NCBI RefSeq assembly: GCF_009846865.1
Contig: NZ_WUWN01000002.1
Coordinates: forward strand, 124,001 to 188,000
Origin: Puerhibacterium puerhi
Lineage (GTDB): Bacteria > Actinomycetota > Actinomycetes > Actinomycetales > Cellulomonadaceae
Length of the DNA stretch: 64,000 nucleotides
Direction: 5' to 3'
The position numbers were made by a program, and so were the translations under genes. This document shows positions 1-64,000 of the stretch, piece by piece (within the stretch, counting starts at the first letter, position 1; every line of letters begins with the position of its first letter). The notes beneath the pieces were generated by a model. It saw nothing but the letters and a program-made list of their open reading frames with translations, had not been told where the DNA came from and ran no database searches.

Positions 1-742
1 CGGTCTGGAACGTGACGTCCCACAGGCCCGGGGCCTCGGCCTGGTAGGCCTCGCCGCGGGCGAGGTTGCGCAGGAACGCCTTCTGCGCCGTGGCGCGGGA
101 GTTGACGTCGATGGTCTGGTAGGTCTGCGCCCAGTCCACGGACAGGCCCAGGCGGCGCCACAGCTCCTCGAACTGCTTCTCGTCCTGGGCGGTGAGGCGC
201 TCGCACAGCTCGACGAAGTTGCGGCGGCTGACCGGCACCTGGTCGGCGGCCTTGACCGCCTTGCCCTCGGTGCCCTCGTGCGGCGGCACGAAGTCCGGGT
301 CGTAGGGCAGCGACAGGTCCACGCGCACGCCGTAGTAGTTCTGCACGCGGCGCTCGGTGGGCAGGCCGTTGTCGTCCCAGCCCATCGGGTAGAACACCTC
401 GCGCCCGCGCATGCGCTGGAAGCGCGCGACGACGTCGGTGTGCGTGTAGCTGAACACGTGGCCCACGTGCAGCGAGCCCGACGCCGTGGGCGGCGGGGTG
501 TCGATCGAGTACACCTGCTCGCGCGTCGCGGTGCGGTCGAACGCGAACGTGCCCTCGGCGGCCCAGCGGGCGTCGAGCTTGGCCTCGAGCCCGTCGAGGC
601 TGACCTTGTCCGGTACCTCCCGGACCACCGCGCGGACGACGTCGCCGGCTACCGAGGTGCCGGGGGTGGTCGCAGCGGGGGAGGTCTGCTCCGCGCCGGC
701 GCCGGGGGCCGGCGCGGCGGCGTTCGTCGGGAAGTCGCTCAT
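1..742 (-). CDS. valS: Valyl-tRNA synthetase, N-terminal part (gene runs off the left edge)
   Basis: Cytoplasmic class I aminoacyl-tRNA synthetase that charges tRNA-Val; about the first 247 residues are present. The HIGH-type signature LHVGHVF is near residue 91, followed by the GWDDNGLPTERRVQNYYG block characteristic of the ValS type common in actinobacteria. The ATG at 742 is the first in frame and is followed by a poorly conserved Ala/Pro-rich stretch of about 40 residues before homology begins. The 231 bases between it and the leader ORF at 974 must hold the valS promoter; no T-box motif was seen there. Partial only because of the window edge. Confidence 0.93.
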   Translation of the reverse strand, partial: MSDFPTNAAAPAPGAGAEQTSPAATTPGTSVAGDVVRAVVREVPDKVSLDGLEAKLDARWAAEGTFAFDRTATREQVYSIDTPPPTASGSLHVGHVFSYTHTDVVARFQRMRGREVFYPMGWDDNGLPTERRVQNYYGVRVDLSLPYDPDFVPPHEGTEGKAVKAADQVPVSRRNFVELCERLTAQDEKQFEELWRRLGLSVDWAQTYQTIDVNSRATAQKAFLRNLARGEAYQAEAPGLWDVTFQT

Positions 743-973
743 GGTCGCCCATTCTCCCAGATGCCGGCGCCGCGGAAGCACCCGGTCCCGGCCCGCGGGC
801 GGCCACCCGCGCGGGGGCGCTGTGACGGGGGATACCGCCCCGATTCCGAGGTGACGTCTATCGAACCCAGAGACGTGGGCTATCGTTTCTCCTGACGGCT
901 CGGCGCCCGCGGGCGCACCGTCGCCCCCGCCCGGCGTGTGCGCGCGGGCCCCACCATCCTGGAAGGACGTGCC

Positions 974-1045
974 GTGCGACTCGTGGCGTGCTGTCGGTGC
1001 CGTTGCCGCACCCGCACCGCCACCGCCCCGCACCCCCGTCCCTAG
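974..1045 (+). CDS. Cysteine-rich leader peptide upstream of ABC importer operon
   Basis: A 23-codon ORF starts at GTG 974 behind a GGAAGGA ribosome binding site (961-967). The peptide begins VRLVACCRCRCR and has four Cys codons (TGC, TGT, TGC, TGC) among codons 6-11. Its TAG stop (1043-1045) is inside the TAGGAG sequence that serves as the ribosome binding site for the permease GTG at 1054. This is the arrangement expected of a translated leader that senses cysteine supply: ribosomes stalling at Cys codons, or terminating at the stop, would change access to the next ribosome binding site. Cys-rich upstream ORFs controlling sulfur genes are known in mycobacteria; that this one does so is inference. 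Alternative: a chance ORF, but the start, Cys cluster and stop overlap argue against it. Confidence 0.6.
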   Translation: MRLVACCRCRCRTRTATAPHPRP

Positions 1046-1053
1046 GAGATCCC

Positions 1054-2133
1054 GTGTCGCTCGAGCGCTCCGACGAGCTCGCCGCCCCCGGCGGGACCGT
1101 CGGCTCGACCGCCGCGCCCGGCGTCCCCGGCGGCGCACCCGGCCGCCGCTCCGGCCGCCCGGCCCTGTGGCGACGCCTGGCCGCCGACCGGTTCGCCTTC
1201 GCCGGGGCCGTCGTCGTCGCCCTGTACGTCGTGCTGGCCCTGCTGGCGCCGCTGATCACCCGCGCGCTCGGCGTCGACCCGTACACCTACGACCTCGACG
1301 CGCTGGGCCCCAGCGGCGCGCCCGCCGGCGCGTTCGGCGGCATCTCCGCCGAGCACTGGTTCGGCGTCGAGCCGCTGACCGGCCGCGACCTGTTCGCCAT
1401 CGTCCTCATGGGCTCGCGCACGTCGCTGCTGGTGGGCCTGGGCGCGACGGCGGTCTCGGTGCTCGTCGGCACGCTGCTCGGGCTGGCGGCCGGCTACTTC
1501 GGCGGCTGGGCCGACTGGGTCGTGGCCCGCAGCATCGACGTGCTGATCGGCCTGCCGGCGCTGATCTTCATGATCGCCGTCGGCGCCGTCGCCCCCGCGT
1601 GGTTCCCCCGGACGCTGCTGCTGGTGCTGGTCATCGGCCTGTTCGGCTGGTCGAGCATCGCCCGCGTGGTGCGCGGGCAGACGCTCGCGCTGCGCAACGC
1701 CGGGTTCGTCCGGGCGTCGCGCGCGCTGGGCGCCTCGCACGCCCACGTCCTCGGCCGGCAGATCCTGCCCAACCTCGCTGCGACGATCGTCGTGTTCACC
1801 ACCATCGCGGTGCCCGGTGCCATCGGCTCCGAGGCCGCGCTGAGCTTCCTCGGCGTCGGCGTGCCGCCGCCCACCCCGAGCTGGGGGCGGTCCATCGGCA
1901 ACGCCGTGACCTGGTTCTCCGTCGACCCCATGTACCTGGTGTTCCCCGGCGTCGCCCTGTTCGGCATCACGCTCGCGTTCAACGCGCTCGGCGACGGCCT
2001 GCGCGACGCGCTCGACCCGCGCACCGCCGCCCTCGGCCCGGGCGGGCGGGGCTGGGCCCGGCGCCGGCAGCGGCGCGCCGAGCGCGACGCCCGCCGGCAG
2101 GCCGGCCACGACCGGAAGGAGGTGGCCGCGTGA
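1054..2133 (+). CDS. Oligopeptide-type ABC transporter permease (DppC/OppC family)
   Basis: Inner-membrane permease subunit of a peptide/nickel-type ABC importer, 359 residues. After a Pro/Gly/Arg-rich cytoplasmic N terminus comes a first membrane segment (about residues 45-70), a periplasmic loop with WFGVEPLTGRDLF, then the five-segment permease core; the EAA coupling loop is around RASRALGASHAHVLGRQILPN-like sequence near residue 225. The C terminus is a long basic tail (about residues 320-359). GTG 1054 is chosen because AGGAG lies at 1044-1048; an in-frame ATG at 988 would overlap the leader ORF in another frame. Its stop overlaps the next start as GTGA. Confidence 0.88.
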   Translation: MSLERSDELAAPGGTVGSTAAPGVPGGAPGRRSGRPALWRRLAADRFAFAGAVVVALYVVLALLAPLITRALGVDPYTYDLDALGPSGAPAGAFGGISAEHWFGVEPLTGRDLFAIVLMGSRTSLLVGLGATAVSVLVGTLLGLAAGYFGGWADWVVARSIDVLIGLPALIFMIAVGAVAPAWFPRTLLLVLVIGLFGWSSIARVVRGQTLALRNAGFVRASRALGASHAHVLGRQILPNLAATIVVFTTIAVPGAIGSEAALSFLGVGVPPPTPSWGRSIGNAVTWFSVDPMYLVFPGVALFGITLAFNALGDGLRDALDPRTAALGPGGRGWARRRQRRAERDARRQAGHDRKEVAA

Positions 2134-3137
2134 GGGTCGCCCGGTTCCTCGGCACGCGCCTCGCCTCGGTCGTGTTCGTGCTGCTCGTGGTGTCGCTGCT
2201 GACGTACGCGGTGTTCGTGGTCCTGCCCGCCGACCCGGCGCAGCTCGCGTGCGGCAAGCCGTGCACGCCCGAGCGCCTGGAGACGGCGCGCGCGTTCATG
2301 CAGCTCGACAAGTCGTGGGTCGAGCAGTGGTGGGACTTCCTGCACGGCGTGTTCGCCGGCCGCACCTTCGGCGGCTCGGGCGCCACGATCACCTGCCCCG
2401 CCCCGTGCCTGGGCTACTCGTTCCGGCTCAACACCCCGGTCACCGAGCTCATCCTGAACCGCTTCCCCGTCACGGCGTCGATCGCGATCGGGGCCGCGGT
2501 GCTGTGGCTGCTGGCCGGCGTGGCCGGCGGCGTGGTGGCGGCGGTGCGCCGCGGCACGGCGCTGGACCGCTCCCTGATGGTCGGCGCGATCACCGGCGTC
2601 TCGGCGCCGAGCTACCTCGTGGGCCTGCTCGGCATCCTGCTGTTCGGCTTCACGCTCGACATGGTCCCGGTCAGCGGGTACGTGCCGCTGCGCGAGAGCC
2701 CGGTCGACTGGGCGTGGCACCTGGTCCTGCCCTGGGTCGTGCTGGCCCTGCTCAACGCCGCGATCTACACGCGCCTGACCCGCGCGCAGATGCTCGACGC
2801 CCTCGGCTCGGAGTACGTGCGCACGGCCCGCGCCAAGGGCATCACCGAGGGCCGCGTGGTCACCCGCCACGCGCTGCGCAACGTGATGATCCCGGTCGTC
2901 ACGATCTTCGCGCTCGACCTCGGCGCGCTGCTCGGCGGCGCCGTCATCACCGAGAAGGTGTTCTCGATGGCGGGGCTCGGCGCCCTGCTCATCGACGCCG
3001 TCGGCAACACCGACGTGCCGGTGCTGGTGGGCGTCACGGTGTTCACCGCTGCGATCGTCGTCGTCGCCAACCTGCTGGTCGACGTCGTGTACACGCTGCT
3101 CGACCCGCGCGTGCGGCAGGGGAGGGTCGCCCGATGA
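2130..3137 (+). CDS. Oligopeptide-type ABC transporter permease (DppB/OppB family)
   Basis: Second membrane subunit of the importer, 335 residues, with six predicted membrane segments. The first is at residues 7-32; the EAA-loop region SEYVRTARAKGITEGRVV is near residue 228. GTG 2130 overlaps the TGA of the upstream permease and follows GGAAGGAGG. Between segments 1 and 2 the extracytoplasmic region carries two Cys pairs (CGKPC, and CPAPC) that could form disulfides or bind metal. The order permease-permease-binding protein-ATPase differs from the usual dppABCDF order but all components are present. Confidence 0.88.
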   Translation: MRVARFLGTRLASVVFVLLVVSLLTYAVFVVLPADPAQLACGKPCTPERLETARAFMQLDKSWVEQWWDFLHGVFAGRTFGGSGATITCPAPCLGYSFRLNTPVTELILNRFPVTASIAIGAAVLWLLAGVAGGVVAAVRRGTALDRSLMVGAITGVSAPSYLVGLLGILLFGFTLDMVPVSGYVPLRESPVDWAWHLVLPWVVLALLNAAIYTRLTRAQMLDALGSEYVRTARAKGITEGRVVTRHALRNVMIPVVTIFALDLGALLGGAVITEKVFSMAGLGALLIDAVGNTDVPVLVGVTVFTAAIVVVANLLVDVVYTLLDPRVRQGRVAR

Positions 3138-3253
3138 GCCGGCCGGACCTCCTGGCACGTCCCGGCCGGCGATGTACGACGGCGCGCGCGTCCCGCCCGG
3201 GCCCCGCGCGCCGCCGTCGCCGCCCCCGCACCACCCCCTGAACCGGAGACACG

Positions 3254-4957
3254 ATGTCCACCACCGCAACCTCCCGACGCCGGCGCCTCGCCGCCGTCGT
3301 CGCCCCCGTCGCCGCGGCCGCGCTGCTGCTGACGGGCTGCAACGCCAACGAGCGCGCGAACGACGCCGCGGCGTCGGCGTCGCCCACCGCCGTCGAGCGG
3401 GGCGGCACGCTGCGCATCCTCACCTCGGCCACCAGCGTCAACTGGGACCCGGCGATGAGCCAGAGCCTGGCCATCACCTCGCTCGGCCTGGTCGAGCGCC
3501 GCCTGACCGCGTGGAAGACCGACGCCGAGGGCAACACCACCGTGGTCCCGGACCTGGCGACCGACACCGGCACGCCGTCCGAGGACGGCAAGACCTGGAC
3601 GTTCACCCTCAAGGACGGCCTGGCGTTCGAGGACGGGACGCCGATCACCTCGGCGGACGTCAAGTACTCGGTCGAGCGCTCCTTCGCGCCCGAGCTGTCC
3701 GGCGGCCTGAGCTACCACAAGTCGCTGCTCGAGGGCGCCGAGGACTACACCGGCCCGTACCAGGGCCAGGAGCTCGACTCGATCGAGACGCCGGACGACA
3801 AGACGATCGTCTTCCACCTGAACAGCGCCTACGGCGACTGGCCGTGGATCGTGTCGATGCCGGCCTTCAGCGCCGTGCCGCAGGGCAAGGACGACCCGGC
3901 CACCTACTCCACCCAGCCGGTGGCCACGGGCCCGTACCGGGTCGCCGAGACGGTCGAGGGCACGTCGATCACGCTCGAGCGCAACCCCGAGTGGGACGCC
4001 GACACCGACGAGGCCCGCGCCGCCGGCCCGGACTCGATCGTCTTCGAGCTGGGCCAGGACGCCACCGTGGCGGCCCAGCGCCTCATCGCCGACTCGGGCG
4101 AGGACCAGAACGCGTTCGGCGCCAACTTCGTGCCGGCCGCGCAGCTCGCCCAGGTGCAGGGCGGCCCGGCCGCCGACCGGCTCGTGACCTCCGGCCCGGG
4201 CGCGCTGGCCTACCTGGCGATCAACACCCAGGCGGCGGGGCTCGACGACGTCGACGTGCGCAAGGCGATCAGCCTGGCCGTGGACCGCAACGCCTACCGC
4301 GTCGCCTCCGGCGGCGAGATCGCCGGCGACTTCGCCTCGACGCTCATCACCCCGGGCATCCCGGGCCGCGAGGAGTACGAGACGCTGTTCGACGACGTCG
4401 AGCCGTCGGGCGACCCGGAGCAGGCCCAGCAGCTGCTGGCCGGCGCCGGCTGGGACGGCCGCGAGCTGCGGTTCGTGGTCAAGGACGACGAGGCGTCGCT
4501 CGCCCAGGCCCAGGCGATCCAGCAGGGCCTGCAGCGCGCCGGCCTGAAGGTCGCGATCGAGCCGCAGGCCGACGAGGTCTACACCCAGACCGTCACGCAG
4601 GGCGACGGCTCCGGCTACGACCTGACGCTCGGCTCGTGGCAGCCGGACTTCCCGAGCGCGAACGGCAACATCCAGCCGCTGTTCGCCTCCTCGCAGATCG
4701 GCGGGGGCGGCTACAACCTCGCCCGCTACTCCAACCCGGAGGTCGACGACCTCATCGCCCAGGCGACCGCCGAGACCGACCCGGAGAAGGCCGGCACCAT
4801 CTGGTCGCAGGCCGACCGCACGATCGCTGCCGACGCCCCCGTGGTGCCGCTGATCTACACGAAGAACTCGTTCCTGCACGGGTCCAAGGTCGTCAACTTC
4901 CGGATCCCGGACTTCCCGGCCTACCCGAACTACCTGCAGACCTCGCTGGAGCAGTGA
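3254..4957 (+). CDS. Substrate-binding lipoprotein of peptide-type ABC importer (SBP family 5)
   Basis: Extracytoplasmic solute receptor, 567 residues. It has a basic N terminus, a hydrophobic segment and lipobox LLTGC (Cys29), so it should be lipid-anchored. The mature domain starts GGTLRILTSATSVNWDPA and contains the DGLAFEDGTPITSADVKYSVER block typical in form of SBP_bac_5 (DppA/OppA/NikA). Ligand class cannot be read from sequence; the cysteine-rich leader suggests a sulfur-containing peptide or opine-like compound, which is inference. It sits 116 bases after the permeases; that gap contains no convincing gene. Confidence 0.9.
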   Translation: MSTTATSRRRRLAAVVAPVAAAALLLTGCNANERANDAAASASPTAVERGGTLRILTSATSVNWDPAMSQSLAITSLGLVERRLTAWKTDAEGNTTVVPDLATDTGTPSEDGKTWTFTLKDGLAFEDGTPITSADVKYSVERSFAPELSGGLSYHKSLLEGAEDYTGPYQGQELDSIETPDDKTIVFHLNSAYGDWPWIVSMPAFSAVPQGKDDPATYSTQPVATGPYRVAETVEGTSITLERNPEWDADTDEARAAGPDSIVFELGQDATVAAQRLIADSGEDQNAFGANFVPAAQLAQVQGGPAADRLVTSGPGALAYLAINTQAAGLDDVDVRKAISLAVDRNAYRVASGGEIAGDFASTLITPGIPGREEYETLFDDVEPSGDPEQAQQLLAGAGWDGRELRFVVKDDEASLAQAQAIQQGLQRAGLKVAIEPQADEVYTQTVTQGDGSGYDLTLGSWQPDFPSANGNIQPLFASSQIGGGGYNLARYSNPEVDDLIAQATAETDPEKAGTIWSQADRTIAADAPVVPLIYTKNSFLHGSKVVNFRIPDFPAYPNYLQTSLEQ

Positions 4958-4964
4958 CGTCCCT

Positions 4965-6719
4965 GTGACCGACCCGGTGTTCGACGGGCAGCCCCTCCTG
5001 ACGGTGGAGGGGCTGTCCGTCGTGTTCGACGACGGCCGCGCGCCGGTTGCTGACGCCGCCCCGCGGGCCGTGGACGGCGCGTCCTGGGCGCTGCGCCCCG
5101 GCCGCGTGACGGCCCTGGTGGGGGAGTCCGGCTCCGGCAAGAGCGTGTCCGCCATGGCGGTGCTCGGCCTGCTGCCGCGCACCGCCCGCGTGGGCGGCTC
5201 GATCCGGCTCGCCGTCCCCGGGGCGCCGGCCGGGCCGACCGAGCTGGTGGGCGCCGGGCCGGACACGGTCCGCGGCGTGCGCGGCGCCGTCGTCTCGCTG
5301 GTGTCCCAGGAGCCGATGGGTGCCTGGAACCCGGTGCTGACCGTCGGCGACCAGGTCGCCGAGGCGCTGAACGCGCACCGCGCGCGCCGCGAGCGGCTGC
5401 CGCGGCGCGCGGCGGTGGAGCGCGTGCTCGAGCTGCTCGGCGACGCCGGGCTGCCGGACCCGGCCCGCGTGGCGTCGTCCTACCCGCACCAGCTCTCCGG
5501 CGGCCAGCTGCAGCGCGCCATGATCGCCATGGCGCTCGCGCAGGACCCGGTGGCGGTGGTGGCCGACGAGCCGACCACGGCCCTGGACGTCACCGTGCAG
5601 GCCGGGATCCTGGACCTGCTGCGCCGGCTGCGCGACGAGCGCGGCACCGCGGTGCTGCTGATCACCCACGACATGGGCGTGGTCGCCGACCTCGCCGACG
5701 ACGTCGTGGTGATGCGCGCCGGCAGGGTCGTGGAGCACGCGCCCGTGCGCGAGCTGTTCGCCGCGCCGCGCGAGGAGTACACCCGGGCGCTGCTGGACGC
5801 CGTGCCGCACCTCGGGCAGGACGGCTCGGGGGCCGACCGCGCCCCGGCGGAGGCCGCCGGTGCCGACGGTGCCGACGGGGCGCCCGGCGCGGACGGTGCC
5901 GCCGTCGTGCTCGACCACGTCTCGGTGGTCTACCCCGGCCACCGGGGGACCGCGCCGGTGCGCGCGGCCGACGACGTGCAGCTGGCCATCGCGCCGGGCG
6001 AGGTGCTCGGCCTGGTGGGGGAGTCCGGCTCGGGCAAGTCGACGCTCGGGCAGGTGGTCTCCGGGCTGCTGACCCCGACGTCGGGGCGGGTGCTGGTCGG
6101 CGGCGTCGACCTGGCGCGCGCCGGCAGGGCCGAGCGGGCCGAGCGGCGCCGGCACACCGGCATCGTCTTCCAGGACCCGGCCTCCACGCTCAACCCGCGC
6201 TGGACCGTGGGCCGGTCCATCGCCGAGCCGCTGATGCTGCACACCGACCTCGACCTCGACGCCCGGCGGGCGCGCGTGCTCGAGCTGCTCGAGCTCGTGC
6301 GGCTCGGGCCGGAGCACGCCGTGCGGTTCCCGCACGAGCTGTCCGGCGGGCAGCGCCAGCGCGTGGCGATCGCCCGCGCGGTGGCGCTCGCGCCCCGGGT
6401 GCTGGTGGCGGACGAGCCGACGTCGGCCCTCGACGTGTCGGTGCAGGCGCACGTGCTCGAGGTGTTCCGCGACCTGCAGGAGCGCCTGGGCTTCGCGTGC
6501 CTGTTCGTGTCGCACAACCTCGCGGTGGTCGAGCGGGTCGCCGACCGGGTGGCGGTCATGCAGGCGGGCCGGATCGTGGAGCAGGGCCCGACGGCGCAGG
6601 TGCTGCAGGCGCCGCGGCACGCGTATACCCGCGCGCTGGTCGCGGCGGCCCCGGTGGCCGACCCGGACCGGCAGGCCGCGCGCCGGACGGCCCGCGCGGC
6701 CGCCGAGCAGGTGGCCTGA
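4965..6719 (+). CDS. Fused two-domain ABC ATPase of peptide importer (DppD-DppF type)
   Basis: Cytoplasmic energy-coupling subunit, 584 residues, carrying two complete ATPase domains in one chain where many organisms use two proteins. Walker A GESGSGKS is at residues 53-60 and again at about 352-359. Signatures LSGGQLQRAM and LSGGQRQRVA, each with a VADEPT Walker B region, mark the two halves. The linker (about residues 285-310) is Ala/Gly/Asp-rich. GTG 4965 begins 7 bases after the binding-protein stop. The operon seems to end here, because a long palindrome follows immediately and the next gene is convergent. Confidence 0.92.
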   Translation: MTDPVFDGQPLLTVEGLSVVFDDGRAPVADAAPRAVDGASWALRPGRVTALVGESGSGKSVSAMAVLGLLPRTARVGGSIRLAVPGAPAGPTELVGAGPDTVRGVRGAVVSLVSQEPMGAWNPVLTVGDQVAEALNAHRARRERLPRRAAVERVLELLGDAGLPDPARVASSYPHQLSGGQLQRAMIAMALAQDPVAVVADEPTTALDVTVQAGILDLLRRLRDERGTAVLLITHDMGVVADLADDVVVMRAGRVVEHAPVRELFAAPREEYTRALLDAVPHLGQDGSGADRAPAEAAGADGADGAPGADGAAVVLDHVSVVYPGHRGTAPVRAADDVQLAIAPGEVLGLVGESGSGKSTLGQVVSGLLTPTSGRVLVGGVDLARAGRAERAERRRHTGIVFQDPASTLNPRWTVGRSIAEPLMLHTDLDLDARRARVLELLELVRLGPEHAVRFPHELSGGQRQRVAIARAVALAPRVLVADEPTSALDVSVQAHVLEVFRDLQERLGFACLFVSHNLAVVERVADRVAVMQAGRIVEQGPTAQVLQAPRHAYTRALVAAAPVADPDRQAARRTARAAAEQVA

Positions 6720-6743
6720 CCCCGGGCGCGCCGCGCGCTACTT

Positions 6744-6807
6744 CGCCGAGACCCGGATTCTCGGGGGAATGAGCCCGCTCATTCCCCCGAGAATCCGGGT
6801 CTCGGCG
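6744..6807. repeat. Perfect long palindrome, copy A (30-bp arms, 4-base loop)
   Basis: Left arm 6744-6773 and right arm 6778-6807 are exact reverse complements, with loop CCCG. The tips read CGCCGAGAC, as in the three other palindromes of this window (8599, 62556, 63617), but the inner part (CCGGATTCTCGGGGGAATGAG) differs from theirs. It lies between the convergent ends of the ABC ATPase and sigma factor genes, where a bidirectional terminator would be useful. There is no clear T-run on either side. Confidence 0.85.
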
Positions 6808-6814
6808 TTGTTGG

Positions 6815-7693
6815 TCAGCGCAGCCCCAGGACCCCCGCCACCCCGAGCTCCTCGAGCCGCTCGGGGTCGGCCAGCACGTCCAGCCCCGTGATGCGGCCGT
6901 CGGCGATCTCGAACGCCATCACCGACACGACCCTCCCGTCCAGGACGGCGGCCACGGCCGGGCGGCCCCCGGCCAGCAGCGGCGTCGAGTGCGCGGCCAC
7001 CCGCGCGAACAGCGTGGCCTGCTCGGCGATGGCCCGGCCGCCCTCGACGACCTGGCCGCCACGCGCGCCGTAGTCCGCGCGCAGCACCGCCCCGTCGTCG
7101 AGCAGGCCGAGCAGCGCGGTGAGGTCGCCGCGCTGGGCGGCGGCGAGCCAGGCGTCGACGACCTCGCGCGCCCGGCGCGGCGGCGTGCGTCCCGGCTTGG
7201 GCGCCCCGCGCAGCCGGCGCCGCGCCCGCGACGCGAGCTGGCGGGCGGCCTCGGGCGACCGCTCGAGCGCGTCGGCCACCTCCTCGAACGGGCGGCCGAA
7301 CACGTCGTGCAGCACGAACGCGATCCGCTCGGCGGGGCTGAGCGTGTCGAGCACGAGCAGCAGGGCGGTGCTCACCTGGTCGCCGCGCTCGGCCTCGGCC
7401 ACCGGGTCGCCGTCGTCGGCGACCGGCTCGTCGCGCCACGCCTCGACGTGCCACGACTCCTCGCGGGTGCGCCGCGGGCTGCGCAGCTGGTCCAGGCACA
7501 CCCGCGAGACGACGGTGGTCAGCCACGCGTCGAGGTTGTCGATCGCGGCGACGTCCACCCGCTCCAGCCGCAGCCAGGTCTCCTGCACGGCGTCGTCGGC
7601 GTCGGCGGGCGAGCCGAGCAGGCGCGTGGCGATCGCCCGCAGCCGGGGCCGCTCGGTGTCGAAGCGGCGGGCGAGCAGTCGTCGGTCGGTCAT
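6815..7693 (-). CDS. ECF41-family sigma factor with SnoaL-like C-terminal domain (SigJ-like)
   Basis: Alternative sigma factor, 292 residues. Sigma region 2 covers about residues 10-75 (LLGSPADADDAVQETWLRL) and region 4 about 110-165 (TLSPAERIAFVLHDVFGRPFEE). A SnoaL-like domain follows (about 175-290), the hallmark of ECF41, in which the extension modulates activity. The family's conserved C-terminal motifs seem to be represented by ADPERLEEL. ATG 7693 has CCTCCGG (reverse of a Shine-Dalgarno) just upstream. It is divergent from an NmrA-like oxidoreductase, matching the known ECF41 habit of sitting beside a carboxymuconolactone decarboxylase, oxidoreductase or epimerase gene. Confidence 0.9.
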   Translation of the reverse strand: MTDRRLLARRFDTERPRLRAIATRLLGSPADADDAVQETWLRLERVDVAAIDNLDAWLTTVVSRVCLDQLRSPRRTREESWHVEAWRDEPVADDGDPVAEAERGDQVSTALLLVLDTLSPAERIAFVLHDVFGRPFEEVADALERSPEAARQLASRARRRLRGAPKPGRTPPRRAREVVDAWLAAAQRGDLTALLGLLDDGAVLRADYGARGGQVVEGGRAIAEQATLFARVAAHSTPLLAGGRPAVAAVLDGRVVSVMAFEIADGRITGLDVLADPERLEELGVAGVLGLR

Positions 7694-7719
7694 GTCACAT
7701 CCTCCGGAGTCGTGTCGTC
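7693..7719 (+). promoter_or_regulatory. ECF41-type promoter for the NmrA-like gene
   Basis: TGTCACA at 7693-7699, a 16-base spacer, then CGTC at 7716-7719: an exact match to the TGTCACA-N16-CGTC promoter described for ECF41 sigma factors. It reads toward the oxidoreductase at 7794. Its -35 element touches the start codon of the divergent sigma gene. Confidence 0.75.
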
Positions 7720-7727
7720 GAGATGTC

Positions 7728-7754
7728 GACGAGGGCACGTCCTCGTCCGTGACA
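7728..7754 (-). promoter_or_regulatory. ECF41-type promoter for the sigma factor gene
   Basis: Read on the minus strand: TGTCACG (7754-7748), a 16-base spacer, CGTC (7731-7728). It differs by one base from the ECF41 consensus and points to the sigma gene, which suggests autoregulation. The two promoters do not overlap and face away from each other. Confidence 0.65.
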
Positions 7755-7793
7755 TGCACCGGGCATGCACGCGAAGAGCTGAGGAGCAGACCC

Positions 7794-8609
7794 GTGAGCA
7801 CACCCATTCTCGTCACCGGCGGCACCGGAACCATCGGCCGACACGTCGTGCCGCTGCTGACCGCCGCCGGCCGCGACGTCCGCGTCCTGACCCGCCACCC
7901 GCGAACCAGCGGGCCCGGCGTCGAGCACGTGGCGGGCGACGTCGTCGCCGGCCACGGGCTGGCGCCGGCGCTCGACGGCGTCGAGGTCGTGCTGCACCTG
8001 GCCGGCGGCGCGAAGGGCGACGACGTCGCGGCCCGCCACCTCACCGCCGCGGCCCGCGCGGCCGGCGTCCGGCACCTCGTGCTGATCTCCGTCGTGGGGG
8101 CGGACCGGATGCCGATCGGCTACTTCCGCGCCAAGGCGGAGGCCGAGCGGGTCGTGGCTGCCTCCGGCGTGCCGTGGACGATCCTGCGCGCGGCGCAGCT
8201 GCACGACTTCGTGCTGCCCGTGGCGCGCGGACTGTCCCGCCTGCCGGTGCTTCTCGTGCCGGGCGGCCTGCGGTTCGAGCCGGTCGACGTCGCCGAGGTG
8301 GCGGCGCGGCTGGTCGAGGTCGCGCTGGGCGCCCCGGCCGGGCGGGTGCCGGACGTCGTCGGGCCGCAGGTGCTCGACGTGCCGGCGCTGGTCGGTGCGT
8401 ACCGGCGGGCGCACGGGGCGCGGACGCGCCGGCTCAGCCTGCCCGTGCGGCTGCCCGGTGCCGTCGGGCGCGCCTACCGGGCGGGGGAGAACCTCGCCGG
8501 GCCGAGCGCGCGGCGCGGCGGCGGCACGTGGGCGGAGTTCCTCGCCGCGACGGGCGCGCCGTCGGCCGCCGCACCTACCGCCGCGCCGGCCCCCGTCGCC
8601 GAGACCTGA
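7794..8609 (+). CDS. NmrA-like NAD(P)-binding oxidoreductase/epimerase (ECF41 partner)
   Basis: Atypical short-chain dehydrogenase-like protein, 271 residues, with N-terminal Rossmann motif TGGTGTIGRH (about residues 7-16) and no obvious YxxxK catalytic pair, as in NmrA/NAD-dependent epimerase relatives. GTG 7794 follows GAGGAG. The gene is divergent from the ECF41 sigma factor and behind a perfect ECF41 promoter, so it is the likely regulon member. The substrate is unknown. The last codons (VAET) and the stop lie inside the left arm of a palindrome, meaning the repeat either was inserted at the gene end or was recruited as its terminator. Confidence 0.85.
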   Translation: MSTPILVTGGTGTIGRHVVPLLTAAGRDVRVLTRHPRTSGPGVEHVAGDVVAGHGLAPALDGVEVVLHLAGGAKGDDVAARHLTAAARAAGVRHLVLISVVGADRMPIGYFRAKAEAERVVAASGVPWTILRAAQLHDFVLPVARGLSRLPVLLVPGGLRFEPVDVAEVAARLVEVALGAPAGRVPDVVGPQVLDVPALVGAYRRAHGARTRRLSLPVRLPGAVGRAYRAGENLAGPSARRGGGTWAEFLAATGAPSAAAPTAAPAPVAET

Positions 8610-8658
8610 GCTGTGGTCGCCTCCGGGCGTGCCGAGGCAACCACAGCTCAAGTCTCGG
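8599..8658. repeat. Long palindrome, copy B (25-bp arms, 10-base loop)
   Basis: Arms 8599-8623 and 8634-8658 pair with two C/T differences, both allowing G:U pairs in RNA; loop 8624-8633. The core GAGCTGTGGTCGCCTC is nearly the same as in copies C (62556) and D (63617). It lies between the convergent NmrA-like and lipoate-ligase-like genes and overlaps the former's last codons. Confidence 0.85.
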
Positions 8659-8686
8659 CGAGCGCGCGGGCGAGCCGCGCGCGGCG

Positions 8687-9796
8687 TCACGGCACGCGCG
8701 CGAGCCACTCCGGGTCGGCGTACTTGGTGTCGGCCAGCTCCTGCGCCTCGGCGCGGGTCGCGTCGTCGAGCGTCACCGGCGTCAGCCCGTAGGACCGCTC
8801 GAACTCCGCGACCAGCGCGTCGATGATCTCCTCGCGCGCCATGCCGGTCTGCGAGCGCAGCGGGTCCACTCGCTTGACCGCGCTCCTGGTGCCCTTGTCC
8901 GACATCTTCTCCCGGCCGATGCGCAGCACCTCGACCATCTTCTGGGCGTCGATGTCGTAGCTCATCGTCACGTGGTGCAGCACGGCGCCGGCGGCCAGCC
9001 GCTTCTGCGCCGCGCCGCCGATCTTGCCCAGCGGCGAGGCGATGTCGTTCAGCGGGGCGTAGGTGGCGTCGATGCCCAGGGTCCGCAGCGCGCGCAGCAC
9101 CCACTGGTCGAGGAACTCGTAGGACGCGGCGAAGCTCAGGCCGGCCACGAGGGTGTCGGGCACGTACAGCGAGTAGGTGATGGCGTTGCCCGGCTCGACG
9201 AACATCGCGCCGCCGCCGGTGATGCGCCGCACCACCTCCAGGCCGTGCCGGTCGGCCGCCGGCAGGTCCACCTCGTTGCGCAGCGACTGGAACGAGCCGA
9301 TGATCACCGACCCGGACGCCCAGTCCCAGAACCGCAGGGTCGGCTTGCGGCGGCCCTCGGCCACCTGCCGGGCGAGCACCTCGTCGAGGGCCATCTGCAT
9401 GCGCGGGCCCTGGTACCCGGCGTCGAGCAGCTCGAAGGCGTGGTCCTCCCAGGTGGAGGCCCGCCCGACGGCGCGCATCACCGCGAGGGTGACGTCGCGC
9501 GGCGCGAAGCCGATGAGCGCGGCCCCTGCGGCGGCGCCCTCGAGCTTCGCGGTCAGCTCGTCGAACGGGACGTCGACGGCGGTGCCCTCGAGCACGGCGG
9601 TCAGGCGCGGCAGGGCGTCGTCGGGCTCGAGGAAGAAGTCGCCGGACAGCACGACGTCGCGCAGCCGCGCCGCGTGCCCGGCACCGGGGACGTCGGGGAC
9701 GCCGTCGCTCGCCGCGACGCCGCCCGCGCCGCCGTCGTCGAGCCGGGCGTCGACCACGACGAGCTTGCCGCCGGGGACCTTGCGTTCACCGTGCAC
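8687..9796 (-). CDS. Lipoate-protein ligase A family protein
   Basis: Likely transfers lipoate or octanoate (or biotin) to acceptor lysines, 369 residues. The LplA/LipM-type catalytic domain contains MALDEVLARQVAEGR, the RRITGGGAM motif (the RRxxGGG substrate-binding loop) and Lys in GKIGGAAQKR. Ahead of it is a region of about 100 residues (VHGERKVPGGKLVVVDARL...) found in actinobacterial members. GTG 9796 is chosen because homologues usually begin at this HGE-KVPGGKL segment; more upstream GTGs remain possible. The exact acyl substrate cannot be told from sequence. Confidence 0.8.
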   Translation of the reverse strand: MHGERKVPGGKLVVVDARLDDGGAGGVAASDGVPDVPGAGHAARLRDVVLSGDFFLEPDDALPRLTAVLEGTAVDVPFDELTAKLEGAAAGAALIGFAPRDVTLAVMRAVGRASTWEDHAFELLDAGYQGPRMQMALDEVLARQVAEGRRKPTLRFWDWASGSVIIGSFQSLRNEVDLPAADRHGLEVVRRITGGGAMFVEPGNAITYSLYVPDTLVAGLSFAASYEFLDQWVLRALRTLGIDATYAPLNDIASPLGKIGGAAQKRLAAGAVLHHVTMSYDIDAQKMVEVLRIGREKMSDKGTRSAVKRVDPLRSQTGMAREEIIDALVAEFERSYGLTPVTLDDATRAEAQELADTKYADPEWLARVP

Positions 9797-9945
9797 GCGT
9801 TCCACCCGAGCACTGTGCACCACCGACGGGCGCCCGGCCCACTCCGCCGGGTGTGGCGTGCAGCGCACGGACCGGCACCCCGCGCGGCGCGGCGGCGTTC
9901 GTGGGACCGTTCGGGACACCGGTTCGACGACGGGAGGCACGCCAG

Positions 9946-10431
9946 GTGGACGAGACGACGCAGCGGCTCGAGGCGCTCGCGGCGGCGGTGGAGGCCGCGA
10001 CGCGGGGCGAGTACCGGCCGATCGGCCAGACCGCCGCGGTGATCGACGCGGCGCTGGGCGGGCAGGCGCCCGAGCACGTCCTCGCGAACGTGCAGCAGGA
10101 CCAGGGGGCCCGGACGCTCAGCGGCGAGCTGCTGGTGGTCGCGGCCGACCTGGTGGCGCACGTGCGGGTGGCCGGGATGCACGGGGCCGGGCCGACGCCG
10201 CCGCGCGACGGCGAGATCGAGGTGGTGGCCGTGCCGCGCTCGGCGCTGCGGTCGGTGGCGCTGCAGGTGCCCGACCACGACGTCGTCGAGCCGCCGGGGC
10301 TGCCCGCCGACCTGGACGTCGAGCTGCGGTACGAGCCGATCGCGCACCCGCTGACGTTCGGGCTGGCGCACCTGAGCGCGGCCGAGCGGCGCGAGCTCGT
10401 CGCGGCGTTCACGGCCGACCTGCGCGCGTAG
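9946..10431 (+). CDS. Hypothetical protein, 161 residues
   Basis: Not recognised. GTG 9946 follows GGGAGG at 9932-9937, and codon bias is normal for this genome. The predicted protein starts with an Ala/Glu-rich helix (VDETTQRLEALAAAVEAA), then a mixed alpha/beta region without Cys residues, transmembrane segments or a signal peptide. It is divergent from the lipoate-ligase-like gene and 103 bases before rsbQ, with no evident functional link to either. Confidence 0.6.
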   Translation: MDETTQRLEALAAAVEAATRGEYRPIGQTAAVIDAALGGQAPEHVLANVQQDQGARTLSGELLVVAADLVAHVRVAGMHGAGPTPPRDGEIEVVAVPRSALRSVALQVPDHDVVEPPGLPADLDVELRYEPIAHPLTFGLAHLSAAERRELVAAFTADLRA

Positions 10432-10534
10432 CCGGCGCACGCCGACGCGGCCGCGGGTGGCGGCGCGGCGTGACGTGCGGCAATATCGGACGCTCGTTCG
10501 AGACGTGACCGTTTTGCCGGGCTACTGTGGCCAC

Positions 10535-11356
10535 GTGACCCTACGAGAGCGCCACAACGTCAGGCTGTCCGGTGCGCCGGACGGCACCGCCATGGTGTTC
10601 GCCCACGGGTTCGGCTGTGACCAGTCGATGTGGCGCCTCGTGGCGCCGCGGTTCGAGGCGGACCACCGGGTGGTGCTGTTCGACCACGCCGGCGCCGGCG
10701 GCGCCGACCCCGCCCTCTACGACGACGACCGGCACGCCACCCTCGACGGCTACGCCGGCGACGTCGTCGACCTGCTCGACGAGCTGGCCCTGGGCCCGGT
10801 CGTGTTCGTGGGCCACTCGGTGAGCGCGACGATCGGCCTGCTCGCCGCGGCCCGCCGACCGGACCTGTTCGACCGGCTCGTGCTGGTGGGCCCCAGCCCG
10901 CGGTACATCGACGACGACGGCTACCGCGGCGGCTTCTCGACCGAGGAGATTGATGAGCTGCTGGCCACCATGGACACCAACTACCTGGGCTGGTCGTCGG
11001 TGATGGCCCCGGTGATCATGGGCAACCCCGACCGCCCGGAGCTGGGCGCGGAGCTCACCGAGCTGTTCTGCCGCACGGACCCGACCGTGGCCCAGCGGTT
11101 CGCGCGCGCCACGTTCCTGTCCGACAACCGCGCCGACCTGGCGGCCGTGCGCACCCCGAGCCTGGTGGTGCAGTGCCGCGAGGACGTCATCGCGCCGGTC
11201 GAGGTGGGCCGGTACGTCCACGAGAACCTCGAAGGCTCCCGGTTCGCGCTCATCGACGCCGTCGGGCACTGCCCGAACCTCAGCGCCCCCGACGCGCTCG
11301 TCGCCGCCATGCGCGAGTACCTGAGCGAGCCTGCGCGCGAGCCCGTGGTCGCGTGA
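10535..11356 (+). CDS. rsbQ: RsbQ-like alpha/beta hydrolase
   Basis: Cytoplasmic alpha/beta hydrolase of the RsbQ family, 273 residues. RsbQ is required with the PAS-phosphatase RsbP for energy-stress signalling in Bacillus, probably by processing a small ligand. The catalytic triad is visible at Ser95 (VGHSVS), Asp217 (CREDVI) and His245 (GHCPNLSAP), very near the Bacillus positions 96, 219 and 247. The N terminus RERHNVRLSG and HGFGCDQSMWR are family hallmarks. GTG 10535 is chosen from the alignment of this start with RsbQ; no strong ribosome binding site. The stop overlaps the next gene as GTGA. Confidence 0.9.
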   Translation: MTLRERHNVRLSGAPDGTAMVFAHGFGCDQSMWRLVAPRFEADHRVVLFDHAGAGGADPALYDDDRHATLDGYAGDVVDLLDELALGPVVFVGHSVSATIGLLAAARRPDLFDRLVLVGPSPRYIDDDGYRGGFSTEEIDELLATMDTNYLGWSSVMAPVIMGNPDRPELGAELTELFCRTDPTVAQRFARATFLSDNRADLAAVRTPSLVVQCREDVIAPVEVGRYVHENLEGSRFALIDAVGHCPNLSAPDALVAAMREYLSEPAREPVVA

Positions 11357-12984
11357 CCCCCGCCGGCCGAGCCCGCTCCTGGGCCCACAGCCCCGTCGCC
11401 CTGCTGCGTCTCGACGCCGAGGGCCGCATCCTCGAGGCCAACGACACCTTCCTCGCGTGGGCCAACGGCGAGGGCACCGGGGCGCAGGCGCCCGAGGACG
11501 GCGCCGGCGCCCCGGCGTCGGACGCGGACGCCGGCACGCGCCCCGACGTGCGGGGCCGCCGGCTGAGCGACCTGCTGACCGTGGGCGGGCGGATCTACTG
11601 GGAGACCCACATGGCGCCGATCCTGACGCTGCAGGGCCGGGTCGACGAGGTCGCCGTCGAGCTGCGCACGCCCGGCGCGCCGCTGCCGGTGCTGCTGTCC
11701 GCGGTGGCGCGCACCGAGGCGCCCGAGCCGGTGGTCGACGTCGCGCTGTTCGCCGCCCAGGAGCGCGCCCGGTTCGAGCGCGAGCTCGTCGCCGCGCGCG
11801 AGGCGGCCGAGCACGCCGCCGCCCGGCTGCAGTGGGTGCAGGAGGCGACGGCGGAGCTGTCCGGCGCCGCGGGCCTGCGGGAGGTCACCGACGCCCTGGT
11901 GCGCTCCGTCGAGCGGCACCCGGCCGTGGAGTCGGCGCAGCTGCGCGACGACGGCGCCCTCGGCGACGCCGGGGCGAGCCTCGTCGTGCCGGTGACCGGG
12001 ACGCGGCAGGCGTTCGGCGCGCTCGTCGTCACGCCGCACCGACGCCCCGGCGACGTCCCGATCGACCCGGACGCCCTGGCCATCATCGCCCAGCAGGGCG
12101 GGGTGGCGCTGGAGCGCGCCCGGCTGCACGAGCAGAGCGAGTCCGTGGCCCGCGAGCTGCAGCACGCCATGCTCACCCAGAACCTGCCGCGGCGCGCCGA
12201 CCTGGAGGTCAACGCCGAGTACCGACCGGCCGTCAGCGGGCTGGAGGTGGGCGGCGACTGGTACGACGCGTTCGGGCTGGACGACACCACGGTGGCGCTC
12301 GCGCTCGGCGACATCGTCGGGCACGGCCTGCACGCCGCCACCGCCATGGGCCAGCTGCGCACCGCCACCCAGGCGCTCGCGGCCCCGGGCCTGGGCCCGG
12401 CGGCCACGCTGGAGCTGCTCGACCAGTTCGTGCGGCGCCGGCAGGTGGGGTTCGCCTCGACGCTCGTGTACGCCGAGCTGGATACCACCACCGGCACGCT
12501 CAGCTACGCCTGCGCCGGGCACCTGCCGCCCCTGCTGGTGCGCGACGGCGGGGCCGAGTACCTGTGGGAGGGCCGGTCGGCGCCGCTGGGCGTGCCCAAC
12601 CTTCGCGGTCCACGCGCCGAGGGCTCGGTGCTGCTGAAGCCCGGCGACGTCGTCCTGCTGTACACCGACGGCGTCGTGGAGCGGCGCGACCGGCCGCTGC
12701 GCGCCGGGCTGGACCAGCTCGCGGCCGTGGCCGCCGAGCGCGGCATCGGCGACGAGGGCGAGCTGCTGTCGCACTTCTTCGACGCCGAGGCCAACCAGCG
12801 CGACGACGCGTGCGTGCTGCACGTGGCCTGGCACGGCGCGCCGGCGTCGTCGGACGGCTCGTCGGGCGGTGCGTCGGACGGCGCCGAGCCGGCCGCGGCG
12901 GGGCTGACGGCCGCGGGCGCCGCCCTGGCGGCGACGGACGCCATCACGGGTCTAGGCTCCAAGTCATGGCTGCATCTGACCTGA
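11353..12984 (+). CDS. rsbP: PAS/PP2C-type serine phosphatase (RsbP/RsbU-like)
   Basis: Stress-signalling protein phosphatase, 543 residues. An N-terminal PAS-like sensor (about 10-130; [23 protein letters not shown]) is followed by a coiled coil (about 135-170), a degenerate GAF-like region (about 175-255) and a SpoIIE/PP2C catalytic domain (about 270-490) with [36 protein letters not shown] and DDACVL, which hold the metal-binding Asp residues. A Ser/Ala-rich tail completes it. GTG 11353 overlaps the rsbQ stop. Its 3' end overlaps the next gene by 19 bases. No anti-anti-sigma (RsbV) or anti-sigma gene is adjacent, so the target must be encoded elsewhere. Confidence 0.88.
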
Positions 12985-13973
12985 CCATCGGCTATGCCGC
13001 GATGCTGGAGCAGTTCCACCCCACCGACGTGGTCGAGTACTCGGCCTACGCCGAGGAGAACGGCTTCTCCGGCGTTATGGCGGCCGACCACTTCCAGCCC
13101 TGGGTGCCGCAGCAGGGCCAGGCCGCGTTCGTCTGGAACGTGCTGACCGCGCTCGGCGAGCGCACCCGCGGCGACCTGGGCCCGGGCGTCACCTGCCCGT
13201 CCTTCCGCTTCCACCCGGCGACGGTGGCGCAGGCCTCGGCGACGCTGGCCGCGATGTACCCGGGCCGGCACTGGCTGGGCCTGGGCTCGGGCGAGGCGCT
13301 CAACGAGCACGTCACCGCCGGCTACTGGCCCGAGGCGCCCGAGCGCATCAACCGGATGTTCGAGGCCATCGACGTCATCAAGAAGCTCTTCCAGTCCGGG
13401 ATCGACGGCAAGGACGTCAAGCACTCCGGGCAGTTCTTCAAGATGGAGTCCACCCGGCTGTGGACCATGCCGGAGCAGGCGCCGGAGATCCTCGTGGCCA
13501 CCGCCGGCCCGGTCACCGCCAAGCGTGCCGGCAAGCACGCCGACGGCCTGATCACCGTGGGCGCGCCGCTGGAGAAGATCGAGATGCTGTTCGGCAAGTT
13601 CGACGAGGGCGTGCGCGAGTCCGGCCGCGACCCCGAGGGCATGCCCAAGGTGCTGCAGGTGCACATGTCGTGGGCCGAGACCGACGAGCAGGCCCTCGAG
13701 AACGCGATGACCGAGTGGCCCAACGGCGGCATGAAGTTCCCCAAGGCCGACATCCGCTCGCCGCACGACTTCGCGCAGATGGCCAAGCTGGTGCGCCCGG
13801 AGGACTTCGAGGGCCGCATGGTCATCTCGGCCGACCCCGACAAGCACCGCGAGGCCATCCAGAAGTACGTGGACCTCGGCTTCGACCGCATCTACCTGCA
13901 CAACGTGGGGCGGAACCAGAAGGAGTGGATCGAGGTCTTCGGCCGCGAGGTGCTGCCGAAGCTCGCCCGGTGA
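12966..13973 (+). CDS. F420-dependent LLM-class oxidoreductase (FGD-like, TIGR03557-type)
   Basis: Luciferase-like TIM-barrel oxidoreductase expected to use coenzyme F420, 335 residues. The start [13 protein letters not shown], the [15 protein letters not shown] block, [10 protein letters not shown] and the [20 protein letters not shown] segment match F420-dependent glucose-6-phosphate dehydrogenase relatives. The true substrate may not be glucose 6-phosphate, because many paralogues exist. ATG 12966 lies inside the end of the phosphatase gene, so the two are translationally linked; its stop overlaps the F420 ligase start. Confidence 0.85.
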
Positions 13974-14821
13974 GCGGGTCGTCGGTGCCCGACGACGGCG
14001 CGGCCGCCGCGGGCACGTGGCTGTCGGTGTGGGCGCCGGCGGCGTTCCCCGAGGTGCGGCCGGGCGACGACCTTGCCGCCCTCGTGGGAGACGCCGTCAC
14101 CCCGGCCGGGCTGGCCGAGGGCGACGTCGTCGTGGTGACCTCCAAGGTGGTCTCCAAGGCCGAGGGCCGCGTCGTGGCCGCCGCCGACCGCGAGCAGGCC
14201 ATCACGGACGAGACCGTCCGCGTGGTGGCCCAGCGCGAGCGGCCCGGGCTGCCGCCGCTGCGGATCGTGGAGAACAAGCTTGGCCTGGTGATGGCCGCCG
14301 CCGGGGTGGACGCGTCCAACACGCCCGAGGGCACGGTGCTGCTGCTGCCCGAGGACCCGGACGCCTCCGCCCGCGCCCTGCGTGCGGCGCTGCGGCGCCG
14401 GTTCGGGCTGGACCGGCTCGGCGTCGTGGTGACCGACACCGCCGGGCGCGCCTGGCGCGACGGGCTGGTGGACATAGCGATCGGCGCCGCCGGCGTGCAG
14501 GTGGTCGACGACCTGCGCGGCGGGGTCGACGCCCACGGCCGCCCGCTGAACGTGACGGTGACAGCCGTGGTCGACGAGGTCGCCTCGGCCTCCGAGCTGG
14601 TGCGCGCCAAGGCCGCCGGCCGGCCGGTCGCGGTGGTGCGCGGGCTGGCCCGGTTCGTGCTCGCGGGGGAGGGGCCCGACGGCGACGGGCCGGGCGCCCG
14701 CGTGCTGGTGCGGCCCAGCGCCGACGACCTGTTCCGCGAGGGCAGCGCGGAGGCGTACGCCCGCGGGTATGCCGACGGGCGGTCTTCTCTGTCCCGGGAA
14801 GCGGACGGCTCCGAGCGCTGA
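13970..14821 (+). CDS. cofE: Coenzyme F420-0:L-glutamate ligase (CofE domain)
   Basis: Adds glutamate residues to F420-0 in the last stage of coenzyme F420 synthesis, 283 residues. Visible CofE features: [67 protein letters not shown] and [15 protein letters not shown]. It lacks the C-terminal nitroreductase-like half present in mycobacterial FbiB, as in archaeal CofE. GTG 13970 overlaps the stop of the F420-dependent oxidoreductase, coupling cofactor maturation with a user enzyme. Confidence 0.9.
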
Positions 14822-14868
14822 GGCACTCGATTCCGGCGTATTGACGAGAGGCCTGTGTCGGATGCTCC

Positions 14869-14915
14869 GCGTCGGCGCAGGTCAGCGAGAAAATGAGGCT
14901 GACCTGCGCCGACGC
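14869..14915. repeat. Perfect 18-bp inverted repeat after cofE
   Basis: GCGTCGGCGCAGGTCAGC (14869-14886) and its exact reverse complement (14898-14915) enclose an 11-base loop. It may terminate the rsbQ-cofE operon or belong to the control region of the metal transporter that follows. The sequence is unrelated to the palindromes at 6744, 8599, 62556 and 63617. Confidence 0.7.
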
Positions 14916-14930
14916 AGGTTTGCCTACGCT
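14916..14930 (+). promoter_or_regulatory. Possible DtxR/IdeR-like metal-regulator box
   Basis: AGGTTTGCCTACGCT matches 12 of 15 positions of the symmetric core AGGTTAGCCTAACCT bound by iron-dependent DtxR/IdeR repressors. It lies 38 bases before the start of a VIT-family Fe/Mn transporter gene, a sensible target. Single, imperfect match. Confidence 0.3.
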
Positions 14931-14968
14931 TGCTGGCGGCGTGTCAGATAGACGGCTTCACTGATGCC

Positions 14969-15598
14969 ATGAGCATCGGTGAGTTACTGGGGATCGGCGT
15001 CGACCGGTCCGGTCAGGGTGGGGCGCAGGGCTCGTCGGGGTCGGCGGACGAGGTCCGCCCGGAGAGCCTGGCGCAGCGGCTCAACTGGCTGCGCGCGGGC
15101 GTGCTCGGCGCCAACGACGGCATCGTCTCCGTGGCCGCCGTGGTGGTCGGCGTCGCCGGCGCGACGACGGCGCATGCCGCGCTGTTGACCGCGGGTCTCG
15201 CGGCACTGGTCGGTGGCGCGATCTCGATGGCGCTGGGGGAGTACGTGTCGGTCTCCAGCCAGCGCGACGCCGAGAAGGCGCACATCGAGCGCGGGACGCT
15301 GGAGCTCGACGAGGCCGACGTCGTCAGCCCCTGGCATGCGGCGTTCGCCTCGGCGGTCGCGTTCCTCGTCGGAGGCGTGCTGCCGCTGATCGCCGTGCTG
15401 GCCGTGCCGGTGCCGTGGAAGGTGCCCGTGACGTTCGTGGCCGTGCTGGCGGCGCTGGCGGTGGCGGGGTGGACGGCTGCGTGGATCGGTGGGTCGGCGC
15501 CCCGCCGATCGGTGCTGCGCGTGGTGGTCGGCGGGGCGCTGGCGCTGGCGGTGACGTTCGGGCTCGGGTCGCTGCTCGGGGTCAGCGGGGTCGTGTGA
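14969..15598 (+). CDS. VIT1/CCC1-family Fe/Mn transporter
   Basis: Membrane metal transporter, 209 residues. The N-terminal hydrophilic part ends in RLNWLRAGVLGANDGIVSVAAVVVGVAGA, a family hallmark that starts the first membrane segment (written here in part: LGANDGIVS). A second helix pair, the conserved ALGEYVSVSSQRDAE loop, a short cytoplasmic stretch and three C-terminal helices follow. ATG 14969 is the likeliest start but has a weak ribosome binding site; translation could begin a little downstream. It likely exports or stores iron or manganese. Confidence 0.82.
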   Translation: MSIGELLGIGVDRSGQGGAQGSSGSADEVRPESLAQRLNWLRAGVLGANDGIVSVAAVVVGVAGATTAHAALLTAGLAALVGGAISMALGEYVSVSSQRDAEKAHIERGTLELDEADVVSPWHAAFASAVAFLVGGVLPLIAVLAVPVPWKVPVTFVAVLAALAVAGWTAAWIGGSAPRRSVLRVVVGGALALAVTFGLGSLLGVSGVV

Positions 15599-16083
15599 CG
15601 CCGCGGCGAGGGTCGGTGTTGTAACCGATGGTGTGCGCCGCGTCGTGCAGCCGGGCAAAGAAGAACGCCGAACGAGTCAACGGGCATTGGTTCTTGCTCG
15701 AGATCAGGCGCAGGGCGCCACGATGAGTCGTGGAGAGGTCCGAGTTGGTCAACTGTCAACGTCGGTAGCGGCGACTCTAGCGCCGCCACCGCTAGCCCCA
15801 ATGAGTGGTAGGTGGGTGAGCCAAGCTTCACGCCCAAGGGCCGCTGATAACCCCGTTCAGGTCGCGGGTGGTTCGGGCGCGCCCGAAGCAGGCTGCATGG
15901 CCCGCGGACGAGCGTGAGGCGTCACCCGTCCCCCTGATCCGGCCCCGGCTGCGTCGGAGGGCACCGTGCGGGTGAAGTCAATGTCCCACGCGGCGCGAAC
16001 GCTGGCTCGCGTACCGAGGCAACCAATAGGGTGCCTGTGGCACGGTCGGGTTCACCAAGCAACGAAGCGCAAAGGGTGCATTG
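15599..16083. other. Gene-free stretch at left edge of the foreign island
   Basis: No convincing gene, RNA or repeat in these 485 bases. The reading frames present are short and lack the third-position G+C bias of real genes here. Base composition drops toward the right, so this is probably the junction between core chromosome and the acquired segment. No integrase, tRNA or flanking direct repeat could be found by eye. Confidence 0.5.
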
Positions 16084-17502
16084 ATGTACTTCAGTGAATC
16101 TGTGGGTGTTAAGTATCAGTCCTCATTCGACTGGTTTGATCCCGTTCTTGACACTGATACGCAGCTTTTCGTCGACCCGTTCCTCATTTACGAAGAGTCC
16201 TCAGGTGTTTGGGCGGACGCGCATGACGAACTCATCGGATATTTCCAAGCTGCGTTCGAACTGCTCGCCCCTGCGTGGGACAAGCCTCACGATCAGCGCT
16301 ACAGGCGCACCGAGACGGTTATGACCTTTCCAGAGCCGAAGGAATTCGGCCTCGGCTTTGTAGCTGAGGGTCAGGATGGCGCTGGCACGGCGTCAGGGTT
16401 CGCCCGGTTGATTGTTGCTGCAATGGCAGAGGCCATCGCGCGAGGCCTTGAGGACATGTCGCACTTCGAGGAGCTGGGGCTCCTTGTGCCGGGTATCGGC
16501 CGGGACAGGATTTCCGACATCACTTGCAACATTCTTAAGCACCGGTTCATTAAGTACACGCAAGACGTGTGCATCAATCTTGGGATTGAGATGCAGGAGG
16601 TGGAGGTGGCAAGCGCGGCGCTCGATCCCATTCGACGCCGCCGTGTCCCTCGAACCCACTGGTTGCCCGTGAACAAGATCACCGGCCGGCCGGTGATCCT
16701 CACGCCGAAGCGGTTCCTGCGTGAACTGCCAACCCTCAATGCCCGGGACTGGTGGCACTTCGCTGAGCACGACCTACGTGCTGACGTAAACCTCGACATC
16801 AGCCTCAGTGTCGACAAGAAGTTGATAATTGACCTGGCGAGGAGTCACGCCGAGAAGGTTCGAGAGTGGACGGAGAAGCGCGAGGACCAGCCGTCCTACC
16901 CTTACAAGGTCGATCGCGACCCGGCGGGTCTTCACAACTGGCTTCGCATGGCTCAGAAGTTCGTCGCTGACAATCCGATCTCATATGCCGTCACTGACGC
17001 TGATTCGCTCGACGTCTTCATTGGGAAGATCATAGATTACTTCCGCCAGTTCGTTGAGTTGCAGGGCGGCTGGAGACTTTTGTGGAACGATGACAACGGC
17101 AAGCCCAAGCGGGAAACTTCGATTCAACTCCTATTTAAGGGGATCGTGCAGGCGCAATGCGCCGCGAACGGAGTGATGCTCGACCGGGAGGTTGAACTGG
17201 GGCGAGGCCCTGTCGACTTCGTCATCTCGACGAGTGCCGCCCAGCGGGTCCTGCTGGAGGTTAAGAGAGTCAGCAGCAATAAGCTGATCGACGGGCTAAC
17301 CAAGCAACTGGTCTCCTACATCGAAAGTGACGGATGTGGGAGGGGCTGGTACCTCGCCGTGCGCTTCTACGACAGCGGCTCGGAGCTGCGGAAGGTTGAG
17401 ATGCTCCGGGCGGCGACGAAGGACGCAAGGCAAGAGAGCGGATTTGACCTCAAGACGGCGGTAGTGGACGCGACCCGTAAGAAGTCGGCCAGCAAACTGT
17501 GA
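16084..17502 (+). CDS. Large hypothetical protein with C-terminal PD-(D/E)XK nuclease motif
   Basis: Family not recognised by name; 472 residues. Near the C terminus, Asp378 (GRGPVDFVIS) and Glu392-x-Lys394 (LLEVKRV) form a PD-(D/E)XK arrangement, the active site of many restriction-type nucleases, with Glu residues just ahead. The N terminus (SESVGVKYQSSFDWFDP, then DTQLFVDPFL) and the large middle region are conserved-looking but of unknown role. ATG 16084 follows AAAGGG. Codon use is clearly unlike the neighbours: the first 60 bases are about 40% G+C and the gene is well below 65%. It stands alone before the MazG/helicase pair, so a defence nuclease is plausible but unproven. Confidence 0.7.
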   Translation: MYFSESVGVKYQSSFDWFDPVLDTDTQLFVDPFLIYEESSGVWADAHDELIGYFQAAFELLAPAWDKPHDQRYRRTETVMTFPEPKEFGLGFVAEGQDGAGTASGFARLIVAAMAEAIARGLEDMSHFEELGLLVPGIGRDRISDITCNILKHRFIKYTQDVCINLGIEMQEVEVASAALDPIRRRRVPRTHWLPVNKITGRPVILTPKRFLRELPTLNARDWWHFAEHDLRADVNLDISLSVDKKLIIDLARSHAEKVREWTEKREDQPSYPYKVDRDPAGLHNWLRMAQKFVADNPISYAVTDADSLDVFIGKIIDYFRQFVELQGGWRLLWNDDNGKPKRETSIQLLFKGIVQAQCAANGVMLDREVELGRGPVDFVISTSAAQRVLLEVKRVSSNKLIDGLTKQLVSYIESDGCGRGWYLAVRFYDSGSELRKVEMLRAATKDARQESGFDLKTAVVDATRKKSASKL

Positions 17503-17836
17503 GGTCGTGCTTGTTCTAGTTCGTCACAAGCTGCACCGCCTAGGGCAGCCCCTTCTGTGCGCCACCATCCCGGGTGGCCAGGCGGGCGTCGTCGCGAAAG
17601 CGCGACGCCCACCGGCGGGTACCCGGTACATATTCGGCGGGTGCCCAGAGTGCTCTCCTGAGAGGGCGCTGTCGGTGGCGCGCCCAGGCTTCCTGCCGTC
17701 GCTGAGGTCCCAAGTACCGTAGGCGGCGGCCGTACCTGTACCCGACAGCGAGAGCGGCGTCCTGTGCGGTCTACTCGTCGATGGCGGCTGGGCTGGCTCG
17801 GGATCCGGTCCGGCCGGCCGTGCTACGTTCCAGGCC
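17503..17836. other. Gene-free stretch within the island
   Basis: These 334 bases separate the nuclease-like gene from the MazG-like gene. Short frames on both strands have no plausible start, codon bias or recognisable product. The region presumably contains the promoter of the downstream pair; no clear -10/-35 pair stands out. Confidence 0.45.
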
Positions 17837-18157
17837 ATGCCCGACGCCGCTGTACTTCAGGCACTGAGAGCCTTCGTCGCCGAACGCGACTGGGGCCGGT
17901 TCCACTCGCCCGAGAACTTGGCGAAGAGCATCTCGATCGAGGCGGCCGAGCTCCTGGAGTGCTTCCAGTGGGGCCCCGACTTCACCGCCGACGAGGTCAG
18001 GTCCGAGCTCGCGGACGTGCTGACCTACTGCATCCTGCTGGCTGACAAGCTGGGCATGGACGTCGACCAGATCGTCCTCGACAAGCTCGCCGTCACCGCG
18101 AAGAAGTACCCCGTCGAAAAGGCCCGCGGGCGGAGCACGAAGTATGACGCGCTTTAG
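17837..18157 (+). CDS. MazG-like nucleotide pyrophosphohydrolase
   Basis: Small all-helical NTP pyrophosphohydrolase, 106 residues, expected to hydrolyse (d)NTPs to monophosphates plus PPi. Metal-binding motifs are visible: E35-x-x-E38 (SIEAAELLE) and E57-x-x-D60 (SELADVLTY). The N-terminal FHSPENLAKSI and the C-terminal KYPVEKARGRSTKYD segments are typical of the short MazG-like/dCTPase-related group. Its last 14 bases overlap the next gene, so the two are probably co-translated. Composition is intermediate between the island and core. Confidence 0.88.
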   Translation: MPDAAVLQALRAFVAERDWGRFHSPENLAKSISIEAAELLECFQWGPDFTADEVRSELADVLTYCILLADKLGMDVDQIVLDKLAVTAKKYPVEKARGRSTKYDAL

Positions 18158-19877
18158 GGTCGAGCGGCTCCCGTTCGAGGCCAGCGCAGTCAGCGCGAAG
18201 CGGAGCGACGCGCGCCTCACGAACTGGCCGGTCGTCTACGCGATCGATGGTGACCGGGACGTGTACGTCGGTGAGACGCTGAACGCGGTCGCGCGCATGC
18301 GACAGCACCTGGACTCTCCTGACAAGGGGCACCTCCAGCGCATCCGGATCGTCATCGACGATTCGGCCAACAAGTCCGCGTGCCTGGACCTCGAGTCCCA
18401 CTTGATCAGGTGGTTCGCCGGCGATGGGCGCCTCCAGGTCTTGAACCGGAATTTCGGCATCGTCGACGCGGACTACTTCGATCGCGCGAAGTACCAAGAT
18501 GTCTTTCGCGAGGTGTTCGAGGAACTTCGGTCCGAAGGGCTGTTCACCCGCACGATCCCCGAGATCGAGAACAGCGACCTCTTCAAGCTCTCGCCGTTCA
18601 AGGCGCTCAATCATGACCAGGCGATCGCCGTCGAGGACATCCTTGAGGGTCTCTTCCAAGACCTCGACCAGGGCCGTGAGAGCACGATCGTCGTCCAGGG
18701 CGACCCGGGGACCGGCAAGACCATCGTCGGCATCTACTTGATGAAGCTGCTCCGCGACATCGAGCTCGCGGACGTGAGCGAGGCGATCAACACCGAGACG
18801 ATGTTCGGGGAGTTCTTCGCGCAGGGCTATCCGGAGCTGCTCAGAGATTTCAAGGTGGCCCTGGTGGTCCCGCAGCAGTCGCTCCGAACGTCGATCCAGG
18901 GGGTCTTCCGCCGCACCCCCGGCTTGAGCCAGAAGATGGTGCTCACTCCGTTCGAGGTCGGCGAGAGCGACGAAGATTTCGATCTCCTCATCGTCGATGA
19001 GACCCACAGGCTCAACCAGCGTGCGAGCCTTGCGTCAGGAGTGCTGAACGGGAAGTTTCCCCTCATCAATCAGCGGCTGTTCGGCCAGGATGACCGCTCG
19101 AAGACGCAGCTCGACTGGATCCGCGCCAAGAGCAGGCACCAGATCTTCCTGCTGGACTCGGCTCAGCGCGTCAGGCCTGCGGACCTGCCCAGCGACGCCC
19201 TGGAGGCTCTCGCCGAGGAGGCTCGGAGCTCCAAGCGGCTCTACCCGTTGTCGTCGCAGATGCGTGTCATCGCCGGTCAGGACTACATCGACTACGTGCG
19301 ACGGGTGCTCGCTGGCAAGGATCCTCGGCCGCAGCGGTTCGCTGGCTACGAGTTCCAGATGTTCGACAACCTCGCGGCAATGCGGGATGCGATCGCTGCA
19401 CGCGAGGCGGAGTACGGGCTCTCCCGGCTCGTCGCCGGCTACGCATTTGAGTGGAAGAGCAAGACCAGCCGCGACGCGTTCGACATCGAGCTCGACGGTG
19501 TCCGGATGGTGTGGAATCGCACGACGAAGGACTGGATCAACAGCGCCACTTCGGTGAACGAGGTCGGGTCCATCCACACGGTGCAGGGCTACGACCTCAA
19601 CTATGCCGGCGTGATCATCGGAGAGGACCTCCGGTACGACCCCCAGGCCAAGCGACTGTACTTCGATCGGTCGTCGTACCACGACGCGAAGGGGATGCAG
19701 AACAACCCTCAGCTAGGCATCACGTACAGCGACGACGATCTGCTGGAGTTCGTCACCAACATCTACTCGGTGCTGATGACGAGGGGCATGCGTGGAACCT
19801 TCGTCTACGTCGTCGACCCGGCGCTGAGGCAGTACCTCCGTAACTTCATCCCGAGTGCATCACCGCGCAGGGCGTAG
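18144..19877 (+). CDS. GIY-YIG nuclease fused to DUF2075 helicase-like ATPase
   Basis: Two-domain protein of 577 residues. N-terminal GIY-YIG-type endonuclease fold: VVY at 30-32, VYVGET at 40-45 and an Arg/His helix (ARMRQHL). DUF2075 superfamily 1-like ATPase: Walker A GDPGTGKT at 186-193, Walker B DETH at 285-288, a Gln/Arg sensor near SSQMR (about 375), and the C-terminal helicase motif VHTVQGYDLNYAGVIIG-like block with GSIHTVQG. ATG 18144 overlaps the MazG-like gene. The pair is likely to act on nucleic acid and nucleotide pools, as phage defence systems do; this role is inferred. G+C falls to about 57% near the 3' end. Confidence 0.85.
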   Translation: MTRFRVERLPFEASAVSAKRSDARLTNWPVVYAIDGDRDVYVGETLNAVARMRQHLDSPDKGHLQRIRIVIDDSANKSACLDLESHLIRWFAGDGRLQVLNRNFGIVDADYFDRAKYQDVFREVFEELRSEGLFTRTIPEIENSDLFKLSPFKALNHDQAIAVEDILEGLFQDLDQGRESTIVVQGDPGTGKTIVGIYLMKLLRDIELADVSEAINTETMFGEFFAQGYPELLRDFKVALVVPQQSLRTSIQGVFRRTPGLSQKMVLTPFEVGESDEDFDLLIVDETHRLNQRASLASGVLNGKFPLINQRLFGQDDRSKTQLDWIRAKSRHQIFLLDSAQRVRPADLPSDALEALAEEARSSKRLYPLSSQMRVIAGQDYIDYVRRVLAGKDPRPQRFAGYEFQMFDNLAAMRDAIAAREAEYGLSRLVAGYAFEWKSKTSRDAFDIELDGVRMVWNRTTKDWINSATSVNEVGSIHTVQGYDLNYAGVIIGEDLRYDPQAKRLYFDRSSYHDAKGMQNNPQLGITYSDDDLLEFVTNIYSVLMTRGMRGTFVYVVDPALRQYLRNFIPSASPRRA

Positions 19878-19909
19878 GCGCCGCGCACCAAGCTCGACCA
19901 CTACGCGCA

Positions 19910-19950
19910 CGAACGCCGCCTCGGTCCCGCGGGGGCCGAGGCGGCGTTCG
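19910..19950. terminator. Strong hairpin after the island helicase gene
   Basis: CGAACGCCGCCTCGG (19910-19924) pairs perfectly with 19936-19950 across an 11-base loop, 33 bases after the helicase stop. No T-run follows, which is common for actinobacterial terminators. It marks the end of the island transcript. Confidence 0.6.
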
Positions 19951-20018
19951 CGTGCCTAGGGGAGTGAAGTCCCGGAGGCGCCGGTCTCCCCGCGACCGAA
20001 TCGTGACCCGCGCCGCGC

Positions 20019-20047
20019 TGGACAAGTTCCTCCAGACGGAACTAAGG
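20019..20047 (+). promoter_or_regulatory. Possible promoter with inverted-repeat operator for the TRAP operon
   Basis: GTTCC (20026-20030) and GGAAC (20038-20042) form an inverted repeat with a 7-base spacer. It lies between a TGGACA -35-like element (20019-20024) and an ACTAAG -10-like element (20041-20046). A palindrome so placed could bind the IclR regulator encoded downstream. Based on pattern only. Confidence 0.3.
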
Positions 20048-20133
20048 TCCGTGCGGCGGAACACACCGGCACCGTTGCCCGGACCTCCGACGACGACGTC
20101 CGCCGCGCAGAGCCACTCGACGAGGAGTCACTC

Positions 20134-21165
20134 ATGAAGCGACGCAGCACCCTGTCCCTGCTGGCGCTGGCCAGCGTCTCGGCCCTCACGCTCGCCGCGT
20201 GCAGCAGCGGCGAGGCCACCGCCGGCGGCGAGGGCGGCGGCGGTGGCGGCGAGGCCGCCACCACGTTCAAGATCGCGTTCAACCAGAACGCCGAGCACCC
20301 GCAGGCGCAGGCGCTCACCGAGCTGGGGGAGAAGCTCTCCGAGGCCACCGACGGCAAGTACTCCGTCGAGGTCTACCCGGACGAGCTGCTGGGCGCGCAG
20401 GCCGACACCATCGAGCAGGTCCAGAGCGGCACCATCGAGATGGCCGTGGTGGCCGGCTCCCTGCTGGAGTCGTTCAACCCCGACTTCTCCGTGGTGAACC
20501 TGCCCTACCTGTACACCTCGGCCGAGCAGCAGATGACCGTGCTCAACGACGAGAGCATCACCGGCGAGCTCTTCGACTCCCTCGAGGGCGACAACATCGG
20601 CATCCTCGCCGCGTACCACGGCGGCGTGCGCAACGTGTACACCACCGACGGCCCCGTCAAGACGCCGGCCGACCTCGCGGGCCAGAAGATCCGCGTCATC
20701 GGCTCGGACACGAACGTCAAGATGATGGAGCTCATGGGCGGCGTCGGCACCCCCATGGACCAGGGCGAGGTCTACACCGCCATCCAGTCCGGCGTGCTCG
20801 ACGGCGCCGAGAACAACGAGCTCGTCTACTCCTCGATGGCGCACGACGAGGTCGCCCCGAACTACTCCAAGACCCAGCACCTGATGATGCCGGACTTCCT
20901 CATCGTCAACCCCACGGTGCTGGAGTCGATGGACGACGAGTCCCGCCAGGCGCTGGTGGACCTGGTCGCCGACTCGGTCGACACCGAGCTGACGCTGTTC
21001 GGCGAGGCGGTCGAGAAGGCCACCGCCGAGGCCGAGGCGGCCGGCGCCACGTTCACCGAGGTGGACGTCGACGCGTTCCGCGAGGCGGTGCTGCCGCTGC
21101 ACGAGCAGCTGGTCACCTCCGAGACCCAGCGCAAGGTCTACGACGCCATCATGGCCGCGGACTGA
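20134..21165 (+). CDS. dctP: TRAP transporter solute-binding lipoprotein (DctP family)
   Basis: Extracytoplasmic receptor of a tripartite ATP-independent periplasmic transporter, 343 residues. Signal peptide and lipobox LAAC (Cys23) are followed by a Gly-rich linker, then TFKIAFNQNAEHPQAQ and the conserved IRVIGSDTNVKMMELMG and PMDQGEVYTAIQSGVLDGAENN segments; the conserved Arg that binds ligand carboxylates is in KIRVIG. Presence of kduI and kduD downstream suggests uptake of a uronate or unsaturated uronic-acid product. ATG 20134 is well placed. Confidence 0.92.
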   Translation: MKRRSTLSLLALASVSALTLAACSSGEATAGGEGGGGGGEAATTFKIAFNQNAEHPQAQALTELGEKLSEATDGKYSVEVYPDELLGAQADTIEQVQSGTIEMAVVAGSLLESFNPDFSVVNLPYLYTSAEQQMTVLNDESITGELFDSLEGDNIGILAAYHGGVRNVYTTDGPVKTPADLAGQKIRVIGSDTNVKMMELMGGVGTPMDQGEVYTAIQSGVLDGAENNELVYSSMAHDEVAPNYSKTQHLMMPDFLIVNPTVLESMDDESRQALVDLVADSVDTELTLFGEAVEKATAEAEAAGATFTEVDVDAFREAVLPLHEQLVTSETQRKVYDAIMAAD

Positions 21166-21195
21166 CGCGCGCCCTTCCCTGAAGAGAGTCCCGGC

Positions 21196-21708
21196 ATGTC
21201 CCGAGTCAAGGCCGTCCTCGACGGCGTCCTGCGGGCGATCTGCGTGACCCTGTTCGCGCTGCTCGTCGTGCTGGTCACGTGGCAGGTGTTCACCCGGCTC
21301 GTCCTCGACAACCCCAACGTGTGGACCGAGGAGGCGGCCAAGAACGTCTTCATCTGGCTGAGCCTCATCGGCATCTCCATCGCCACGGGGGAGAAGGCCG
21401 ACGTGGTCATGGACTTCCTGGTGCGCAAGCTGCCCGTCGCGGGCCAGCGGGTCACCGAGTCCCTGGCCTACCTCGCCACGATCGCGTTCGTGCTGGTCGT
21501 CATGGTGTGGGGCGGCTGGCACCAGGCGTCCATGGCCTGGCACCAGACCCACCCCGTGCTGCCGCTCACGGCCGGCCAGCTCTACCTGGCCGTGCCCGTG
21601 GCCGGCGTGCTCATGGGCCTGTACCTGCTCTACCACCTGGCCAAGACGCTCACGCCGTCCTGGGCGGGCATCCCCGACATCGACCCCGAGGAGGAGGTGG
21701 AGGTATGA
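21196..21708 (+). CDS. dctQ: TRAP transporter small membrane subunit (DctQ family)
   Basis: Small integral-membrane subunit, 170 residues, with four predicted membrane segments (about 12-35, 48-68, 88-108, 128-150). WTEEAAKNVFIWLSLIG is the family's conserved segment (EEA-R/K). An acidic C-terminal tail (DIDPEEEVEV) ends in the next gene's ribosome binding site, and the stop overlaps the dctM start as ATGA. RBS GAAGAGAG precedes ATG 21196. Confidence 0.9.
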   Translation: MSRVKAVLDGVLRAICVTLFALLVVLVTWQVFTRLVLDNPNVWTEEAAKNVFIWLSLIGISIATGEKADVVMDFLVRKLPVAGQRVTESLAYLATIAFVLVVMVWGGWHQASMAWHQTHPVLPLTAGQLYLAVPVAGVLMGLYLLYHLAKTLTPSWAGIPDIDPEEEVEV

Positions 21709-23012
21709 CCTCGCCCGAGCTCATCGCCGCGATCCTCATCGGCGGCATGGTGATCCTGCTCGCCCTCGGCGCGCCGGTCAGCATCTCGATCGGCCTGCCG
21801 TCCGCGGTGAGCATGCTGCTGGTGCTCGGCACCGAGCGCGGCGCGCTCACCTCCGCCCAGCGCATGTTCAGCGGGGTCGACTCGTTCGCCCTGCTGGCCA
21901 TCCCGTTCTTCGTGCTGGCCGGCGTGATCATGAACAACGGCGGCATCGCCGCCCGGCTGATCAACCTCGCCAAGGTCGTGGTCGGCCGGGCACCCGCCCC
22001 GCTGGCGCAGACCAACGTCGCGGCCAACGTGCTGTTCGGCGCGGTCAGCGGCTCCGCCGTCGCCGCGGCGGCGGCCGTCGGCTCCACGATGGCGCCGATG
22101 CAGCGCAAGGAGGGCTACGACCGGGCCTTCGCCGCCGCGACCAACGTCGCCTCGGCCCCGGCCGGCATGCTCATCCCGCCGTCCAACACGCTGATCGTGT
22201 ACGCGCTGGCCAGCGGCGGCACCTCCATCGGGGCGCTGTTCATGGCCGGCTACGTGCCGGGCCTGCTGTGGGCCGCGGCCTGCTCCGTCGTCGTGTGGCT
22301 CTACGCCCGCAAGCACCCCGAGCTGACCGTGCGGCGCGAGGTCACCTGGCGCCAGACGGCCGCCACCGTGGTGCAGGCGCTGCCGAGCCTGGCGATGATC
22401 CTGCTGGTCATCGGCGGCATCGTGGCCGGCTGGTTCACGCCCACCGAGGGCTCGTGCATCGCCGTGGTGTACGCGCTGGTCCTCTCGGCGGTCTACCGCG
22501 GCTTCGGCCTCAAGGACCTGCCCGGCATCCTCTACCAGGCGTGCCGCACCAGCTCGGTGGTCATCTTCCTGATCGCCGTGTCGTCGATCATGTCCTGGGT
22601 CATGAGCTTCACGCGCATGCCGCAGCTGCTGGCCGAGTCGCTGTTCGGCTGGACCGACAACAAGGTCGTCGTGCTGCTGCTGATGATGCTGCTGCTGCTG
22701 ATCATCGGCATCCCGCTGGACGCCACCCCGGCGATCCTGATCTTCACGCCGATCTTCCTGCCGATCGCCGTCTCCTACGGCATCGACCCGGTGCACTTCG
22801 GGATCATGCTCGTGTTCAACCTGTCGATCGCGGTGATCTCGCCGCCGTCGGCGCCGGTCCTGTTCGTCGGCGCGCAGGTCGCCGGCGCGCGGCTCGAGCC
22901 GGTCATCAAGTGGCTCATGCCGTTCTTCCTGGTGCTCATCGCGATGCTCTTCCTCATCGTGTTCGTGCCCGACCTGACCATGTGGCTGCCGAGGCTCACC
23001 GGCCTCGCCTGA
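21705..23012 (+). CDS. dctM: TRAP transporter large membrane subunit (DctM family)
   Basis: Ion-coupled transport channel of the TRAP system, 435 residues and about twelve hydrophobic segments. Family features visible: FALLAIPFFVLAG, GAVSGSAVAAAAAVGS, the PPSNTLIVYALASGG segment, TPTEGSCIAVVYAL and PLDATPAILIFTPIFLP. It overlaps dctQ at ATGA. With DctP and DctQ it makes a complete sodium- or proton-driven importer for an organic acid. Confidence 0.93.
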   Translation: MTSPELIAAILIGGMVILLALGAPVSISIGLPSAVSMLLVLGTERGALTSAQRMFSGVDSFALLAIPFFVLAGVIMNNGGIAARLINLAKVVVGRAPAPLAQTNVAANVLFGAVSGSAVAAAAAVGSTMAPMQRKEGYDRAFAAATNVASAPAGMLIPPSNTLIVYALASGGTSIGALFMAGYVPGLLWAAACSVVVWLYARKHPELTVRREVTWRQTAATVVQALPSLAMILLVIGGIVAGWFTPTEGSCIAVVYALVLSAVYRGFGLKDLPGILYQACRTSSVVIFLIAVSSIMSWVMSFTRMPQLLAESLFGWTDNKVVVLLLMMLLLLIIGIPLDATPAILIFTPIFLPIAVSYGIDPVHFGIMLVFNLSIAVISPPSAPVLFVGAQVAGARLEPVIKWLMPFFLVLIAMLFLIVFVPDLTMWLPRLTGLA

Positions 23013-23100
23013 CGGGCCACCACCTGCACAGTCGCCACCGGCCGCGGTGGCCCGCCCCCGCCCCGCGCGGGCCACCGCCCCCACCCCCGAAGGAGCGTCC

Positions 23101-23931
23101 ATGGAACAGCGCTACGCGACCAGCCCCGAGCACGTGCGCACCATGACCACCGACGAGCTGCGCGAGCGGTTCCTCGTGACCGACCTGTTCGTGCCCGGCC
23201 AGGTCAACGCCGTCTACACCCACCACGACCGGGTCGTGCTGGGCGGCGCGGTGCCGACGTCGGACCCGCTGCCGCTGCCCACCTACGACGAGATCCGCTC
23301 GCAGTACTTCTGCGAGCACCGCGAGCTCGGCGTGGTCAACGTCGGCGCGGCCGGCACCGTGAACGTCGACGGCGAGAAGCACGAGCTCGCCCACGGCGCG
23401 TGCCTGTACGTGGGCCGCGGGGCGCGCGACGTGGTGTTCACGTCCGACGACGCCGCCGAGCCCGCCGCGTTCTACCTGTTCAGCGCGCCGGCGCACGCCG
23501 CGTACCCGACCACGCTGGTGCGCCCGGGCGAGGGCACGGTGCGCGAGCTGGGCGACCAGCTCACCTCCAACCGCCGCACGCTCAACCAGTACATCCACGC
23601 GGACGGCGTCAAGAGCTGCCAGATCGTCATGGGCGTGACCACGCTGCACCCGGGCAGCATGTGGAACACCCTGCCGGCGCACACCCACGACCGGCGCACG
23701 GAGTGCTACCTGTACTTCGACCTGCCGGCCGACGCCCGGGTGGTGCACCTGATGGGCCGCCCGGACGAGACCCGGCACCTGGTGGTCGCGGACAAGGAGG
23801 CGGTCATCTCGCCGAGCTGGTCGGTGCACTCCGGCGTGGGAACCGCCGCCTACTCGTTCGTCTGGGCCATGGCCGGAGAGAATCAGACGTTCGACGACAT
23901 GGACGGCTTCCCCGTGACCGCGATGCGGTAG
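23101..23931 (+). CDS. kduI: 5-dehydro-4-deoxy-D-glucuronate isomerase
   Basis: Cupin-fold isomerase of the pectin/alginate/glycosaminoglycan pathway; converts 5-keto-4-deoxyuronate to 2,5-diketo-3-deoxygluconate in the cytoplasm. 276 residues, the usual length. Zinc ligands line up as His194, His196, Glu201 (LPAHTHDRRTECYLYF) and His243 (WSVHSG). GAAGGAG precedes ATG 23101. The next step is made by KduD, encoded nearby. Confidence 0.95.
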   Translation: MEQRYATSPEHVRTMTTDELRERFLVTDLFVPGQVNAVYTHHDRVVLGGAVPTSDPLPLPTYDEIRSQYFCEHRELGVVNVGAAGTVNVDGEKHELAHGACLYVGRGARDVVFTSDDAAEPAAFYLFSAPAHAAYPTTLVRPGEGTVRELGDQLTSNRRTLNQYIHADGVKSCQIVMGVTTLHPGSMWNTLPAHTHDRRTECYLYFDLPADARVVHLMGRPDETRHLVVADKEAVISPSWSVHSGVGTAAYSFVWAMAGENQTFDDMDGFPVTAMR

Positions 23932-23963
23932 GGCGGCCGCGATGAGCACGAGGTGGGAGCGGA

Positions 23964-24746
23964 ATGGCCACGGACACGAGCGCGATCTCGCCGGCGCGCG
24001 GCACGGCGAACGCCAGCGAGAAGACCCTGATCGTGCTCGAGGCGGCGCTGCGGCACGAGCGGTTCTCCGACGTCGTCGCGGCCACCGGGCTGGCGAAGGC
24101 CACGGCGCACCGCATCCTCACCACGCTCATCGACCACGAGTTCCTCGTGCTGGTCGGGCACCGCTACCAGCCGGGCCCCACCCTGCTGTCCCTGGCCGGC
24201 CGGGCGCTGGAGAACATCGACATCTCCGCGATCGCCCAGCCGTTCGTGGACGAGCTGGTGGGCCGCGTGCACTGCACGGTGCACGTGGGCGCGGCCAACG
24301 GCGACGAGGTGATCTACCTGATCCGCTCGGACTCCGACAAGCCGTACCGGATGCCGTCGCGGGTGGGGCACGCCATCCCCATGCACTCCTCGGGGATCGG
24401 CAAGAGCATCCTCGCCGACCAGTCCGACGACGCGGTGCGCCGCTACGCCGCGCGCACCGGGCTGCCGGCCCGCACGGAGTACACGCTCACCGACGTCGAG
24501 GCGCTGCTGGCCGAGCTGCGCGAGGCGCGCGAGCGCGGCTTCACCCTCGACCAGGGGGAGAACGCGCCGGGCGTGGTCTGCGTGGCCGCGCCGGTGCGCG
24601 ACCACACCGGCCGCGCCAAGTACGGCGTGAGCATCTCGTCCCTCGCGGTGGAGCACAGCCGCGACGACCTCGTGGCGATGGCGCCCGACGCCATCGCCAC
24701 CGCCGAGGCGATCTCCCGGTCGCTCGGCTACACCCCACATCGCTGA
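23964..24746 (+). CDS. IclR-family transcriptional regulator
   Basis: DNA-binding regulator, 260 residues. N-terminal winged helix-turn-helix at about 15-75 (FSDVVAATGLAKATAHRILTTL) and C-terminal effector domain at about 85-250 (GRVHCTVHVG, MHSSGIGKSILA, GVSISSLAVEHS). The gene lies within the uronate locus; KdgR-type IclR regulators control such pathways, so it probably responds to 2-keto-3-deoxygluconate or a relative. A possible operator is at 20026-20042. Confidence 0.9.
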   Translation: MATDTSAISPARGTANASEKTLIVLEAALRHERFSDVVAATGLAKATAHRILTTLIDHEFLVLVGHRYQPGPTLLSLAGRALENIDISAIAQPFVDELVGRVHCTVHVGAANGDEVIYLIRSDSDKPYRMPSRVGHAIPMHSSGIGKSILADQSDDAVRRYAARTGLPARTEYTLTDVEALLAELREARERGFTLDQGENAPGVVCVAAPVRDHTGRAKYGVSISSLAVEHSRDDLVAMAPDAIATAEAISRSLGYTPHR

Positions 24747-24797
24747 CCAGCCGGCCGCACCACGACGTGCGCCGGCGACGGAGGAACGACCCTCGCC

Positions 24798-25577
24798 ATG
24801 CGCACGTCTGATCCCTACCTGTCCGAGCGGTTCGGCCTTGCCGGCCGCACCGCCGTCGTCACCGGCGCCAGCCGCGGCATCGGCCTGGCGATCGCCGCGG
24901 CGCTGGCCCGCGCCGGCGCCGACGTCGTCGGCGTCTCGGCCACGATGCCCGACGGCGACTCCGCCGCCCGTGCCGCCGTCGAGGCCGCCGGGCGCCGGTT
25001 CGAACCCATCGCCTGCGACCTGTCCGACCGCGACGCCGTCGCCGCGCTCGCCGCCGAGCTCGCCGGGCGCGAGGTGGACGTGCTGGTGAACAACGGCGGC
25101 ACCATCCGCCGCGCGCCGGCCGCCGAGCACCCCGACGCCGACTTCGACGCCGTGCTGGAGATCAACCTGCGCGCCCAGTGGGTGCTCTCGCGCGAGGTCG
25201 GCCGCGCCATGCTGGCCCGCGGCCGCGGCAAGATCGTCAACACCGCCTCGATGCTCAGCTTCCAGGGCGGCATCAACGTGCCCGGCTACACCGCCGCCAA
25301 GCACGGCATCGCCGGGCTCACCAAGGCGCTGGCCAACGAGTGGGCCGCCGGCGGCGTCAACGTCAACGCCGTCGCCCCCGGCTACGTCGCCACCGACAAC
25401 ACCGCCGCGCTGCGCGCCGACGACGAGCGCAGCGCCGCGATCCTCGAGCGCATCCCCGCCGGCCGGTGGGCCGCGCCGCAGGACGTGGCAGACGCCGTGG
25501 TGTTCCTCGCCTCGCCCGCGGCCGACTACGTGCACGGCGTCGTGCTGCCCGTCGACGGAGGGTGGCTGGCCCGATGA
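24798..25577 (+). CDS. kduD: 2-dehydro-3-deoxy-D-gluconate 5-dehydrogenase (KduD-like SDR)
   Basis: NAD(P)-dependent short-chain dehydrogenase, 259 residues; KduD interconverts 2,5-diketo-3-deoxygluconate and 2-keto-3-deoxygluconate. Rossmann motif TGASRGIG (about 24-31), NNGG, catalytic Ser in NTASML, and Y-x-x-x-K in GYTAAKHG. The FQGGINVPGYTA segment is typical of KduD/2-deoxygluconate dehydrogenases. GGAGG precedes ATG 24798. It starts a run of four genes linked by ATGA overlaps. Confidence 0.87.
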   Translation: MRTSDPYLSERFGLAGRTAVVTGASRGIGLAIAAALARAGADVVGVSATMPDGDSAARAAVEAAGRRFEPIACDLSDRDAVAALAAELAGREVDVLVNNGGTIRRAPAAEHPDADFDAVLEINLRAQWVLSREVGRAMLARGRGKIVNTASMLSFQGGINVPGYTAAKHGIAGLTKALANEWAAGGVNVNAVAPGYVATDNTAALRADDERSAAILERIPAGRWAAPQDVADAVVFLASPAADYVHGVVLPVDGGWLAR

Positions 25578-26572
25578 GCGCCGAGGTGCTGGTGCCCGGG
25601 GCGGCAGGCGCCCCCGTCGTCGTGATCACCGACTGCGACCACGACGCGTTCGACGCGGAGATCGCCGTCGCCCGCGCCGCGGGCGTCGAGCTGCGGCTCG
25701 CGCAGGCGCGCACCCGCGACGAGCTGCTCGAGGTCGCCGCCGACGCCGACGGTCTCGTGGTGCAGTACGCGGACATCACCGCCGAGGTGCTCGACGGGCT
25801 GCCGCGGCTGCGCGTGGTCAGCCGGTACGGCGTCGGGGTGGACTCCGTGGACCTCGCGGCCGCGGCCGCGCGCGGCGTCGCGGTGTGCAACGTGCCCGAC
25901 TACGGCACCGAGGCCGTCTCCGACCACGCGATCGCCCTGGCGCTCACCGCCTCGCGCGGCATCGCCCGGCTGGACCGCGGCGTGCGCGCCGGGCGGTTCG
26001 AGCTGGAGGCCGTGCGGCCGGTGGGCCAGGTGCGCGGCAGCACGTTCGCCGTGCTGGGGCTGGGCCGGATCGGGCAGGCCACCGCGGCCAAGGCCCGCGG
26101 CCTGGGCTACGAGGTGCTCGGGCACGACGTGATGGCGCCCGAGGGCGCCACCGAGTGGCACGGCGTGCCGCTGGCCTCCTTCGAGGACGTGCTGCGCCGC
26201 GCCGACGTGCTGTCCCTGCACACCCCGCTGACCGACGCCACCCACCACCTGCTGGGCGAGCGCGAGCTCGCGCTGCTCAAGCCCACCGCCGTGCTGGTGA
26301 ACACCAGCCGCGGCGGCGTCGTCGACACCGACGCCCTGGTCGCCGCGCTCGCGGGCGGCCGGCTGCGGGCCGCGGGCATCGACGTGCACGAACAGGAGCC
26401 GGTGCCCACCGGCCACCCGCTGACCCGGCTCGAGAACGTGGTGCTCACCCCGCACCTGGCCTGGTACACGGAGGAGTCGTACGCCGAGCTCAAGCGGCGC
26501 ACGGTGCAGAACGCGGTGGACGTGATCGCCGGCCGCGGGTCGGCCAACCTGGTGACGGAGGACAACCGATGA
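25574..26572 (+). CDS. D-isomer-specific 2-hydroxyacid dehydrogenase
   Basis: NAD(P)-dependent 2-ketoacid reductase of the phosphoglycerate-dehydrogenase type, 332 residues. Substrate-binding part RYGVGVDSVDL; nucleotide-binding GLGRIGQATAAKA (about 155-167); catalytic Arg in NTSRGGVVDT, Glu in HEQEP and His in TPHLAWYT. Its ATG overlaps the kduD stop. It may reduce a ketoacid from uronate breakdown; the true substrate is not evident. Confidence 0.88.
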   Translation: MSAEVLVPGAAGAPVVVITDCDHDAFDAEIAVARAAGVELRLAQARTRDELLEVAADADGLVVQYADITAEVLDGLPRLRVVSRYGVGVDSVDLAAAAARGVAVCNVPDYGTEAVSDHAIALALTASRGIARLDRGVRAGRFELEAVRPVGQVRGSTFAVLGLGRIGQATAAKARGLGYEVLGHDVMAPEGATEWHGVPLASFEDVLRRADVLSLHTPLTDATHHLLGERELALLKPTAVLVNTSRGGVVDTDALVAALAGGRLRAAGIDVHEQEPVPTGHPLTRLENVVLTPHLAWYTEESYAELKRRTVQNAVDVIAGRGSANLVTEDNR

Positions 26573-27633
26573 GCACGACGACGACGCCGGACGCCGCGCG
26601 CGAGGCCGCCACGATGCGCGCCGCCGTGTGGGAGGGCGCCGACCGCATCGGCGTGCGCGACGTGCCGGTGCCCGAGGTCCCGGCGGGCTGGGCGCTGGTG
26701 GAGGTCGAGTACACCGGCATCTGCGGCACCGACCTGTCGATCCTGCACGGCACCCACCCGCGGGCCGCCGCGGGCCTGGTGCCCGGGCACGAGATCGTCG
26801 GGCGCGTCGCCGACGCCGGCACCACCGGCCTGCCCGCGGGCGCCCGCGTGGTGGCCGAGCCGCTGATCTCCTGCGGCGAGTGCCGCGCCTGCCGCTCCGG
26901 CGCCACCCACGTGTGCCGCGACCTCAAGCTCTACGGCATCGACACCCCCGGGTCGCTCGCCCGGTACGTGGCGCTGCCCGCCGCGGTGCTGCACGTGGTG
27001 CCCGACCACGTGCCCGCGCGGCTGGCCGCGCTGGTCGAGCCGCTGGCCGTGGCCGTGCACGCCGTGCGGCTGGGCGGCGTGGCGGCGGGGGACACCGTCG
27101 CGGTGCTGGGCGGCGGGCCCATCGGCGTGCTCACCGCGCTGGTGGCCCGGCACGCCGGCGCCGCGCGCGTCGTCGTCGCCGAGCCGCGCGCGTGGCGCCG
27201 CTCGGTGATCGAGGGCCTGGGCCTGGACGTCGTGCCCGACGGCGTGACCGCCGCCGAGCACCTGGCCGCGCTGACCGGCGGCGAGGGCGCCGACGTCGCC
27301 TTCGACGCCGCCGGGCACCCCGCCGTCGCGGCGCAGCTGCCCGCGGTGACGCGCGTGCTCGGCCGCGTCGTGGTGGTCGGGGTGCACAAGAAGCCCGCCG
27401 AGCTGGACCTGCAGGCCGTCTGCTTCAAGGAGCAGACGCTGGTGGGCGTGCGGGTGTACACCCACGCCGACGTCACCGAGGCGGTCGAGCTGGTCGCGGC
27501 CGACGCCCTTCGCCTCGACCGGCTGCCGGTCGCCGAGTTCCCGCTCGACGAGGTGGCCGCCGCGTTCGCGTCCGCCGCGGCGGGCGAGGACAACCTCAAG
27601 GTGCTGGTCCGCTCGCCGGCGGCGGCCCGATGA
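26569..27633 (+). CDS. Zinc-dependent medium-chain alcohol dehydrogenase (sorbitol/threonine dehydrogenase-like)
   Basis: MDR-family oxidoreductase, 354 residues. Catalytic zinc ligands: Cys in GICGTDLS, His-Glu in PGHEIVG; structural zinc Cys cluster CGECRACRSGATHVC; nucleotide-binding GGGPIGVLTA. It overlaps both neighbours by four bases. Together with the adjacent SDRs it probably oxidises or reduces a hexonate or sugar-acid intermediate; substrate inferred only from context. Confidence 0.87.
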   Translation: MSTTTTPDAAREAATMRAAVWEGADRIGVRDVPVPEVPAGWALVEVEYTGICGTDLSILHGTHPRAAAGLVPGHEIVGRVADAGTTGLPAGARVVAEPLISCGECRACRSGATHVCRDLKLYGIDTPGSLARYVALPAAVLHVVPDHVPARLAALVEPLAVAVHAVRLGGVAAGDTVAVLGGGPIGVLTALVARHAGAARVVVAEPRAWRRSVIEGLGLDVVPDGVTAAEHLAALTGGEGADVAFDAAGHPAVAAQLPAVTRVLGRVVVVGVHKKPAELDLQAVCFKEQTLVGVRVYTHADVTEAVELVAADALRLDRLPVAEFPLDEVAAAFASAAAGEDNLKVLVRSPAAAR

Positions 27634-28385
27634 CCGGGCCGTTCTCGCTGGCGGGCCGCACCGCCGTCGTCACCGGCGGCGGCCGCGGCCTGGGCGCCGG
27701 CATCACCGAGGCGCTGCTGGCGGCCGGGGCCGACGTCGTCGTGCTGGCCCGCCGCGACGTGCCCGAGGAGCTCGCCGAGGCCGCCGCGCGGCTCGGGCGC
27801 ACGCTCGAGCACGTGGCGGTGGACCTCGGCGACGCGGACGCGGTGGACGCCGCCGCGGACGAGATGCTGGGCCGCCGGCGGGTGGACGTGCTGGTCAACA
27901 ACGCCGGCGTGCAGGACCGGTACCCGGCCGCGGAGTTCCCCCTGGAGGCGTGGGACCGCGTGCTCGACGTGAACCTGCGGGTGGTGTTCCAGCTGGCGCA
28001 GCGGTTCGGCCGGCCGATGCTGGAGCGCGGCGAGGGCGCGATCGTGAACCTCGCGTCGCTGCTGAGCTTCCAGGGCGGGCTCAACGTCGCCGCGTACGCG
28101 GCGTCCAAGGGCGGCGTCGCGCAGCTGACCAAGGCGCTGGCCAACGAGTGGGCCGCGCGCGGCGTGCGGGTCAACGCCGTCGCGCCCGGCTACATGGCCA
28201 CGGAGATGAACGAGGCGCTGCTGGCCGACCCGGCGCGGCTGGAGCAGCTGTCCGCGCGCATCCCCGCCGGGCGGTGGGGCACGCCGGAGGACATCGGCAA
28301 CGTGGTGGTGTTCCTCGCCTCGCCCGCCGCGGCGTACGTGCACGGCCAGGTGCTCGCCGTCGACGGCGGGTGGATGGGGCGCTAG
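27630..28385 (+). CDS. Second KduD-like short-chain dehydrogenase
   Basis: SDR of 251 residues, about half identical by eye to the kduD product at 24798, including FQGGLNVAAYAASKGG around the catalytic Tyr-Lys, TGGGRGLG cofactor loop, NNAG, and the C-terminal FLASPAAAYVHGQVLAVDGGW. Its ATG overlaps the upstream stop. Two KduD-like paralogues in one operon suggest two related sugar-acid substrates. The last bases overlap the convergent gene at 28382. Confidence 0.88.
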   Translation: MTGPFSLAGRTAVVTGGGRGLGAGITEALLAAGADVVVLARRDVPEELAEAAARLGRTLEHVAVDLGDADAVDAAADEMLGRRRVDVLVNNAGVQDRYPAAEFPLEAWDRVLDVNLRVVFQLAQRFGRPMLERGEGAIVNLASLLSFQGGLNVAAYAASKGGVAQLTKALANEWAARGVRVNAVAPGYMATEMNEALLADPARLEQLSARIPAGRWGTPEDIGNVVVFLASPAAAYVHGQVLAVDGGWMGR

Positions 28386-28861
28386 CGACGGGCCGCGCGC
28401 GTCGCCCACCGCCACGCCAGGAGCGCCTCGCCGACGACGGCCGCGGCGAAGCCCAGGGCGATCGCGACCACGGCCGCCGTCTGCGGGCCGCTCAGGTGGT
28501 GGGACCCGAGGTCCTGGACCCCGACGAGGACGCACTGGTAGGCGAGGAACGCCGCGCCCAGCCCGAGCAGCACCGCGCCGGTGCGCCGGGCGCCGAGCGC
28601 GACCGTGAGGGCGCCGGGGATCGCGCAGAGCACGAAGAGCACGACGATGATCGCGGTCCCGGGGACGGAGAACCCGGTCTCCCCGCCGACGACGAGGTTC
28701 GCGAGGCGCATGAGGACCCGGGCGGCGAGCCCGCCGGCCAGGCCGGCCAGCAGCGCGGCGGCCAGGCCGGTCCCGATGCGGCGGCCGACGGAGCGCCGGG
28801 GCGCCGCCGCCGGGGACGGGACGGGCGGCGTCGCCGGCCGGGAGGGGGTCGCTGCGGTCAT
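28382..28861 (-). CDS. Hypothetical membrane protein, four segments
   Basis: Not recognised; 159 residues. Pro/Ala-rich cytoplasmic N terminus (about 25 residues), then four hydrophobic stretches at about 32-52, 64-84, 92-112 and 128-150. No catalytic motif. ATG 28861 has GGAGAGG nine bases upstream; an in-frame ATG at 28909 is possible but lacks a site. It is convergent with and overlaps the SDR gene by four bases. Confidence 0.65.
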   Translation of the reverse strand: MTAATPSRPATPPVPSPAAAPRRSVGRRIGTGLAAALLAGLAGGLAARVLMRLANLVVGGETGFSVPGTAIIVVLFVLCAIPGALTVALGARRTGAVLLGLGAAFLAYQCVLVGVQDLGSHHLSGPQTAAVVAIALGFAAAVVGEALLAWRWATRAARR

Positions 28862-29001
28862 CGTCGGGGCCTCTCCGTCGAGGGAGCGATGGCGGTGCGC
28901 GGGCGGCACGCCGTCGTGGCCGCCTGGTGCAGCTCAGCATGGCACCGGGCGGCGCCCACGAAGAAGCCCTGACCAGCCCTTTCGGCCGGGTGAATCCGGG
29001 G

Positions 29002-30054
29002 CTAGCGCCGCGGGTCGATGACCGTCATGCCGGCCCGCCGGGCGTCGTGCAGCCCGGGCAGCAGGGCGGCGCCCTCGGCGAGCCCGACGACGCGGGCGAC
29101 GAGGTCCTGCGGGCGCAGTGCGCCGGACGCGACCAGGGCCAGCATCTCCGGGTAGTCGGCGGCGGCCATGCCGTGCGAGCCGAGCAGGTCCAGCTCCCAG
29201 GCGATGACCCGGCCCATCGGCAGGCGCGGGCGGGCATCGTCGCCGAGCAGCAGGCCGACCTGCACGTGCCGGCCGCGGCGGCGCAGGCTCAGGATCGCGT
29301 CGGCGGAGGTCTGCTCGGAGCCGACGGCGTCGATCGCGACGTGCGCGCCGCCGCCGGTGAGGGCGTGGATCGCGGCGGGCACGTCCCGCCCGTCGGTGAG
29401 CACGGTGTGCGCGGCGCCGGCGCGGCGGGCCGCTTCGAGGGCGCCCTCGTGCCGGTCGACGGCGACGACCTGGGCCCCGAGCGCGGCGGCGATCATCGTC
29501 GCCGAGAGGCCGACGCCGCCCGCGCCGACGACGGCGACCCACTCGCCGGGCTGCACGCGCGCGCGGCCGGCCACGGCGCGGTAGGCGGTGGCGAACCGGC
29601 AGCCGAGGGCGGCCGCGGTCTCGAAGGAGACGCCGTCGGGGACGGCGACGAGGTTGGTGTCGGCGGCGTGCAGCACGACCTTCTCGGCGTAGGAGCCCCA
29701 GTGCGTGAAGCCGGGCTGGGTCTGGTCCGGGCACACCTGCGCCTGGCCGGAGAGGCACCACTCGCAGCGGCCGCAGCCGCACACGAACGGCACGGTGACG
29801 CGGTCGCCGACCTGCCAGCGGGTGACGCCTTCGCCGACCGCGCTGACGACGCCGGCCAGCTCGTGGCCGGGCACGTGGGGGAGCGCGGGGATGCCGTCGT
29901 CGTGCCCCGCCCAGGCGTGCCAGTCGCTGAGGCACAGCCCGGTGGCGTGCACGTCCACGACGACGCCGCCGGCCGGGGCGGTGGGGTCGGGCACCTCGCG
30001 GACCTGGGTCGGGCCGGCGAACTGGTCGAAGACGATCGCGCGCACGAGCGGCAT
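29002..30054 (-). CDS. Zinc-dependent alcohol dehydrogenase
   Basis: Medium-chain dehydrogenase, 350 residues. Zinc-site residues: Cys in GLCLSDWHAW, His-Glu in PGHELAG; structural cluster CGCGRCEWCLSGQAQVC; cofactor motif GAGGVGLSA. It resembles enzymes annotated as acetoin/aryl or long-chain alcohol dehydrogenases; the substrate is not inferable. It is transcribed alone on the minus strand. ATG 30054 is chosen; GTG at 30045 is an alternative. Confidence 0.87.
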   Translation of the reverse strand: MPLVRAIVFDQFAGPTQVREVPDPTAPAGGVVVDVHATGLCLSDWHAWAGHDDGIPALPHVPGHELAGVVSAVGEGVTRWQVGDRVTVPFVCGCGRCEWCLSGQAQVCPDQTQPGFTHWGSYAEKVVLHAADTNLVAVPDGVSFETAAALGCRFATAYRAVAGRARVQPGEWVAVVGAGGVGLSATMIAAALGAQVVAVDRHEGALEAARRAGAAHTVLTDGRDVPAAIHALTGGGAHVAIDAVGSEQTSADAILSLRRRGRHVQVGLLLGDDARPRLPMGRVIAWELDLLGSHGMAAADYPEMLALVASGALRPQDLVARVVGLAEGAALLPGLHDARRAGMTVIDPRR

Positions 30055-30142
30055 CCAACCACGCGCCCCGGCCCGGCCGGCGGCGGCGCTCAGCCCCTAC
30101 GATGCTCGCGACCATCCGTGCATCGACGACGAGGGGCCCTGC

Positions 30143-30487
30143 ATGACGGCGCAACCCCGCGGCTCCTGGCGTCGGCGTCGGCTCCAGGCCGCCTCGACGG
30201 GAGTGGCCGTGCTGCTCGCCGCCGGCGCGTGCGGACCCCCGCCGCCCCAGACGGTCACGGTATGGGTCGCGGACGGCGGTGCGCCCGTGGCGGGATGCCG
30301 GGTGGCGTTCGAGTCCGTGTCGGGGCCGGGGGTGCCCGAGATCGGCCTGATCAGCGGCGCGGACGGCGCGTCGTCGCTGGCGCTGGAGCCGGGCGACTAC
30401 AGGGCGCTGGCCGAGTGCGACTCGGGCGCTGCGTCGGCCACGTTCACGGTCGACGACCAGCCGCTCGACGTGAGGCTCTCGCTGTAG
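30143..30487 (+). CDS. Small secreted lipoprotein
   Basis: Predicted lipoprotein of 114 residues: Arg-rich N terminus, hydrophobic core, lipobox ending LAAGAC (Cys about 31), then a small beta-rich domain (TVTVWVADGGAPVAGCRVAFES ... LEPGDYRALAEC, shown in part) with the look of a carboxypeptidase-regulatory or SpaA-like fold, and two Cys residues that could form a disulfide. Function unknown. Divergent from the dehydrogenase at 29002. Confidence 0.65.
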   Translation: MTAQPRGSWRRRRLQAASTGVAVLLAAGACGPPPPQTVTVWVADGGAPVAGCRVAFESVSGPGVPEIGLISGADGASSLALEPGDYRALAECDSGAASATFTVDDQPLDVRLSL

Positions 30488-30528
30488 CCGAACACCCCGG
30501 CTCGAGCCCGCTCAGGACGCGGCGCGCG

Positions 30529-30972
30529 TCAGGCGCACTCGTCGCACACACCCGTGGCGGGCAGCGCGGTGAAGCAGGTGGGGCAGATCGCCAGCGGCCG
30601 GTCCTCGGGCGCGGGGCGTCGCGTCGGCGCGGCCTTGGGCGCCGCCGCCCGCGGGGTACGCGGAGCCCGCTTGGGCGCCGCGGCCGAGGCCTTGGGCGCG
30701 CCGACGATCTCGAAGCCGTGCTTGCGCAGGATGGCGATCGGGTCGACCTTGCCGCCCTCGAGCTCCTCGGCCATGGCCACGCGGCCGGTGGCGTAGCGGT
30801 GGGCGACGCCGAGCACGGCCTTCGCGTCGTAGACCCGGCTCTCGTGCACCAGGGTGCTGGCCGGGGAGGGCTGGAACCCGTAGACGCCGAGGAAGGCGTC
30901 CTTGCCGCGGTCGTCGTACTCCGCGAGGGCCTTGAGGATGTGCTGCCGGGTCACTGCGGAGAAGGTTGCCAC
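30529..30972 (-). CDS. ScoMcrA head-like domain protein with C-terminal zinc ribbon
   Basis: 147 residues. The first 75 (TRQHILKALAEYDDRGKDAF, then YGFQPSPASTLVHESRVYDAKAVLG) resemble the N-terminal head domain seen in the ScoMcrA type IV restriction enzyme family. A Lys/Ala/Pro-rich linker (about 92-125) joins a zinc ribbon with CPTC and CDEC. No nuclease domain is attached, so it may be a stand-alone DNA-binding or adapter module. ATG 30972. Similarity is by recognition of pattern and needs confirmation. Confidence 0.6.
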   Translation of the reverse strand: MATFSAVTRQHILKALAEYDDRGKDAFLGVYGFQPSPASTLVHESRVYDAKAVLGVAHRYATGRVAMAEELEGGKVDPIAILRKHGFEIVGAPKASAAAPKRAPRTPRAAAPKAAPTRRPAPEDRPLAICPTCFTALPATGVCDECA

Positions 30973-31064
30973 GGTCGCCAGGGTAGTCGGCGCGGCGCCC
31001 GTCCCGGCGTGCGACGCAGGCCACGCACCTGTCGCGCAGGCTGCTGACCTGCGACGATGGACGC

Positions 31065-31391
31065 ATGGCAGCGGACGATGTCGTGCAGGTCACCACCACC
31101 GCGGACGACGCCGACGCCCTGGCCGCGGTGGCGCGCGACGCCGTCGCCGCGCGGCTGGCCGCGTGCGCCCAGCTCGAGGGGCCGGTCACCAGCGTCTACT
31201 GGTGGCAGGGCGCCCTGGAGACGGTCGCCGAGTGGCGCGCCACGCTCAAGACCACCCGGGCGCGGGCCGACGCGCTCGAGGCCTTCCTGGTCGAGCACCA
31301 CCCGTACGACGTGCCCGAGGTGCTGCGCACGCCGGTGATCGGCGGCAACGCCGAGTACCTGGCGTGGGTGCGCGCCGAGGCGACAGGCTGA
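31065..31391 (+). CDS. cutA: Divalent-cation tolerance protein CutA
   Basis: Small trimeric PII-like fold protein, 108 residues. Family signature: VQVTTTADDADALAAVA at the N terminus, AACAQLEGPVTSVYWWQG in the centre, and YDVPEVLRTPVIGGNAEYLAWV at the end (each the expected CutA block). It is linked to metal tolerance in E. coli, though its molecular role remains unsettled. ATG 31065, single gene. Confidence 0.92.
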   Translation: MAADDVVQVTTTADDADALAAVARDAVAARLAACAQLEGPVTSVYWWQGALETVAEWRATLKTTRARADALEAFLVEHHPYDVPEVLRTPVIGGNAEYLAWVRAEATG

Positions 31392-31449
31392 CGGCCGGCC
31401 CCCGCGCGAGGCGGTGGCCGGCCGTCCGGGCCGAGCGAGGCGAACGCCG

Positions 31450-32601
31450 CTACGCCGCGAAGTGCGCGAACACCCCGGCGGCCACGGCGGCCCTCTCGAC
31501 CATCCCGTCGATGCTGACGTGCTCGCTGCGGGCGTGCGCTCCGTTGCCGACGGCGCCCAGGCCGTCGAGCACGGGGATGCCGAGCGCCGCGACGAAGTTG
31601 CCGTCGCTCGCCCCGCCGGCCGAGGCCTCCTGCAGGTCGACGCCGATGGCGGCGGCTGCGGCCCGGGCGACCTCGTACATGGCCGCGATCTGCGGCCCGC
31701 GCTCCATCACCGGCCGGTTCCAGCCGCCGCGCACCTCCAGCCGCACGCGCTCGTCCGGCACGGTCAGCCCGCGCAGCACGTCGTCGACGCGGCGCTGCTC
31801 CTCGGCGGTCACCACGCGCACGTCCACCTGGGCGGACGCCGCGCCGGCGGTGACGTTGGCGCGCGTGCCGCCGCGGAAGGTGCCCACGTTGATCGAGGTG
31901 CCGGCGGCCAGGTCGGCCGCCGCGCACAGCTGCACGACGACGTCGGCGAGCGCGTGCACCGCGCTCGCCCCCGCCAGCGGGTCCAGCCCGGCGTGCGCCT
32001 CGATGCCCTCGGCCACCAGCTCGAACAGGCCCACGCCCTTGCGCGCGGTCTTCACCGCGCCGTCGACGCTCGCCTCGAAGACGAGCACCGCCGCCGCGTC
32101 CTGGGCGGCCTTCTCCAGCAGCGGCCGGGAGAACGGGCTGCCGATCTCCTCGTCGCCGCTGAGCACCAGCCGCACCGGCGGGCGCGGCACGCCGAGCGCG
32201 TCCAGCGCCCGCAGCGCCCACACGCACTGGACCAGCCCGGCCTTCATGTCGAACGCGCCCGGGCCGCTCAGCCGGTCGCCGTCGACCCGCACCGGCCAGC
32301 CGGCCAGCGTCCCGGCGTCGAACACCGTGTCGTAGTGGCACAGCGCCACCACCTGCTGCTCGCCGTCGCCGGCGAAGTCGAGCACCAGCACGTCGCCGTG
32401 GTCCTCGGCCGGGTGCAGGGTGCGGCCCTCGGGCGCCCCCAGCCGCTCGACGACCCAGGACTCGATCGACCGCAGCGCGGCGTCGAGCAGCCCGGTGTCG
32501 TCCGACGGCGTCTCGAGGCTCACCAGCGCGACGAGGTCGGCCACCATCTCGGCGCGGCGCGCGGCGACCCAGTCGCGGACGGCGGCGACGTCGGCCGTCA
32601 T
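31450..32601 (-). CDS. M20-family metallopeptidase (carboxypeptidase G2-like)
   Basis: Di-zinc amidohydrolase, 383 residues. Metal ligands and catalytic residues: HYDTVFD, GAFDMKAGL (bridging Asp), SGDEEIGS (Glu-Glu) and HARSEHV near the C terminus; a dimerisation domain lies between. Such enzymes cleave N-acyl or N-carbamoyl amino acids or folate-type glutamates. It is the last gene of a six-gene minus-strand operon; ATG overlaps the reductase stop (ATGA). Confidence 0.9.
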   Translation of the reverse strand: MTADVAAVRDWVAARRAEMVADLVALVSLETPSDDTGLLDAALRSIESWVVERLGAPEGRTLHPAEDHGDVLVLDFAGDGEQQVVALCHYDTVFDAGTLAGWPVRVDGDRLSGPGAFDMKAGLVQCVWALRALDALGVPRPPVRLVLSGDEEIGSPFSRPLLEKAAQDAAAVLVFEASVDGAVKTARKGVGLFELVAEGIEAHAGLDPLAGASAVHALADVVVQLCAAADLAAGTSINVGTFRGGTRANVTAGAASAQVDVRVVTAEEQRRVDDVLRGLTVPDERVRLEVRGGWNRPVMERGPQIAAMYEVARAAAAAIGVDLQEASAGGASDGNFVAALGIPVLDGLGAVGNGAHARSEHVSIDGMVERAAVAAGVFAHFAA

Positions 32602-33605
32602 CGGCGCACCCCGCCCAGCGACGCCACGCGGTCCTCCGACATCGCCGCGCCGCCCTCCAGGGCCCGGATCTGCGTGACCAGGTCGAGCAGCAGCGGCATC
32701 GCCAGCCCCTCCTCGACGCCCCGTTCGAGCACGGGCAGGTAGTGCGTCGGCACCTCCGTCGGGCGGCGCCGCACGGCGATGTCGCGCCAGATCCCGCTGC
32801 GGTCCTTGGCCTGGGTGCGCAGCCAGGCGACGAGCGCGTCGGTGGCGGCGTCCTTTGCGGCGACGTCGGCGCCGGCGTAGGGCGCCGGGTCGAACGCGTC
32901 GAACGGCTCGAGGGCGATCCCGAGCCGCGCGGCGAGCGTGAAGATCTCCGCCGTCAGGGCGTACATCACCGGCCGGTGCCGGTCGATGAGGTCGGCCATC
33001 GGGGCGTCGGCCAGCGCGGTGGCGGTGAGCATCGCGCCGAAGCCGAGCTTGGACCACAGGTAGCCCGGCACGTTGGTGGTGACCTTGGCCGGGCCCCACG
33101 CCTGCAGGTCGGCGACGACGGACTCGACGCGGTCGGTGACCGTGCCGTCCATCTCGCCGACGACGAGCGCCCCGAGCCCGCCGTCGCGGACCGTGCCCGG
33201 CCCCACGACGTCGGCGAAGAGGTTGACGAAGGCGCCGACGGTGCGGCCGGGGCCCACGCGCTCGGCGATCGTCTGCTCGTTGAGCCCGTTCTGCAGGGAG
33301 ACGACGAAGCCGTCGTCGGCCAGCCGCGGCGTGATCCAGTCCAGCGCGGCGGGGGTCGCCTGCGCCTTGACCGCCAGCAGCACGCGGCCCAGGCGGTCGG
33401 GTCCGCCGTCGGGCGTCGCGGCGGCGGCCACCCGCTGGGTGCGGGTGACGCCGTCGCGCTCGAGGGTGATGCCGTCGGCCTGGATCGCCGCGACGTGCGC
33501 GGCGTCGGCGTCCACGACGGTGACGTCGTGCCCGGCGCGCGCGAGGTGGAAGGCGAGGGTGCCGCCGATGGCCCCGGCGCCCACCACGGTGTACGAGCTG
33601 GTCAT
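32598..33605 (-). CDS. Ketopantoate reductase family protein (PanE/ApbA-like)
   Basis: NADPH-dependent 2-ketoacid reductase family, 335 residues. N-terminal GAGAIGG dinucleotide motif, VKAQATPAAL with catalytic Lys, NGLNEQ, and C-terminal helical domain with KLGFGAMLTATALAD and the SGIWRDIAVRRRPTEV segment. The context of amidohydrolases argues for a catabolic paralogue and not pantothenate synthesis. ATG 33605 has GGGGA upstream; a second ATG at 33620 is possible. Confidence 0.85.
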   Translation of the reverse strand: MTSSYTVVGAGAIGGTLAFHLARAGHDVTVVDADAAHVAAIQADGITLERDGVTRTQRVAAAATPDGGPDRLGRVLLAVKAQATPAALDWITPRLADDGFVVSLQNGLNEQTIAERVGPGRTVGAFVNLFADVVGPGTVRDGGLGALVVGEMDGTVTDRVESVVADLQAWGPAKVTTNVPGYLWSKLGFGAMLTATALADAPMADLIDRHRPVMYALTAEIFTLAARLGIALEPFDAFDPAPYAGADVAAKDAATDALVAWLRTQAKDRSGIWRDIAVRRRPTEVPTHYLPVLERGVEEGLAMPLLLDLVTQIRALEGGAAMSEDRVASLGGVRR

Positions 33606-33616
33606 GTCTGTTCCCC

Positions 33617-34399
33617 TCATGCGCTCTGCAGCGACGTGCTGGTCGGGTAGTGCAGCGGCAGCTGCGTGGTGCCGGCGGTGGCGCCGCCGTCGACGCGCAG
33701 CACGGACCCCGTGGCGAACGAGGCCTCCTCGCCCGCCAGCCACACCACGGCCGCCGCGATCTCCGCGGGCCGGCCCTTGCGGCCGAGCGGGTTGGCGGAC
33801 ACGGCGTCGGCGTACTCGTCGGTGACGGGGTTGACGCTGCTGTCGACCTCGACGAAGCCCGGGGCGACGGCGTTGACCCGGGTGCCGCGGTGGGCCAGCT
33901 CGACGGCGCACGCCCGCGTCACCATCTCCAGGGCGGCCTTGGAGGTGCAGTAGTGCGCGGCGCCGGGGCGGGCGCGGGTGGCCGCCCCGGAGCTGATGTT
34001 CACCACGGCCCGGGCCGCCGGCTCCTGGGCGCCGAGGGCCACCGTGAGCAGCAGGGGAGCGCGCACGTTGACGTGCTGCACGCGGTCCCAGGTCTCGGCG
34101 GTCAGCTGGTCGAACGGGGTCGCCGGGTAGATGCCGGCGGCGTTGACGAGCACGTCGACCGGCCCCTGCGCCGCCGCGGCCGAGGCGACGACGTCGCCGC
34201 AGTCGGGTCGAGCCAGGTCGACCGCGAACGCGGCCGTGGGGACGCCGTGGCGCTCGGCGAGGGCGGTCATGGCCTCGGCCAGCTCCACCTCGCGGGCGTC
34301 GACGCCGGTGACGCGGTCACCGCGGGCGGCGAAGGCCTCGGCGCAGGCCAGGCCGATCCCGCCGGCGGCGCCGGTGACGAGGACGTGGCGGCCGGTCAC
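33617..34399 (-). CDS. Short-chain dehydrogenase/reductase
   Basis: SDR oxidoreductase, 260 residues. TGAAGGIG cofactor loop, NAAG, catalytic Ser in NISSGAA, Y-x-x-x-K in HYCTSKAA, and a C-terminal SVLRVDGG. GTG 34399 overlaps the transporter stop (GTGA), so the gene is read with it. Substrate unknown. Confidence 0.87.
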   Translation of the reverse strand: MTGRHVLVTGAAGGIGLACAEAFAARGDRVTGVDAREVELAEAMTALAERHGVPTAAFAVDLARPDCGDVVASAAAAQGPVDVLVNAAGIYPATPFDQLTAETWDRVQHVNVRAPLLLTVALGAQEPAARAVVNISSGAATRARPGAAHYCTSKAALEMVTRACAVELAHRGTRVNAVAPGFVEVDSSVNPVTDEYADAVSANPLGRKGRPAEIAAAVVWLAGEEASFATGSVLRVDGGATAGTTQLPLHYPTSTSLQSA

Positions 34400-35703
34400 T
34401 CGAAGTCCCGGTCCTTGGTCTCGGGCATCGTGGCGTAGACGACGCAGCCGATCAGCGCCGCGGCAGCGACGTAGACCCAGGTGTACTGGCGCAGCCCGGC
34501 GTCGGCCATCCACGTGGTGATGTACGGCGCGGTGCCGCCGAACAGCGCGACGGCGAGGGCGTACGGCAGGCCGATGCCGGTGGCGCGCACCTCCGGCGGG
34601 AACTGCTCGGCCATGACCACGGCGCAGTTGGCCGAGTAGCCGGTCAGCAGCGTGACGCCGATGAGCTGGACGACCAGCACCGACCACACGGTGCCCTGCT
34701 GCAGGATCTGGAACGCCGGGTAGGCGAAGACCAGGAACCCGAGGGTGAAGGCCAGCAGGGTGGGCTTGCGGCCGAACCGGTCGGACAGCAGGGCGACGAA
34801 CGGCAGCAGCACCAGGAAGTAGGCGGTGCAGATGGTGCCCACCAGCAGCGCGTCGCTGAGCTCGACGCCCACCACGGTGCTCGCGTAGCCGGGCATGTAG
34901 CTCATCCACATGTAGTACAGGAGCGTGCCGGGGATGGTGATGCCGACCACCAGCAGCGCGGCGCGGGGGTGCTCGCGGAAGACGCGCAGCAGGGCGCCCT
35001 TCCTCGTGCGGCCCGACGCCGTGGCGTTGCTGAAGCTGTCGGTCTCCTCGACGGTCATCCGCAGCGCCAGGCCGATCAGGCCCAGGACGCCGCCGATGAC
35101 GAAGGCGAGGCGCCAGCCCCAGGCGGCCATGGCCTCGTCGCTGAGGGTGGTGGTCAGGATGTAGCCCATCAGCGTGGCCATCAGCGAGCCCGCGCCCACC
35201 GAGACCTGCTGCCAGGACCCGGCGAAGGCGCGGCGGCCGCGGGCCGAGGACTCCACGAGGAACGACGAGGAGGAGCCGAACTCGCCGCCGGCCGAGAAGC
35301 CCTGCACGAGGCGGGCGAGCAGCAGCAGGAGCGGCGCGAAGATGCCGATCGTCTCGTAGGTCGGGATGACGGCGATGGCGATCGAGGCGCCGGCCATGAG
35401 ACCGATCGTCAGGGTCAGCCCCTTCTTGCGGCCGTGCCGGTCGGCGTAGGCGCCGAGCACCGCGCCGCCGATCGGGCGCATGACGAAACCCACGGCGAAC
35501 ACGGCGAGCGTGGACAGCAGCGCGATCGCTGGGTCGTCACCGGCGAAGAACTGACCGGCGAACACGGGCGCGAGCGTCGCGTACAGCGCCCAGTCGACCC
35601 ACTCGACGGCGTTGCCGACCGAGCCGGCCAGCAGCGCCTTGCGCTGCTTCGGCGTCAGCTTCGTCGCCGCGGCGGGCGGGGCGACGGCGGGCGTGGTGGT
35701 CAT
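34396..35703 (-). CDS. MFS transporter, metabolite:H+ symporter family
   Basis: Twelve-segment inner-membrane symporter, 435 residues. The N-terminal AGSVGNAVEWVDWALY replaces the usual GxxxExxDFxxY; loop 2-3 YADRHGRKKGL and the ARLVQGFSAGGEFG segment are MHS-family signatures (as in ProP, KgtP, ShiA). It likely imports the carboxylate or amide substrate handled by the surrounding enzymes. Overlaps the deacetylase stop by ATGA. Confidence 0.9.
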   Translation of the reverse strand: MTTTPAVAPPAAATKLTPKQRKALLAGSVGNAVEWVDWALYATLAPVFAGQFFAGDDPAIALLSTLAVFAVGFVMRPIGGAVLGAYADRHGRKKGLTLTIGLMAGASIAIAVIPTYETIGIFAPLLLLLARLVQGFSAGGEFGSSSSFLVESSARGRRAFAGSWQQVSVGAGSLMATLMGYILTTTLSDEAMAAWGWRLAFVIGGVLGLIGLALRMTVEETDSFSNATASGRTRKGALLRVFREHPRAALLVVGITIPGTLLYYMWMSYMPGYASTVVGVELSDALLVGTICTAYFLVLLPFVALLSDRFGRKPTLLAFTLGFLVFAYPAFQILQQGTVWSVLVVQLIGVTLLTGYSANCAVVMAEQFPPEVRATGIGLPYALAVALFGGTAPYITTWMADAGLRQYTWVYVAAAALIGCVVYATMPETKDRDFE

Positions 35704-36617
35704 GCGGATGCTCCTTCTGCGGTGGCGGCGTTGCTCACGGCGGGGCGGACGAGCTCGGCGATCTGCTCGTGGGTGGCGAACCAGACGTCGTCGTGCTGGC
35801 GGATGTGCTCGAGCAGCCGGCGCAGGACCAGCAGGCGGGAGCGGTGGCCGATGATGTGTGGGTGCAGGGTCAGCTGGAACGTCCCGCCCGCCTCGCGGGC
35901 GGCGTCGAACTCGTCGATCCAGATCTGCAGCGCGGAGCGGGGCGGCATGTACGGCCGCAGGCTCGCGTAGCGCTCCATCATGAAGTAGGGGGCGTCGTCG
36001 CGGATCCACTCGACGGGGATCTCGACGATGCCGGTCGGCCTGCCCTGCGCGACGATCTCGTACGGCTCGTCGTCGGCCATGAGCGACGAGTCGTAGGCCA
36101 GCCCCAACTCGGCGACGATGTCGAGCGTGCTGTCGGAGAAGTCCCAGCTCGGGGTGCGGATACCGGTGGGGCGCGTGCCCGTGAGCTTCTCGAGGGTCTC
36201 GACGGCGCGACCGGTCAGCTCGAGCTCGTCGGCGTGGCTGAGCAGCATGTTGCGCTCGTGGATCCACCCGTGCACGGCGACCTCGTGGCCGTGGCGCACG
36301 TAGAGCTCGACCTCCTGCGGGTGCAGCAGGCCGGACACGGCGGGCATGAAGAAGCTCGCGGGGACCTCGAAGTCCTCCAGGAGCTGGACGATCCGCGGCG
36401 CGGCGACGCGCGAGCCGTACTCGCCCTGCGCGAGCCGGCCGGGGCTGGTCTCGCCGTCGCGCAGCGGGATCGTCTCGTGGTCGGAGTCGAAGGAGATGGC
36501 GACGGCGACGCGCGCGCCGCCGGGCCAGCTCGCCGGCTGCAGGCTCCGGCCGGCGCGCACCTTCTCGACGTAGCCGCGCCACGTGGCTTCCGGCCACTGC
36601 CAGGGCTCTTGGGACAT
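35700..36617 (-). CDS. Polysaccharide deacetylase family protein (PgdA/PuuE-like)
   Basis: NodB-type carbohydrate esterase 4 fold, 305 residues. Catalytic Asp in ISFDSDHE, metal His pair in HGHEVAVHGWIHERN, RTPSWDFSD and the C-terminal LTLHPHIIGH. The length and motifs fit the cytoplasmic group that includes allantoinase PuuE and Helicobacter PgdA, so an amidase acting on a ureide or imide is as likely as a sugar deacetylase. AGGAGG precedes ATG 36617. Confidence 0.85.
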   Translation of the reverse strand: MSQEPWQWPEATWRGYVEKVRAGRSLQPASWPGGARVAVAISFDSDHETIPLRDGETSPGRLAQGEYGSRVAAPRIVQLLEDFEVPASFFMPAVSGLLHPQEVELYVRHGHEVAVHGWIHERNMLLSHADELELTGRAVETLEKLTGTRPTGIRTPSWDFSDSTLDIVAELGLAYDSSLMADDEPYEIVAQGRPTGIVEIPVEWIRDDAPYFMMERYASLRPYMPPRSALQIWIDEFDAAREAGGTFQLTLHPHIIGHRSRLLVLRRLLEHIRQHDDVWFATHEQIAELVRPAVSNAATAEGASA

Positions 36618-37642
36618 CAGTCCTCCTGAGGTTCGGGTCGCCCGTCGGTGCCGATCGGCACCCAGGCGCGCTTGAGGGTCTGGATCTGCAGGGTCATGTC
36701 GGCGGAGCGGACGCCGTCCAGGGCGCCGATGACCTGGGTCTGGTAGGGGTAGAGGTCGCCGTGGCTCGGCAGCACGCCCTGCAGGATCAGGTTGTGCCGG
36801 CCCGTCGCGGCGCTGACGTACTGGGTCGACGGCAGGGTCGCGAGCTTCTCGCCGACCTCGTCGACCCGGTCGGGGGCCACGTCGAGCCAGAGCATGAACT
36901 CGATGCCCAGGCCGATGAGCCGCGGGGCGAACAGGGTGCGGAAGCGCAGGCAGCCCCGCGTGGTCAGGGACTCCACGCGCCGCGCCGCGGTCGACTCGCT
37001 GATCCCCACCGCCGCGGCGACCGCGGCGTACGAGGCGCGACCGTCCCGGGCGAGCACCCGGGCGATCTGGAGCTCCTGCGACGTGAGCGTCTCCGGCTCG
37101 ACCCACTCGCGGTGGGGGTACGACGGCGCCGCGCTGGCCCCTTGGAGCAGGGTGACCCCCTCGGGGGACAGCGTCTGGGGGTTCCACTCCTCGAACGCGG
37201 CGAACTTGCGCAGCACCACCGTCGACTCGGACTCGACGACGTCGTCGATGTTCTCCAGGTCGCTGAGCACGGTCAGCACGTCCGTGGGCGTCTTGACGAC
37301 GACCTCGGCCGCGACGTCGAAGGCGCCGAGCATGACGGTGACGAACCGGGGGGCGGAGTGCGCGGCGAGGGCCTGCGCCACGGACAGCGCGCGCCCGGGC
37401 CGGGCGCGGAAGCGCATGTAGACCGAGATGCCCAGCCCGGTGCGCAGGTGGTCCAGCACGCCGGTCACGAAGACCGAGCGCGTGGCCAGCAGCCGTGTGC
37501 CGCGCCGGGTCACGGTCGACTCGGGAGCGTCGATCGCGGAGGCGACCTGCTTCCACGACGCGCGACCGTTGACCTGGAGCGCGGCGATGACGCGACGATC
37601 GAGCGCGTCGAGCCGGATGGAGGACTCCTGCATGTGCGCCAT
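36617..37642 (-). CDS. Double-domain Lrp/AsnC-family regulator
   Basis: About 341 residues with two successive AsnC units: HTH 1 near residues 10-60 (LDALDRRVIAALQVNGRASW), a RAM-like domain, HTH 2 near 185-235 (TSQELQIARVLARDGRASYAAVAAAV, shown in part) and a second RAM-like domain. Such tandem Lrp proteins regulate neighbouring catabolic genes. It starts the six-gene operon; its stop and the deacetylase start share a base (TGATG). ATG 37642 is taken; ATG 37633 is equally possible, and neither has a clear ribosome binding site, suggesting a leaderless transcript. Confidence 0.85.
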   Translation of the reverse strand: MAHMQESSIRLDALDRRVIAALQVNGRASWKQVASAIDAPESTVTRRGTRLLATRSVFVTGVLDHLRTGLGISVYMRFRARPGRALSVAQALAAHSAPRFVTVMLGAFDVAAEVVVKTPTDVLTVLSDLENIDDVVESESTVVLRKFAAFEEWNPQTLSPEGVTLLQGASAAPSYPHREWVEPETLTSQELQIARVLARDGRASYAAVAAAVGISESTAARRVESLTTRGCLRFRTLFAPRLIGLGIEFMLWLDVAPDRVDEVGEKLATLPSTQYVSAATGRHNLILQGVLPSHGDLYPYQTQVIGALDGVRSADMTLQIQTLKRAWVPIGTDGRPEPQED

Positions 37643-37790
37643 CGTGGATGGGGGAATCCGCCACGTCAACCCCTACGGATAACGAATTCACTCATCCAAT
37701 ACTCCGGAGCGGCGGATGTTGCCGGCCCGTTGCGACCCCGTTGCGACCGTGGCCGTCAGGGCGCCGGCGCCTCCGTGGGACGATCCGCGC

Positions 37791-38864
37791 ATGCCTGCAT
37801 CCCGCCGCGTCCGCGACCTCGGCATGACGATCGGCCCGCTGCCCACCGGCACGCACGACGCGATCACCGACGTCGCCGGCGTGCGCGTCGGCCACACCAC
37901 CGTGCACGACGGCGACCGCGTGCACACGGGCGTGACCGCCGTCGTGCCCGACCAGCTCGGCCTTGGCCTACCCGGCCGCGAGCGCGCCACCCTGCCGTGC
38001 GGGCTGTTCGTCGGCAACGGGTTCGGCAAGCTCGTCGGCGCGACTCAGGTGGCCGAGCTCGGCGCGATCGAGACGCCGGTCGTGCTCACCGCGACGCTCT
38101 CGGCGTTCCGCGCCGCCGACGCGCTGACCACCTGGATGCTCGCGCGCCCTGGCTACGAGGACGTGCGCACCCTCAACCCGGTGGTGGGGGAGACCAACGA
38201 CGGCCTGCTGTCCGACGTGCGCGCCCGGCCGGTCACCGAGGCGCACGTGCTCGCCGCGCTCGACGGCGCCATGTTCGGTCCGGTGGCTACGGGCAGCGTC
38301 GGCGCCGGCAGCGGCACGGCGGCGCTCGGCTACAAGGGCGGGATCGGCACCGCCTCGCGCGTGGTCGACATCGCCGGGCGGGCGCACACCGTCGGGGCGC
38401 TGGTGCAGAGCAACTTCGGCGGGACGCTCACGGTGCGCGGCGTGCCGCTGCCCGCGACGGCGCTGCTCGCCGAGGAACAGCGCGCCGCCGAGGCGGCCAA
38501 CGGCGTCGACGACGGCAACTCCTGCATGATCGTCGTCGCCACCGACGCCCCGCTCGACGCCCGCCGCCTGGCCCGCGTCGCGCGCCGCGCCGTCTTCGCG
38601 ATGGGTCGCGTCGGCGCCGACTTCTCGCACGGCAGCGGCGACTACGCGCTCGCGTTCAGCACCGCCGCGCCGGACGCGCCGCTCGCCGCGGACGCCCGCC
38701 TCGACCCGTTGTTCGCCGCCACGATGGACGCCGTCGAGGAGGCGCTGCTCGACTCCGTGTTCACCGCGACGACGATGGTGGGCCACCGCGGCACCCGGCA
38801 CGCCGTCCCGCTGGAGCCGGCGCTGGCCCGGCTGCGGGCGGCCGGCGTCGTCGCGGGGGAGTGA
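37791..38864 (+). CDS. P1-family peptidase (DmpA-like aminopeptidase)
   Basis: Self-processing N-terminal nucleophile hydrolase, 357 residues. DmpA/BapA relatives cut themselves before a Ser or Thr that becomes the nucleophile; here the expected site is Asn243-Ser244 in DDGNSCMIVVATDAPL. The N terminus ITDVAGVRVGHTT and VGETNDGLLSD, GSVGAGSGTAALGYKGGIG are family features. It is divergent from the Lrp gene and may share its regulation. Members hydrolyse beta-amino or D-amino peptides or amides, which fits the nearby amidohydrolases. Confidence 0.9.
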   Translation: MPASRRVRDLGMTIGPLPTGTHDAITDVAGVRVGHTTVHDGDRVHTGVTAVVPDQLGLGLPGRERATLPCGLFVGNGFGKLVGATQVAELGAIETPVVLTATLSAFRAADALTTWMLARPGYEDVRTLNPVVGETNDGLLSDVRARPVTEAHVLAALDGAMFGPVATGSVGAGSGTAALGYKGGIGTASRVVDIAGRAHTVGALVQSNFGGTLTVRGVPLPATALLAEEQRAAEAANGVDDGNSCMIVVATDAPLDARRLARVARRAVFAMGRVGADFSHGSGDYALAFSTAAPDAPLAADARLDPLFAATMDAVEEALLDSVFTATTMVGHRGTRHAVPLEPALARLRAAGVVAGE

Positions 38865-38925
38865 GCCGGCGCCGGGGCACGCTCGGCCCCTCGCGCGGCC
38901 GCGGGCGCGCTGCTTGGATGCTGCG

Positions 38926-40416
38926 GTGAGCACCGCCGCCCGCTACCGCCTGCACGTCCGGCTCGACGAGATCGAGCCGCCGGTGTGGCGCCGCCTCGAG
39001 GTCCCGGCCGACCTGCCGATGCGGGACGTGCACCGCGCGCTGCAGCTCGCGATGGGCTGGTCGGGTGCCCACCGGCACCTGTTCGCCCCGTCGGGCGACC
39101 TCCGCGACCCGCGATCGCTGGTCGTGATGGACGACGAGGCCGGCGGCCCGGACGCGGGGCGGCCGGAGTCCGAGGTCCGGCTCGACGAGGTGCTCGCCGC
39201 CCCGGGCGACACCCTCGGCTACCTCTACGACCTCGCGGACTCCTGGCGGCACACCGTCCGCCTGGAGGCGGTGCTGACCGCGGACGCGCCCGAGGAGCCG
39301 GCGGACACCGGCTCCGCCGTCCGGCTGCTCGACGGCGCCCGCGCCTGCCCGCCCGAGGACGTCGGCGGCGTCGTCGGCTACGACGTGCTGCGCGACGCCG
39401 CCGCGATGCTGCAGCACGGGCGGCGCGTGCCGGACGAGGTAGCCGAGGCGCTCGCGGCCGAGTACCCGGGCCTCGCCCCGGCCGAGATCCTGGCCGCCCT
39501 CGACGCGTTCGACGTCGCGGCCGCGGCCCGGCTGTTGGCCGGCGTGTGGACGCTGGCCGAGTCCGCTCCGCCGCTGTTGCGCGACCTGCTCGACCGCGCC
39601 ACCGACGATGCCGCCCTGCTCAGCCTCTACCGCGACGTGCTGCGCGCGGCGCCGGTGCGGGTGTCCGCCGCCGAGGTGGCGGCCGCGGTCGACGCCGTCG
39701 CGTGGTTCGTGCGGCGGGTCGGGACGGACGGCGCGGCCCTCACCGCAGACGGCTACCTCGATCCCGTGCTGGTGCGCGAGGCGGCGCAGCGGCTGGGGCT
39801 GGACGAGCCGACCCCGGCCGGCGGCGCGGGGCCCGGCGCGGACCTCGGCGCGGAGGAGGACGTGCGGCCGGTGCTGTGGTTCCGCGAGGTGCTGACCGAC
39901 CTCGGCCTGCTGCGGGCGGAGCGAGGCCGCCTGACCGCCGCGGCCGACGCGCCCGCCCTCGTCGACGACCCGCGCGCCCTATGGGACCGCATCGCCGCGG
40001 GCCTGCCGGTCGGCGACGACCCGGCGCTGCGCGACGCCGGCGCGGTGCTGCTGCTGCGGCTCGCCGGGTCCGACGGCGCCGTGCCGCGGGGCGCGGGCGG
40101 CGGGGCGGGCGCCGCGTTCGGGTCGGCGGCGCACCGCGGCGGCGCCGACGACCCGCTCGCCGAGCGTGGGTTCCTCGTCGACCGCGACGGGCGCGCCGGG
40201 CAGGCGTACGCCTCGCTCGGCGGGGACGCCGCGCAGGCGCTGGACGTCGACTTCGCCGACGTACGGGCCGAGGCGCGGCCCACCCGGGTGCTGCTGGAGC
40301 GCCTCGGCGGGTTCCACCCGGACGGGCGGGGCTACCCGGGCGACTTCCCGACGCGCGTCGGCGTCGCGCTGGCGCGGCAGGCGCTCGGCGCAGGCGAGGT
40401 CGCTGTCGGCGGGTGA
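38926..40416 (+). CDS. pRiA4b ORF-3-like domain protein
   Basis: 496 residues. The first 110 or so (YRLHVRLDEIEPPVWRRLEVP, in part; DVHRALQLAMGWSGAHRHLF; YDLADSWRHTVRLE) form the plasmid pRiA4b ORF-3/IS1096 TnpR-like domain. The remaining 350 residues are helical, Ala-rich and unrecognised, longer than the usual single-domain form. No transposase is nearby, so this is a chromosomal relative and not an active element. GTG 38926 or ATG 38914 may start it. Confidence 0.75.
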   Translation: MSTAARYRLHVRLDEIEPPVWRRLEVPADLPMRDVHRALQLAMGWSGAHRHLFAPSGDLRDPRSLVVMDDEAGGPDAGRPESEVRLDEVLAAPGDTLGYLYDLADSWRHTVRLEAVLTADAPEEPADTGSAVRLLDGARACPPEDVGGVVGYDVLRDAAAMLQHGRRVPDEVAEALAAEYPGLAPAEILAALDAFDVAAAARLLAGVWTLAESAPPLLRDLLDRATDDAALLSLYRDVLRAAPVRVSAAEVAAAVDAVAWFVRRVGTDGAALTADGYLDPVLVREAAQRLGLDEPTPAGGAGPGADLGAEEDVRPVLWFREVLTDLGLLRAERGRLTAAADAPALVDDPRALWDRIAAGLPVGDDPALRDAGAVLLLRLAGSDGAVPRGAGGGAGAAFGSAAHRGGADDPLAERGFLVDRDGRAGQAYASLGGDAAQALDVDFADVRAEARPTRVLLERLGGFHPDGRGYPGDFPTRVGVALARQALGAGEVAVGG

Positions 40417-40452
40417 AGCCGCTGCTCGGGCGCGGTCCCGTACCCTCGTCCC

Positions 40453-41259
40453 ATGCCTGAAGCGGAGCCCACCGACGCAGCCAGCGCGGCGTCGTCGCTG
40501 CCCACGCGGGGCCTGCTGACCGAGCGGGTGGCGCGTCGGCTGGAGGCCGACATCCGCAAGGGCGTGCTGGTCCCCGGGAGCAAGCTGCCCTCCGAGCGCC
40601 GCCTGGCCGAGGAGTTCGGCGCCAGCCGCAACGTGGTGCGCGAGGCGCTGCGCCGCCTGGAGGCGCACGGCCTGCTGGACGTGGAGCCTGGGCGCGGGTC
40701 GTTCGTGCGGGAGTCCACCGACCGAGCCTCGGGCTTCGAGGCCGAGTACCGCTCCGGCCGCGCGACGGTGCGCCAGCTCATCGAGGCCCGGATGCCGTTG
40801 GAGGTCGAGATCGCCGGGCTCGCCGCCGCCCGCGCCACCGACGCCGACCTGGGCACGCTGGAGCGCGCCCAGCAGCGGATGGTCGACGCCGTCGACCCGG
40901 TGGAGAAGGCCCGGGCCGACGTCGGGTTCCACGACGCCATCGCCGCCGCGAGCGGCAACCCCGTGTTGCGCAGCATGCTCGCCGCCGCGTCGAACCTCAT
41001 GTTCGAGATGATGCTGCGCTCCAACACCGACCCACGGATCGCGGAGCCGGGCGTGCCGCACCACCCGGAGATCCTCGCCGCCATCGCGGCGCACGACGTC
41101 GACCTGGCCCGCGAGCGCATGCGCGAGCACCTGGCGCTCGGTCTGCGGACCTACGGCCCGGACCTCGACCTCAGCCTCGACGCCATGGCGACGCGGCACA
41201 TCGAATCGCTGCTCGCCGAGGCGAAGGACGAGGCGACCGGCGGCGCCGGGGAGGGCTGA
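40453..41259 (+). CDS. FadR-subfamily GntR transcriptional regulator
   Basis: 268 residues. N-terminal winged helix (about 20-90: LLTERVARRLEADIRKG, SKLPSERRLAEEFGASRNVVREALRRLE) and C-terminal all-helical FCD ligand domain (about 105-250) with metal-ligand positions Asp in ARADVGFHDAI and His residues in HHPEIL and REHL. Members that bind sugar acids (UxuR, LgoR, ExuR-like) control uronate genes. The operator at 41382-41410 just downstream, before the transporter operon, is its likely target. Confidence 0.92.
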   Translation: MPEAEPTDAASAASSLPTRGLLTERVARRLEADIRKGVLVPGSKLPSERRLAEEFGASRNVVREALRRLEAHGLLDVEPGRGSFVRESTDRASGFEAEYRSGRATVRQLIEARMPLEVEIAGLAAARATDADLGTLERAQQRMVDAVDPVEKARADVGFHDAIAAASGNPVLRSMLAAASNLMFEMMLRSNTDPRIAEPGVPHHPEILAAIAAHDVDLARERMREHLALGLRTYGPDLDLSLDAMATRHIESLLAEAKDEATGGAGEG

Positions 41260-41356
41260 GGCCACGGACGCCTCGGGGCGAAGCGTCCCGCGGCGAGCGT
41301 CGCGCTCGCCCGCCGAAGTGCCGGCGGCAGGGGAGCGACGCCGACGTTCCGAAGGG

Positions 41357-41410
41357 TTGGCCCGCCGGCGTCGGGCTGCTATGGTCCAACTGGTCCTACC
41401 AGTTGGACCA
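41357..41410 (+). promoter_or_regulatory. Promoter with overlapping 29-bp FadR-type operator
   Basis: TTGGCC (41357-41362), a 17-base spacer and TATGGT (41380-41385) make a good sigma-70 type promoter. Starting within the -10, TGGTCCAACTGGT (41382-41394) and its exact reverse complement (41398-41410) surround CCT. The centre TGGTCCTACCA fits the TGGT-N3-ACCA pattern of FadR/GntR operators. Binding here would block RNA polymerase; the inducer is probably a sugar acid. Confidence 0.7.
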
Positions 41411-41453
41411 CCATGCCCCCTCCGCATCGCTGCGGACTCACGACGAGGTGACG

Positions 41454-42779
41454 ATGAAGTCCTGGACACCGTGGACAGACACTGAGCTCAGTCGACGCTC
41501 GTTCGGCCGCCTGCTCGCGGCCGCCGCCGGTACCGCCGCCGTGGCGGGATGCGCCCCGCGCGGCGCGGGAGCGCCGTCGGCGTCGACGCCCCTGCGCGTG
41601 GCAGCGATCAACCACGTGTGGACGCACGCGATGCTCGAGCGGGTCGAGGAGCTCGAAGAGCAGATCGGCCGGCGCGTGAGCGTGCAGATGCTCACCGCCG
41701 ACCAGCTCTCCAACAGCTACAACGTCAAGCTCAACGCGTCGGCGACGGACATCGACGTGATGATGGTCCGCCCCCTGCAGGACCAGCTGCTGTTCGCGCG
41801 CAACGGCTGGATGGCCGACCTGACGGGCGACGTGGCGGACGCCGACTTCGCGTGGGACGACTTCCAGGACGCGCCACGCGACCGCTCGGTCACCCGCGGC
41901 AAGGTGTTCTCGGTACCCGTGGTGACCGAGCGCCCGGCCCTGTACTACCGCAAGGACCTCGTCGCCGACCTAGGCGGGCCGCCGGCGACGCTGGAGGAGA
42001 TGCGCGAGCAGGCGCTCGAGATCGCCGGGGCGAACCCCGGCGTCTTCGGCTTCGTCGCGCGCGGTCAGCGCAACGGCGCGGTGAGCCAGTGGTCCAGCTT
42101 CCTGTACTCGTACGGCGGCGACTTCACCGACGACGCGGGCCGGTCCGGCATCGGCACGCCCGAGGCCGTGGCCGCCTACGAGTACTACGGCGGGCTGCTG
42201 AACGAGGTCGGCCCGCCCGGCGTGACCAACATGAGCCTCGAGCAGGCCATGCCGATCTTCGCCCAGGGCAAGGCGGCGTTCTACGTGGACGCCGACGCGA
42301 TCTACTCCAACTTCCTCGACCCGGACATCTCCACGGTCCAGGACACCGTCGGCTTCGCGCCGTTCCCGGCGGGGCCGGCCGGGTCCCGCCCGCACAACAT
42401 CCCTTCGTGGAGCCTGGGCGTGAGCGCCTTCTCCCGGCTGCGGGACGACGCGTGGGCGTTCGTCCGCTGGGCCGCCGGCCCGGACATGGTCAAGGACCTG
42501 CAGGCCGACGGCATCCCCGGTGCCCGCTCCTCCGCCTGGGACGACCCCAGCACGCTGGCGGCCTTCCCGGAGGAGCTGGCGCAGACCATGAGCGTCAACG
42601 CCGCCAACGGCATCGGCCACGACCGCCCCGAGGTCATCCAGGTGGGCCGCGCCCGCGACATCGTCGGCCAGCCCCTCGTCGCCGCCATCGTCGGCCAGGA
42701 CGTGGCGGCCGCCGCCGCGGCCGCCGACGCCGAGTTCGCCGACTTTCTCGTCCGCGACAACCGCCACCAGGAGTTCTGA
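41454..42779 (+). CDS. Sugar ABC transporter substrate-binding lipoprotein with Tat-like signal
   Basis: Extracytoplasmic receptor of SBP family 1 (MalE-like), 441 residues. The signal has a twin-arginine motif SRRSFGRLL (Arg14-Arg15) and a lipobox ending VAGC (Cys33), so export may be through Tat. The mature part (LRVAAINHVWTHAMLERVEELEE) resembles glycerol-phosphate/oligosaccharide receptors. ATG 41454 follows GAGGTG. It heads the FadR-regulated operon. Confidence 0.88.
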   Translation: MKSWTPWTDTELSRRSFGRLLAAAAGTAAVAGCAPRGAGAPSASTPLRVAAINHVWTHAMLERVEELEEQIGRRVSVQMLTADQLSNSYNVKLNASATDIDVMMVRPLQDQLLFARNGWMADLTGDVADADFAWDDFQDAPRDRSVTRGKVFSVPVVTERPALYYRKDLVADLGGPPATLEEMREQALEIAGANPGVFGFVARGQRNGAVSQWSSFLYSYGGDFTDDAGRSGIGTPEAVAAYEYYGGLLNEVGPPGVTNMSLEQAMPIFAQGKAAFYVDADAIYSNFLDPDISTVQDTVGFAPFPAGPAGSRPHNIPSWSLGVSAFSRLRDDAWAFVRWAAGPDMVKDLQADGIPGARSSAWDDPSTLAAFPEELAQTMSVNAANGIGHDRPEVIQVGRARDIVGQPLVAAIVGQDVAAAAAAADAEFADFLVRDNRHQEF

Positions 42780-43756
42780 TGTCCGTCACCACGAGCGGGA
42801 CGCTCGGCCGCGCACCGGTGGCCGACCCCGCGCCCGCCTCGCGCCGCCCCGCCGGACGCCGTCGTCGCGCGGGCTCGTTCGCCGGCGAGAACCGGCGGCT
42901 CAAGTGGCTCATGCTCTCGCCCGCCCTGGGCTTCGTGGGCCTGCTGATCGTCTTCCCGCTGGTGTTCACGCTCAACCTCAGCCTCACCGACGCCTTCGGC
43001 GCGGTGAACGCCGGCAGCCAGCACGTCGGCCTGCTGAACTTCGGCGACGCCCTGACCGACACCCGCCGGTTCTGGCCCGCCGTCGGGCGGACCGTCGGAT
43101 TCACCGTCGGGGCCGTCGTCCTCGAGACCGTGCTCGGCCTCGCGCTGGCGGTGCTGCTGCGCCGGCCGTTCCGCGGCATGCGGGTGGTGCGCACCGTGCT
43201 CATGGTGCCGCTGCTGGCGACGCCGGTCGCCGTCGGCATCCTCTGGCTGCTCATCCTCGACCCGACCAACGGCATCGCCAACCACCTGCTCGGCTACCTC
43301 GGCGTGCCGCCGCAGGAGTTCCTCGGCTCGGTGCGCCAGTCGCTGCCGGTGCTCATGCTCATCGACGTGTGGCAGTGGACGCCCATGATGACCCTGCTGT
43401 TCCTGGCCGGTCTGTCCACGCTGCCCGAGGAGCCGGAGGAGGCTGCCCGCGTGGACGGCGCCGGCGTCTGGCAGCGCTTCTGGTTCGTGATCCTGCCGAT
43501 GCTCGCGCCGACGCTGATCACGGCGCTCGTGCTGCGCGCCGTCGACGCCCTCAAGACGTTCGACATCCTCTACGCCACCAAGGGCCCCGGCGGCGGCTCC
43601 GACTTCGAGGTCGAGACGCTCAACGTCTACGCCTACGGCCTCACATTCGACTACCAGGAGTACGGGCTGGCCGCGGCCGTGCTCGTGCTGTTCACGATCT
43701 TCATCGTCGGCGTCGTGGCGCTGCTGCGCCGCGGCTCCGGGAAGGAGTCCGCATGA
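42779..43756 (+). CDS. Sugar ABC transporter permease (UgpA/MalF type)
   Basis: Inner-membrane permease, 325 residues. Long Arg-rich cytoplasmic N terminus, then six segments starting near residue 40 (LMLSPALGFVGLLIVFPLVF). The EAA loop is EEPEEAARVDGAGVWQRFWFV-like near residue 220. Its ATG shares one base with the receptor's stop (TGATG). Confidence 0.92.
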   Translation: MSVTTSGTLGRAPVADPAPASRRPAGRRRRAGSFAGENRRLKWLMLSPALGFVGLLIVFPLVFTLNLSLTDAFGAVNAGSQHVGLLNFGDALTDTRRFWPAVGRTVGFTVGAVVLETVLGLALAVLLRRPFRGMRVVRTVLMVPLLATPVAVGILWLLILDPTNGIANHLLGYLGVPPQEFLGSVRQSLPVLMLIDVWQWTPMMTLLFLAGLSTLPEEPEEAARVDGAGVWQRFWFVILPMLAPTLITALVLRAVDALKTFDILYATKGPGGGSDFEVETLNVYAYGLTFDYQEYGLAAAVLVLFTIFIVGVVALLRRGSGKESA

Positions 43757-44634
43757 GCGCCACCGCCCCGGCGACGTACCGCGCGTCGTCGTCCCCGCGC
43801 CCGCAGGCGCTGCGCACCGACCGCCGCCTGACCGCCTGGTCCTGGGTGCGTGCCGCCCTCATCGTGGTGGTCTGCCTCGTCCTGGCGCTGCCCGTCGTGT
43901 GGATGATCGCCGCCGCGTTCAAGACGAACGTGCAGGTGACCGATCCGTCGGTGGGCCTGTTCTTCACCCCGACGCTCGAGAACTTCGGCAACGTGCTCGC
44001 CGACGGCGAGATCGTGCGCTCGCTGGGGAACTCCGCCCTGGTGGGCGTGGTCTCCACGGTGCTGTCGGCGCTCGTCGCGGTGCCGGCGGCCTGGGCCGTG
44101 GGCCGGTTCCGCATGCGGCGCACCGGCTCGCTGGTGCTCGTGGCCCGCATCGTGCCGGCGGTCTCGCTGCTCGTGCCCTGGTACTACATCTTCGCCCAGC
44201 TCGGCCTGGTCGGGAGCTACACCGTCCTGGTGCTCAGCCACATGTTCGTCTCGGTGCCGCTGATCCTGTGGATCATGATCGGCTTCTTCGAGGGCCTGCC
44301 GATCGAGCTGGAGGAGGCCGCCCGCACCGACGGGCTCAGTGCGTTCGGGGCGTTCCGGCACATCGCGCTGCCGCTGGCCGCGCCCGGCACCGCCACCGCC
44401 TGCGTGCTGGCGTTCATCTTCAGCTGGAACAACTTCATGTTCGCGCTGATCCTCGCCGACGAGACCACCAAGACCATGCCCGTGGCGCTGTACAACTTCA
44501 TCTCCTACGCGAGCACCGACTGGGGCGGCCTCATGGCGGCCTCCACGCTGATGATCGTCCCGGTGCTGCTGGCCGCCGTCTTCGGGCAGAAGTTCCTCGT
44601 CGCCGGCCTCACCGCGGGCGCCACCAAGGGCTGA
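43753..44634 (+). CDS. Sugar ABC transporter permease (UgpE/MalG type)
   Basis: Partner permease, 293 residues with six segments, first at about 33-55. EAA loop ELEEAARTDGLSAFGAF near residue 192. GAAGGAG precedes ATG 43753, which overlaps the upstream stop. No ATPase gene is in the operon; a shared MsiK/UgpC-type ATPase encoded elsewhere would be needed, as is usual in actinobacteria. Confidence 0.92.
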   Translation: MSATAPATYRASSSPRPQALRTDRRLTAWSWVRAALIVVVCLVLALPVVWMIAAAFKTNVQVTDPSVGLFFTPTLENFGNVLADGEIVRSLGNSALVGVVSTVLSALVAVPAAWAVGRFRMRRTGSLVLVARIVPAVSLLVPWYYIFAQLGLVGSYTVLVLSHMFVSVPLILWIMIGFFEGLPIELEEAARTDGLSAFGAFRHIALPLAAPGTATACVLAFIFSWNNFMFALILADETTKTMPVALYNFISYASTDWGGLMAASTLMIVPVLLAAVFGQKFLVAGLTAGATKG

Positions 44635-44688
44635 GCGCCCCCGCTCCCGCATCTCCTCCCACCACCTGCACCACACCGAAAGGCCGCC

Positions 44689-45909
44689 ATGAAGATCGTC
44701 GACGCCCGCGTCATCGTCACGTGCCCGGGGCGCAACTTCGTCACCCTCAAGATCACCACCGACGAGGGGGTCACGGGGCTGGGCGACGCCACGCTGAACG
44801 GCCGCGAGCAGGCCGTCGTCGCCTACCTGCGCGAGCACGTGGTGCCGCTGCTGATCGGGCTCGACCCGCACCGCATCGAGGACACCTGGCAGTACCTGTA
44901 CCGCGGCGCCTACTGGCGGCGCGGGCCGGTCACCATGGCCGCGATCGCCGCCGTCGACGTCGCGCTGTGGGACGTCAAGGCCAAGGTGGCCGGGCTGCCG
45001 CTGTACCAGCTGCTCGGCGGCGCCTCCCGCGAGGGCCTGCGCACCTACGGCCACGCCAACGGCCGCGACATCCCCGAGCTGCTCGACTCCGTGCGCGCCC
45101 GGCTCGCCGAGGGCCACACCAGCGTGCGCGTGCAGACCGGCGTGCCCGGGCTCAGGCGGGTCTACGGCGTGCACTCCGGCGACCCGGTGCCCTCGGGCGA
45201 CCGGTCGCGCAGCGAGGACGCCCGCCCGCTGGTCGAGGACTGGGACACGGCCGCCTACCTGCGGCACGTGCCGACGGTGCTCGAGGCCGTGCGCGCGGAG
45301 TTCGGCCCCGAGCTGCCGCTGCTGCACGACGTGCACCACCGCCTGTCGCCGCAGCAGGCCGCCCGGCTGGCCAAGTCCGTCGAGCCGTACGACCTGTTCT
45401 GGCTGGAGGACTGCACGCCCGCCGAGAACCAGGCGGCGCTGCGGCTGGTGCGCCAGCACAGCACCACCCCACTGGCGATCGGCGAGGTGTTCAACACGAT
45501 CCATGACTACAAGACGCTGCTCGACGAGCAGCTGGTCGACTTCGTGCGCTCCGCCGTCACGCACTTCGGCGGCATCACGCCGATGCGCAAGCTGTTCGAC
45601 TACGCGGCGGTGAACCAGGTGCGCACCGGCATCCACGGGCCCGAGGACATCTCGCCGGTCGGCATGGCCGCGGGCCTGCACCTGGACCTGGCGGCGCACA
45701 ACTTCGGCATCCAGGAGTACTCCGGGCACACCGACGCCACGAACGCGGTGTTCCGCCACGCGTACACGTTCGAGGGCGGGTACCTGCACCCGGGGGAGGC
45801 GCCGGGCATCGGCGTCGAGCTCGACGAGGAGGCGGCGGCGGCCTTCCCGTACCGGCCCGGCTACCTGCCGGTGAACCGCCTCGTCGACGGGACCGTGCAC
45901 GACTGGTGA
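44689..45909 (+). CDS. manD: Mannonate dehydratase family protein, enolase superfamily (ManD/RspA)
   Basis: Dehydrates D-mannonate (or D-gluconate) to 2-keto-3-deoxygluconate; 406 residues, standard length. Metal ligands of the barrel: Asp in LLHDVHHRL with the adjacent catalytic His, Glu in WLEDCTPAE, Glu in AIGEVFNT; conserved [18 protein letters not shown]. It starts ATG 44689 behind GAAAGG. It places this operon in hexuronate catabolism, where mannonate comes from fructuronate, and its product feeds the same 2-keto-3-deoxygluconate pool as the kdu locus. Confidence 0.9.
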
Positions 45910-46023
45910 GCCGGGACCGACGCCGGCGCCCGGCCGGAGTCGCCGCCGGCCGGGCGTCGGTGCGGGTGGTGCGGCACAGGGTCCGGGCGGGTGCCGGCGT
46001 GCGACCGACGTCGGCGGCTCGGC

Positions 46024-47130
46024 TCAGGCCGGGTACAGCGGGTTGTGCCCCGCGGCCACCTGCTCGCCCTCGCGCACCGGCCCGGGCGCGGTGCCGCCGT
46101 CGCCCCACGTCTTGTCACCCAGGCGCTCGCGGCCGTGCGGCTCGAGCCAGCCGTCCAGCGCGGGGCCGGCCGGGACGATCTGCGTGGGGTTGATGTCCTT
46201 GTGGACCACGTAGTAGTGCTGCTTGATCTGCACGAAGTCGACCGTGTCGCCGAAGCCCGGCGTCTGGAACAGGTCGCGGGCGTAGGCCCACAGGTTCGGC
46301 ATCTCGACCAGCTTGTTGCGGTTGCACTTGAAGTGCCCGTGGTAGACGGCGTCGAACCGCACCAGCGTGGTGAACAGCCGCACGTCCGCCTCGGTGAGGT
46401 GGTCGCCCATGAGGTAGCGCCGGTCGGTCAGGCGCTCCTCGAGCCAGTCGAGCGCCACGAACAGCCGCTCGTACGCGGCCTCGTACGCCTCCTGCGACCC
46501 GGCGAACCCGCAGCGGTACACGCCGTTGTTCACCTCGGTGTAGACGCGCTGCATCACCGCGTCCATCTCGGCCCGCTCGTCCGGGTCGGCGGGCAGCAGG
46601 CGCGGCGCACCCGCCCGGTGGTGCTCGGCCCACTCGGTGGACAGGTCGAGCGTGATCTGCGCGAAGTCGTTGGTGACGACGGCGCCGTCGCGGGTGTCGA
46701 CGATCGCCGGCACGGTGATGCCCCGCGGGTACCCGGGCTGGCGGGCGAAGAACGCCTCCTGCAGCCGCTCGATCCCGAGCACCGGGTCCTTGCCGCCGGG
46801 GTCGAGGTCGAAGGTCCAGCTGCGCTCGTCGTGCGTCGGCCCGGGCAGGCCCAGGCTGATCGCGTCCTCGAGCCCGAGCAGGCGCCGCACGATGATGCTG
46901 CGGTTCGCCCAGGGGCAGGCGCGCGCCGCGACGAGGCGGTAGCGGCCGGCCTCGACGGGGTAGGTGTCCGACGCCGCGTCGTGCCCGCCGTCGGGCGCGC
47001 CGCCGCCGCGGGTGATCCGGGTGGTGATGTACCGCTGGTCGCGCACGTACTCCTGGCCCTTGACCGTGTACCTGCCGCCCTGCGCGTGCTCGGGGCGCTC
47101 GGACGTGGGGGAGGGCGCGACGTCGTTCAT
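46024..47130 (-). CDS. Glutathionyl-hydroquinone reductase-like (Xi-class GST, YqjG/ECM4)
   Basis: 368 residues. The catalytic Cys is in RACPWANRSIIVRRLLGLE, the CPWA motif of Xi-class transferases; SWTFDLDPGGKDPVLG, GITVPAIVDTRDGAVVTNDF and the C-terminal helical domain VRLFTTLVRFDAVYHGHFKCN follow (shown in part). Actinobacteria lack glutathione as main thiol, so mycothiol is the probable co-substrate. ATG 47130 overlaps the gvpL stop (ATGA) and has no ribosome binding site of its own, so it is translated as the last gene of the gas vesicle transcript. Confidence 0.9.
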   Translation of the reverse strand: MNDVAPSPTSERPEHAQGGRYTVKGQEYVRDQRYITTRITRGGGAPDGGHDAASDTYPVEAGRYRLVAARACPWANRSIIVRRLLGLEDAISLGLPGPTHDERSWTFDLDPGGKDPVLGIERLQEAFFARQPGYPRGITVPAIVDTRDGAVVTNDFAQITLDLSTEWAEHHRAGAPRLLPADPDERAEMDAVMQRVYTEVNNGVYRCGFAGSQEAYEAAYERLFVALDWLEERLTDRRYLMGDHLTEADVRLFTTLVRFDAVYHGHFKCNRNKLVEMPNLWAYARDLFQTPGFGDTVDFVQIKQHYYVVHKDINPTQIVPAGPALDGWLEPHGRERLGDKTWGDGGTAPGPVREGEQVAAGHNPLYPA

Positions 47131-48131
47131 GTTTCAACTCTAGGGGACGGGTCGGACTTGCCCGACGGTTCGGTCAGATCGTTCGACGGCCCTTCGCTGC
47201 CCGGTGCCTCGCTGCCCGGGGCCTCGCTGCCCGGCGCCTCGATCCCCGGTGCCTCGCTGCCCGGCGCCTCGATCCCCGGCACGTCCGCGAACGAGTACGG
47301 CGGCCACGGGCCGAGGTACCGGATGCGCGCGGCGGGCTGCTCGTCCCGGACCGCGGCGAGCTCGCGCCCCACGCTCGGCATCGCCTCGCGGGCCACGAGC
47401 AGCGAGACGGTGAGCACCGGGACGTGGCCCTCCTCGGGCCGGGCCCGGCGGTTCTCCGTGAGCTCCTCCGCCACCTGCGCGAGCCGGCGCCGCAGGGCGG
47501 GGTAGAGCTCGTCGGCCAGGGCGTCGGCGGCGTCCCGCTCGAGCCGGTCCAGGCGCCGGCGCAGCAGCCGCTGGACGCCCGGCGGCCGGGACTCCAGCTC
47601 GGCCCGGACGGCGCGGGTGGCCTCGTCGCGCTGCCCGACGGCGTGCTGGTCGAGCGCGACGTCGACCCGCAGCTCGACCCGGCCGCGCAGCGCCTCGAGC
47701 CGGTCGCGCAGGTCCGCCGCGTGCGCCCCGAGCCATCGCTCGAGGCGGCGGCGCGCCGTCGCGACGCCGGCGTCCAGGGCGCCCTCGCCGTCCGCCGGGC
47801 CGTCGCCGTCGCGGTCCGCCGGGCTGTCGCCGTCCTCCTCGGCCGCGACGATGACGTTGAAGCTCATCGGCAGCACCGGCACGCCCGCCTGCCACAGCCG
47901 GTCGACGACGTCGCTGTGCTCCACGATCCAGCGCCGCACGTCGTCGTCGGCGCCCTGGTAGGGCCCGTCGGCGTGCCGGTGCACGACGGCGGCGACCCCG
48001 GCCGCGGGCACGACGTCGAGCGCGGCGCCGTCGATCCCGGTGCCCAGGTCCGCTGGCGCCCCCGCGACGACGGCGTAGACGTACAGCCCGGTGCCCACGC
48101 CCGGGATCTCCGGGGATGCCGCGGCGCTCAC
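47127..48131 (-). CDS. gvpL: Gas vesicle protein GvpL/GvpF family with repeat tail
   Basis: Accessory gas vesicle protein, 334 residues. GvpL/F domain from GLYVYAVVAGAP at the N terminus through SHVVDRLWQAGVPVLPMSFN-like region and a long coiled coil, to RIRYLGPWPPYSFAD, the characteristic closing motif. After this comes a tail of about 45 residues made of APGSE/APGIE pentapeptides and a Ser/Pro-rich end. It carries an acidic insert (DGDSPADRDGDGPADGEG) after the first domain. GTG 48131 overlaps the gvpK stop. Confidence 0.9.
   Translation of the reverse strand: MSAAASPEIPGVGTGLYVYAVVAGAPADLGTGIDGAALDVVPAAGVAAVVHRHADGPYQGADDDVRRWIVEHSDVVDRLWQAGVPVLPMSFNVIVAAEEDGDSPADRDGDGPADGEGALDAGVATARRRLERWLGAHAADLRDRLEALRGRVELRVDVALDQHAVGQRDEATRAVRAELESRPPGVQRLLRRRLDRLERDAADALADELYPALRRRLAQVAEELTENRRARPEEGHVPVLTVSLLVAREAMPSVGRELAAVRDEQPAARIRYLGPWPPYSFADVPGIEAPGSEAPGIEAPGSEAPGSEAPGSEGPSNDLTEPSGKSDPSPRVET
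47192..47281. repeat. Six tandem 15-bp units in the 3' end of gvpL
   Basis: Units of the form CCTCGCTGCCCGGCG or CCTCGATCCCCGGTG run without interruption through 47192-47281 and encode the pentapeptides APGSE and APGIE on the minus strand. In-frame copy number can change without disturbing the coding frame, so length variation between strains is expected. Confidence 0.9.
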
Positions 48132-48451
48132 GGCCCCTCCCGCCGGGACTGCTCGGCCCACCGTGCCGGGTTGACCAGCTTGTCCACCAGCTCGTCGACC
48201 ACGTCGTCGAGGCCGCGGTGCAGGTCGGCCACCGAGGCGGTGAGGCCGTGGTCGGCCTTGATCTGCTCCAGCGCGTCGTCGAGGTCGAGCAGGGCCTGGC
48301 CGAGCCGCTCCTGCTCCTCCTCGGTGAGGTCGCCGCCCTCGATGCGTCGCAGCGCCTGGTGCTCCAGCGCCTCCTGGATCACCTCGACCAGCGTCACGAC
48401 GAGCGTCAGCACCCCGTTCTTCAGGCTGCCCTCGTCGACGCGCAGCGTCAT
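48128..48451 (-). CDS. gvpK: Gas vesicle protein GvpK
   Basis: Small, mostly helical accessory protein, 107 residues: LKNGVLTLVVTLVEVIQEALEHQALRRIEGG (in part NGVLTLVVTLVEV) then LTEEEQERLGQALLDLDDAL are GvpK hallmarks. It may influence gas vesicle number or septation, as seen for GvpK elsewhere. ATG 48451 overlaps the upstream stop. Confidence 0.93.
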   Translation of the reverse strand: MTLRVDEGSLKNGVLTLVVTLVEVIQEALEHQALRRIEGGDLTEEEQERLGQALLDLDDALEQIKADHGLTASVADLHRGLDDVVDELVDKLVNPARWAEQSRREGP

Positions 48452-49422
48452 CGCGGCCCTCCCGTGGGCTCCAGCGCCCGCAGCCCCGCGAGCTCGGCCA
48501 CCGCGCGCGCCCAGCGGCTCGCGTCCGCCACGGCGAGCCGCACCGTGGTCGCGGTGCCGTCGCCCGTGCGGCCGTGCACGACGAGCACCCGCGCGCCCGT
48601 CGGCGTGCGGCCGCGCTCGACGTCGACCGCCGCGATGCGGTCGGGCCGCAGGCGCACGGCCGGGCGGGAGTCGAGCGGGCCCTGCCACACGAGCCCGGCG
48701 GTCTCGTCGAGCGTCGCCGTGCCACCGCGCCACGTGCTGCGGCCGGCGAGCCGCTCGCAGTACCACGCGTGGTCCCGCAGCAGCGGCGGGGCGGGCTCGT
48801 CGCGCGCCGGGCCGCCGGCCGCCGGCCGGGCGCCGTGCTGCACGAGCAGGTCGCGCAGGCGCTCCGGCGCCGCCGCGGAGAGCAGCGTGGTCCCGGCCGA
48901 CGTCTCGACGACCACCCGCGTGCGGTCCTCGCCGCCGATGGTGGGCTCCGCGCGCAGCGCGATGCCGACGACGTCGGCCAGGTCCGCCTGCCAGAGCAGC
49001 TCGCGGGGGTCCGCGCGCCACACCAGCAGCCGGCGGGTGGTGAGGTAGATCGTCCCGGGCCGCCACAGCGGCACCGGCTCCTCCTGCCGGTGGCCGCCCG
49101 CCATGCGCGCCACGACGTCCTCGTCGTCCGCCAGCGGCAGGTGCCGGGCCACCGACCGGCGCACCCACGCCCGGGTCTGGGCGTCCCAGCGGCGCATCAT
49201 CCCGTGCTCGAGCAGGGTCTCGATCCCCGCCACCGTGGCGCGCAGGTTGACGCCGATCAGCGGGATGTCGGCGACCGTGACGATGAGGTCGAGGTCGAGG
49301 TAGACCCCCTTGTCGAGCAGCACGTCGACCAGGTCGGGCAGCGTGGCGCGCAGGTCGCGTGTCGGCTCCAGGGCGTCGGGCGCCCCCCGGCCCGGCCGGT
49401 CGTCGCTCAGCAGCTCAGTCAT
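48448..49422 (-). CDS. gvpS: GvpA/J/S-family protein fused to two GRAM/PH-like domains
   Basis: 324 residues, much longer than ordinary GvpS or GvpJ (about 80-120). Residues 25-85 are a GvpA-family shell domain (LPDLVDVLLDKGVYLDLDLI; DIPLIGVNLRATVAGIETLLEHG). Residues about 118-198 (RPGTIYLTTRRLLVWRADP) and about 218-312 (WRGGTATLDETAGLVW) look like two GRAM or PH-type beta domains, each closed by an amphipathic helix. The first has the classical GRAM opening of a surface read as LT-RRL-W. The attached domains could dock the vesicle to membrane or protein partners; this is inferred. Overlaps gvpJ end by eight bases and gvpK by four. Confidence 0.75.
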   Translation of the reverse strand: MTELLSDDRPGRGAPDALEPTRDLRATLPDLVDVLLDKGVYLDLDLIVTVADIPLIGVNLRATVAGIETLLEHGMMRRWDAQTRAWVRRSVARHLPLADDEDVVARMAGGHRQEEPVPLWRPGTIYLTTRRLLVWRADPRELLWQADLADVVGIALRAEPTIGGEDRTRVVVETSAGTTLLSAAAPERLRDLLVQHGARPAAGGPARDEPAPPLLRDHAWYCERLAGRSTWRGGTATLDETAGLVWQGPLDSRPAVRLRPDRIAAVDVERGRTPTGARVLVVHGRTGDGTATTVRLAVADASRWARAVAELAGLRALEPTGGPR

Positions 49423-49957
49423 CGCGGCCCACCTCCTGCGCCCCGACGGCCTCGGGGTCGTCGACGTCGTCGTCGCGTGCGTCCGGCGGCGCGGCGCCGT
49501 CCTCGCCGGGGTCCCGTCCGGAGTCCTCGTCGGGGTCCTCGTCGGGGTCCTCGGCCTCGATCACCCGGTCCGCGCCCGGCCCGGTTCGCTCGCCGCGCAG
49601 CGCCTGGGCGCTGCGCCAGCCGCACCACGGGCAGTACTCCTCGAGCAGCTGCCGGGTGGGGGAGGCCTTGCCGCAGCTGGGGCAGGTCTCCTTGGCCTCG
49701 GTGGCGGCGCGCCAGGCGACGGTGTCGGTGTCCGTGCCGGACGGGAACTCCAGCCCGTAGCGCGCGGCGGTGTCGAACGACGCCAGCGCCGCCCGGATGC
49801 GGATGCCCAGCAGCTCGACCCCGGCGACCGAGACCATGATGTCGGCGTTGAGCACGAGGCCCTTGTCGAGCAGGGTTTCGATGACGTGCGCGAGCGTGCC
49901 CTCGCGCTCGCGCTGCGGCTCCATGGCCCGGCCCGGGCCGCCACCCACCACGGTCAT
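49415..49957 (-). CDS. gvpJ: Gas vesicle protein GvpJ with zinc ribbon and acidic tail
   Basis: 180 residues. GvpA-family core at about 20-75 (GTLAHVIETLLDKGLVLNAD; SVAGVELLGIRIRAALASFD), forming part of the vesicle tip or shell. It is followed by a zinc ribbon (CPSCGK ... CPWCGW, about 91-113) that is not part of the usual GvpJ, and by a Asp/Glu-rich disordered tail with repeated DPDED. ATG 49957 has GGAAGG upstream. An internal ATG at 49924 is possible. Confidence 0.82.
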   Translation of the reverse strand: MTVVGGGPGRAMEPQREREGTLAHVIETLLDKGLVLNADIMVSVAGVELLGIRIRAALASFDTAARYGLEFPSGTDTDTVAWRAATEAKETCPSCGKASPTRQLLEEYCPWCGWRSAQALRGERTGPGADRVIEAEDPDEDPDEDSGRDPGEDGAAPPDARDDDVDDPEAVGAQEVGRDD

Positions 49958-50040
49958 CGGTCGCCTTCCCTCCGTCGGAGCGCGCCCGTCCCGGCGCGCT
50001 CCCGTCCGTCCCGGCGCGGCTGCCGCGCCGGGACGCTCGC

Positions 50041-50697
50041 TCAGCCCTCCACCCGGCCGCGCACGAACCGCCGGCCGCGCCGGTAGGCGAGCAGGTCGCC
50101 GTCGGCGTCCAGCCGCACCTCGTACTCGGCCAGCACGTCCGAGCTGCTCGGCACGTGCGGGTCCTCGACCACGTCCAGCGTGACCAGCCACGTGTCCTCG
50201 GAGCGCTCGACGGCGACGACGCCCTCGACCTCGTGGCGGATCAGCGCGGCGAGTTCGTCCCGCGCGCGCCGCGCCGCCTCGCCGGCGCCGAGGCGGGGAC
50301 GCCGGCGGCCGCGGCGCGCCTCGTCACCCTGGCCGTCGCCGTCACCGTCGTGGACGTCGACGTCGTCGCCGGCTCCGTCGCGGACGTCGGCCTGCTCGTC
50401 GCGCCGGCGGGTCGGCCGCCGCGGCGCCTGCTGGCGCCGGTCGCCCGCGGGGCGCTCGCGGCGCTCACCGCGCTCCGCCCGCTCGGCGCGCTCGTCCCGG
50501 TCGTCCCGCTCGGCGGACCCGTCGTGCACGGCCGAGTCGTCCGACGTCGGCCGCCGGCGCCGCTCCGCCCCCTCGGCCCTCTCGCGCCGGCCAGGCCGGG
50601 GACGCGCGCGCCGCTCCGGGCGGTCGGCGTCCTCTGCGCGCCGCCGCGGGCGCCGCTCCGGCGCCCGCTCGGTGTCCCTCGTGCTGGTCTCGCTCAC
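50041..50697 (-). CDS. gvpO: Gas vesicle protein GvpO
   Basis: 218 residues. The C-terminal 85 (ALIRHEVEGVVAVERSEDTW, LDVVEDPHVPSSSDVLAEYEV, LAYRRGRRFVRG) are the GvpO domain. The long N-terminal 130 residues are nearly all Arg, Glu, Asp and Ala, predicted disordered, a feature seen in actinobacterial GvpO. GTG 50697 overlaps the gvpG stop (GTGA). Confidence 0.9.
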   Translation of the reverse strand: MSETSTRDTERAPERRPRRRAEDADRPERRARPRPGRRERAEGAERRRRPTSDDSAVHDGSAERDDRDERAERAERGERRERPAGDRRQQAPRRPTRRRDEQADVRDGAGDDVDVHDGDGDGQGDEARRGRRRPRLGAGEAARRARDELAALIRHEVEGVVAVERSEDTWLVTLDVVEDPHVPSSSDVLAEYEVRLDADGDLLAYRRGRRFVRGRVEG

Positions 50698-50945
50698 GGC
50701 TGCCCCTCCCGGTCACGACGGCCCGCCTCGACGAGCCGCGCCACGAGCTGTTCCTCCAGCGCGTCCGCCTCGGCGTCGTCGAGCACCCCCTGGGCACGGG
50801 CCCGCTCGACGTCCTCGAGCTGCCTGCGGATGCTGCCGGGGTCGTAGTAGACCCGCTCGGCCTCGCGGCGGACCTGCTCGGCCACCCAGACCGTGCCGCG
50901 CACCGGGGCGAGGGGCAGCGAGAAGAGGGCGCCGAGCAGGCCCAT
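50694..50945 (-). CDS. gvpG: Gas vesicle protein GvpG
   Basis: 83 residues. Hallmark start GLLGALFSLPLAPVRGTVWVAEQV, then two amphipathic helices (YYDPGSIRRQLEDVERARAQG; EALEEQLVARLVEA-like). Small accessory protein that works with GvpF and GvpL in vesicle assembly. It begins one base after the gvpF stop region. Confidence 0.92.
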   Translation of the reverse strand: MGLLGALFSLPLAPVRGTVWVAEQVRREAERVYYDPGSIRRQLEDVERARAQGVLDDAEADALEEQLVARLVEAGRRDREGQP

Positions 50946-50946
50946 G

Positions 50947-51714
50947 TCAGGCCCCTTCGACGAAGTCGTAGGGCGCCTGCGGGCCCACCAGCCGGACCGC
51001 CACGAGGCCGGCCGTCCGGGCGGCGTACCGCTCGAGCGCGCCCTCGAACGTCGCGGTGTCGCGGCGGCGCACCAGCGCCGCGACCTCGGCGACGTCGTCC
51101 ACCTGCGACGTGGGCCGCTGGCGCAGCTCCACCGCGTACGGCGCGGCAGCGCGCTCGAGCGCCGCGGCCTGCTCGGCGCGCTTGCGCTCGAAGCCCGCCA
51201 CGACCAGCTCGCCCAGCCGGATGCGGGCCCGGTACGTCTCCTCCTCGAGGTGCTGGCGCGTCTGCTCGCGCAGGTGGCGGATCTCCGGCTCCTCCGCCAC
51301 GAGCTGCGCGATGACGGCGTCCTGCACGAACCGGGCCCGGACGGTCATCTGGACCACGTCGGCGAGGTCGCGCAGGCGGTCCGCGTGGTCGCGCTGCTGC
51401 GGCGCGGGGAACGCTGCGCCCATCGCGTCGACGTCGTCGACGGTGGTGCCGAAGCGGACCGGCAGCACCGGGCCGGCGGCGGCGACGGCGTCGAGCACGG
51501 CGACGTGGTCGCGCACCTCAACAGGAAGGCCGACCACGGCCCGCCCGTCGAGGTCCGACACCAGCGCGGCGACCTCCCCGAGCGGCAGCACCTGCACCGG
51601 GGCCCCGTGCACGCCCGTCAGGCCGCGGGGGAGCGCGGTGCCCGGCGGGGCGATCCCGTAGAAGTAGAGCCCCGCCACCTGCGTCCCCACGTCTGTCGAC
51701 ACCGCGGCGCTCAC
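50947..51714 (-). CDS. gvpF: Gas vesicle protein GvpF
   Basis: 255 residues, regular GvpF/L length. Start region [23 protein letters not shown] in the centre, a coiled coil (about 115-175), and closing [14 protein letters not shown]. GvpF binds GvpA and may keep it from premature assembly. GTG 51714 overlaps the gvpA stop (GTGA), so shell protein and chaperone are coupled. It lacks the repeat tail of the paralogue at 47127. Confidence 0.93.
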
Positions 51715-52127
51715 GAGCGCCCCTGCCGAGCGGGCCGGCGCCGACGCGGTTCCTCCTGCCGCTGCCCGCTGTCGTCGTCATCGTCGTCGTCGCCGGTGAA
51801 GGCCTCCTTGACCGAGTCGATCACGCCGCGGGACTTGCCGCGGGCGCCGCCGCGCATCATGCCCTCGGTGAGCTCGGTGAGGTCCTTGCCGCCGGTCTGG
51901 GTGAGGTCGAGGCGGTTGGTGGCCTCCGCGAACCGGAGGTAGGTGTCCACGCTGGCGATGACGATGCGGGCGTCGATGGTGATCAGCTCGATGCCGACCA
52001 CGGAGACCCGCACGAAGATGTCGATGACGAGACCCTTGTCGAGGATGATGTTGATGACGTCGGCCAGCGAGGCGGACGACGGACGATCGAGATACCCGCC
52101 GCTGCGGGTGGTGGTGACCGCACTCAT
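51711..52127 (-). CDS. gvpA: Gas vesicle structural protein GvpA
   Basis: Main shell protein candidate, 138 residues. GvpA core at about 15-75: [44 protein letters not shown] (shown in pieces) give the helix-beta-beta-helix pattern of the rib protein. A long C-terminal extension (about 80-138) with an Asp7 run and a basic RRRRPARQ end is atypical compared with about 70 residues in cyanobacteria. GGAGGCACC precedes ATG 52127. Confidence 0.93.
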
Positions 52128-52157
52128 GGTGCCTCCTTCGTCTGCTGTCTCCGGGCG

Positions 52158-53456
52158 CTACCGACGGCTCCGACGGCGGGCCGGGGCGGGCTCCTGCGAG
52201 GCGGCCTCGTCGTCGGCCTCCTCCTCGTCCTCGTCGGCAGGCTCCTCCTCGTCCTCGGCGTACTCGTCCTCGGCGTAGTCCTCGTCGCCTTCCTCGCCCT
52301 CGTCGGCTTCCTCGCCCTCGTCGCCGTAGTCCTCCTCGTCGTACTCGTCGGCCGGCTCTTCCTCGTCGTACTCGCCCTCGTCGTACGCCCCGTCGTCGCC
52401 CTCGTGGGACTCCGGCTCGTACTCCTCGTCGTAGCCGGCGTCGTAGTCCTCGGCGCCTTCGCCCTCGGCGCCCTCCGCGGCCTCGCCCTCGTCGCCCTCG
52501 TCGCCCTCGTCCTGCTCCTCGCGGTCGGCGAGGGCGTCCTCGTGGCTGCGCACGATCTCGCCGTCGTGGATCTCCGCGTGGAAGCCCTCGAAGTCGTCGG
52601 GGTGCAGCACGGCGTCCTTCATGACGTACCGGACGAAGAACTTGAGCTCGAGCCGCACCCGTCGGTTGGCCGCCCGCCAGATGTTGGCGGTCTTCTCCAT
52701 GAACCCCTGCGGGTGGTACTCGAGGACGATCACGATGCGGGTGAGGTCCTCGGCCAGCTCGTGGAAGGTCACCGCGCCGCTGATGTGCCCCTTGGGGCCC
52801 GAGGAGTCCCAGACGATGCGCCGGTCGGGCACCTGCTCCTTGATCGTGGTCTCCCACTCGCGGTGCGACCAGAAGACCTGCCCCTTGAACTTCGCCTTGC
52901 CCTCGTCCGGGTCGAGCTCGGCCTTCTCGAGCTTCTTCATGAAGTCGGGCCACTGGTCGTAGGTGGTCCAGGCGTCGTAGACCACGTCGACCGGGGCGCC
53001 GACGTCGATGGCCTCGACGATGTTGTTGAACTTGAACTTCTTGTTGCCGCTGCCCTTGCCGCCGCCGCCCTCGCCGCGGCCGAAGATGCCCTTGACCGTC
53101 TCCTTCAGGCCCGTGCCGACGGCGGAGAGCCCGGCCTTGACGGGGGAGCCGCCCTCGGCGACCTTGCTCGCGCCCTCGGCGACCGCCGACGCCATCGGGC
53201 TGCTCTTGCCTCCGCCGTCGTCGTCACCGTCGCCGTTCTTGCCGTCGCCGTTCTTCCCGCCGCCCTTGCTGCCGCTTCCGCCGCCCTCGGCGTACTGGGT
53301 CAGGCGGTCGGTGAGGTTGCCGGCGGACTCCGACAGCCGGTTGACCGCACGGCCCCCGACGGCCTTGGCGTAGCTGCCGGCCGCCGCCTTCAGCACCGCC
53401 ATCGGCAGCCCGAGGCCCGGCTTCGGCACGTCGGGCTTGAGGGTGTTGTCGCTCAT
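52158..53456 (-). CDS. gvpZ: SRPBCC-domain gas vesicle cluster protein (GvpZ-like)
   Basis: 432 residues. An SRPBCC (cyclase/dehydrase) domain lies at about 145-300 (VVEAIDV-type start, VYDAWTTYDQWPDFMKKLE, GQVFWSHREWETTIKEQVPDRR in part). The N-terminal part is Gly/Lys/Asp-rich (KNGDGKNGDGDDDGGG). The C-terminal 115 residues are almost only Glu, Asp, Tyr, Ala and Gly, strongly acidic and predicted disordered. In Streptomyces gas vesicle clusters the SRPBCC gene is called gvpZ; the role is unknown. GGAGCAGCG precedes ATG 53456. Confidence 0.85.
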   Translation of the reverse strand: MSDNTLKPDVPKPGLGLPMAVLKAAAGSYAKAVGGRAVNRLSESAGNLTDRLTQYAEGGGSGSKGGGKNGDGKNGDGDDDGGGKSSPMASAVAEGASKVAEGGSPVKAGLSAVGTGLKETVKGIFGRGEGGGGKGSGNKKFKFNNIVEAIDVGAPVDVVYDAWTTYDQWPDFMKKLEKAELDPDEGKAKFKGQVFWSHREWETTIKEQVPDRRIVWDSSGPKGHISGAVTFHELAEDLTRIVIVLEYHPQGFMEKTANIWRAANRRVRLELKFFVRYVMKDAVLHPDDFEGFHAEIHDGEIVRSHEDALADREEQDEGDEGDEGEAAEGAEGEGAEDYDAGYDEEYEPESHEGDDGAYDEGEYDEEEPADEYDEEDYGDEGEEADEGEEGDEDYAEDEYAEDEEEPADEDEEEADDEAASQEPAPARRRSRR

Positions 53457-53483
53457 CGCGCTGCTCCTTCGCCCGGGGCCCGG

Positions 53484-54413
53484 TCAGCTCGACCGGCTCG
53501 AGCCGGAGGACCGCCGCCGCGTCTGCTGGGGCTTCTCGGTGGTGCCGGAGGCCCGCTCCGCGGTGGCCGAGGAGCCGCTCGACGAGCGGGCTCGCGAGCC
53601 CGTGCGGGGCGCGGGCCGGCGGGCGGTGGACGACGACCGAGCCGTCCGCCGCGGCGCCGGGCGCTCCTCCGGCTCCTTCGCGGGCTCGTCGCCCTGCACC
53701 TCGGTGCCCTCGTCCTCGGGGGCCTCCTCCGGGGCTTCCTCCTCGGGGCCCTCGTCGGTGCCCTCCTCCTCGGGCGCCTCCTCCTCGGGACCCTCGTCCT
53801 CTGCGGCCTCGTCGGTCGGGCCCTCCTCCTCGGGCGCCTCCGGCTCGGCGCCCTCGTTCTCCGGGGCCTCGTCCTCGGCGGGCTCCTCCTCGCCCTGCCC
53901 GGACAGCGCGCCGGTGGCCTTGCCGGCCGCGCCCCTCGCGGCCCGCCCGGCGCTCTTGCCGGCCTTCCCGGCCGTCTCGCCGGCGGTCCCTGCCGCGTCC
54001 CCGGCAGCCCCCGCCGCGTCCCCGGCAGCTCCTGCCGCGCCACCGGCCGCCTCGCCGGCGGTGTGCTGGAGGCGGTCGGTGCGCTCCTGCAGGTTGGAGC
54101 TGAGCGAGTCGACGCCGCGGGTGGCGGCGGCGAACGCCGCGGTCTTGGCGGCGTCCACGAGCTTGCCGGTGAGCTGGTCGGTGAGGTTCTTGATCTCCGG
54201 CGACGACATCAGCGTGTCCCGGAGGCCCGACAGGCCGCCCAGCGCCCCACCGGCGGCGCCGGCGCCACCGGCCTCGCCCTTGGACTCCTCGCCGCCGGCC
54301 AGTCCACGGCCGGCCATGGCCAGGGCGAGGGCGAGCGCCGTCTTCCCGTGCTTCGTACGGCCGAGCAGATACCCGCCAATCACGAGCGCGGCGAGCTTGA
54401 GCTTGTCATCCAT
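53484..54413 (-). CDS. gvpY: Gas vesicle cluster protein GvpY-like, low-complexity
   Basis: 309 residues. The N terminus MDDKLKLAALVIGGYLLGR forms a single hydrophobic segment followed by KHGKTALALALAMAG. The middle is an Ala/Gly-rich repetitive helix region (repeats of GDAAGAA), then an acidic block of repeated EEEAPEEE-like words (about 180-260) and a basic Ser/Arg-rich end. It matches the position and N terminus of gvpY in Streptomyces; function unknown, possibly membrane attachment. First gene of the cluster; GGGAG precedes ATG 54413. Confidence 0.75.
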   Translation of the reverse strand: MDDKLKLAALVIGGYLLGRTKHGKTALALALAMAGRGLAGGEESKGEAGGAGAAGGALGGLSGLRDTLMSSPEIKNLTDQLTGKLVDAAKTAAFAAATRGVDSLSSNLQERTDRLQHTAGEAAGGAAGAAGDAAGAAGDAAGTAGETAGKAGKSAGRAARGAAGKATGALSGQGEEEPAEDEAPENEGAEPEAPEEEGPTDEAAEDEGPEEEAPEEEGTDEGPEEEAPEEAPEDEGTEVQGDEPAKEPEERPAPRRTARSSSTARRPAPRTGSRARSSSGSSATAERASGTTEKPQQTRRRSSGSSRSS

Positions 54414-54566
54414 GGCGACTCCCAACGATTGCTGGGTTGGGTGAACGGCCAGTCCCCCCTGGCTACTGGTCGCCTGGTTCCTTGCAGGATGACACGGGCG
54501 CCGACCCCTCGCGCGCCCGAGACCCCCGGTCAGCGGGTGAGGTCTGCGGGCGGGTCCGGCGGGGCC

Positions 54567-55199
54567 TCAGGCCTTCGCGGCCGCCTGCTTCGTCCCCGCC
54601 TGCTTCGTCCCCGCCTGCTTCGCCGCGGCCTTCTGCGCCTTCTTGAACTCGCGCACCTTGGCCATGGCGTCCGCGCTCGTCACGTCGGCGATCGAGCGGA
54701 ACGAGCCCTCGTCGCCGTAGTGCCCGGCGGCCTCGCGCCAGCCGGCCGGGGTGACGCCGCGCTGCTTGCCCAGCAGGGCCAGGAAGATCTGTGCCTTCTG
54801 CGTGCCGAACCCGGGCAGCGCCTCGAGGCGCGCGAGCACCTCGGCGCCGGTGGGCGCCTCGCCCGCGGCGCCCGGCGTCGTCCAGATGCGGGTCACGTCG
54901 CCGTCGTAGTCGTCGACGACGGCGCGCGCCACCGCCTGCACGCGGCCGGCCATCGAGCGGCCGTAGCGGTGGATCGCCGGCGGCGTGGTGGCCATCGTGA
55001 CGAACGCGTCGGGGTCGGCGTCGGCGATCGCGCGCGGGTCCAGGGTGCCCATGCGGTCGCGGATCTTCCGGGGGCCGGCGAAGGCGGCCTCCATCGGATA
55101 CTGCTGGTCCAGCAGCATGCCGACCAGCAGCGCGAACGGGTCGTCGGAGAGCAGCTGGTCGGACTCGGCGTCGCCGGTGAGCCACAGGGCGGAGGTCAT
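54567..55199 (-). CDS. HhH-GPD family base-excision DNA glycosylase-like protein
   Basis: 210 residues. Helix-hairpin-helix glycosylase fold: VGMLLDQQYPMEAAFAGPRKI, LPGFGTQKAQIFLALLGKQ (the hairpin and GPD loop, where a catalytic Asp is expected but not obvious) and GVTPAGWREA. The C terminus ends in a Lys/Ala/Gln tail encoded by three 15-bp direct repeats (KQAGT). This small group is annotated as HhH-GPD fold DNA repair proteins in actinobacteria; lesion specificity is unknown. ATG 55199. Confidence 0.85.
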   Translation of the reverse strand: MTSALWLTGDAESDQLLSDDPFALLVGMLLDQQYPMEAAFAGPRKIRDRMGTLDPRAIADADPDAFVTMATTPPAIHRYGRSMAGRVQAVARAVVDDYDGDVTRIWTTPGAAGEAPTGAEVLARLEALPGFGTQKAQIFLALLGKQRGVTPAGWREAAGHYGDEGSFRSIADVTSADAMAKVREFKKAQKAAAKQAGTKQAGTKQAAAKA

Positions 55200-55287
55200 G
55201 CGCCCATTCTGGCCGACGACGCCGCGGCAGGCCGTTGACCAGGCCCGGCGCACGGAGGATCCTGGTGGCGTACGAAGGAAGTGCACC

Positions 55288-55851
55288 ATGCGCCGTCGAC
55301 TGCTCGCCTGGTTGGCCGTCCTGTCGTTGCTGTTCGCCGGGACCGTGCTCGTGGCCCCGACGGCAGCGGCCCATCCGTACTGCGGGCAGGCGTGGACCTC
55401 GCTCGCCAAGAGCGACCCGGGCATGTCCCGCGGGCAGCTCACCGACGTGCGCGCCGGCCGCCACGCCTGCTTCGACCGGCTCGTGCTCGACGTGAGCCGC
55501 CCGCTGACCGGCTGGTCGGTGCGGTACGTGAGCCGCGTCGTCGCCGACGGGTCGGGGCACGTCGTGCCGGTCCGCGGCGGGGCCCGCATGGAGGTCGTCG
55601 CGCGGGTCGGCATCGACCCGGACGGTCCGCTCGCCGTCCGTCCCGGCACCCGGCTCGCCGGCACGGCCGGCTTCCGCACCTTCCGCGACGTCGTGTACGC
55701 CGGCAGCTTCGAGGGCGTCACGACGGTCGGGCTGGGGGTGCGGGCGCGGCTGCCCTTCCGGGCGTTCGTCGTGCCGGGACCGGGCCACGGGTCCCGGCTG
55801 GTGGTCGACGTCGGCCACCGCTGGTGCGCCCCGGGGCACACCGACTGCTGA
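55288..55851 (+). CDS. Secreted AMIN-like domain protein
   Basis: 187 residues with a classical signal peptide (RRRLLAWLAVLSLLFAGTVLV, cleavage after AAAHP region near 27-30). The mature part has two Cys pairs at the ends (HPYCG and CAPGHTDC), RAGRHACFDRLVLDV, AGFRTFRDVVYAGSFEGVTTVG and RLVVDVGH, typical of actinobacterial AMIN-like secreted proteins. These may bind cell-wall components; no enzyme motif. GGAAG precedes ATG 55288. Confidence 0.8.
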   Translation: MRRRLLAWLAVLSLLFAGTVLVAPTAAAHPYCGQAWTSLAKSDPGMSRGQLTDVRAGRHACFDRLVLDVSRPLTGWSVRYVSRVVADGSGHVVPVRGGARMEVVARVGIDPDGPLAVRPGTRLAGTAGFRTFRDVVYAGSFEGVTTVGLGVRARLPFRAFVVPGPGHGSRLVVDVGHRWCAPGHTDC

Positions 55852-55960
55852 GCCGCGCGCGGGGGAGCCGGACGCCGCGCCGCCGGCCGCCGGCGGTCCG
55901 GATCGGCGACGCGCGCCCGACGTCGTGGCCCACGCCCCCGCGGTGGTGCAGAGTGCGCGC

Positions 55961-56854
55961 ATGAGCGTCGCGACCTGGGACTTCTTCATCGACCCTGCCC
56001 AGTTCCTGGCGGTGGCGGGCGAGCACCTCGCCGCCGACCCGGTGCTCGCCACCGTGGTGTCGACCACCGCGCAGCGGCTCGCGGCACGTGCGGCGGCCGG
56101 GGAGGGGCCGCCGGAGCACCCGCACTGGTTCGCCGTCACGCGCGACCGCGGCGACGTCGTCGGGGTGGCGATGCGGACCGCGCCCATGCCGCCCCACCCG
56201 CTGTACCTGCTGCCCATGCCCGACGACGCCGCCGTCGCGCTGGCCGACGCGCTGGTCGCCCGTGGGGAGCTGCCGGGCGGGGCCAACGGCGCGCTGCCGG
56301 CCGCCCGGCTCGTCGCCGAGCGGGTCGCGGCGCGCTCCGGCGCCGCGGTGACGGCAGCCGTCCGCACGCGGCTGTTCGAGGTGCGCACGGTGGTGCGGCC
56401 GGTCCGGACGCCGCCGGGCGGGCCGCGCCTCGCGACCACCGCCGACCTGGCGACGGTGCAGGGGTGGTTCGACGCGTTCGGGGCGGAGGCTGCCCGGCAG
56501 GCCGGCCGCGCTCCGAAGGGCCGGGCGGGGCACTTCCTGTCCGCCGACGACGTGACGCGGCGGGTCGCCGACGGGCGCGTCTGGCTGTGGGAGGACGCCG
56601 GGGAGACCGTGCACATGACCGGGGTGGCCGGGCCGGCGCTCGGCGTCGCGCGGGTCGGGCCGGTGTTCACCCCGCCGGCGCACCGCGGCCGCGGGTACGC
56701 GGGCGCGCTGGTCGCCCACGTCAGCCAGGCGCTGCTCGACGCCGGGCACCGGGTGTGCCTGTTCACCGACCAGGCCAACCCCGTGTCCAACGCGCTGTAC
56801 CAGCGCCTGGGGTACGAGCGCGTGGTCGACACGACCGAGCTGCTCATCGGCTGA
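55961..56854 (+). CDS. GNAT-family N-acetyltransferase
   Basis: 297 residues. The C-terminal GNAT fold is seen at about 190-297: VGPVFTPPAHRGRGYAGALVAHVSQ, where RGRGYAG is the acetyl-CoA pyrophosphate loop, and the final QANPVSNALYQRLGYERV. The N-terminal 150 residues form a separate, less conserved domain common in two-part GNAT proteins of actinobacteria. Substrate unknown. Single gene. Confidence 0.9.
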   Translation: MSVATWDFFIDPAQFLAVAGEHLAADPVLATVVSTTAQRLAARAAAGEGPPEHPHWFAVTRDRGDVVGVAMRTAPMPPHPLYLLPMPDDAAVALADALVARGELPGGANGALPAARLVAERVAARSGAAVTAAVRTRLFEVRTVVRPVRTPPGGPRLATTADLATVQGWFDAFGAEAARQAGRAPKGRAGHFLSADDVTRRVADGRVWLWEDAGETVHMTGVAGPALGVARVGPVFTPPAHRGRGYAGALVAHVSQALLDAGHRVCLFTDQANPVSNALYQRLGYERVVDTTELLIG

Positions 56855-56912
56855 CCGAGGCGGCCCGGCGCGCTCTCTCGCGCCGTCGGGCACGCCGTCG
56901 CACCATGGGGCC

Positions 56913-57371
56913 ATGGGCCTGCCCGCACCGATGCAGCCGGTCGCCCGGCGCGCGAACCCGTCCATGCTCCGCGTCGCCGCGAAGGTGCCGCCGTGGGTGG
57001 TGGTGCAGCACGTCGGGCGCACGAGCGGGCACGCCTACCGGACCCCGCTCGTCGCCTTCGCGGCACGCGCCCCGATCGACCCGGGCGCGACCGCCGTGCC
57101 CGGCCGGCCCGTGGTGACCCGCAGCGACCGCGACGTGCACGTCTACATCCCCCTGCCGTGGGGCGCCGACACCGACTGGTGCCGCAACGTGCGGGCCGCC
57201 GGCCGGTTCAGCCTGACCCGCCGCGGCGAGGAGTACCTGGCCGACGGGCTCGAGCTGGTCGACGTCGACGACGCGGCGCTCGGGCCCGGCCTGACCGCGG
57301 CCCTCAAGGCGTTCGGCGTGGGCCGGCTCCTGCGCGGGGTGCTGCACCGGCCCGCGCGCGTCCCCGTCTGA
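56913..57371 (+). CDS. Deazaflavin-dependent nitroreductase family protein (Ddn-like)
   Basis: 152 residues, split-barrel fold. WVVVQHVGRTSGHAYRTPLV is the Ddn/DUF385 hallmark, and WGADTDWCRNVRAAGRFSL and GLELVD follow. Mycobacterial Ddn uses reduced F420 to reduce quinones or nitroimidazoles; this relative probably also binds F420, in keeping with the other F420 genes in the window. Some members bind other cofactors, so cofactor choice is inferred. Confidence 0.82.
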   Translation: MGLPAPMQPVARRANPSMLRVAAKVPPWVVVQHVGRTSGHAYRTPLVAFAARAPIDPGATAVPGRPVVTRSDRDVHVYIPLPWGADTDWCRNVRAAGRFSLTRRGEEYLADGLELVDVDDAALGPGLTAALKAFGVGRLLRGVLHRPARVPV

Positions 57372-57462
57372 CGGCGGCCAGGACGGGGGTGCACGACCGG
57401 AGGACCGCGGACCGGGACGAGCCGGGCGTCCGCGACGCGCCGGGCGCCCGGGCCCGGCGTGC

Positions 57463-58378
<916 letters not shown>

Positions 58379-58386
<8 letters not shown>

Positions 58387-59479
58387 GGGCCCGCCCCCGC
58401 CACAGCAGGGCCGCGAAGACCGGCGCGCCGATCGCCGCGGTGACGATGCCGACCGGCAGCTCGCGCGGCTCGAACACGGTGCGCGCCAGGGTGTCGGCCC
58501 AGACCAGGAACGTGCCGCCGGCCAGCGCGGACAGCGGCAGCAGGGCGCGGTGCCGGGCCCCCACGAGCAGCCGCACGGCGTGCGGCAGGATCAGCCCGAC
58601 GAACCCGATGGACCCCGACTGCGCGACCAGCGCGCCGGTGAGCAGCGCGACGCCGACTAGCAGCACCCACCGCACGCGGGCCACGGGCACGCCGAGCGTC
58701 GCGGCGGCGGTGTCGCCGAAGGTGAACGCGTCCAGCAGCGAGCCGGTGCACGCCAGCGCGGTGCCCAGCACGAGCACCGCGCCGCCGGCCACGGCCACCG
58801 ACGTCCACGTCGCCCCGGCCACCGAACCCATGAGCCAGGACAGGATCTCGCGGTACTGGTCGCCCTTGGCCGACCAGAAGATGACGAAGCTCGTCGCTGC
58901 GGCGGCCAGCTGCCCGACGGCGAGGCCGGCCAGCACGGTGCGGGCCGGGGCGATGCCCCGCCCGCGCCCGGACGCCGCGGCCAGGCCCAGCGTGGCGACC
59001 AGCGCCGCCGTCGCGCCGACGAACGCCGCGACCGGCAGCAGCACCGTCGCGCCCAGCACCAGCACCGCCGCCGCGCCGAGCGACGCGCCGGAGGACAGGC
59101 CCAGCAGGTAGGGGTCGGCCAGCGGGTTGCGCGTCAGGGACTGCATGACGACGCCGCACACCGCCAGCCCGGCGCCCACCGCCGCGGCGGTGAGCACGCG
59201 CGGCAGCCGCAGCTGCCACACCATCGCGTCGGGCAGCCGGTCGAGCGGCGCCAGGCCGAGCGCGTCGCCCAGGCCCAGGTGCGTGGCGACCGAGCGCCAC
59301 ACGTCGCCCGGCGCGAGGTCGGCGGGCCCCACGGCCACGGCCAGCACGACGGAGGCCAGCAGCGCGACGGCGCCGACGGCGGCCCACGGGCCGGTGCGGC
59401 GCGCGCCGCTCGTCGCCCGCGGTGCCGCCGCGGTACCGGTCGAGGCGTCGGCCGAGGTGCCGGTCGGGGCGCTCGTCAC
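58379..59479 (-). CDS. FecCD-family ABC permease (siderophore/cobalamin type; possibly F420-0)
   Basis: 366 residues and about ten membrane segments, preceded by a low-complexity N terminus (about 30 residues). Family features: LPRVLTAAAVGAGLAVCGVVMQSLTRNPLADPYLLGLSSGA (seen in pieces), SGSIGFVGLILPHAVRLLVG and a C-terminal ELPVGIVTAAIGAPVFAALL. GTG 59479 overlaps the receptor stop by four bases. Confidence 0.9.
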
Positions 59480-60537
59480 CGCAGGTCCAGCTCCTGCAGC
59501 TGCGCCGCGAGGTCGACGACGGCGTCGACGTTGCGCACGCCCGCCTCGGTGGCCGGGAACGGCACGGTGAGGTAGCGGTGCTCGCGCACCGCGGTGAGCT
59601 GCGCGGTGGCGGGGTTGGACTCGAGCCGGGCGATCTTGTCCTCGGCGCTGTTCCAGGTGGCGTCGACCAGCACGATGACGTCCGGGTCGTCGGCCACGAC
59701 CTGCTCCCAGGACATCGAGGTCCAGGTGTCGTGGACGTCGGCGGCGACGTTCTCCAGCCCGACGGCGTCCATGATCATCTGCGGCGCGCCGATGCCGGCG
59801 CCGACGTAGGGCGTGTCCCCGCCGGAGGAGTACCACAGGGCGCTCAGGCCGCGGTCGTCCGGGGTGACGCCCGCGAGCGTCTCACGCTGCTGAGCCACCA
59901 GGTGGGCCGCCGCCTGGTTGGCGTCGAAGATCTCGCCGGCCTCGGTGATATCGGCGAAGACCTGGTCGAACGTCAGGGGGTCGGGCATGTACCCCTCGCC
60001 CTTGCACGCCGACGGCGAGACGTACGTGTCGACGCCGAGCTGCTCCAGCGTGCCGCGGTCGCCCGCGCCGTCGGCGGTGACGTTGGACTCCCAGCCGGCG
60101 TAGACGAGGTCCGGCTCGAGGGCGAGCGTGGCCTCGGTGCCGGGCACCTCGTCGCTGAACGGCGTCTCGACGGCCGTGCCGCGGGCGGCGTCGGCGAGGG
60201 AGTCGGGCACCGGGCCGTCGAGGTAGGCGGAGCCGACGATCCGGTCGCCCAGGCCGAGCGCGAGGAGCATCTCCGCCGTCGAGGACTTGATCGTCACCAC
60301 GCGCTGCGGGGCGGCGTCGATCGTCACGGCGAAGCCGCAGTTGTCGAGCGTCACGGGGTAGGTCGTGGCCACGGGGGCGTCGGACGACGCCGCCGGGGTG
60401 GTCGCCGCGGTGGCTCCGGCGCCGGCGGCTCCGTCGACGTCGCCGCCGCACGCGGCGAGGGCGAGGACGAGGCCGGCGGAGGCGGTGGCGGCGAGGACGG
60501 CGGGCAGGGCGGGGCGACGGGTGGGGCGCAGGCGCAC
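59476..60537 (-). CDS. Periplasmic-binding lipoprotein of FecCD-type importer (possibly F420-0)
   Basis: 353 residues, helical-backbone receptor (BtuF/FepB fold). Signal with lipobox ending LALAAC (Cys30), then the domain beginning VTIDAAPQRVVTIKSSTAEMLLALG-type sequence and SWEQVVADDPDVIVLVD. No TonB-dependent partner is expected in a Gram-positive. It resembles by recognition the group named putative F420-0 ABC transporter receptors. GTG 60537 has GGAG upstream. No cobalamin riboswitch motif is seen in front of it. Confidence 0.85.
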   Translation of the reverse strand: MRLRPTRRPALPAVLAATASAGLVLALAACGGDVDGAAGAGATAATTPAASSDAPVATTYPVTLDNCGFAVTIDAAPQRVVTIKSSTAEMLLALGLGDRIVGSAYLDGPVPDSLADAARGTAVETPFSDEVPGTEATLALEPDLVYAGWESNVTADGAGDRGTLEQLGVDTYVSPSACKGEGYMPDPLTFDQVFADITEAGEIFDANQAAAHLVAQQRETLAGVTPDDRGLSALWYSSGGDTPYVGAGIGAPQMIMDAVGLENVAADVHDTWTSMSWEQVVADDPDVIVLVDATWNSAEDKIARLESNPATAQLTAVREHRYLTVPFPATEAGVRNVDAVVDLAAQLQELDLR

Positions 60538-60749
60538 GCGAGTGACTCCAGGTGTGGCTGAGGGTGCCGGGTGGCTGACCGACGCGCCATCTCGCGTCCA
60601 CGGACCCGCGGCCCCAACGCACGGGTCGCGCCGACGGGCCAGATGCGCGGCCCGCGGTCCGCCGGTGAGCCTAGTACGCCGTCGTCGCGACTGCCCCGCG
60701 CCGCGTCGCGGCTGCGGGCCCAGCGGCGGGTGCTGTGGCGGCGAGTGCT

Positions 60750-61595
60750 TCAGCGGCGGGTCGCCGTCACCAGCAGGTACTCCCACTCCATCGTGCTGCT
60801 GCCGTCGTGGCCGGTCAGGTAGCGGTCGCCGAGGGCGGCGAGCTCCTCGTCGAGGCGCTGGGCGCGCTCGGCGTCGTCGCCGACGTGCCTGTACGTGGCG
60901 ATCATCGGGCCGTAGGTCGCCTTGAAGAAGTCGCGGAACTGGGCGCCGCTGGCGAACCGGTCCACCGTGAGCGTGCGCGTCTCGGCCCGCAGGTGCCGGA
61001 CGCGGTCGCCGAGCAGCTCGCGCACGTGCGTCTCGTCGCCCCACAGGGGCGGCGGCTGCGCGCCGGGTGGGGACGGCGGCGCGTCGGGGCGCAGCGTCGC
61101 GAACAGCTCGCCGATGAACCCGTCGGGCGTCCACGACGCCACGCCGATCCGCCCGCCGCGCCGGGTGACGCGGACGAGCTCGTCGGCGGCCAGCTGGTGG
61201 AACGGCGCGAACATGACGCCGATGCAGGACATGACGACGTCGAACTCGCCGTCGGCGTACGGCAGCGCGTGGGCGTCGGCCTGCTCCCAGCGCAGCTGCG
61301 CGCCCTGTGCGGCGGCCCGCGCCCGGCCGGCGTCGAACAGCTCGGGCGTCAGGTCGGAGGCGACGACGTCGGCGCCGGCGAGCGCGGCGGGGATGGCGGC
61401 GTTGCCGGAGCCGGCGGCGACGTCGAGGACGCGCTGGCCGGGGCGGACCTCGCACGCCTCGACGAGCGCCGGGCCGAGGCCGGCCACGACCTCCGCGACG
61501 GCGGGGTAGTCGCCGGAGGCCCACAGGGCGTGGTGCTTGGTGCGGACGGTCGCCAGCAGCTCGGCCGGGACCGCGGGGGAGAGAGGGGTCGTCAT
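60750..61595 (-). CDS. Class I SAM-dependent methyltransferase
   Basis: 281 residues. Rossmann-like methyltransferase: motif I VLDVAAGSGNAAIPAA, DLTPELFDAGRARA, motif with ADAHALPYADGEFDVVMSCIGVMF, and VASWTPDGF. Similar to UbiE-like small-molecule methyltransferases; substrate unknown. GAGGAGG precedes ATG 61595. It lies upstream of the importer genes on the same strand, with a 212-base gap that probably contains a promoter (TACTAGGCT on the minus strand). Confidence 0.88.
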   Translation of the reverse strand: MTTPLSPAVPAELLATVRTKHHALWASGDYPAVAEVVAGLGPALVEACEVRPGQRVLDVAAGSGNAAIPAALAGADVVASDLTPELFDAGRARAAAQGAQLRWEQADAHALPYADGEFDVVMSCIGVMFAPFHQLAADELVRVTRRGGRIGVASWTPDGFIGELFATLRPDAPPSPPGAQPPPLWGDETHVRELLGDRVRHLRAETRTLTVDRFASGAQFRDFFKATYGPMIATYRHVGDDAERAQRLDEELAALGDRYLTGHDGSSTMEWEYLLVTATRR

Positions 61596-61712
61596 GGTGT
61601 CCCTCCTCGGACCGTGACGGATGACGACACCTCCCAGCGTGCGCTGGTCGCGTGCGCCGATAAAGGGGGGCGGCGGGGATCGGCCGCGCAGGTCGCGGCT
61701 AGGGTGCGAGGC

Positions 61713-62531
61713 ATGACGACCACCCCCGCCGAGCACCGCTCCGCCTCCGCAGAGCCCACCCCGTCCGCCGACGCCGCGCGCCGCGTCCTGGTCACCGGGG
61801 CCTCCTCCGGCATCGGCGCCGCCACCGCCCGGCGCCTGGCCGCCGAGGGCTGGCGCGTCGTCGTCGCCGCGCGCCGCGCGGACCGGCTCGAGGCGCTCGC
61901 GGCCGAGACCGGCGCGGAGGCGTACCCGCTCGACGTCACGGACGACGACGCCGTCGCCGCGCTCGCCGGGCACCTGCGCGCGACCGGGGGCCTGGACGCC
62001 GTCGTGAACAACGCCGGCGGAGCGCTCGGGCTGGACAAGGTCGAGGACGCCGACCTCGACGGCTGGCGGCAGATGTACGAGCTCAACGTGCTCGGCACGC
62101 TGCGCGTGACGAAGGCGCTGCTGCCGCTGCTGCGCGAGTCGGCGCAGCGCACCGGCGGCTCCGACGTCGTCGTCGTGACCTCTACGGCGGCGCACGACGC
62201 CTACGAGGGCGGCGCCGGGTACACGGCCGCCAAGCACGCCGAGCGGATGCTCGCCACGACCCTGCGCTGGGAGATCGCCGGCGAGCCGCTGCGCGTGGTG
62301 CAGATCGCGCCAGGCGCTGTGGCCACCGAGGAGTTCTCCCTGGTGCGGTTCGAGGGCGACGCCGAGCGCGCCGCCGCCGTCTACGAGGGGTACACGCCGC
62401 TGGTGGCCGACGACATCGCCGACGCCATCGCCTGGACGCTGACCCGCCCGGCGCACGTGAACGTCGACCTGCTCGTGGTGCGTCCGCGCGCGCAGGCGAA
62501 CAACGTCAAGACGGTCCGCACGGGCGTCTGA
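61713..62531 (+). CDS. Short-chain dehydrogenase/reductase
   Basis: 272 residues. TGASSGIGAATARRLAAEGW cofactor loop, NNAGGALG, catalytic Ser in TSTAAHDAYEGG and Y-x-x-x-K in GYTAAKHAE. Resembles YdfG-type serine/3-hydroxyacid dehydrogenases. ATG 61713. Single gene ending next to palindrome C. Divergent from the methyltransferase gene. Confidence 0.88.
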   Translation: MTTTPAEHRSASAEPTPSADAARRVLVTGASSGIGAATARRLAAEGWRVVVAARRADRLEALAAETGAEAYPLDVTDDDAVAALAGHLRATGGLDAVVNNAGGALGLDKVEDADLDGWRQMYELNVLGTLRVTKALLPLLRESAQRTGGSDVVVVTSTAAHDAYEGGAGYTAAKHAERMLATTLRWEIAGEPLRVVQIAPGAVATEEFSLVRFEGDAERAAAVYEGYTPLVADDIADAIAWTLTRPAHVNVDLLVVRPRAQANNVKTVRTGV

Positions 62532-62555
62532 CCCGGCGCCCGCCCCCGCTGGGCG

Positions 62556-62615
62556 CCGAGACTTGAGTTGTGGTCGCCTCCGAGGCCTCGGAGGTGACCA
62601 CAACTCAAGTCTCGG
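62556..62615. repeat. Long palindrome, copy C (30-bp arms, no loop)
   Basis: 62556-62585 and 62586-62615 are reverse complements with one mismatch. The core is GAGTTGTGGTCGCCTCCGAGG. It lies between the convergent SDR and DUF559-type genes, 18 bases after the latter's stop. Almost identical to copy D at 63617. Confidence 0.88.
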
Positions 62616-62632
62616 TGCGTCGGAGTTGGCGC

Positions 62633-63559
62633 TCAGGAGCGCGAGCGGACCGCGCGCCGCAGCATGGCGACGAGCGCGTCGGGGTCGCGCAGGTGCGCGC
62701 CCACGACCACGACCACGAGCCAGCCGAGGTCCCGGAGCTGCTCGCGCTTGGCGACGTCGCGCATCCACGTCTCGCGGTCGGTGCGGTGCACGTCGCCGTC
62801 GTACTCGATCGCGATCTTGAGCGCGGGCAGGGCCAGGTCCGGCATGGCCACGAAGCCGCCGCGGTCGTCGTAGATCTTGGCATTGACGAGCGGGCACGGC
62901 AGCCCCGCCCGGACCATGTGCAGCCGGACCCAGGACTCCGGTGACGAGTCGGTGCCGGGCCGGACCAGCTCGACGGCATCGCGGGCGCGGCGGATCCCGC
63001 GAGTGCCCGGTGGCGCGGCACTGACCTCCCCACGCAGGGCGACGACGGTGGTCACCGGCGACTTGCGTCGCGTCATCGCATCGCCGAGCACCACCAGCTC
63101 GTCGGCCGTCAGCGACCCCGCCAGCTGCAGCCACGTACGCTCGGGCGCGACCGCGGGCAGCCCTGCGGCGGTGACCGTCGGCAGGGGGCGTCCTCGATAT
63201 CGGCGCCCGTCGGACGCGTGGGTGTGCGTCACGACGCCGCGGCGCTGCGGGGCGACGTCGCCCTCCAGCACGGTGATGTGCACCCGCTCGTCGCCGGACA
63301 GCCGCCGCGGGATCTCGACGCGCACGAGCCGCAGCGCGCTGACGTAGCTGACCACGGCCGACGGCGGACTCGCTGCGAGCACGGCGCGGCAGCGCTCGAC
63401 GTGGTCGTCGGCGAGCACCGTCGGCATGCGCGCCCCGCGCGTCGGGCGCGCGAGGTCCGCCGACCGCAGGCGGCCACGGCTCAGACCGGCACGGCGAGCC
63501 TCGTGCACGGTGAAGGCTCGGCCGGCGAGAGCGCGAGGCAGCGGTGCGGGTCGCGACAT
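62633..63559 (-). CDS. AbiEi-like wHTH plus DUF559 (Vsr-fold) endonuclease-domain protein
   Basis: 308 residues. The N-terminal 80 (FTVHEARRAGLSRGRLRSADL) resemble the winged-helix AbiEi antitoxin-type domain. The C-terminal 100 form a DUF559/Vsr-like nuclease domain: PDLALPALKIAIEYDGDVHR supplies Asp, Glu and Asp-His of a PD-(D/E)XK-like site, then WMRDVAKREQLRDLGWLVV. Such proteins are numerous in actinobacteria with unclear roles. ATG 63559 starts 58 bases downstream of palindrome D, and the gene ends beside palindrome C, so the element is bracketed. Confidence 0.82.
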   Translation of the reverse strand: MSRPAPLPRALAGRAFTVHEARRAGLSRGRLRSADLARPTRGARMPTVLADDHVERCRAVLAASPPSAVVSYVSALRLVRVEIPRRLSGDERVHITVLEGDVAPQRRGVVTHTHASDGRRYRGRPLPTVTAAGLPAVAPERTWLQLAGSLTADELVVLGDAMTRRKSPVTTVVALRGEVSAAPPGTRGIRRARDAVELVRPGTDSSPESWVRLHMVRAGLPCPLVNAKIYDDRGGFVAMPDLALPALKIAIEYDGDVHRTDRETWMRDVAKREQLRDLGWLVVVVVGAHLRDPDALVAMLRRAVRSRS

Positions 63560-63616
63560 GCGCCACAGCGTGCTCCGGGAGACCGCGCGCCCGCCGGCGC
63601 CGTCCACAGCCCCGTG

Positions 63617-63676
63617 CCGAGACTCGAGTTGTGGTTGCCTCCGAGGCCTCGGAGGCAACCACAACTCAAGTCTCGG
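63617..63676. repeat. Long palindrome, copy D (30-bp arms, no loop)
   Basis: 63617-63646 and 63647-63676 are reverse complements with one mismatch (CTCGAG against CTCAAG). Core GAGTTGTGGTTGCCTCCGAGG. It lies in the 5' region of the DUF559-type gene and not between convergent ends, so a pure terminator role fits less well than for A-C. Confidence 0.88.
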
Positions 63677-63751
63677 CGTGAACCGGCGGTCGGGAGCGCG
63701 GAGGGCGGAGAGGCGGGGCAGGGCGAGGCGGAGTTGCGCCCCTGGCTACCA

Positions 63752-64000
63752 TGGAGGCACAGGCGTCGACCCGGCCATCACCGGCGAGCCTCCGGAAGAA
63801 CGGCGGCCCCGCGACCAGCGGGTCCGCTCAGTAGAACCGGACGGGTAGGCCCGTCACAGCCGTGAACGAGCGGTCGGCCCGCTCGTCGCCGCACGACGCG
63901 CGTCCCCCGCGCAGGCCGTGCGGCGGCGGAGGGCCGGCAAGCGGGGTGGTACCGCGGCACCGCACCGGGCGCGCAGCGCACGGGCGACGTCGTCCTCGCA
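63752..64000 (+). ncRNA. T-box leader with isoleucine specifier (probably of ileS)
   Basis: The T-box signature GGGTGGTACCGCGG is at 63944-63957, with the TGGT that pairs to uncharged tRNA ends at 63947-63950. Upstream, stem I shows the GGAAGAAC-type region (63793-63800) and a candidate specifier ATC (63777-63779, Ile). The end GACGTCGTCCTCGCA fits the translational T-boxes of actinobacterial ileS leaders, in which tRNA-Ile binding frees the ribosome binding site. The gene itself is beyond the right edge, so ileS is inferred. The 3' end of the leader is cut by the window. Confidence 0.88.

What the first reader, a model, noticed from the sequence alone, without database searches (positions are those of the whole stretch)
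17837..19877. MazG-like pyrophosphohydrolase overlapping a GIY-YIG/DUF2075 helicase-like protein
The 14-bp overlap ties a nucleotide-depleting enzyme with a nuclease-ATPase fusion. Nucleotide depletion plus DNA attack are both antiphage strategies; pairing them in one bicistron inside an acquired island makes this a strong candidate for an uncharacterised defence system.
Basis: inference. Interest (0 to 1): 0.72.

Follow-up and report, generated by a model that had tools for sequence, protein, structure and literature searches.

The report
Modular MazG–nuclease-helicase gene pair
Two overlapping bacterial genes, one for an enzyme that probably breaks down DNA building blocks and one for a predicted DNA-cutting motor protein, occur together in many bacteria and the first also pairs with a differently armed motor, so they are a good but untested candidate for an undescribed anti-virus system.

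Summary
A dCTPase-like MazG (17837-18157) overlaps by 14 nt a 577-aa GIY-YIG + Schlafen-group-3 (formerly DUF2075) SF1 helicase (18144-19877), in a low-GC patch of a high-GC contig. The pair is conserved: a MazG-like ORF lies by the helicase in 77 of the 80 closest relatives kept, and 58 of 73 scored pairs have the same 14-nt overlap. Catalytic residues are conserved. The helicase is patchy (22 of 221 genomes of the family), lower in GC than its surroundings in 54 of 56 loci, and seldom has the same genes on both sides (7 of 184 same-genus comparisons).

New here: elsewhere, in bacteria and an archaeon, such a MazG sits beside helicases with a PD-(D/E)XK-like domain in place of GIY-YIG, and the window's nearest MazG found (79%) has such a partner: one MazG, two exchangeable nuclease-helicases. 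No PADLOC model fits the whole helicase, none the MazG; my paper searches found no description.

Defence is the best reading, inferred from context and domains; no activity was tested. Contrary: seven of nine Bacillota plasmid loci had no adjacent MazG, and nearby enrichment of defence genes is only suggestive.

The parts
17837..18157 (+). MazG-like all-alpha NTP pyrophosphohydrolase of the DCTPP1/RS21-C6 (dCTPase) kind, 106 aa
18144..19877 (+). GIY-YIG domain (residues about 28-100) fused to a Schlafen-group-3 SF1 helicase (residues about 150-565), 577 aa
18144..18157 (+). 14-nt overlap ATGACGCGCTTTAG; the same geometry in 58 of 73 scored relatives
18225..18443 (+). codons of the GIY-YIG core (about residues 28-100): Y32, Y41, G43, R51, H55, N76, S78, E84
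18699..18722 (+). Walker A codons, G186 to T193
19898..19962 (.). 31-nt inverted repeat just after the helicase stop; possible terminator hairpin, not called by the terminator scan

Best explanation
A mobile two-gene anti-invader (most likely antiphage) module. SHOWN: the two genes are a conserved overlapping unit; the second protein has the conserved residues of an SF1 (UvrD/Schlafen-like) helicase and those expected of a GIY-YIG nuclease; the first has the conserved metal-binding residues of dCTPase-type MazG enzymes; the unit is patchy, lower in GC than its surroundings, changes neighbours and has relatives on plasmids; such a MazG also pairs with PD-(D/E)XK-like helicases of the same family. 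INFERRED: the helicase recognises and runs along invading or abnormally replicating DNA and delivers the nuclease, which nicks or cuts it; the MazG hydrolyses dCTP (and probably damaged or modified dCTPs), made at translationally coupled levels, lowering the dNTPs needed to refill the nicked DNA or to copy the phage. MazG would be an amplifier rather than the core, since some helicases lack it and the nuclease type does not seem to matter to it.
For: MazG-like ORF beside the helicase in 77 of 80 Actinobacterial loci; start codon exactly at the 14-nt overlap in 58 of 73; distances in the two genes correlate, Mantel r 0.49, 0 of 2000 permutations reach it, n 67. Further surveys, partly of the same genomes: 13 of 25 PF12643 places over cut-off in 296 genomes of the phylum lie beside a PF09848 helicase; 17 of 22 GIY-YIG helicases in 221 genomes of the family have a MazG beside them; 12 of 26 plasmid records with this MazG also hold the helicase, which 37 of 72,556 records have. 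Patchy: 22 of 221 genomes, 11 of 25 genera. Lower GC than distal flank in 54 of 56 loci. Variable context: 7 of 184 same-genus pairs share genes on both sides, 42 on any side. Partner exchange: the closest MazG found (79%) is beside a helicase only 25% identical to the window's, with a PD-(D/E)XK-like motif; the motif E69/D80/E98-x-K100 is invariant in 16 of 16. Defence-like company in single loci: Priestia plasmid between a restriction endonuclease and a type I methylase/S subunit, Ligilactobacillus next to type I R-M genes, L. fermentum GIY-YIG helicase next to cas6/cas10. Helicase distantly related to AbiO/Nhi models. AF2 model pLDDT 91.2; UvrD Z 21.8, SLFN11 Z 19.3.
Against: No activity was tested. 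GIY-YIG is below Pfam cut-off in this protein and the model of that part alone has no PDB match at E <= 0.001. PADLOC neighbours: 232 model families matched by 130 of the 143 near proteins against 136 by the 127 distant ones, not counted per protein, many models redundant or generic; distant neighbours also hold Wadjet (JetA) and DrmA hits. Of nine GIY-YIG-type Bacillota plasmid loci opened, two have an adjacent MazG and seven do not; in the two Paenibacillus ones it lies 8-10 kb away. Five of 22 in the family have no detectable adjacent MazG, one of them at an N run. Relatives in phage records are few: 4 of 50,697; a capped viral-contig scan gave four loci. The 80 loci are the closest relatives out of 549 confirmed in a capped candidate list, all Actinobacteria, so their uniformity is partly selection. 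The family and genome surveys overlap (L092 and L098 recur as L153 and L154).
Confidence: 0.56

Rival explanations
1. Nucleotide-gated nuclease: MazG is a regulator, not a depleting effector. It removes a nucleotide that holds the nuclease-helicase off (or on), so that a change in the dNTP pool during infection switches DNA cutting.
For: Tight coupling and overlap, and MazG paired with two unrelated nuclease-like domains on the same kind of helicase, suggest MazG acts through or on the helicase rather than on a given nuclease. That Gabija's nuclease is inhibited by nucleotides is recalled, not checked here.
Against: No contact or regulatory data; helicases without an adjacent MazG exist.
Confidence: 0.2
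2. Housekeeping: MazG clears damaged dCTP (as mycobacterial MazG does with 5-OH-dCTP) and the nuclease-helicase repairs DNA; the pair is a stress-repair module.
For: Mycobacterial MazG is an antimutator that hydrolyses 5-OH-dCTP (PMC3855555, abstract and section list seen). The closest solved structures are dCTPases. Genes annotated as MutT or (deoxy)nucleoside triphosphate pyrophosphohydrolase lie near on three plasmids. In the window's genome it is the only PF12643 match; classical MazG (PF03819) was not searched for.
Against: Patchy helicase (22 of 221); the same-genus genome, 91% complete, has no MazG match at E <= 1e-12; lower GC than its flank in 54 of 56 loci; variable context; relatives on plasmids of several phyla.
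Confidence: 0.15
3. Plasmid or mobile-element maintenance function (competition between elements, or help to the element's own replication) with no role against phages.
For: 12 plasmid records hold both genes; two plasmid loci of the helicase lie near transposase or integrase genes.
Against: The window's copy lies between ordinary chromosomal-type genes and no element ends were found around it; mobile backbones were not assessed in the other loci.
Confidence: 0.07
4. Chance neighbours with no shared function.
For: Helicases with no adjacent MazG: five of 22 in the family and seven of nine Bacillota plasmid loci.
Confidence: 0.02

Closest known systems
AbiO (lactococcal) and Nhi (nickase-helicase innate immunity)
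   Same: Both models match the helicase part weakly (AbiO E 6.4e-8, Nhi E 1.7e-5; down to about E 5e-12 in relatives); their antiphage roles are recalled, not checked here.
   Different: No match over the whole protein: best AbiO stretch is residues 155-203. This protein has a GIY-YIG domain and a MazG partner; those models are of about 470 positions.
PADLOC candidates PDC-S41 (657-position model) and PDC-S14
   Same: PDC-S41 matches the C-terminal helicase part (E 4.4e-9) and PDC-S14 the GIY-YIG part (E 4.7e-5). In PD-(D/E)XK-like relatives PDC-S41's best stretch is N-terminal in L027 and L128 and C-terminal in L131 and L035.
   Different: Each covers one half only of this protein; the MazG has no PADLOC hit.
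DCTPP1 / RS21-C6 dCTP pyrophosphatase (MazG superfamily)
   Same: Alignment over residues 11-104, with the catalytic acids and the aromatic W19, W45, Y64 shared.
   Different: Shorter, and tied to a nuclease-helicase gene; substrate not tested.
Gabija (OLD nuclease + UvrD-like helicase GajB)
   Same: Works alike in outline: nuclease plus SF1 helicase, with a nucleotide theme; a review table says GajB senses DNA termini and hydrolyses (d)ATP or (d)GTP (PMC10952713, passages seen).
   Different: Different nuclease and helicase families, nuclease fused to the helicase, and a pyrophosphohydrolase partner.
dCTP deaminase / dGTPase nucleotide-depletion defence
   Same: Idea of lowering dNTPs against phage (a listed defence class in PMC8649781, passage seen).
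   Different: Unrelated enzymes (recalled); depletion by MazG here is only inferred.

Membership tests
MazG-like / dCTPase-type all-alpha NTP pyrophosphohydrolase | family profile over curated cut-off | tested here: met
   PF12643 68.8 bits vs 27
MazG-like / dCTPase-type all-alpha NTP pyrophosphohydrolase | metal-binding acids E, E, E, D conserved | tested here: met
   E35, E38, E57, D60 in 67 of 67
MazG-like / dCTPase-type all-alpha NTP pyrophosphohydrolase | hydrolysis of dCTP or relatives | not testable with these tools
   needs an enzyme assay
Schlafen group 3 (DUF2075) helicase | PF09848 over cut-off with intact Walker A and B | tested here: met
   218.2 bits vs 24; G186-K192 and D285-E286 invariant in 59 of 59; SF1 fold, SLFN11 Z 19.3
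GIY-YIG nuclease | PF01541 over cut-off | tested here: inconclusive
   17.7 bits vs 22.6 in this protein; over cut-off in L018, L124, L137
GIY-YIG nuclease | conserved Y, Y-x-G, R, E, N residues | tested here: met
   Y32, Y41, G43, R51, E84 invariant in 59 of 59, N76 nearly so; which residues define the family is recalled
GIY-YIG nuclease | fold | tested here: inconclusive
   domain model pLDDT 90.6; UvrC GIY-YIG domains among the most probable matches (0.91-0.92, TM 0.60 on target) but E 0.15-0.17, none <= 0.001
AbiO / Nhi | match along the whole model | tested here: not met
   partial helicase match only
PDC-S41 or PDC-S14 | match along the whole model | tested here: not met
   each covers one half
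Gabija | OLD-family TOPRIM nuclease (GajA) plus GajB | tested here: not met
   no Pfam or PADLOC hit of that kind in the proteins at 16081-19877
Antiphage defence system | shown protection against phage | not testable with these tools
   needs a plating assay
Antiphage defence system | patchy, mobile, among defence genes | tested here: inconclusive
   patchy and of changing context: met; enrichment of defence genes near by only suggestive

The most novel reading that the evidence does not exclude
A new class of antiphage system in which a dCTPase-type MazG is the constant module and the nuclease-helicase is the exchangeable one (GIY-YIG or PD-(D/E)XK-like), in bacteria and archaea. Boldest mechanism not excluded: MazG destroys modified dCTPs (such as hydroxymethyl- or methyl-dCTP) that phages use to armour their DNA, so that progeny DNA is made with plain cytosine and becomes cleavable by the partner nuclease: anti-modification and restriction in one operon.
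Probability: 0.15. Interest if true: 0.88.

Novelty: new variant of a known kind. Interest (0 to 1): 0.62.

Why it matters
If it is a defence system, it would link two known strategies, attack on DNA and control of the dNTP pool, in one conserved unit, and would give the DUF2075/Schlafen-group-3 helicases of prokaryotes a biochemical partner to test. The swap of nuclease-like domains beside a kept MazG is a natural experiment: it predicts that MazG acts on a step common to both. It is directly testable with two short genes in a laboratory host.

Tried and rejected
Chance neighbourhood: rejected. Membership in AbiO, Nhi, PDC-S14, PDC-S41: partial matches only. The upstream gene 16081-17502 as a third component: a relative was found in 1 of the 80 loci (L118, about 3 kb upstream), so I leave it out, though it shares the low-GC patch. 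Natural fusion as proof of contact: L111 reads as one 682-aa frame, but the junction looks like a small indel and a sequence error is not excluded; not used as evidence. Empty-site comparison: the same-genus genome (G001) matches up to window 15596, then carries other genes, and its contig ends at 11,421 bases, so no clean empty site. Direct repeats flanking the patch: none convincing. Promoter and terminator consensus scan: 0 and 0 sites. Viral-contig scan with the archaeal helicase: six pattern matches, none confirmed. The careful tree did not finish; the quick tree was used for description only, and it places the window without starred support. PD-(D/E)XK naming rests on the motif only: Pfam names nothing there and no model of that part was made.

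Papers: searches for DUF2075 with MazG, DUF2075 with GIY-YIG, and Schlafen with GIY-YIG and helicase returned 0 papers; DUF2075 alone 5, none on this by title and abstract start; the listings, and the passages opened in five of those papers, gave nothing on the pair. The library lacks most subscription papers and most preprints, so absence there is weak.

Full report
WHAT IS THERE. Window 17837-18157 (+) encodes a 106-aa MazG-like protein and 18144-19877 (+) a 577-aa protein; the reading frames overlap by 14 nt. The first passes PF12643 (68.8 bits, cut-off 27) and its nearest solved relatives are RS21-C6 / dCTP pyrophosphatase 1 (E 3.5e-16). The second passes PF09848, the Schlafen group 3 helicase once called DUF2075 (218 bits, cut-off 24), and has a weak GIY-YIG match at its N-terminus (17.7 bits, cut-off 22.6). 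Relatives L018, L124 and L137 pass the GIY-YIG cut-off.

STRUCTURE. An AlphaFold2 model of the 577-aa protein with 59 aligned sequences has mean pLDDT 91.2 and pTM 0.89. Foldseek's list is headed by SF1-type helicases including UPF1 and human SLFN11; by VIA-align 2 the best are UvrD (Z 21.8, rmsd 3.7, 312 residues) and, at rank 6, SLFN11 (Z 19.3, rmsd 3.8, 276 residues). The first 145 residues alone give pLDDT 90.6; no PDB match reaches E 0.001, but UvrC GIY-YIG domains are among the most probable (probability 0.91-0.92, TM-score 0.60 on the target, rmsd 3.3), after a plant glutaredoxin N-terminal domain. Residues expected of a GIY-YIG site (recalled pattern) are conserved in 59 sequences: Y32, Y41, G43, R51, H55 and E84 invariant, N76 nearly so. 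Walker A (G186, G189, G191, K192) and Walker B (D285, E286) are invariant. In MazG, E35, E38, E57 and D60 are invariant in 67 of 67, and W19, W45 and Y64 align with aromatic residues of the dCTPase (that these bind the base is recalled).

IS THE PAIR REAL? A genome-collection scan with a 13-sequence helicase alignment hit its candidate limit and confirmed 549 relatives; the best 80 were kept, all from Actinobacteria. This is a sample of the closest relatives. With a MazG profile, an ORF of that kind is by the helicase in 77 of 80; L086, L092 and L098 have none, in L104 it lies downstream, in L095 about 1.2 kb upstream with another ORF between, and in L111 both read as one 682-aa frame. In 73 loci with a same-strand MazG ending near the called helicase start, 58 have a start codon at exactly the 14-nt overlap. 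Distances of the two proteins correlate across 67 pairs (Mantel r 0.49; 0 of 2000 permutations reach it).

FURTHER SURVEYS, partly of the same genomes. In 296 genomes of the phylum there were 30 PF09848 places over 100 bits and 25 PF12643 places over cut-off; 13 of the 25 lie beside a helicase (opened). Of the 12 others, eight are from one genus (f21, g49). In 221 genomes of the window's family, 22 have the GIY-YIG helicase; 17 of 22 have a MazG beside it, two of these only as partial MazG matches; of the five without, one has a run of N there. On plasmids, 37 records hold a helicase relative and 26 a MazG relative out of 72,556; 12 hold both, seven of them within about 2 kb and the rest within about 10 kb. 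About 0.01 shared records would be expected if they were independent. Against the link: of nine GIY-YIG-type Bacillota plasmid loci opened (L017, L018, L020-L026), the profile finds an adjacent MazG in two, L018 and L025; in the two Paenibacillus plasmids it is 8-10 kb away.

PARTNER EXCHANGE, the main new result. Helicases of L027 (Halalkalicoccus plasmid), L128-L132, L134, L034 and L035, all with MazG adjacent, do not start with GIY-YIG. An alignment of 16 proteins of this type, some without adjacent MazG, shows invariant E69, D80 and E98-x-K100 in front of the same helicase, the pattern of a PD-(D/E)XK nuclease (the assignment is from the motif and recalled; Pfam names nothing there). MazG may be upstream, downstream or divergent. 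In the window's own family, the 15 MazG matches with E below 1e-40 (window included) all lie beside a helicase of this kind: 13 beside a GIY-YIG type and two, in G494 and G400, divergently beside a PD-(D/E)XK-like type. The G494 MazG is 79% identical to the window's over 106 residues, while its helicase is 25% identical to the window's. The other 58 of the 73 family genomes with a MazG match have weaker ones only, and these are a mixture: some lie beside such helicases (for example G351, G358, G363, G365), others far from any (for example G412, G414, G416). G352 has helicase matches on both sides of one MazG, one of them partial. So MazG has moved between two kinds of nuclease-helicase, or the helicases have replaced each other beside it.

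MOBILITY. The GIY-YIG helicase is in 22 of 221 genomes and 11 of 25 genera of the family. In 56 loci long enough to compare, the pair has lower GC than the distal flank in 54 (mean 6.8 points lower). Among 184 same-genus locus pairs, seven share homologous neighbours on both sides and 42 on at least one side; truncated flanks lower these numbers somewhat. All four Brevibacterium loci share upstream genes, so local vertical descent or a hotspot also occurs. In the window, the low-GC patch runs from about 15.6 to 19.9 kb; a same-genus contig matches up to 15596 and then has other genes.

DEFENCE CONTEXT. PADLOC models at E <= 1e-8 matched by 130 of the 143 nearest neighbours: 232 families, led by type IV restriction (4 members), PDC-S48 (4) and PbeA (4), then NERD+UvrD, GajB-like helicases, AriA and type I REase (3 each), PD-Lambda-1 and methylases (2 each); Pfam adds GmrSD and DUF3427. 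By 127 distant neighbours: 136 families, led by mad3 (5), mad8 (4), AriA (3) and JetA (2), with DrmA, a type II methylase and others once each. Only the first 25 families of each list are shown, and these are counts of families, not of proteins with a hit, so the enrichment is suggestive only. Single loci are striking: a Priestia plasmid with restriction endonuclease, MutT, DUF3578, MazG, helicase, N-6 methylase and S subunit; Ligilactobacillus with S subunit and N-6 methylase; L. fermentum GIY-YIG helicase with cas6 and cas10; Lactobacillus amylolyticus GIY-YIG helicase with restriction endonuclease and DUF262. The last two have no adjacent MazG.

HOW IT MAY WORK. Best reading: the helicase carries the nuclease to invading DNA, and MazG, co-translated, lowers dCTP or related nucleotides so that cut DNA is not refilled or the invader not copied. 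Steps on DNA and on nucleotides are inferred from the families. Rivals: MazG as a switch for the nuclease; housecleaning of damaged dCTP (mycobacterial MazG removes 5-OH-dCTP, PMC3855555, abstract seen); plasmid maintenance. The bold reading, MazG against modified dCTPs that protect phage DNA, fits a dCTPase beside a nuclease but has no direct evidence.

KNOWN OR NEW. PADLOC 2.0.0 has no model that matches the MazG (E up to 1), and only partial matches for the helicase: AbiO, Nhi, PDC-S41, PDC-S14. Searches of the open library found no paper on the pair; subscription papers and preprints are mostly not covered. I call it a new variant of a known kind (nuclease-helicase defence), with the caution that defence itself is not shown.

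Noticed in passing
window 16081-17502 (+): 473-aa protein matching PADLOC candidate PDC-M36A (E 2.8e-33) and phage family phrog_30194 over nearly its whole length (E 1.5e-51), GC 0.578, with a weak NucS match near its C-terminus (E 0.036); another candidate defence gene in the same patch.
   Followed up: partly
L027, L128-L132, L134, L034, L035, L151, L152: PD-(D/E)XK-like domain fused to the same kind of helicase and adjacent to MazG, in an archaeon and several bacteria.
   Followed up: yes
L124 9697-9710 and L158 7001-7014: Gene order reversed (helicase then MazG), yet the overlap is again 14 nt.
   Followed up: no
L129 4047-9047; genome G352 contig 110: One MazG with helicase matches on both sides, on opposite strands; looks like a composite of modules.
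   Followed up: no
L017, L026, L166: A DUF3578 gene lies just upstream of GIY-YIG helicases in two Paenibacillus plasmids and of MazG plus a DUF2075 helicase in a Priestia plasmid: a possible third partner.
   Followed up: no
L046, L056, L062, L076, L108, L110, L113: Seven loci with a homologous gene upstream that looks like argC, most with further arginine-biosynthesis-like genes; a possible insertion hotspot (gene names read from sequence, unverified).
   Followed up: no
L111 9626-11674 (Phycicoccus sp. HDW14): MazG and GIY-YIG helicase in one open frame of 682 aa; natural fusion or sequence error.
   Followed up: partly
L018 324-9695 (Lactiplantibacillus plantarum plasmid): The pair sits inside a longer same-strand run with another NTP pyrophosphohydrolase, a DEAD/DEAH helicase, two hypothetical proteins and a DUF2357 protein.
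   Followed up: no
window 19898-19962: 31-nt inverted repeat, 84% complementary with a 3-nt gap, just after the helicase stop; not called as a terminator.
   Followed up: no
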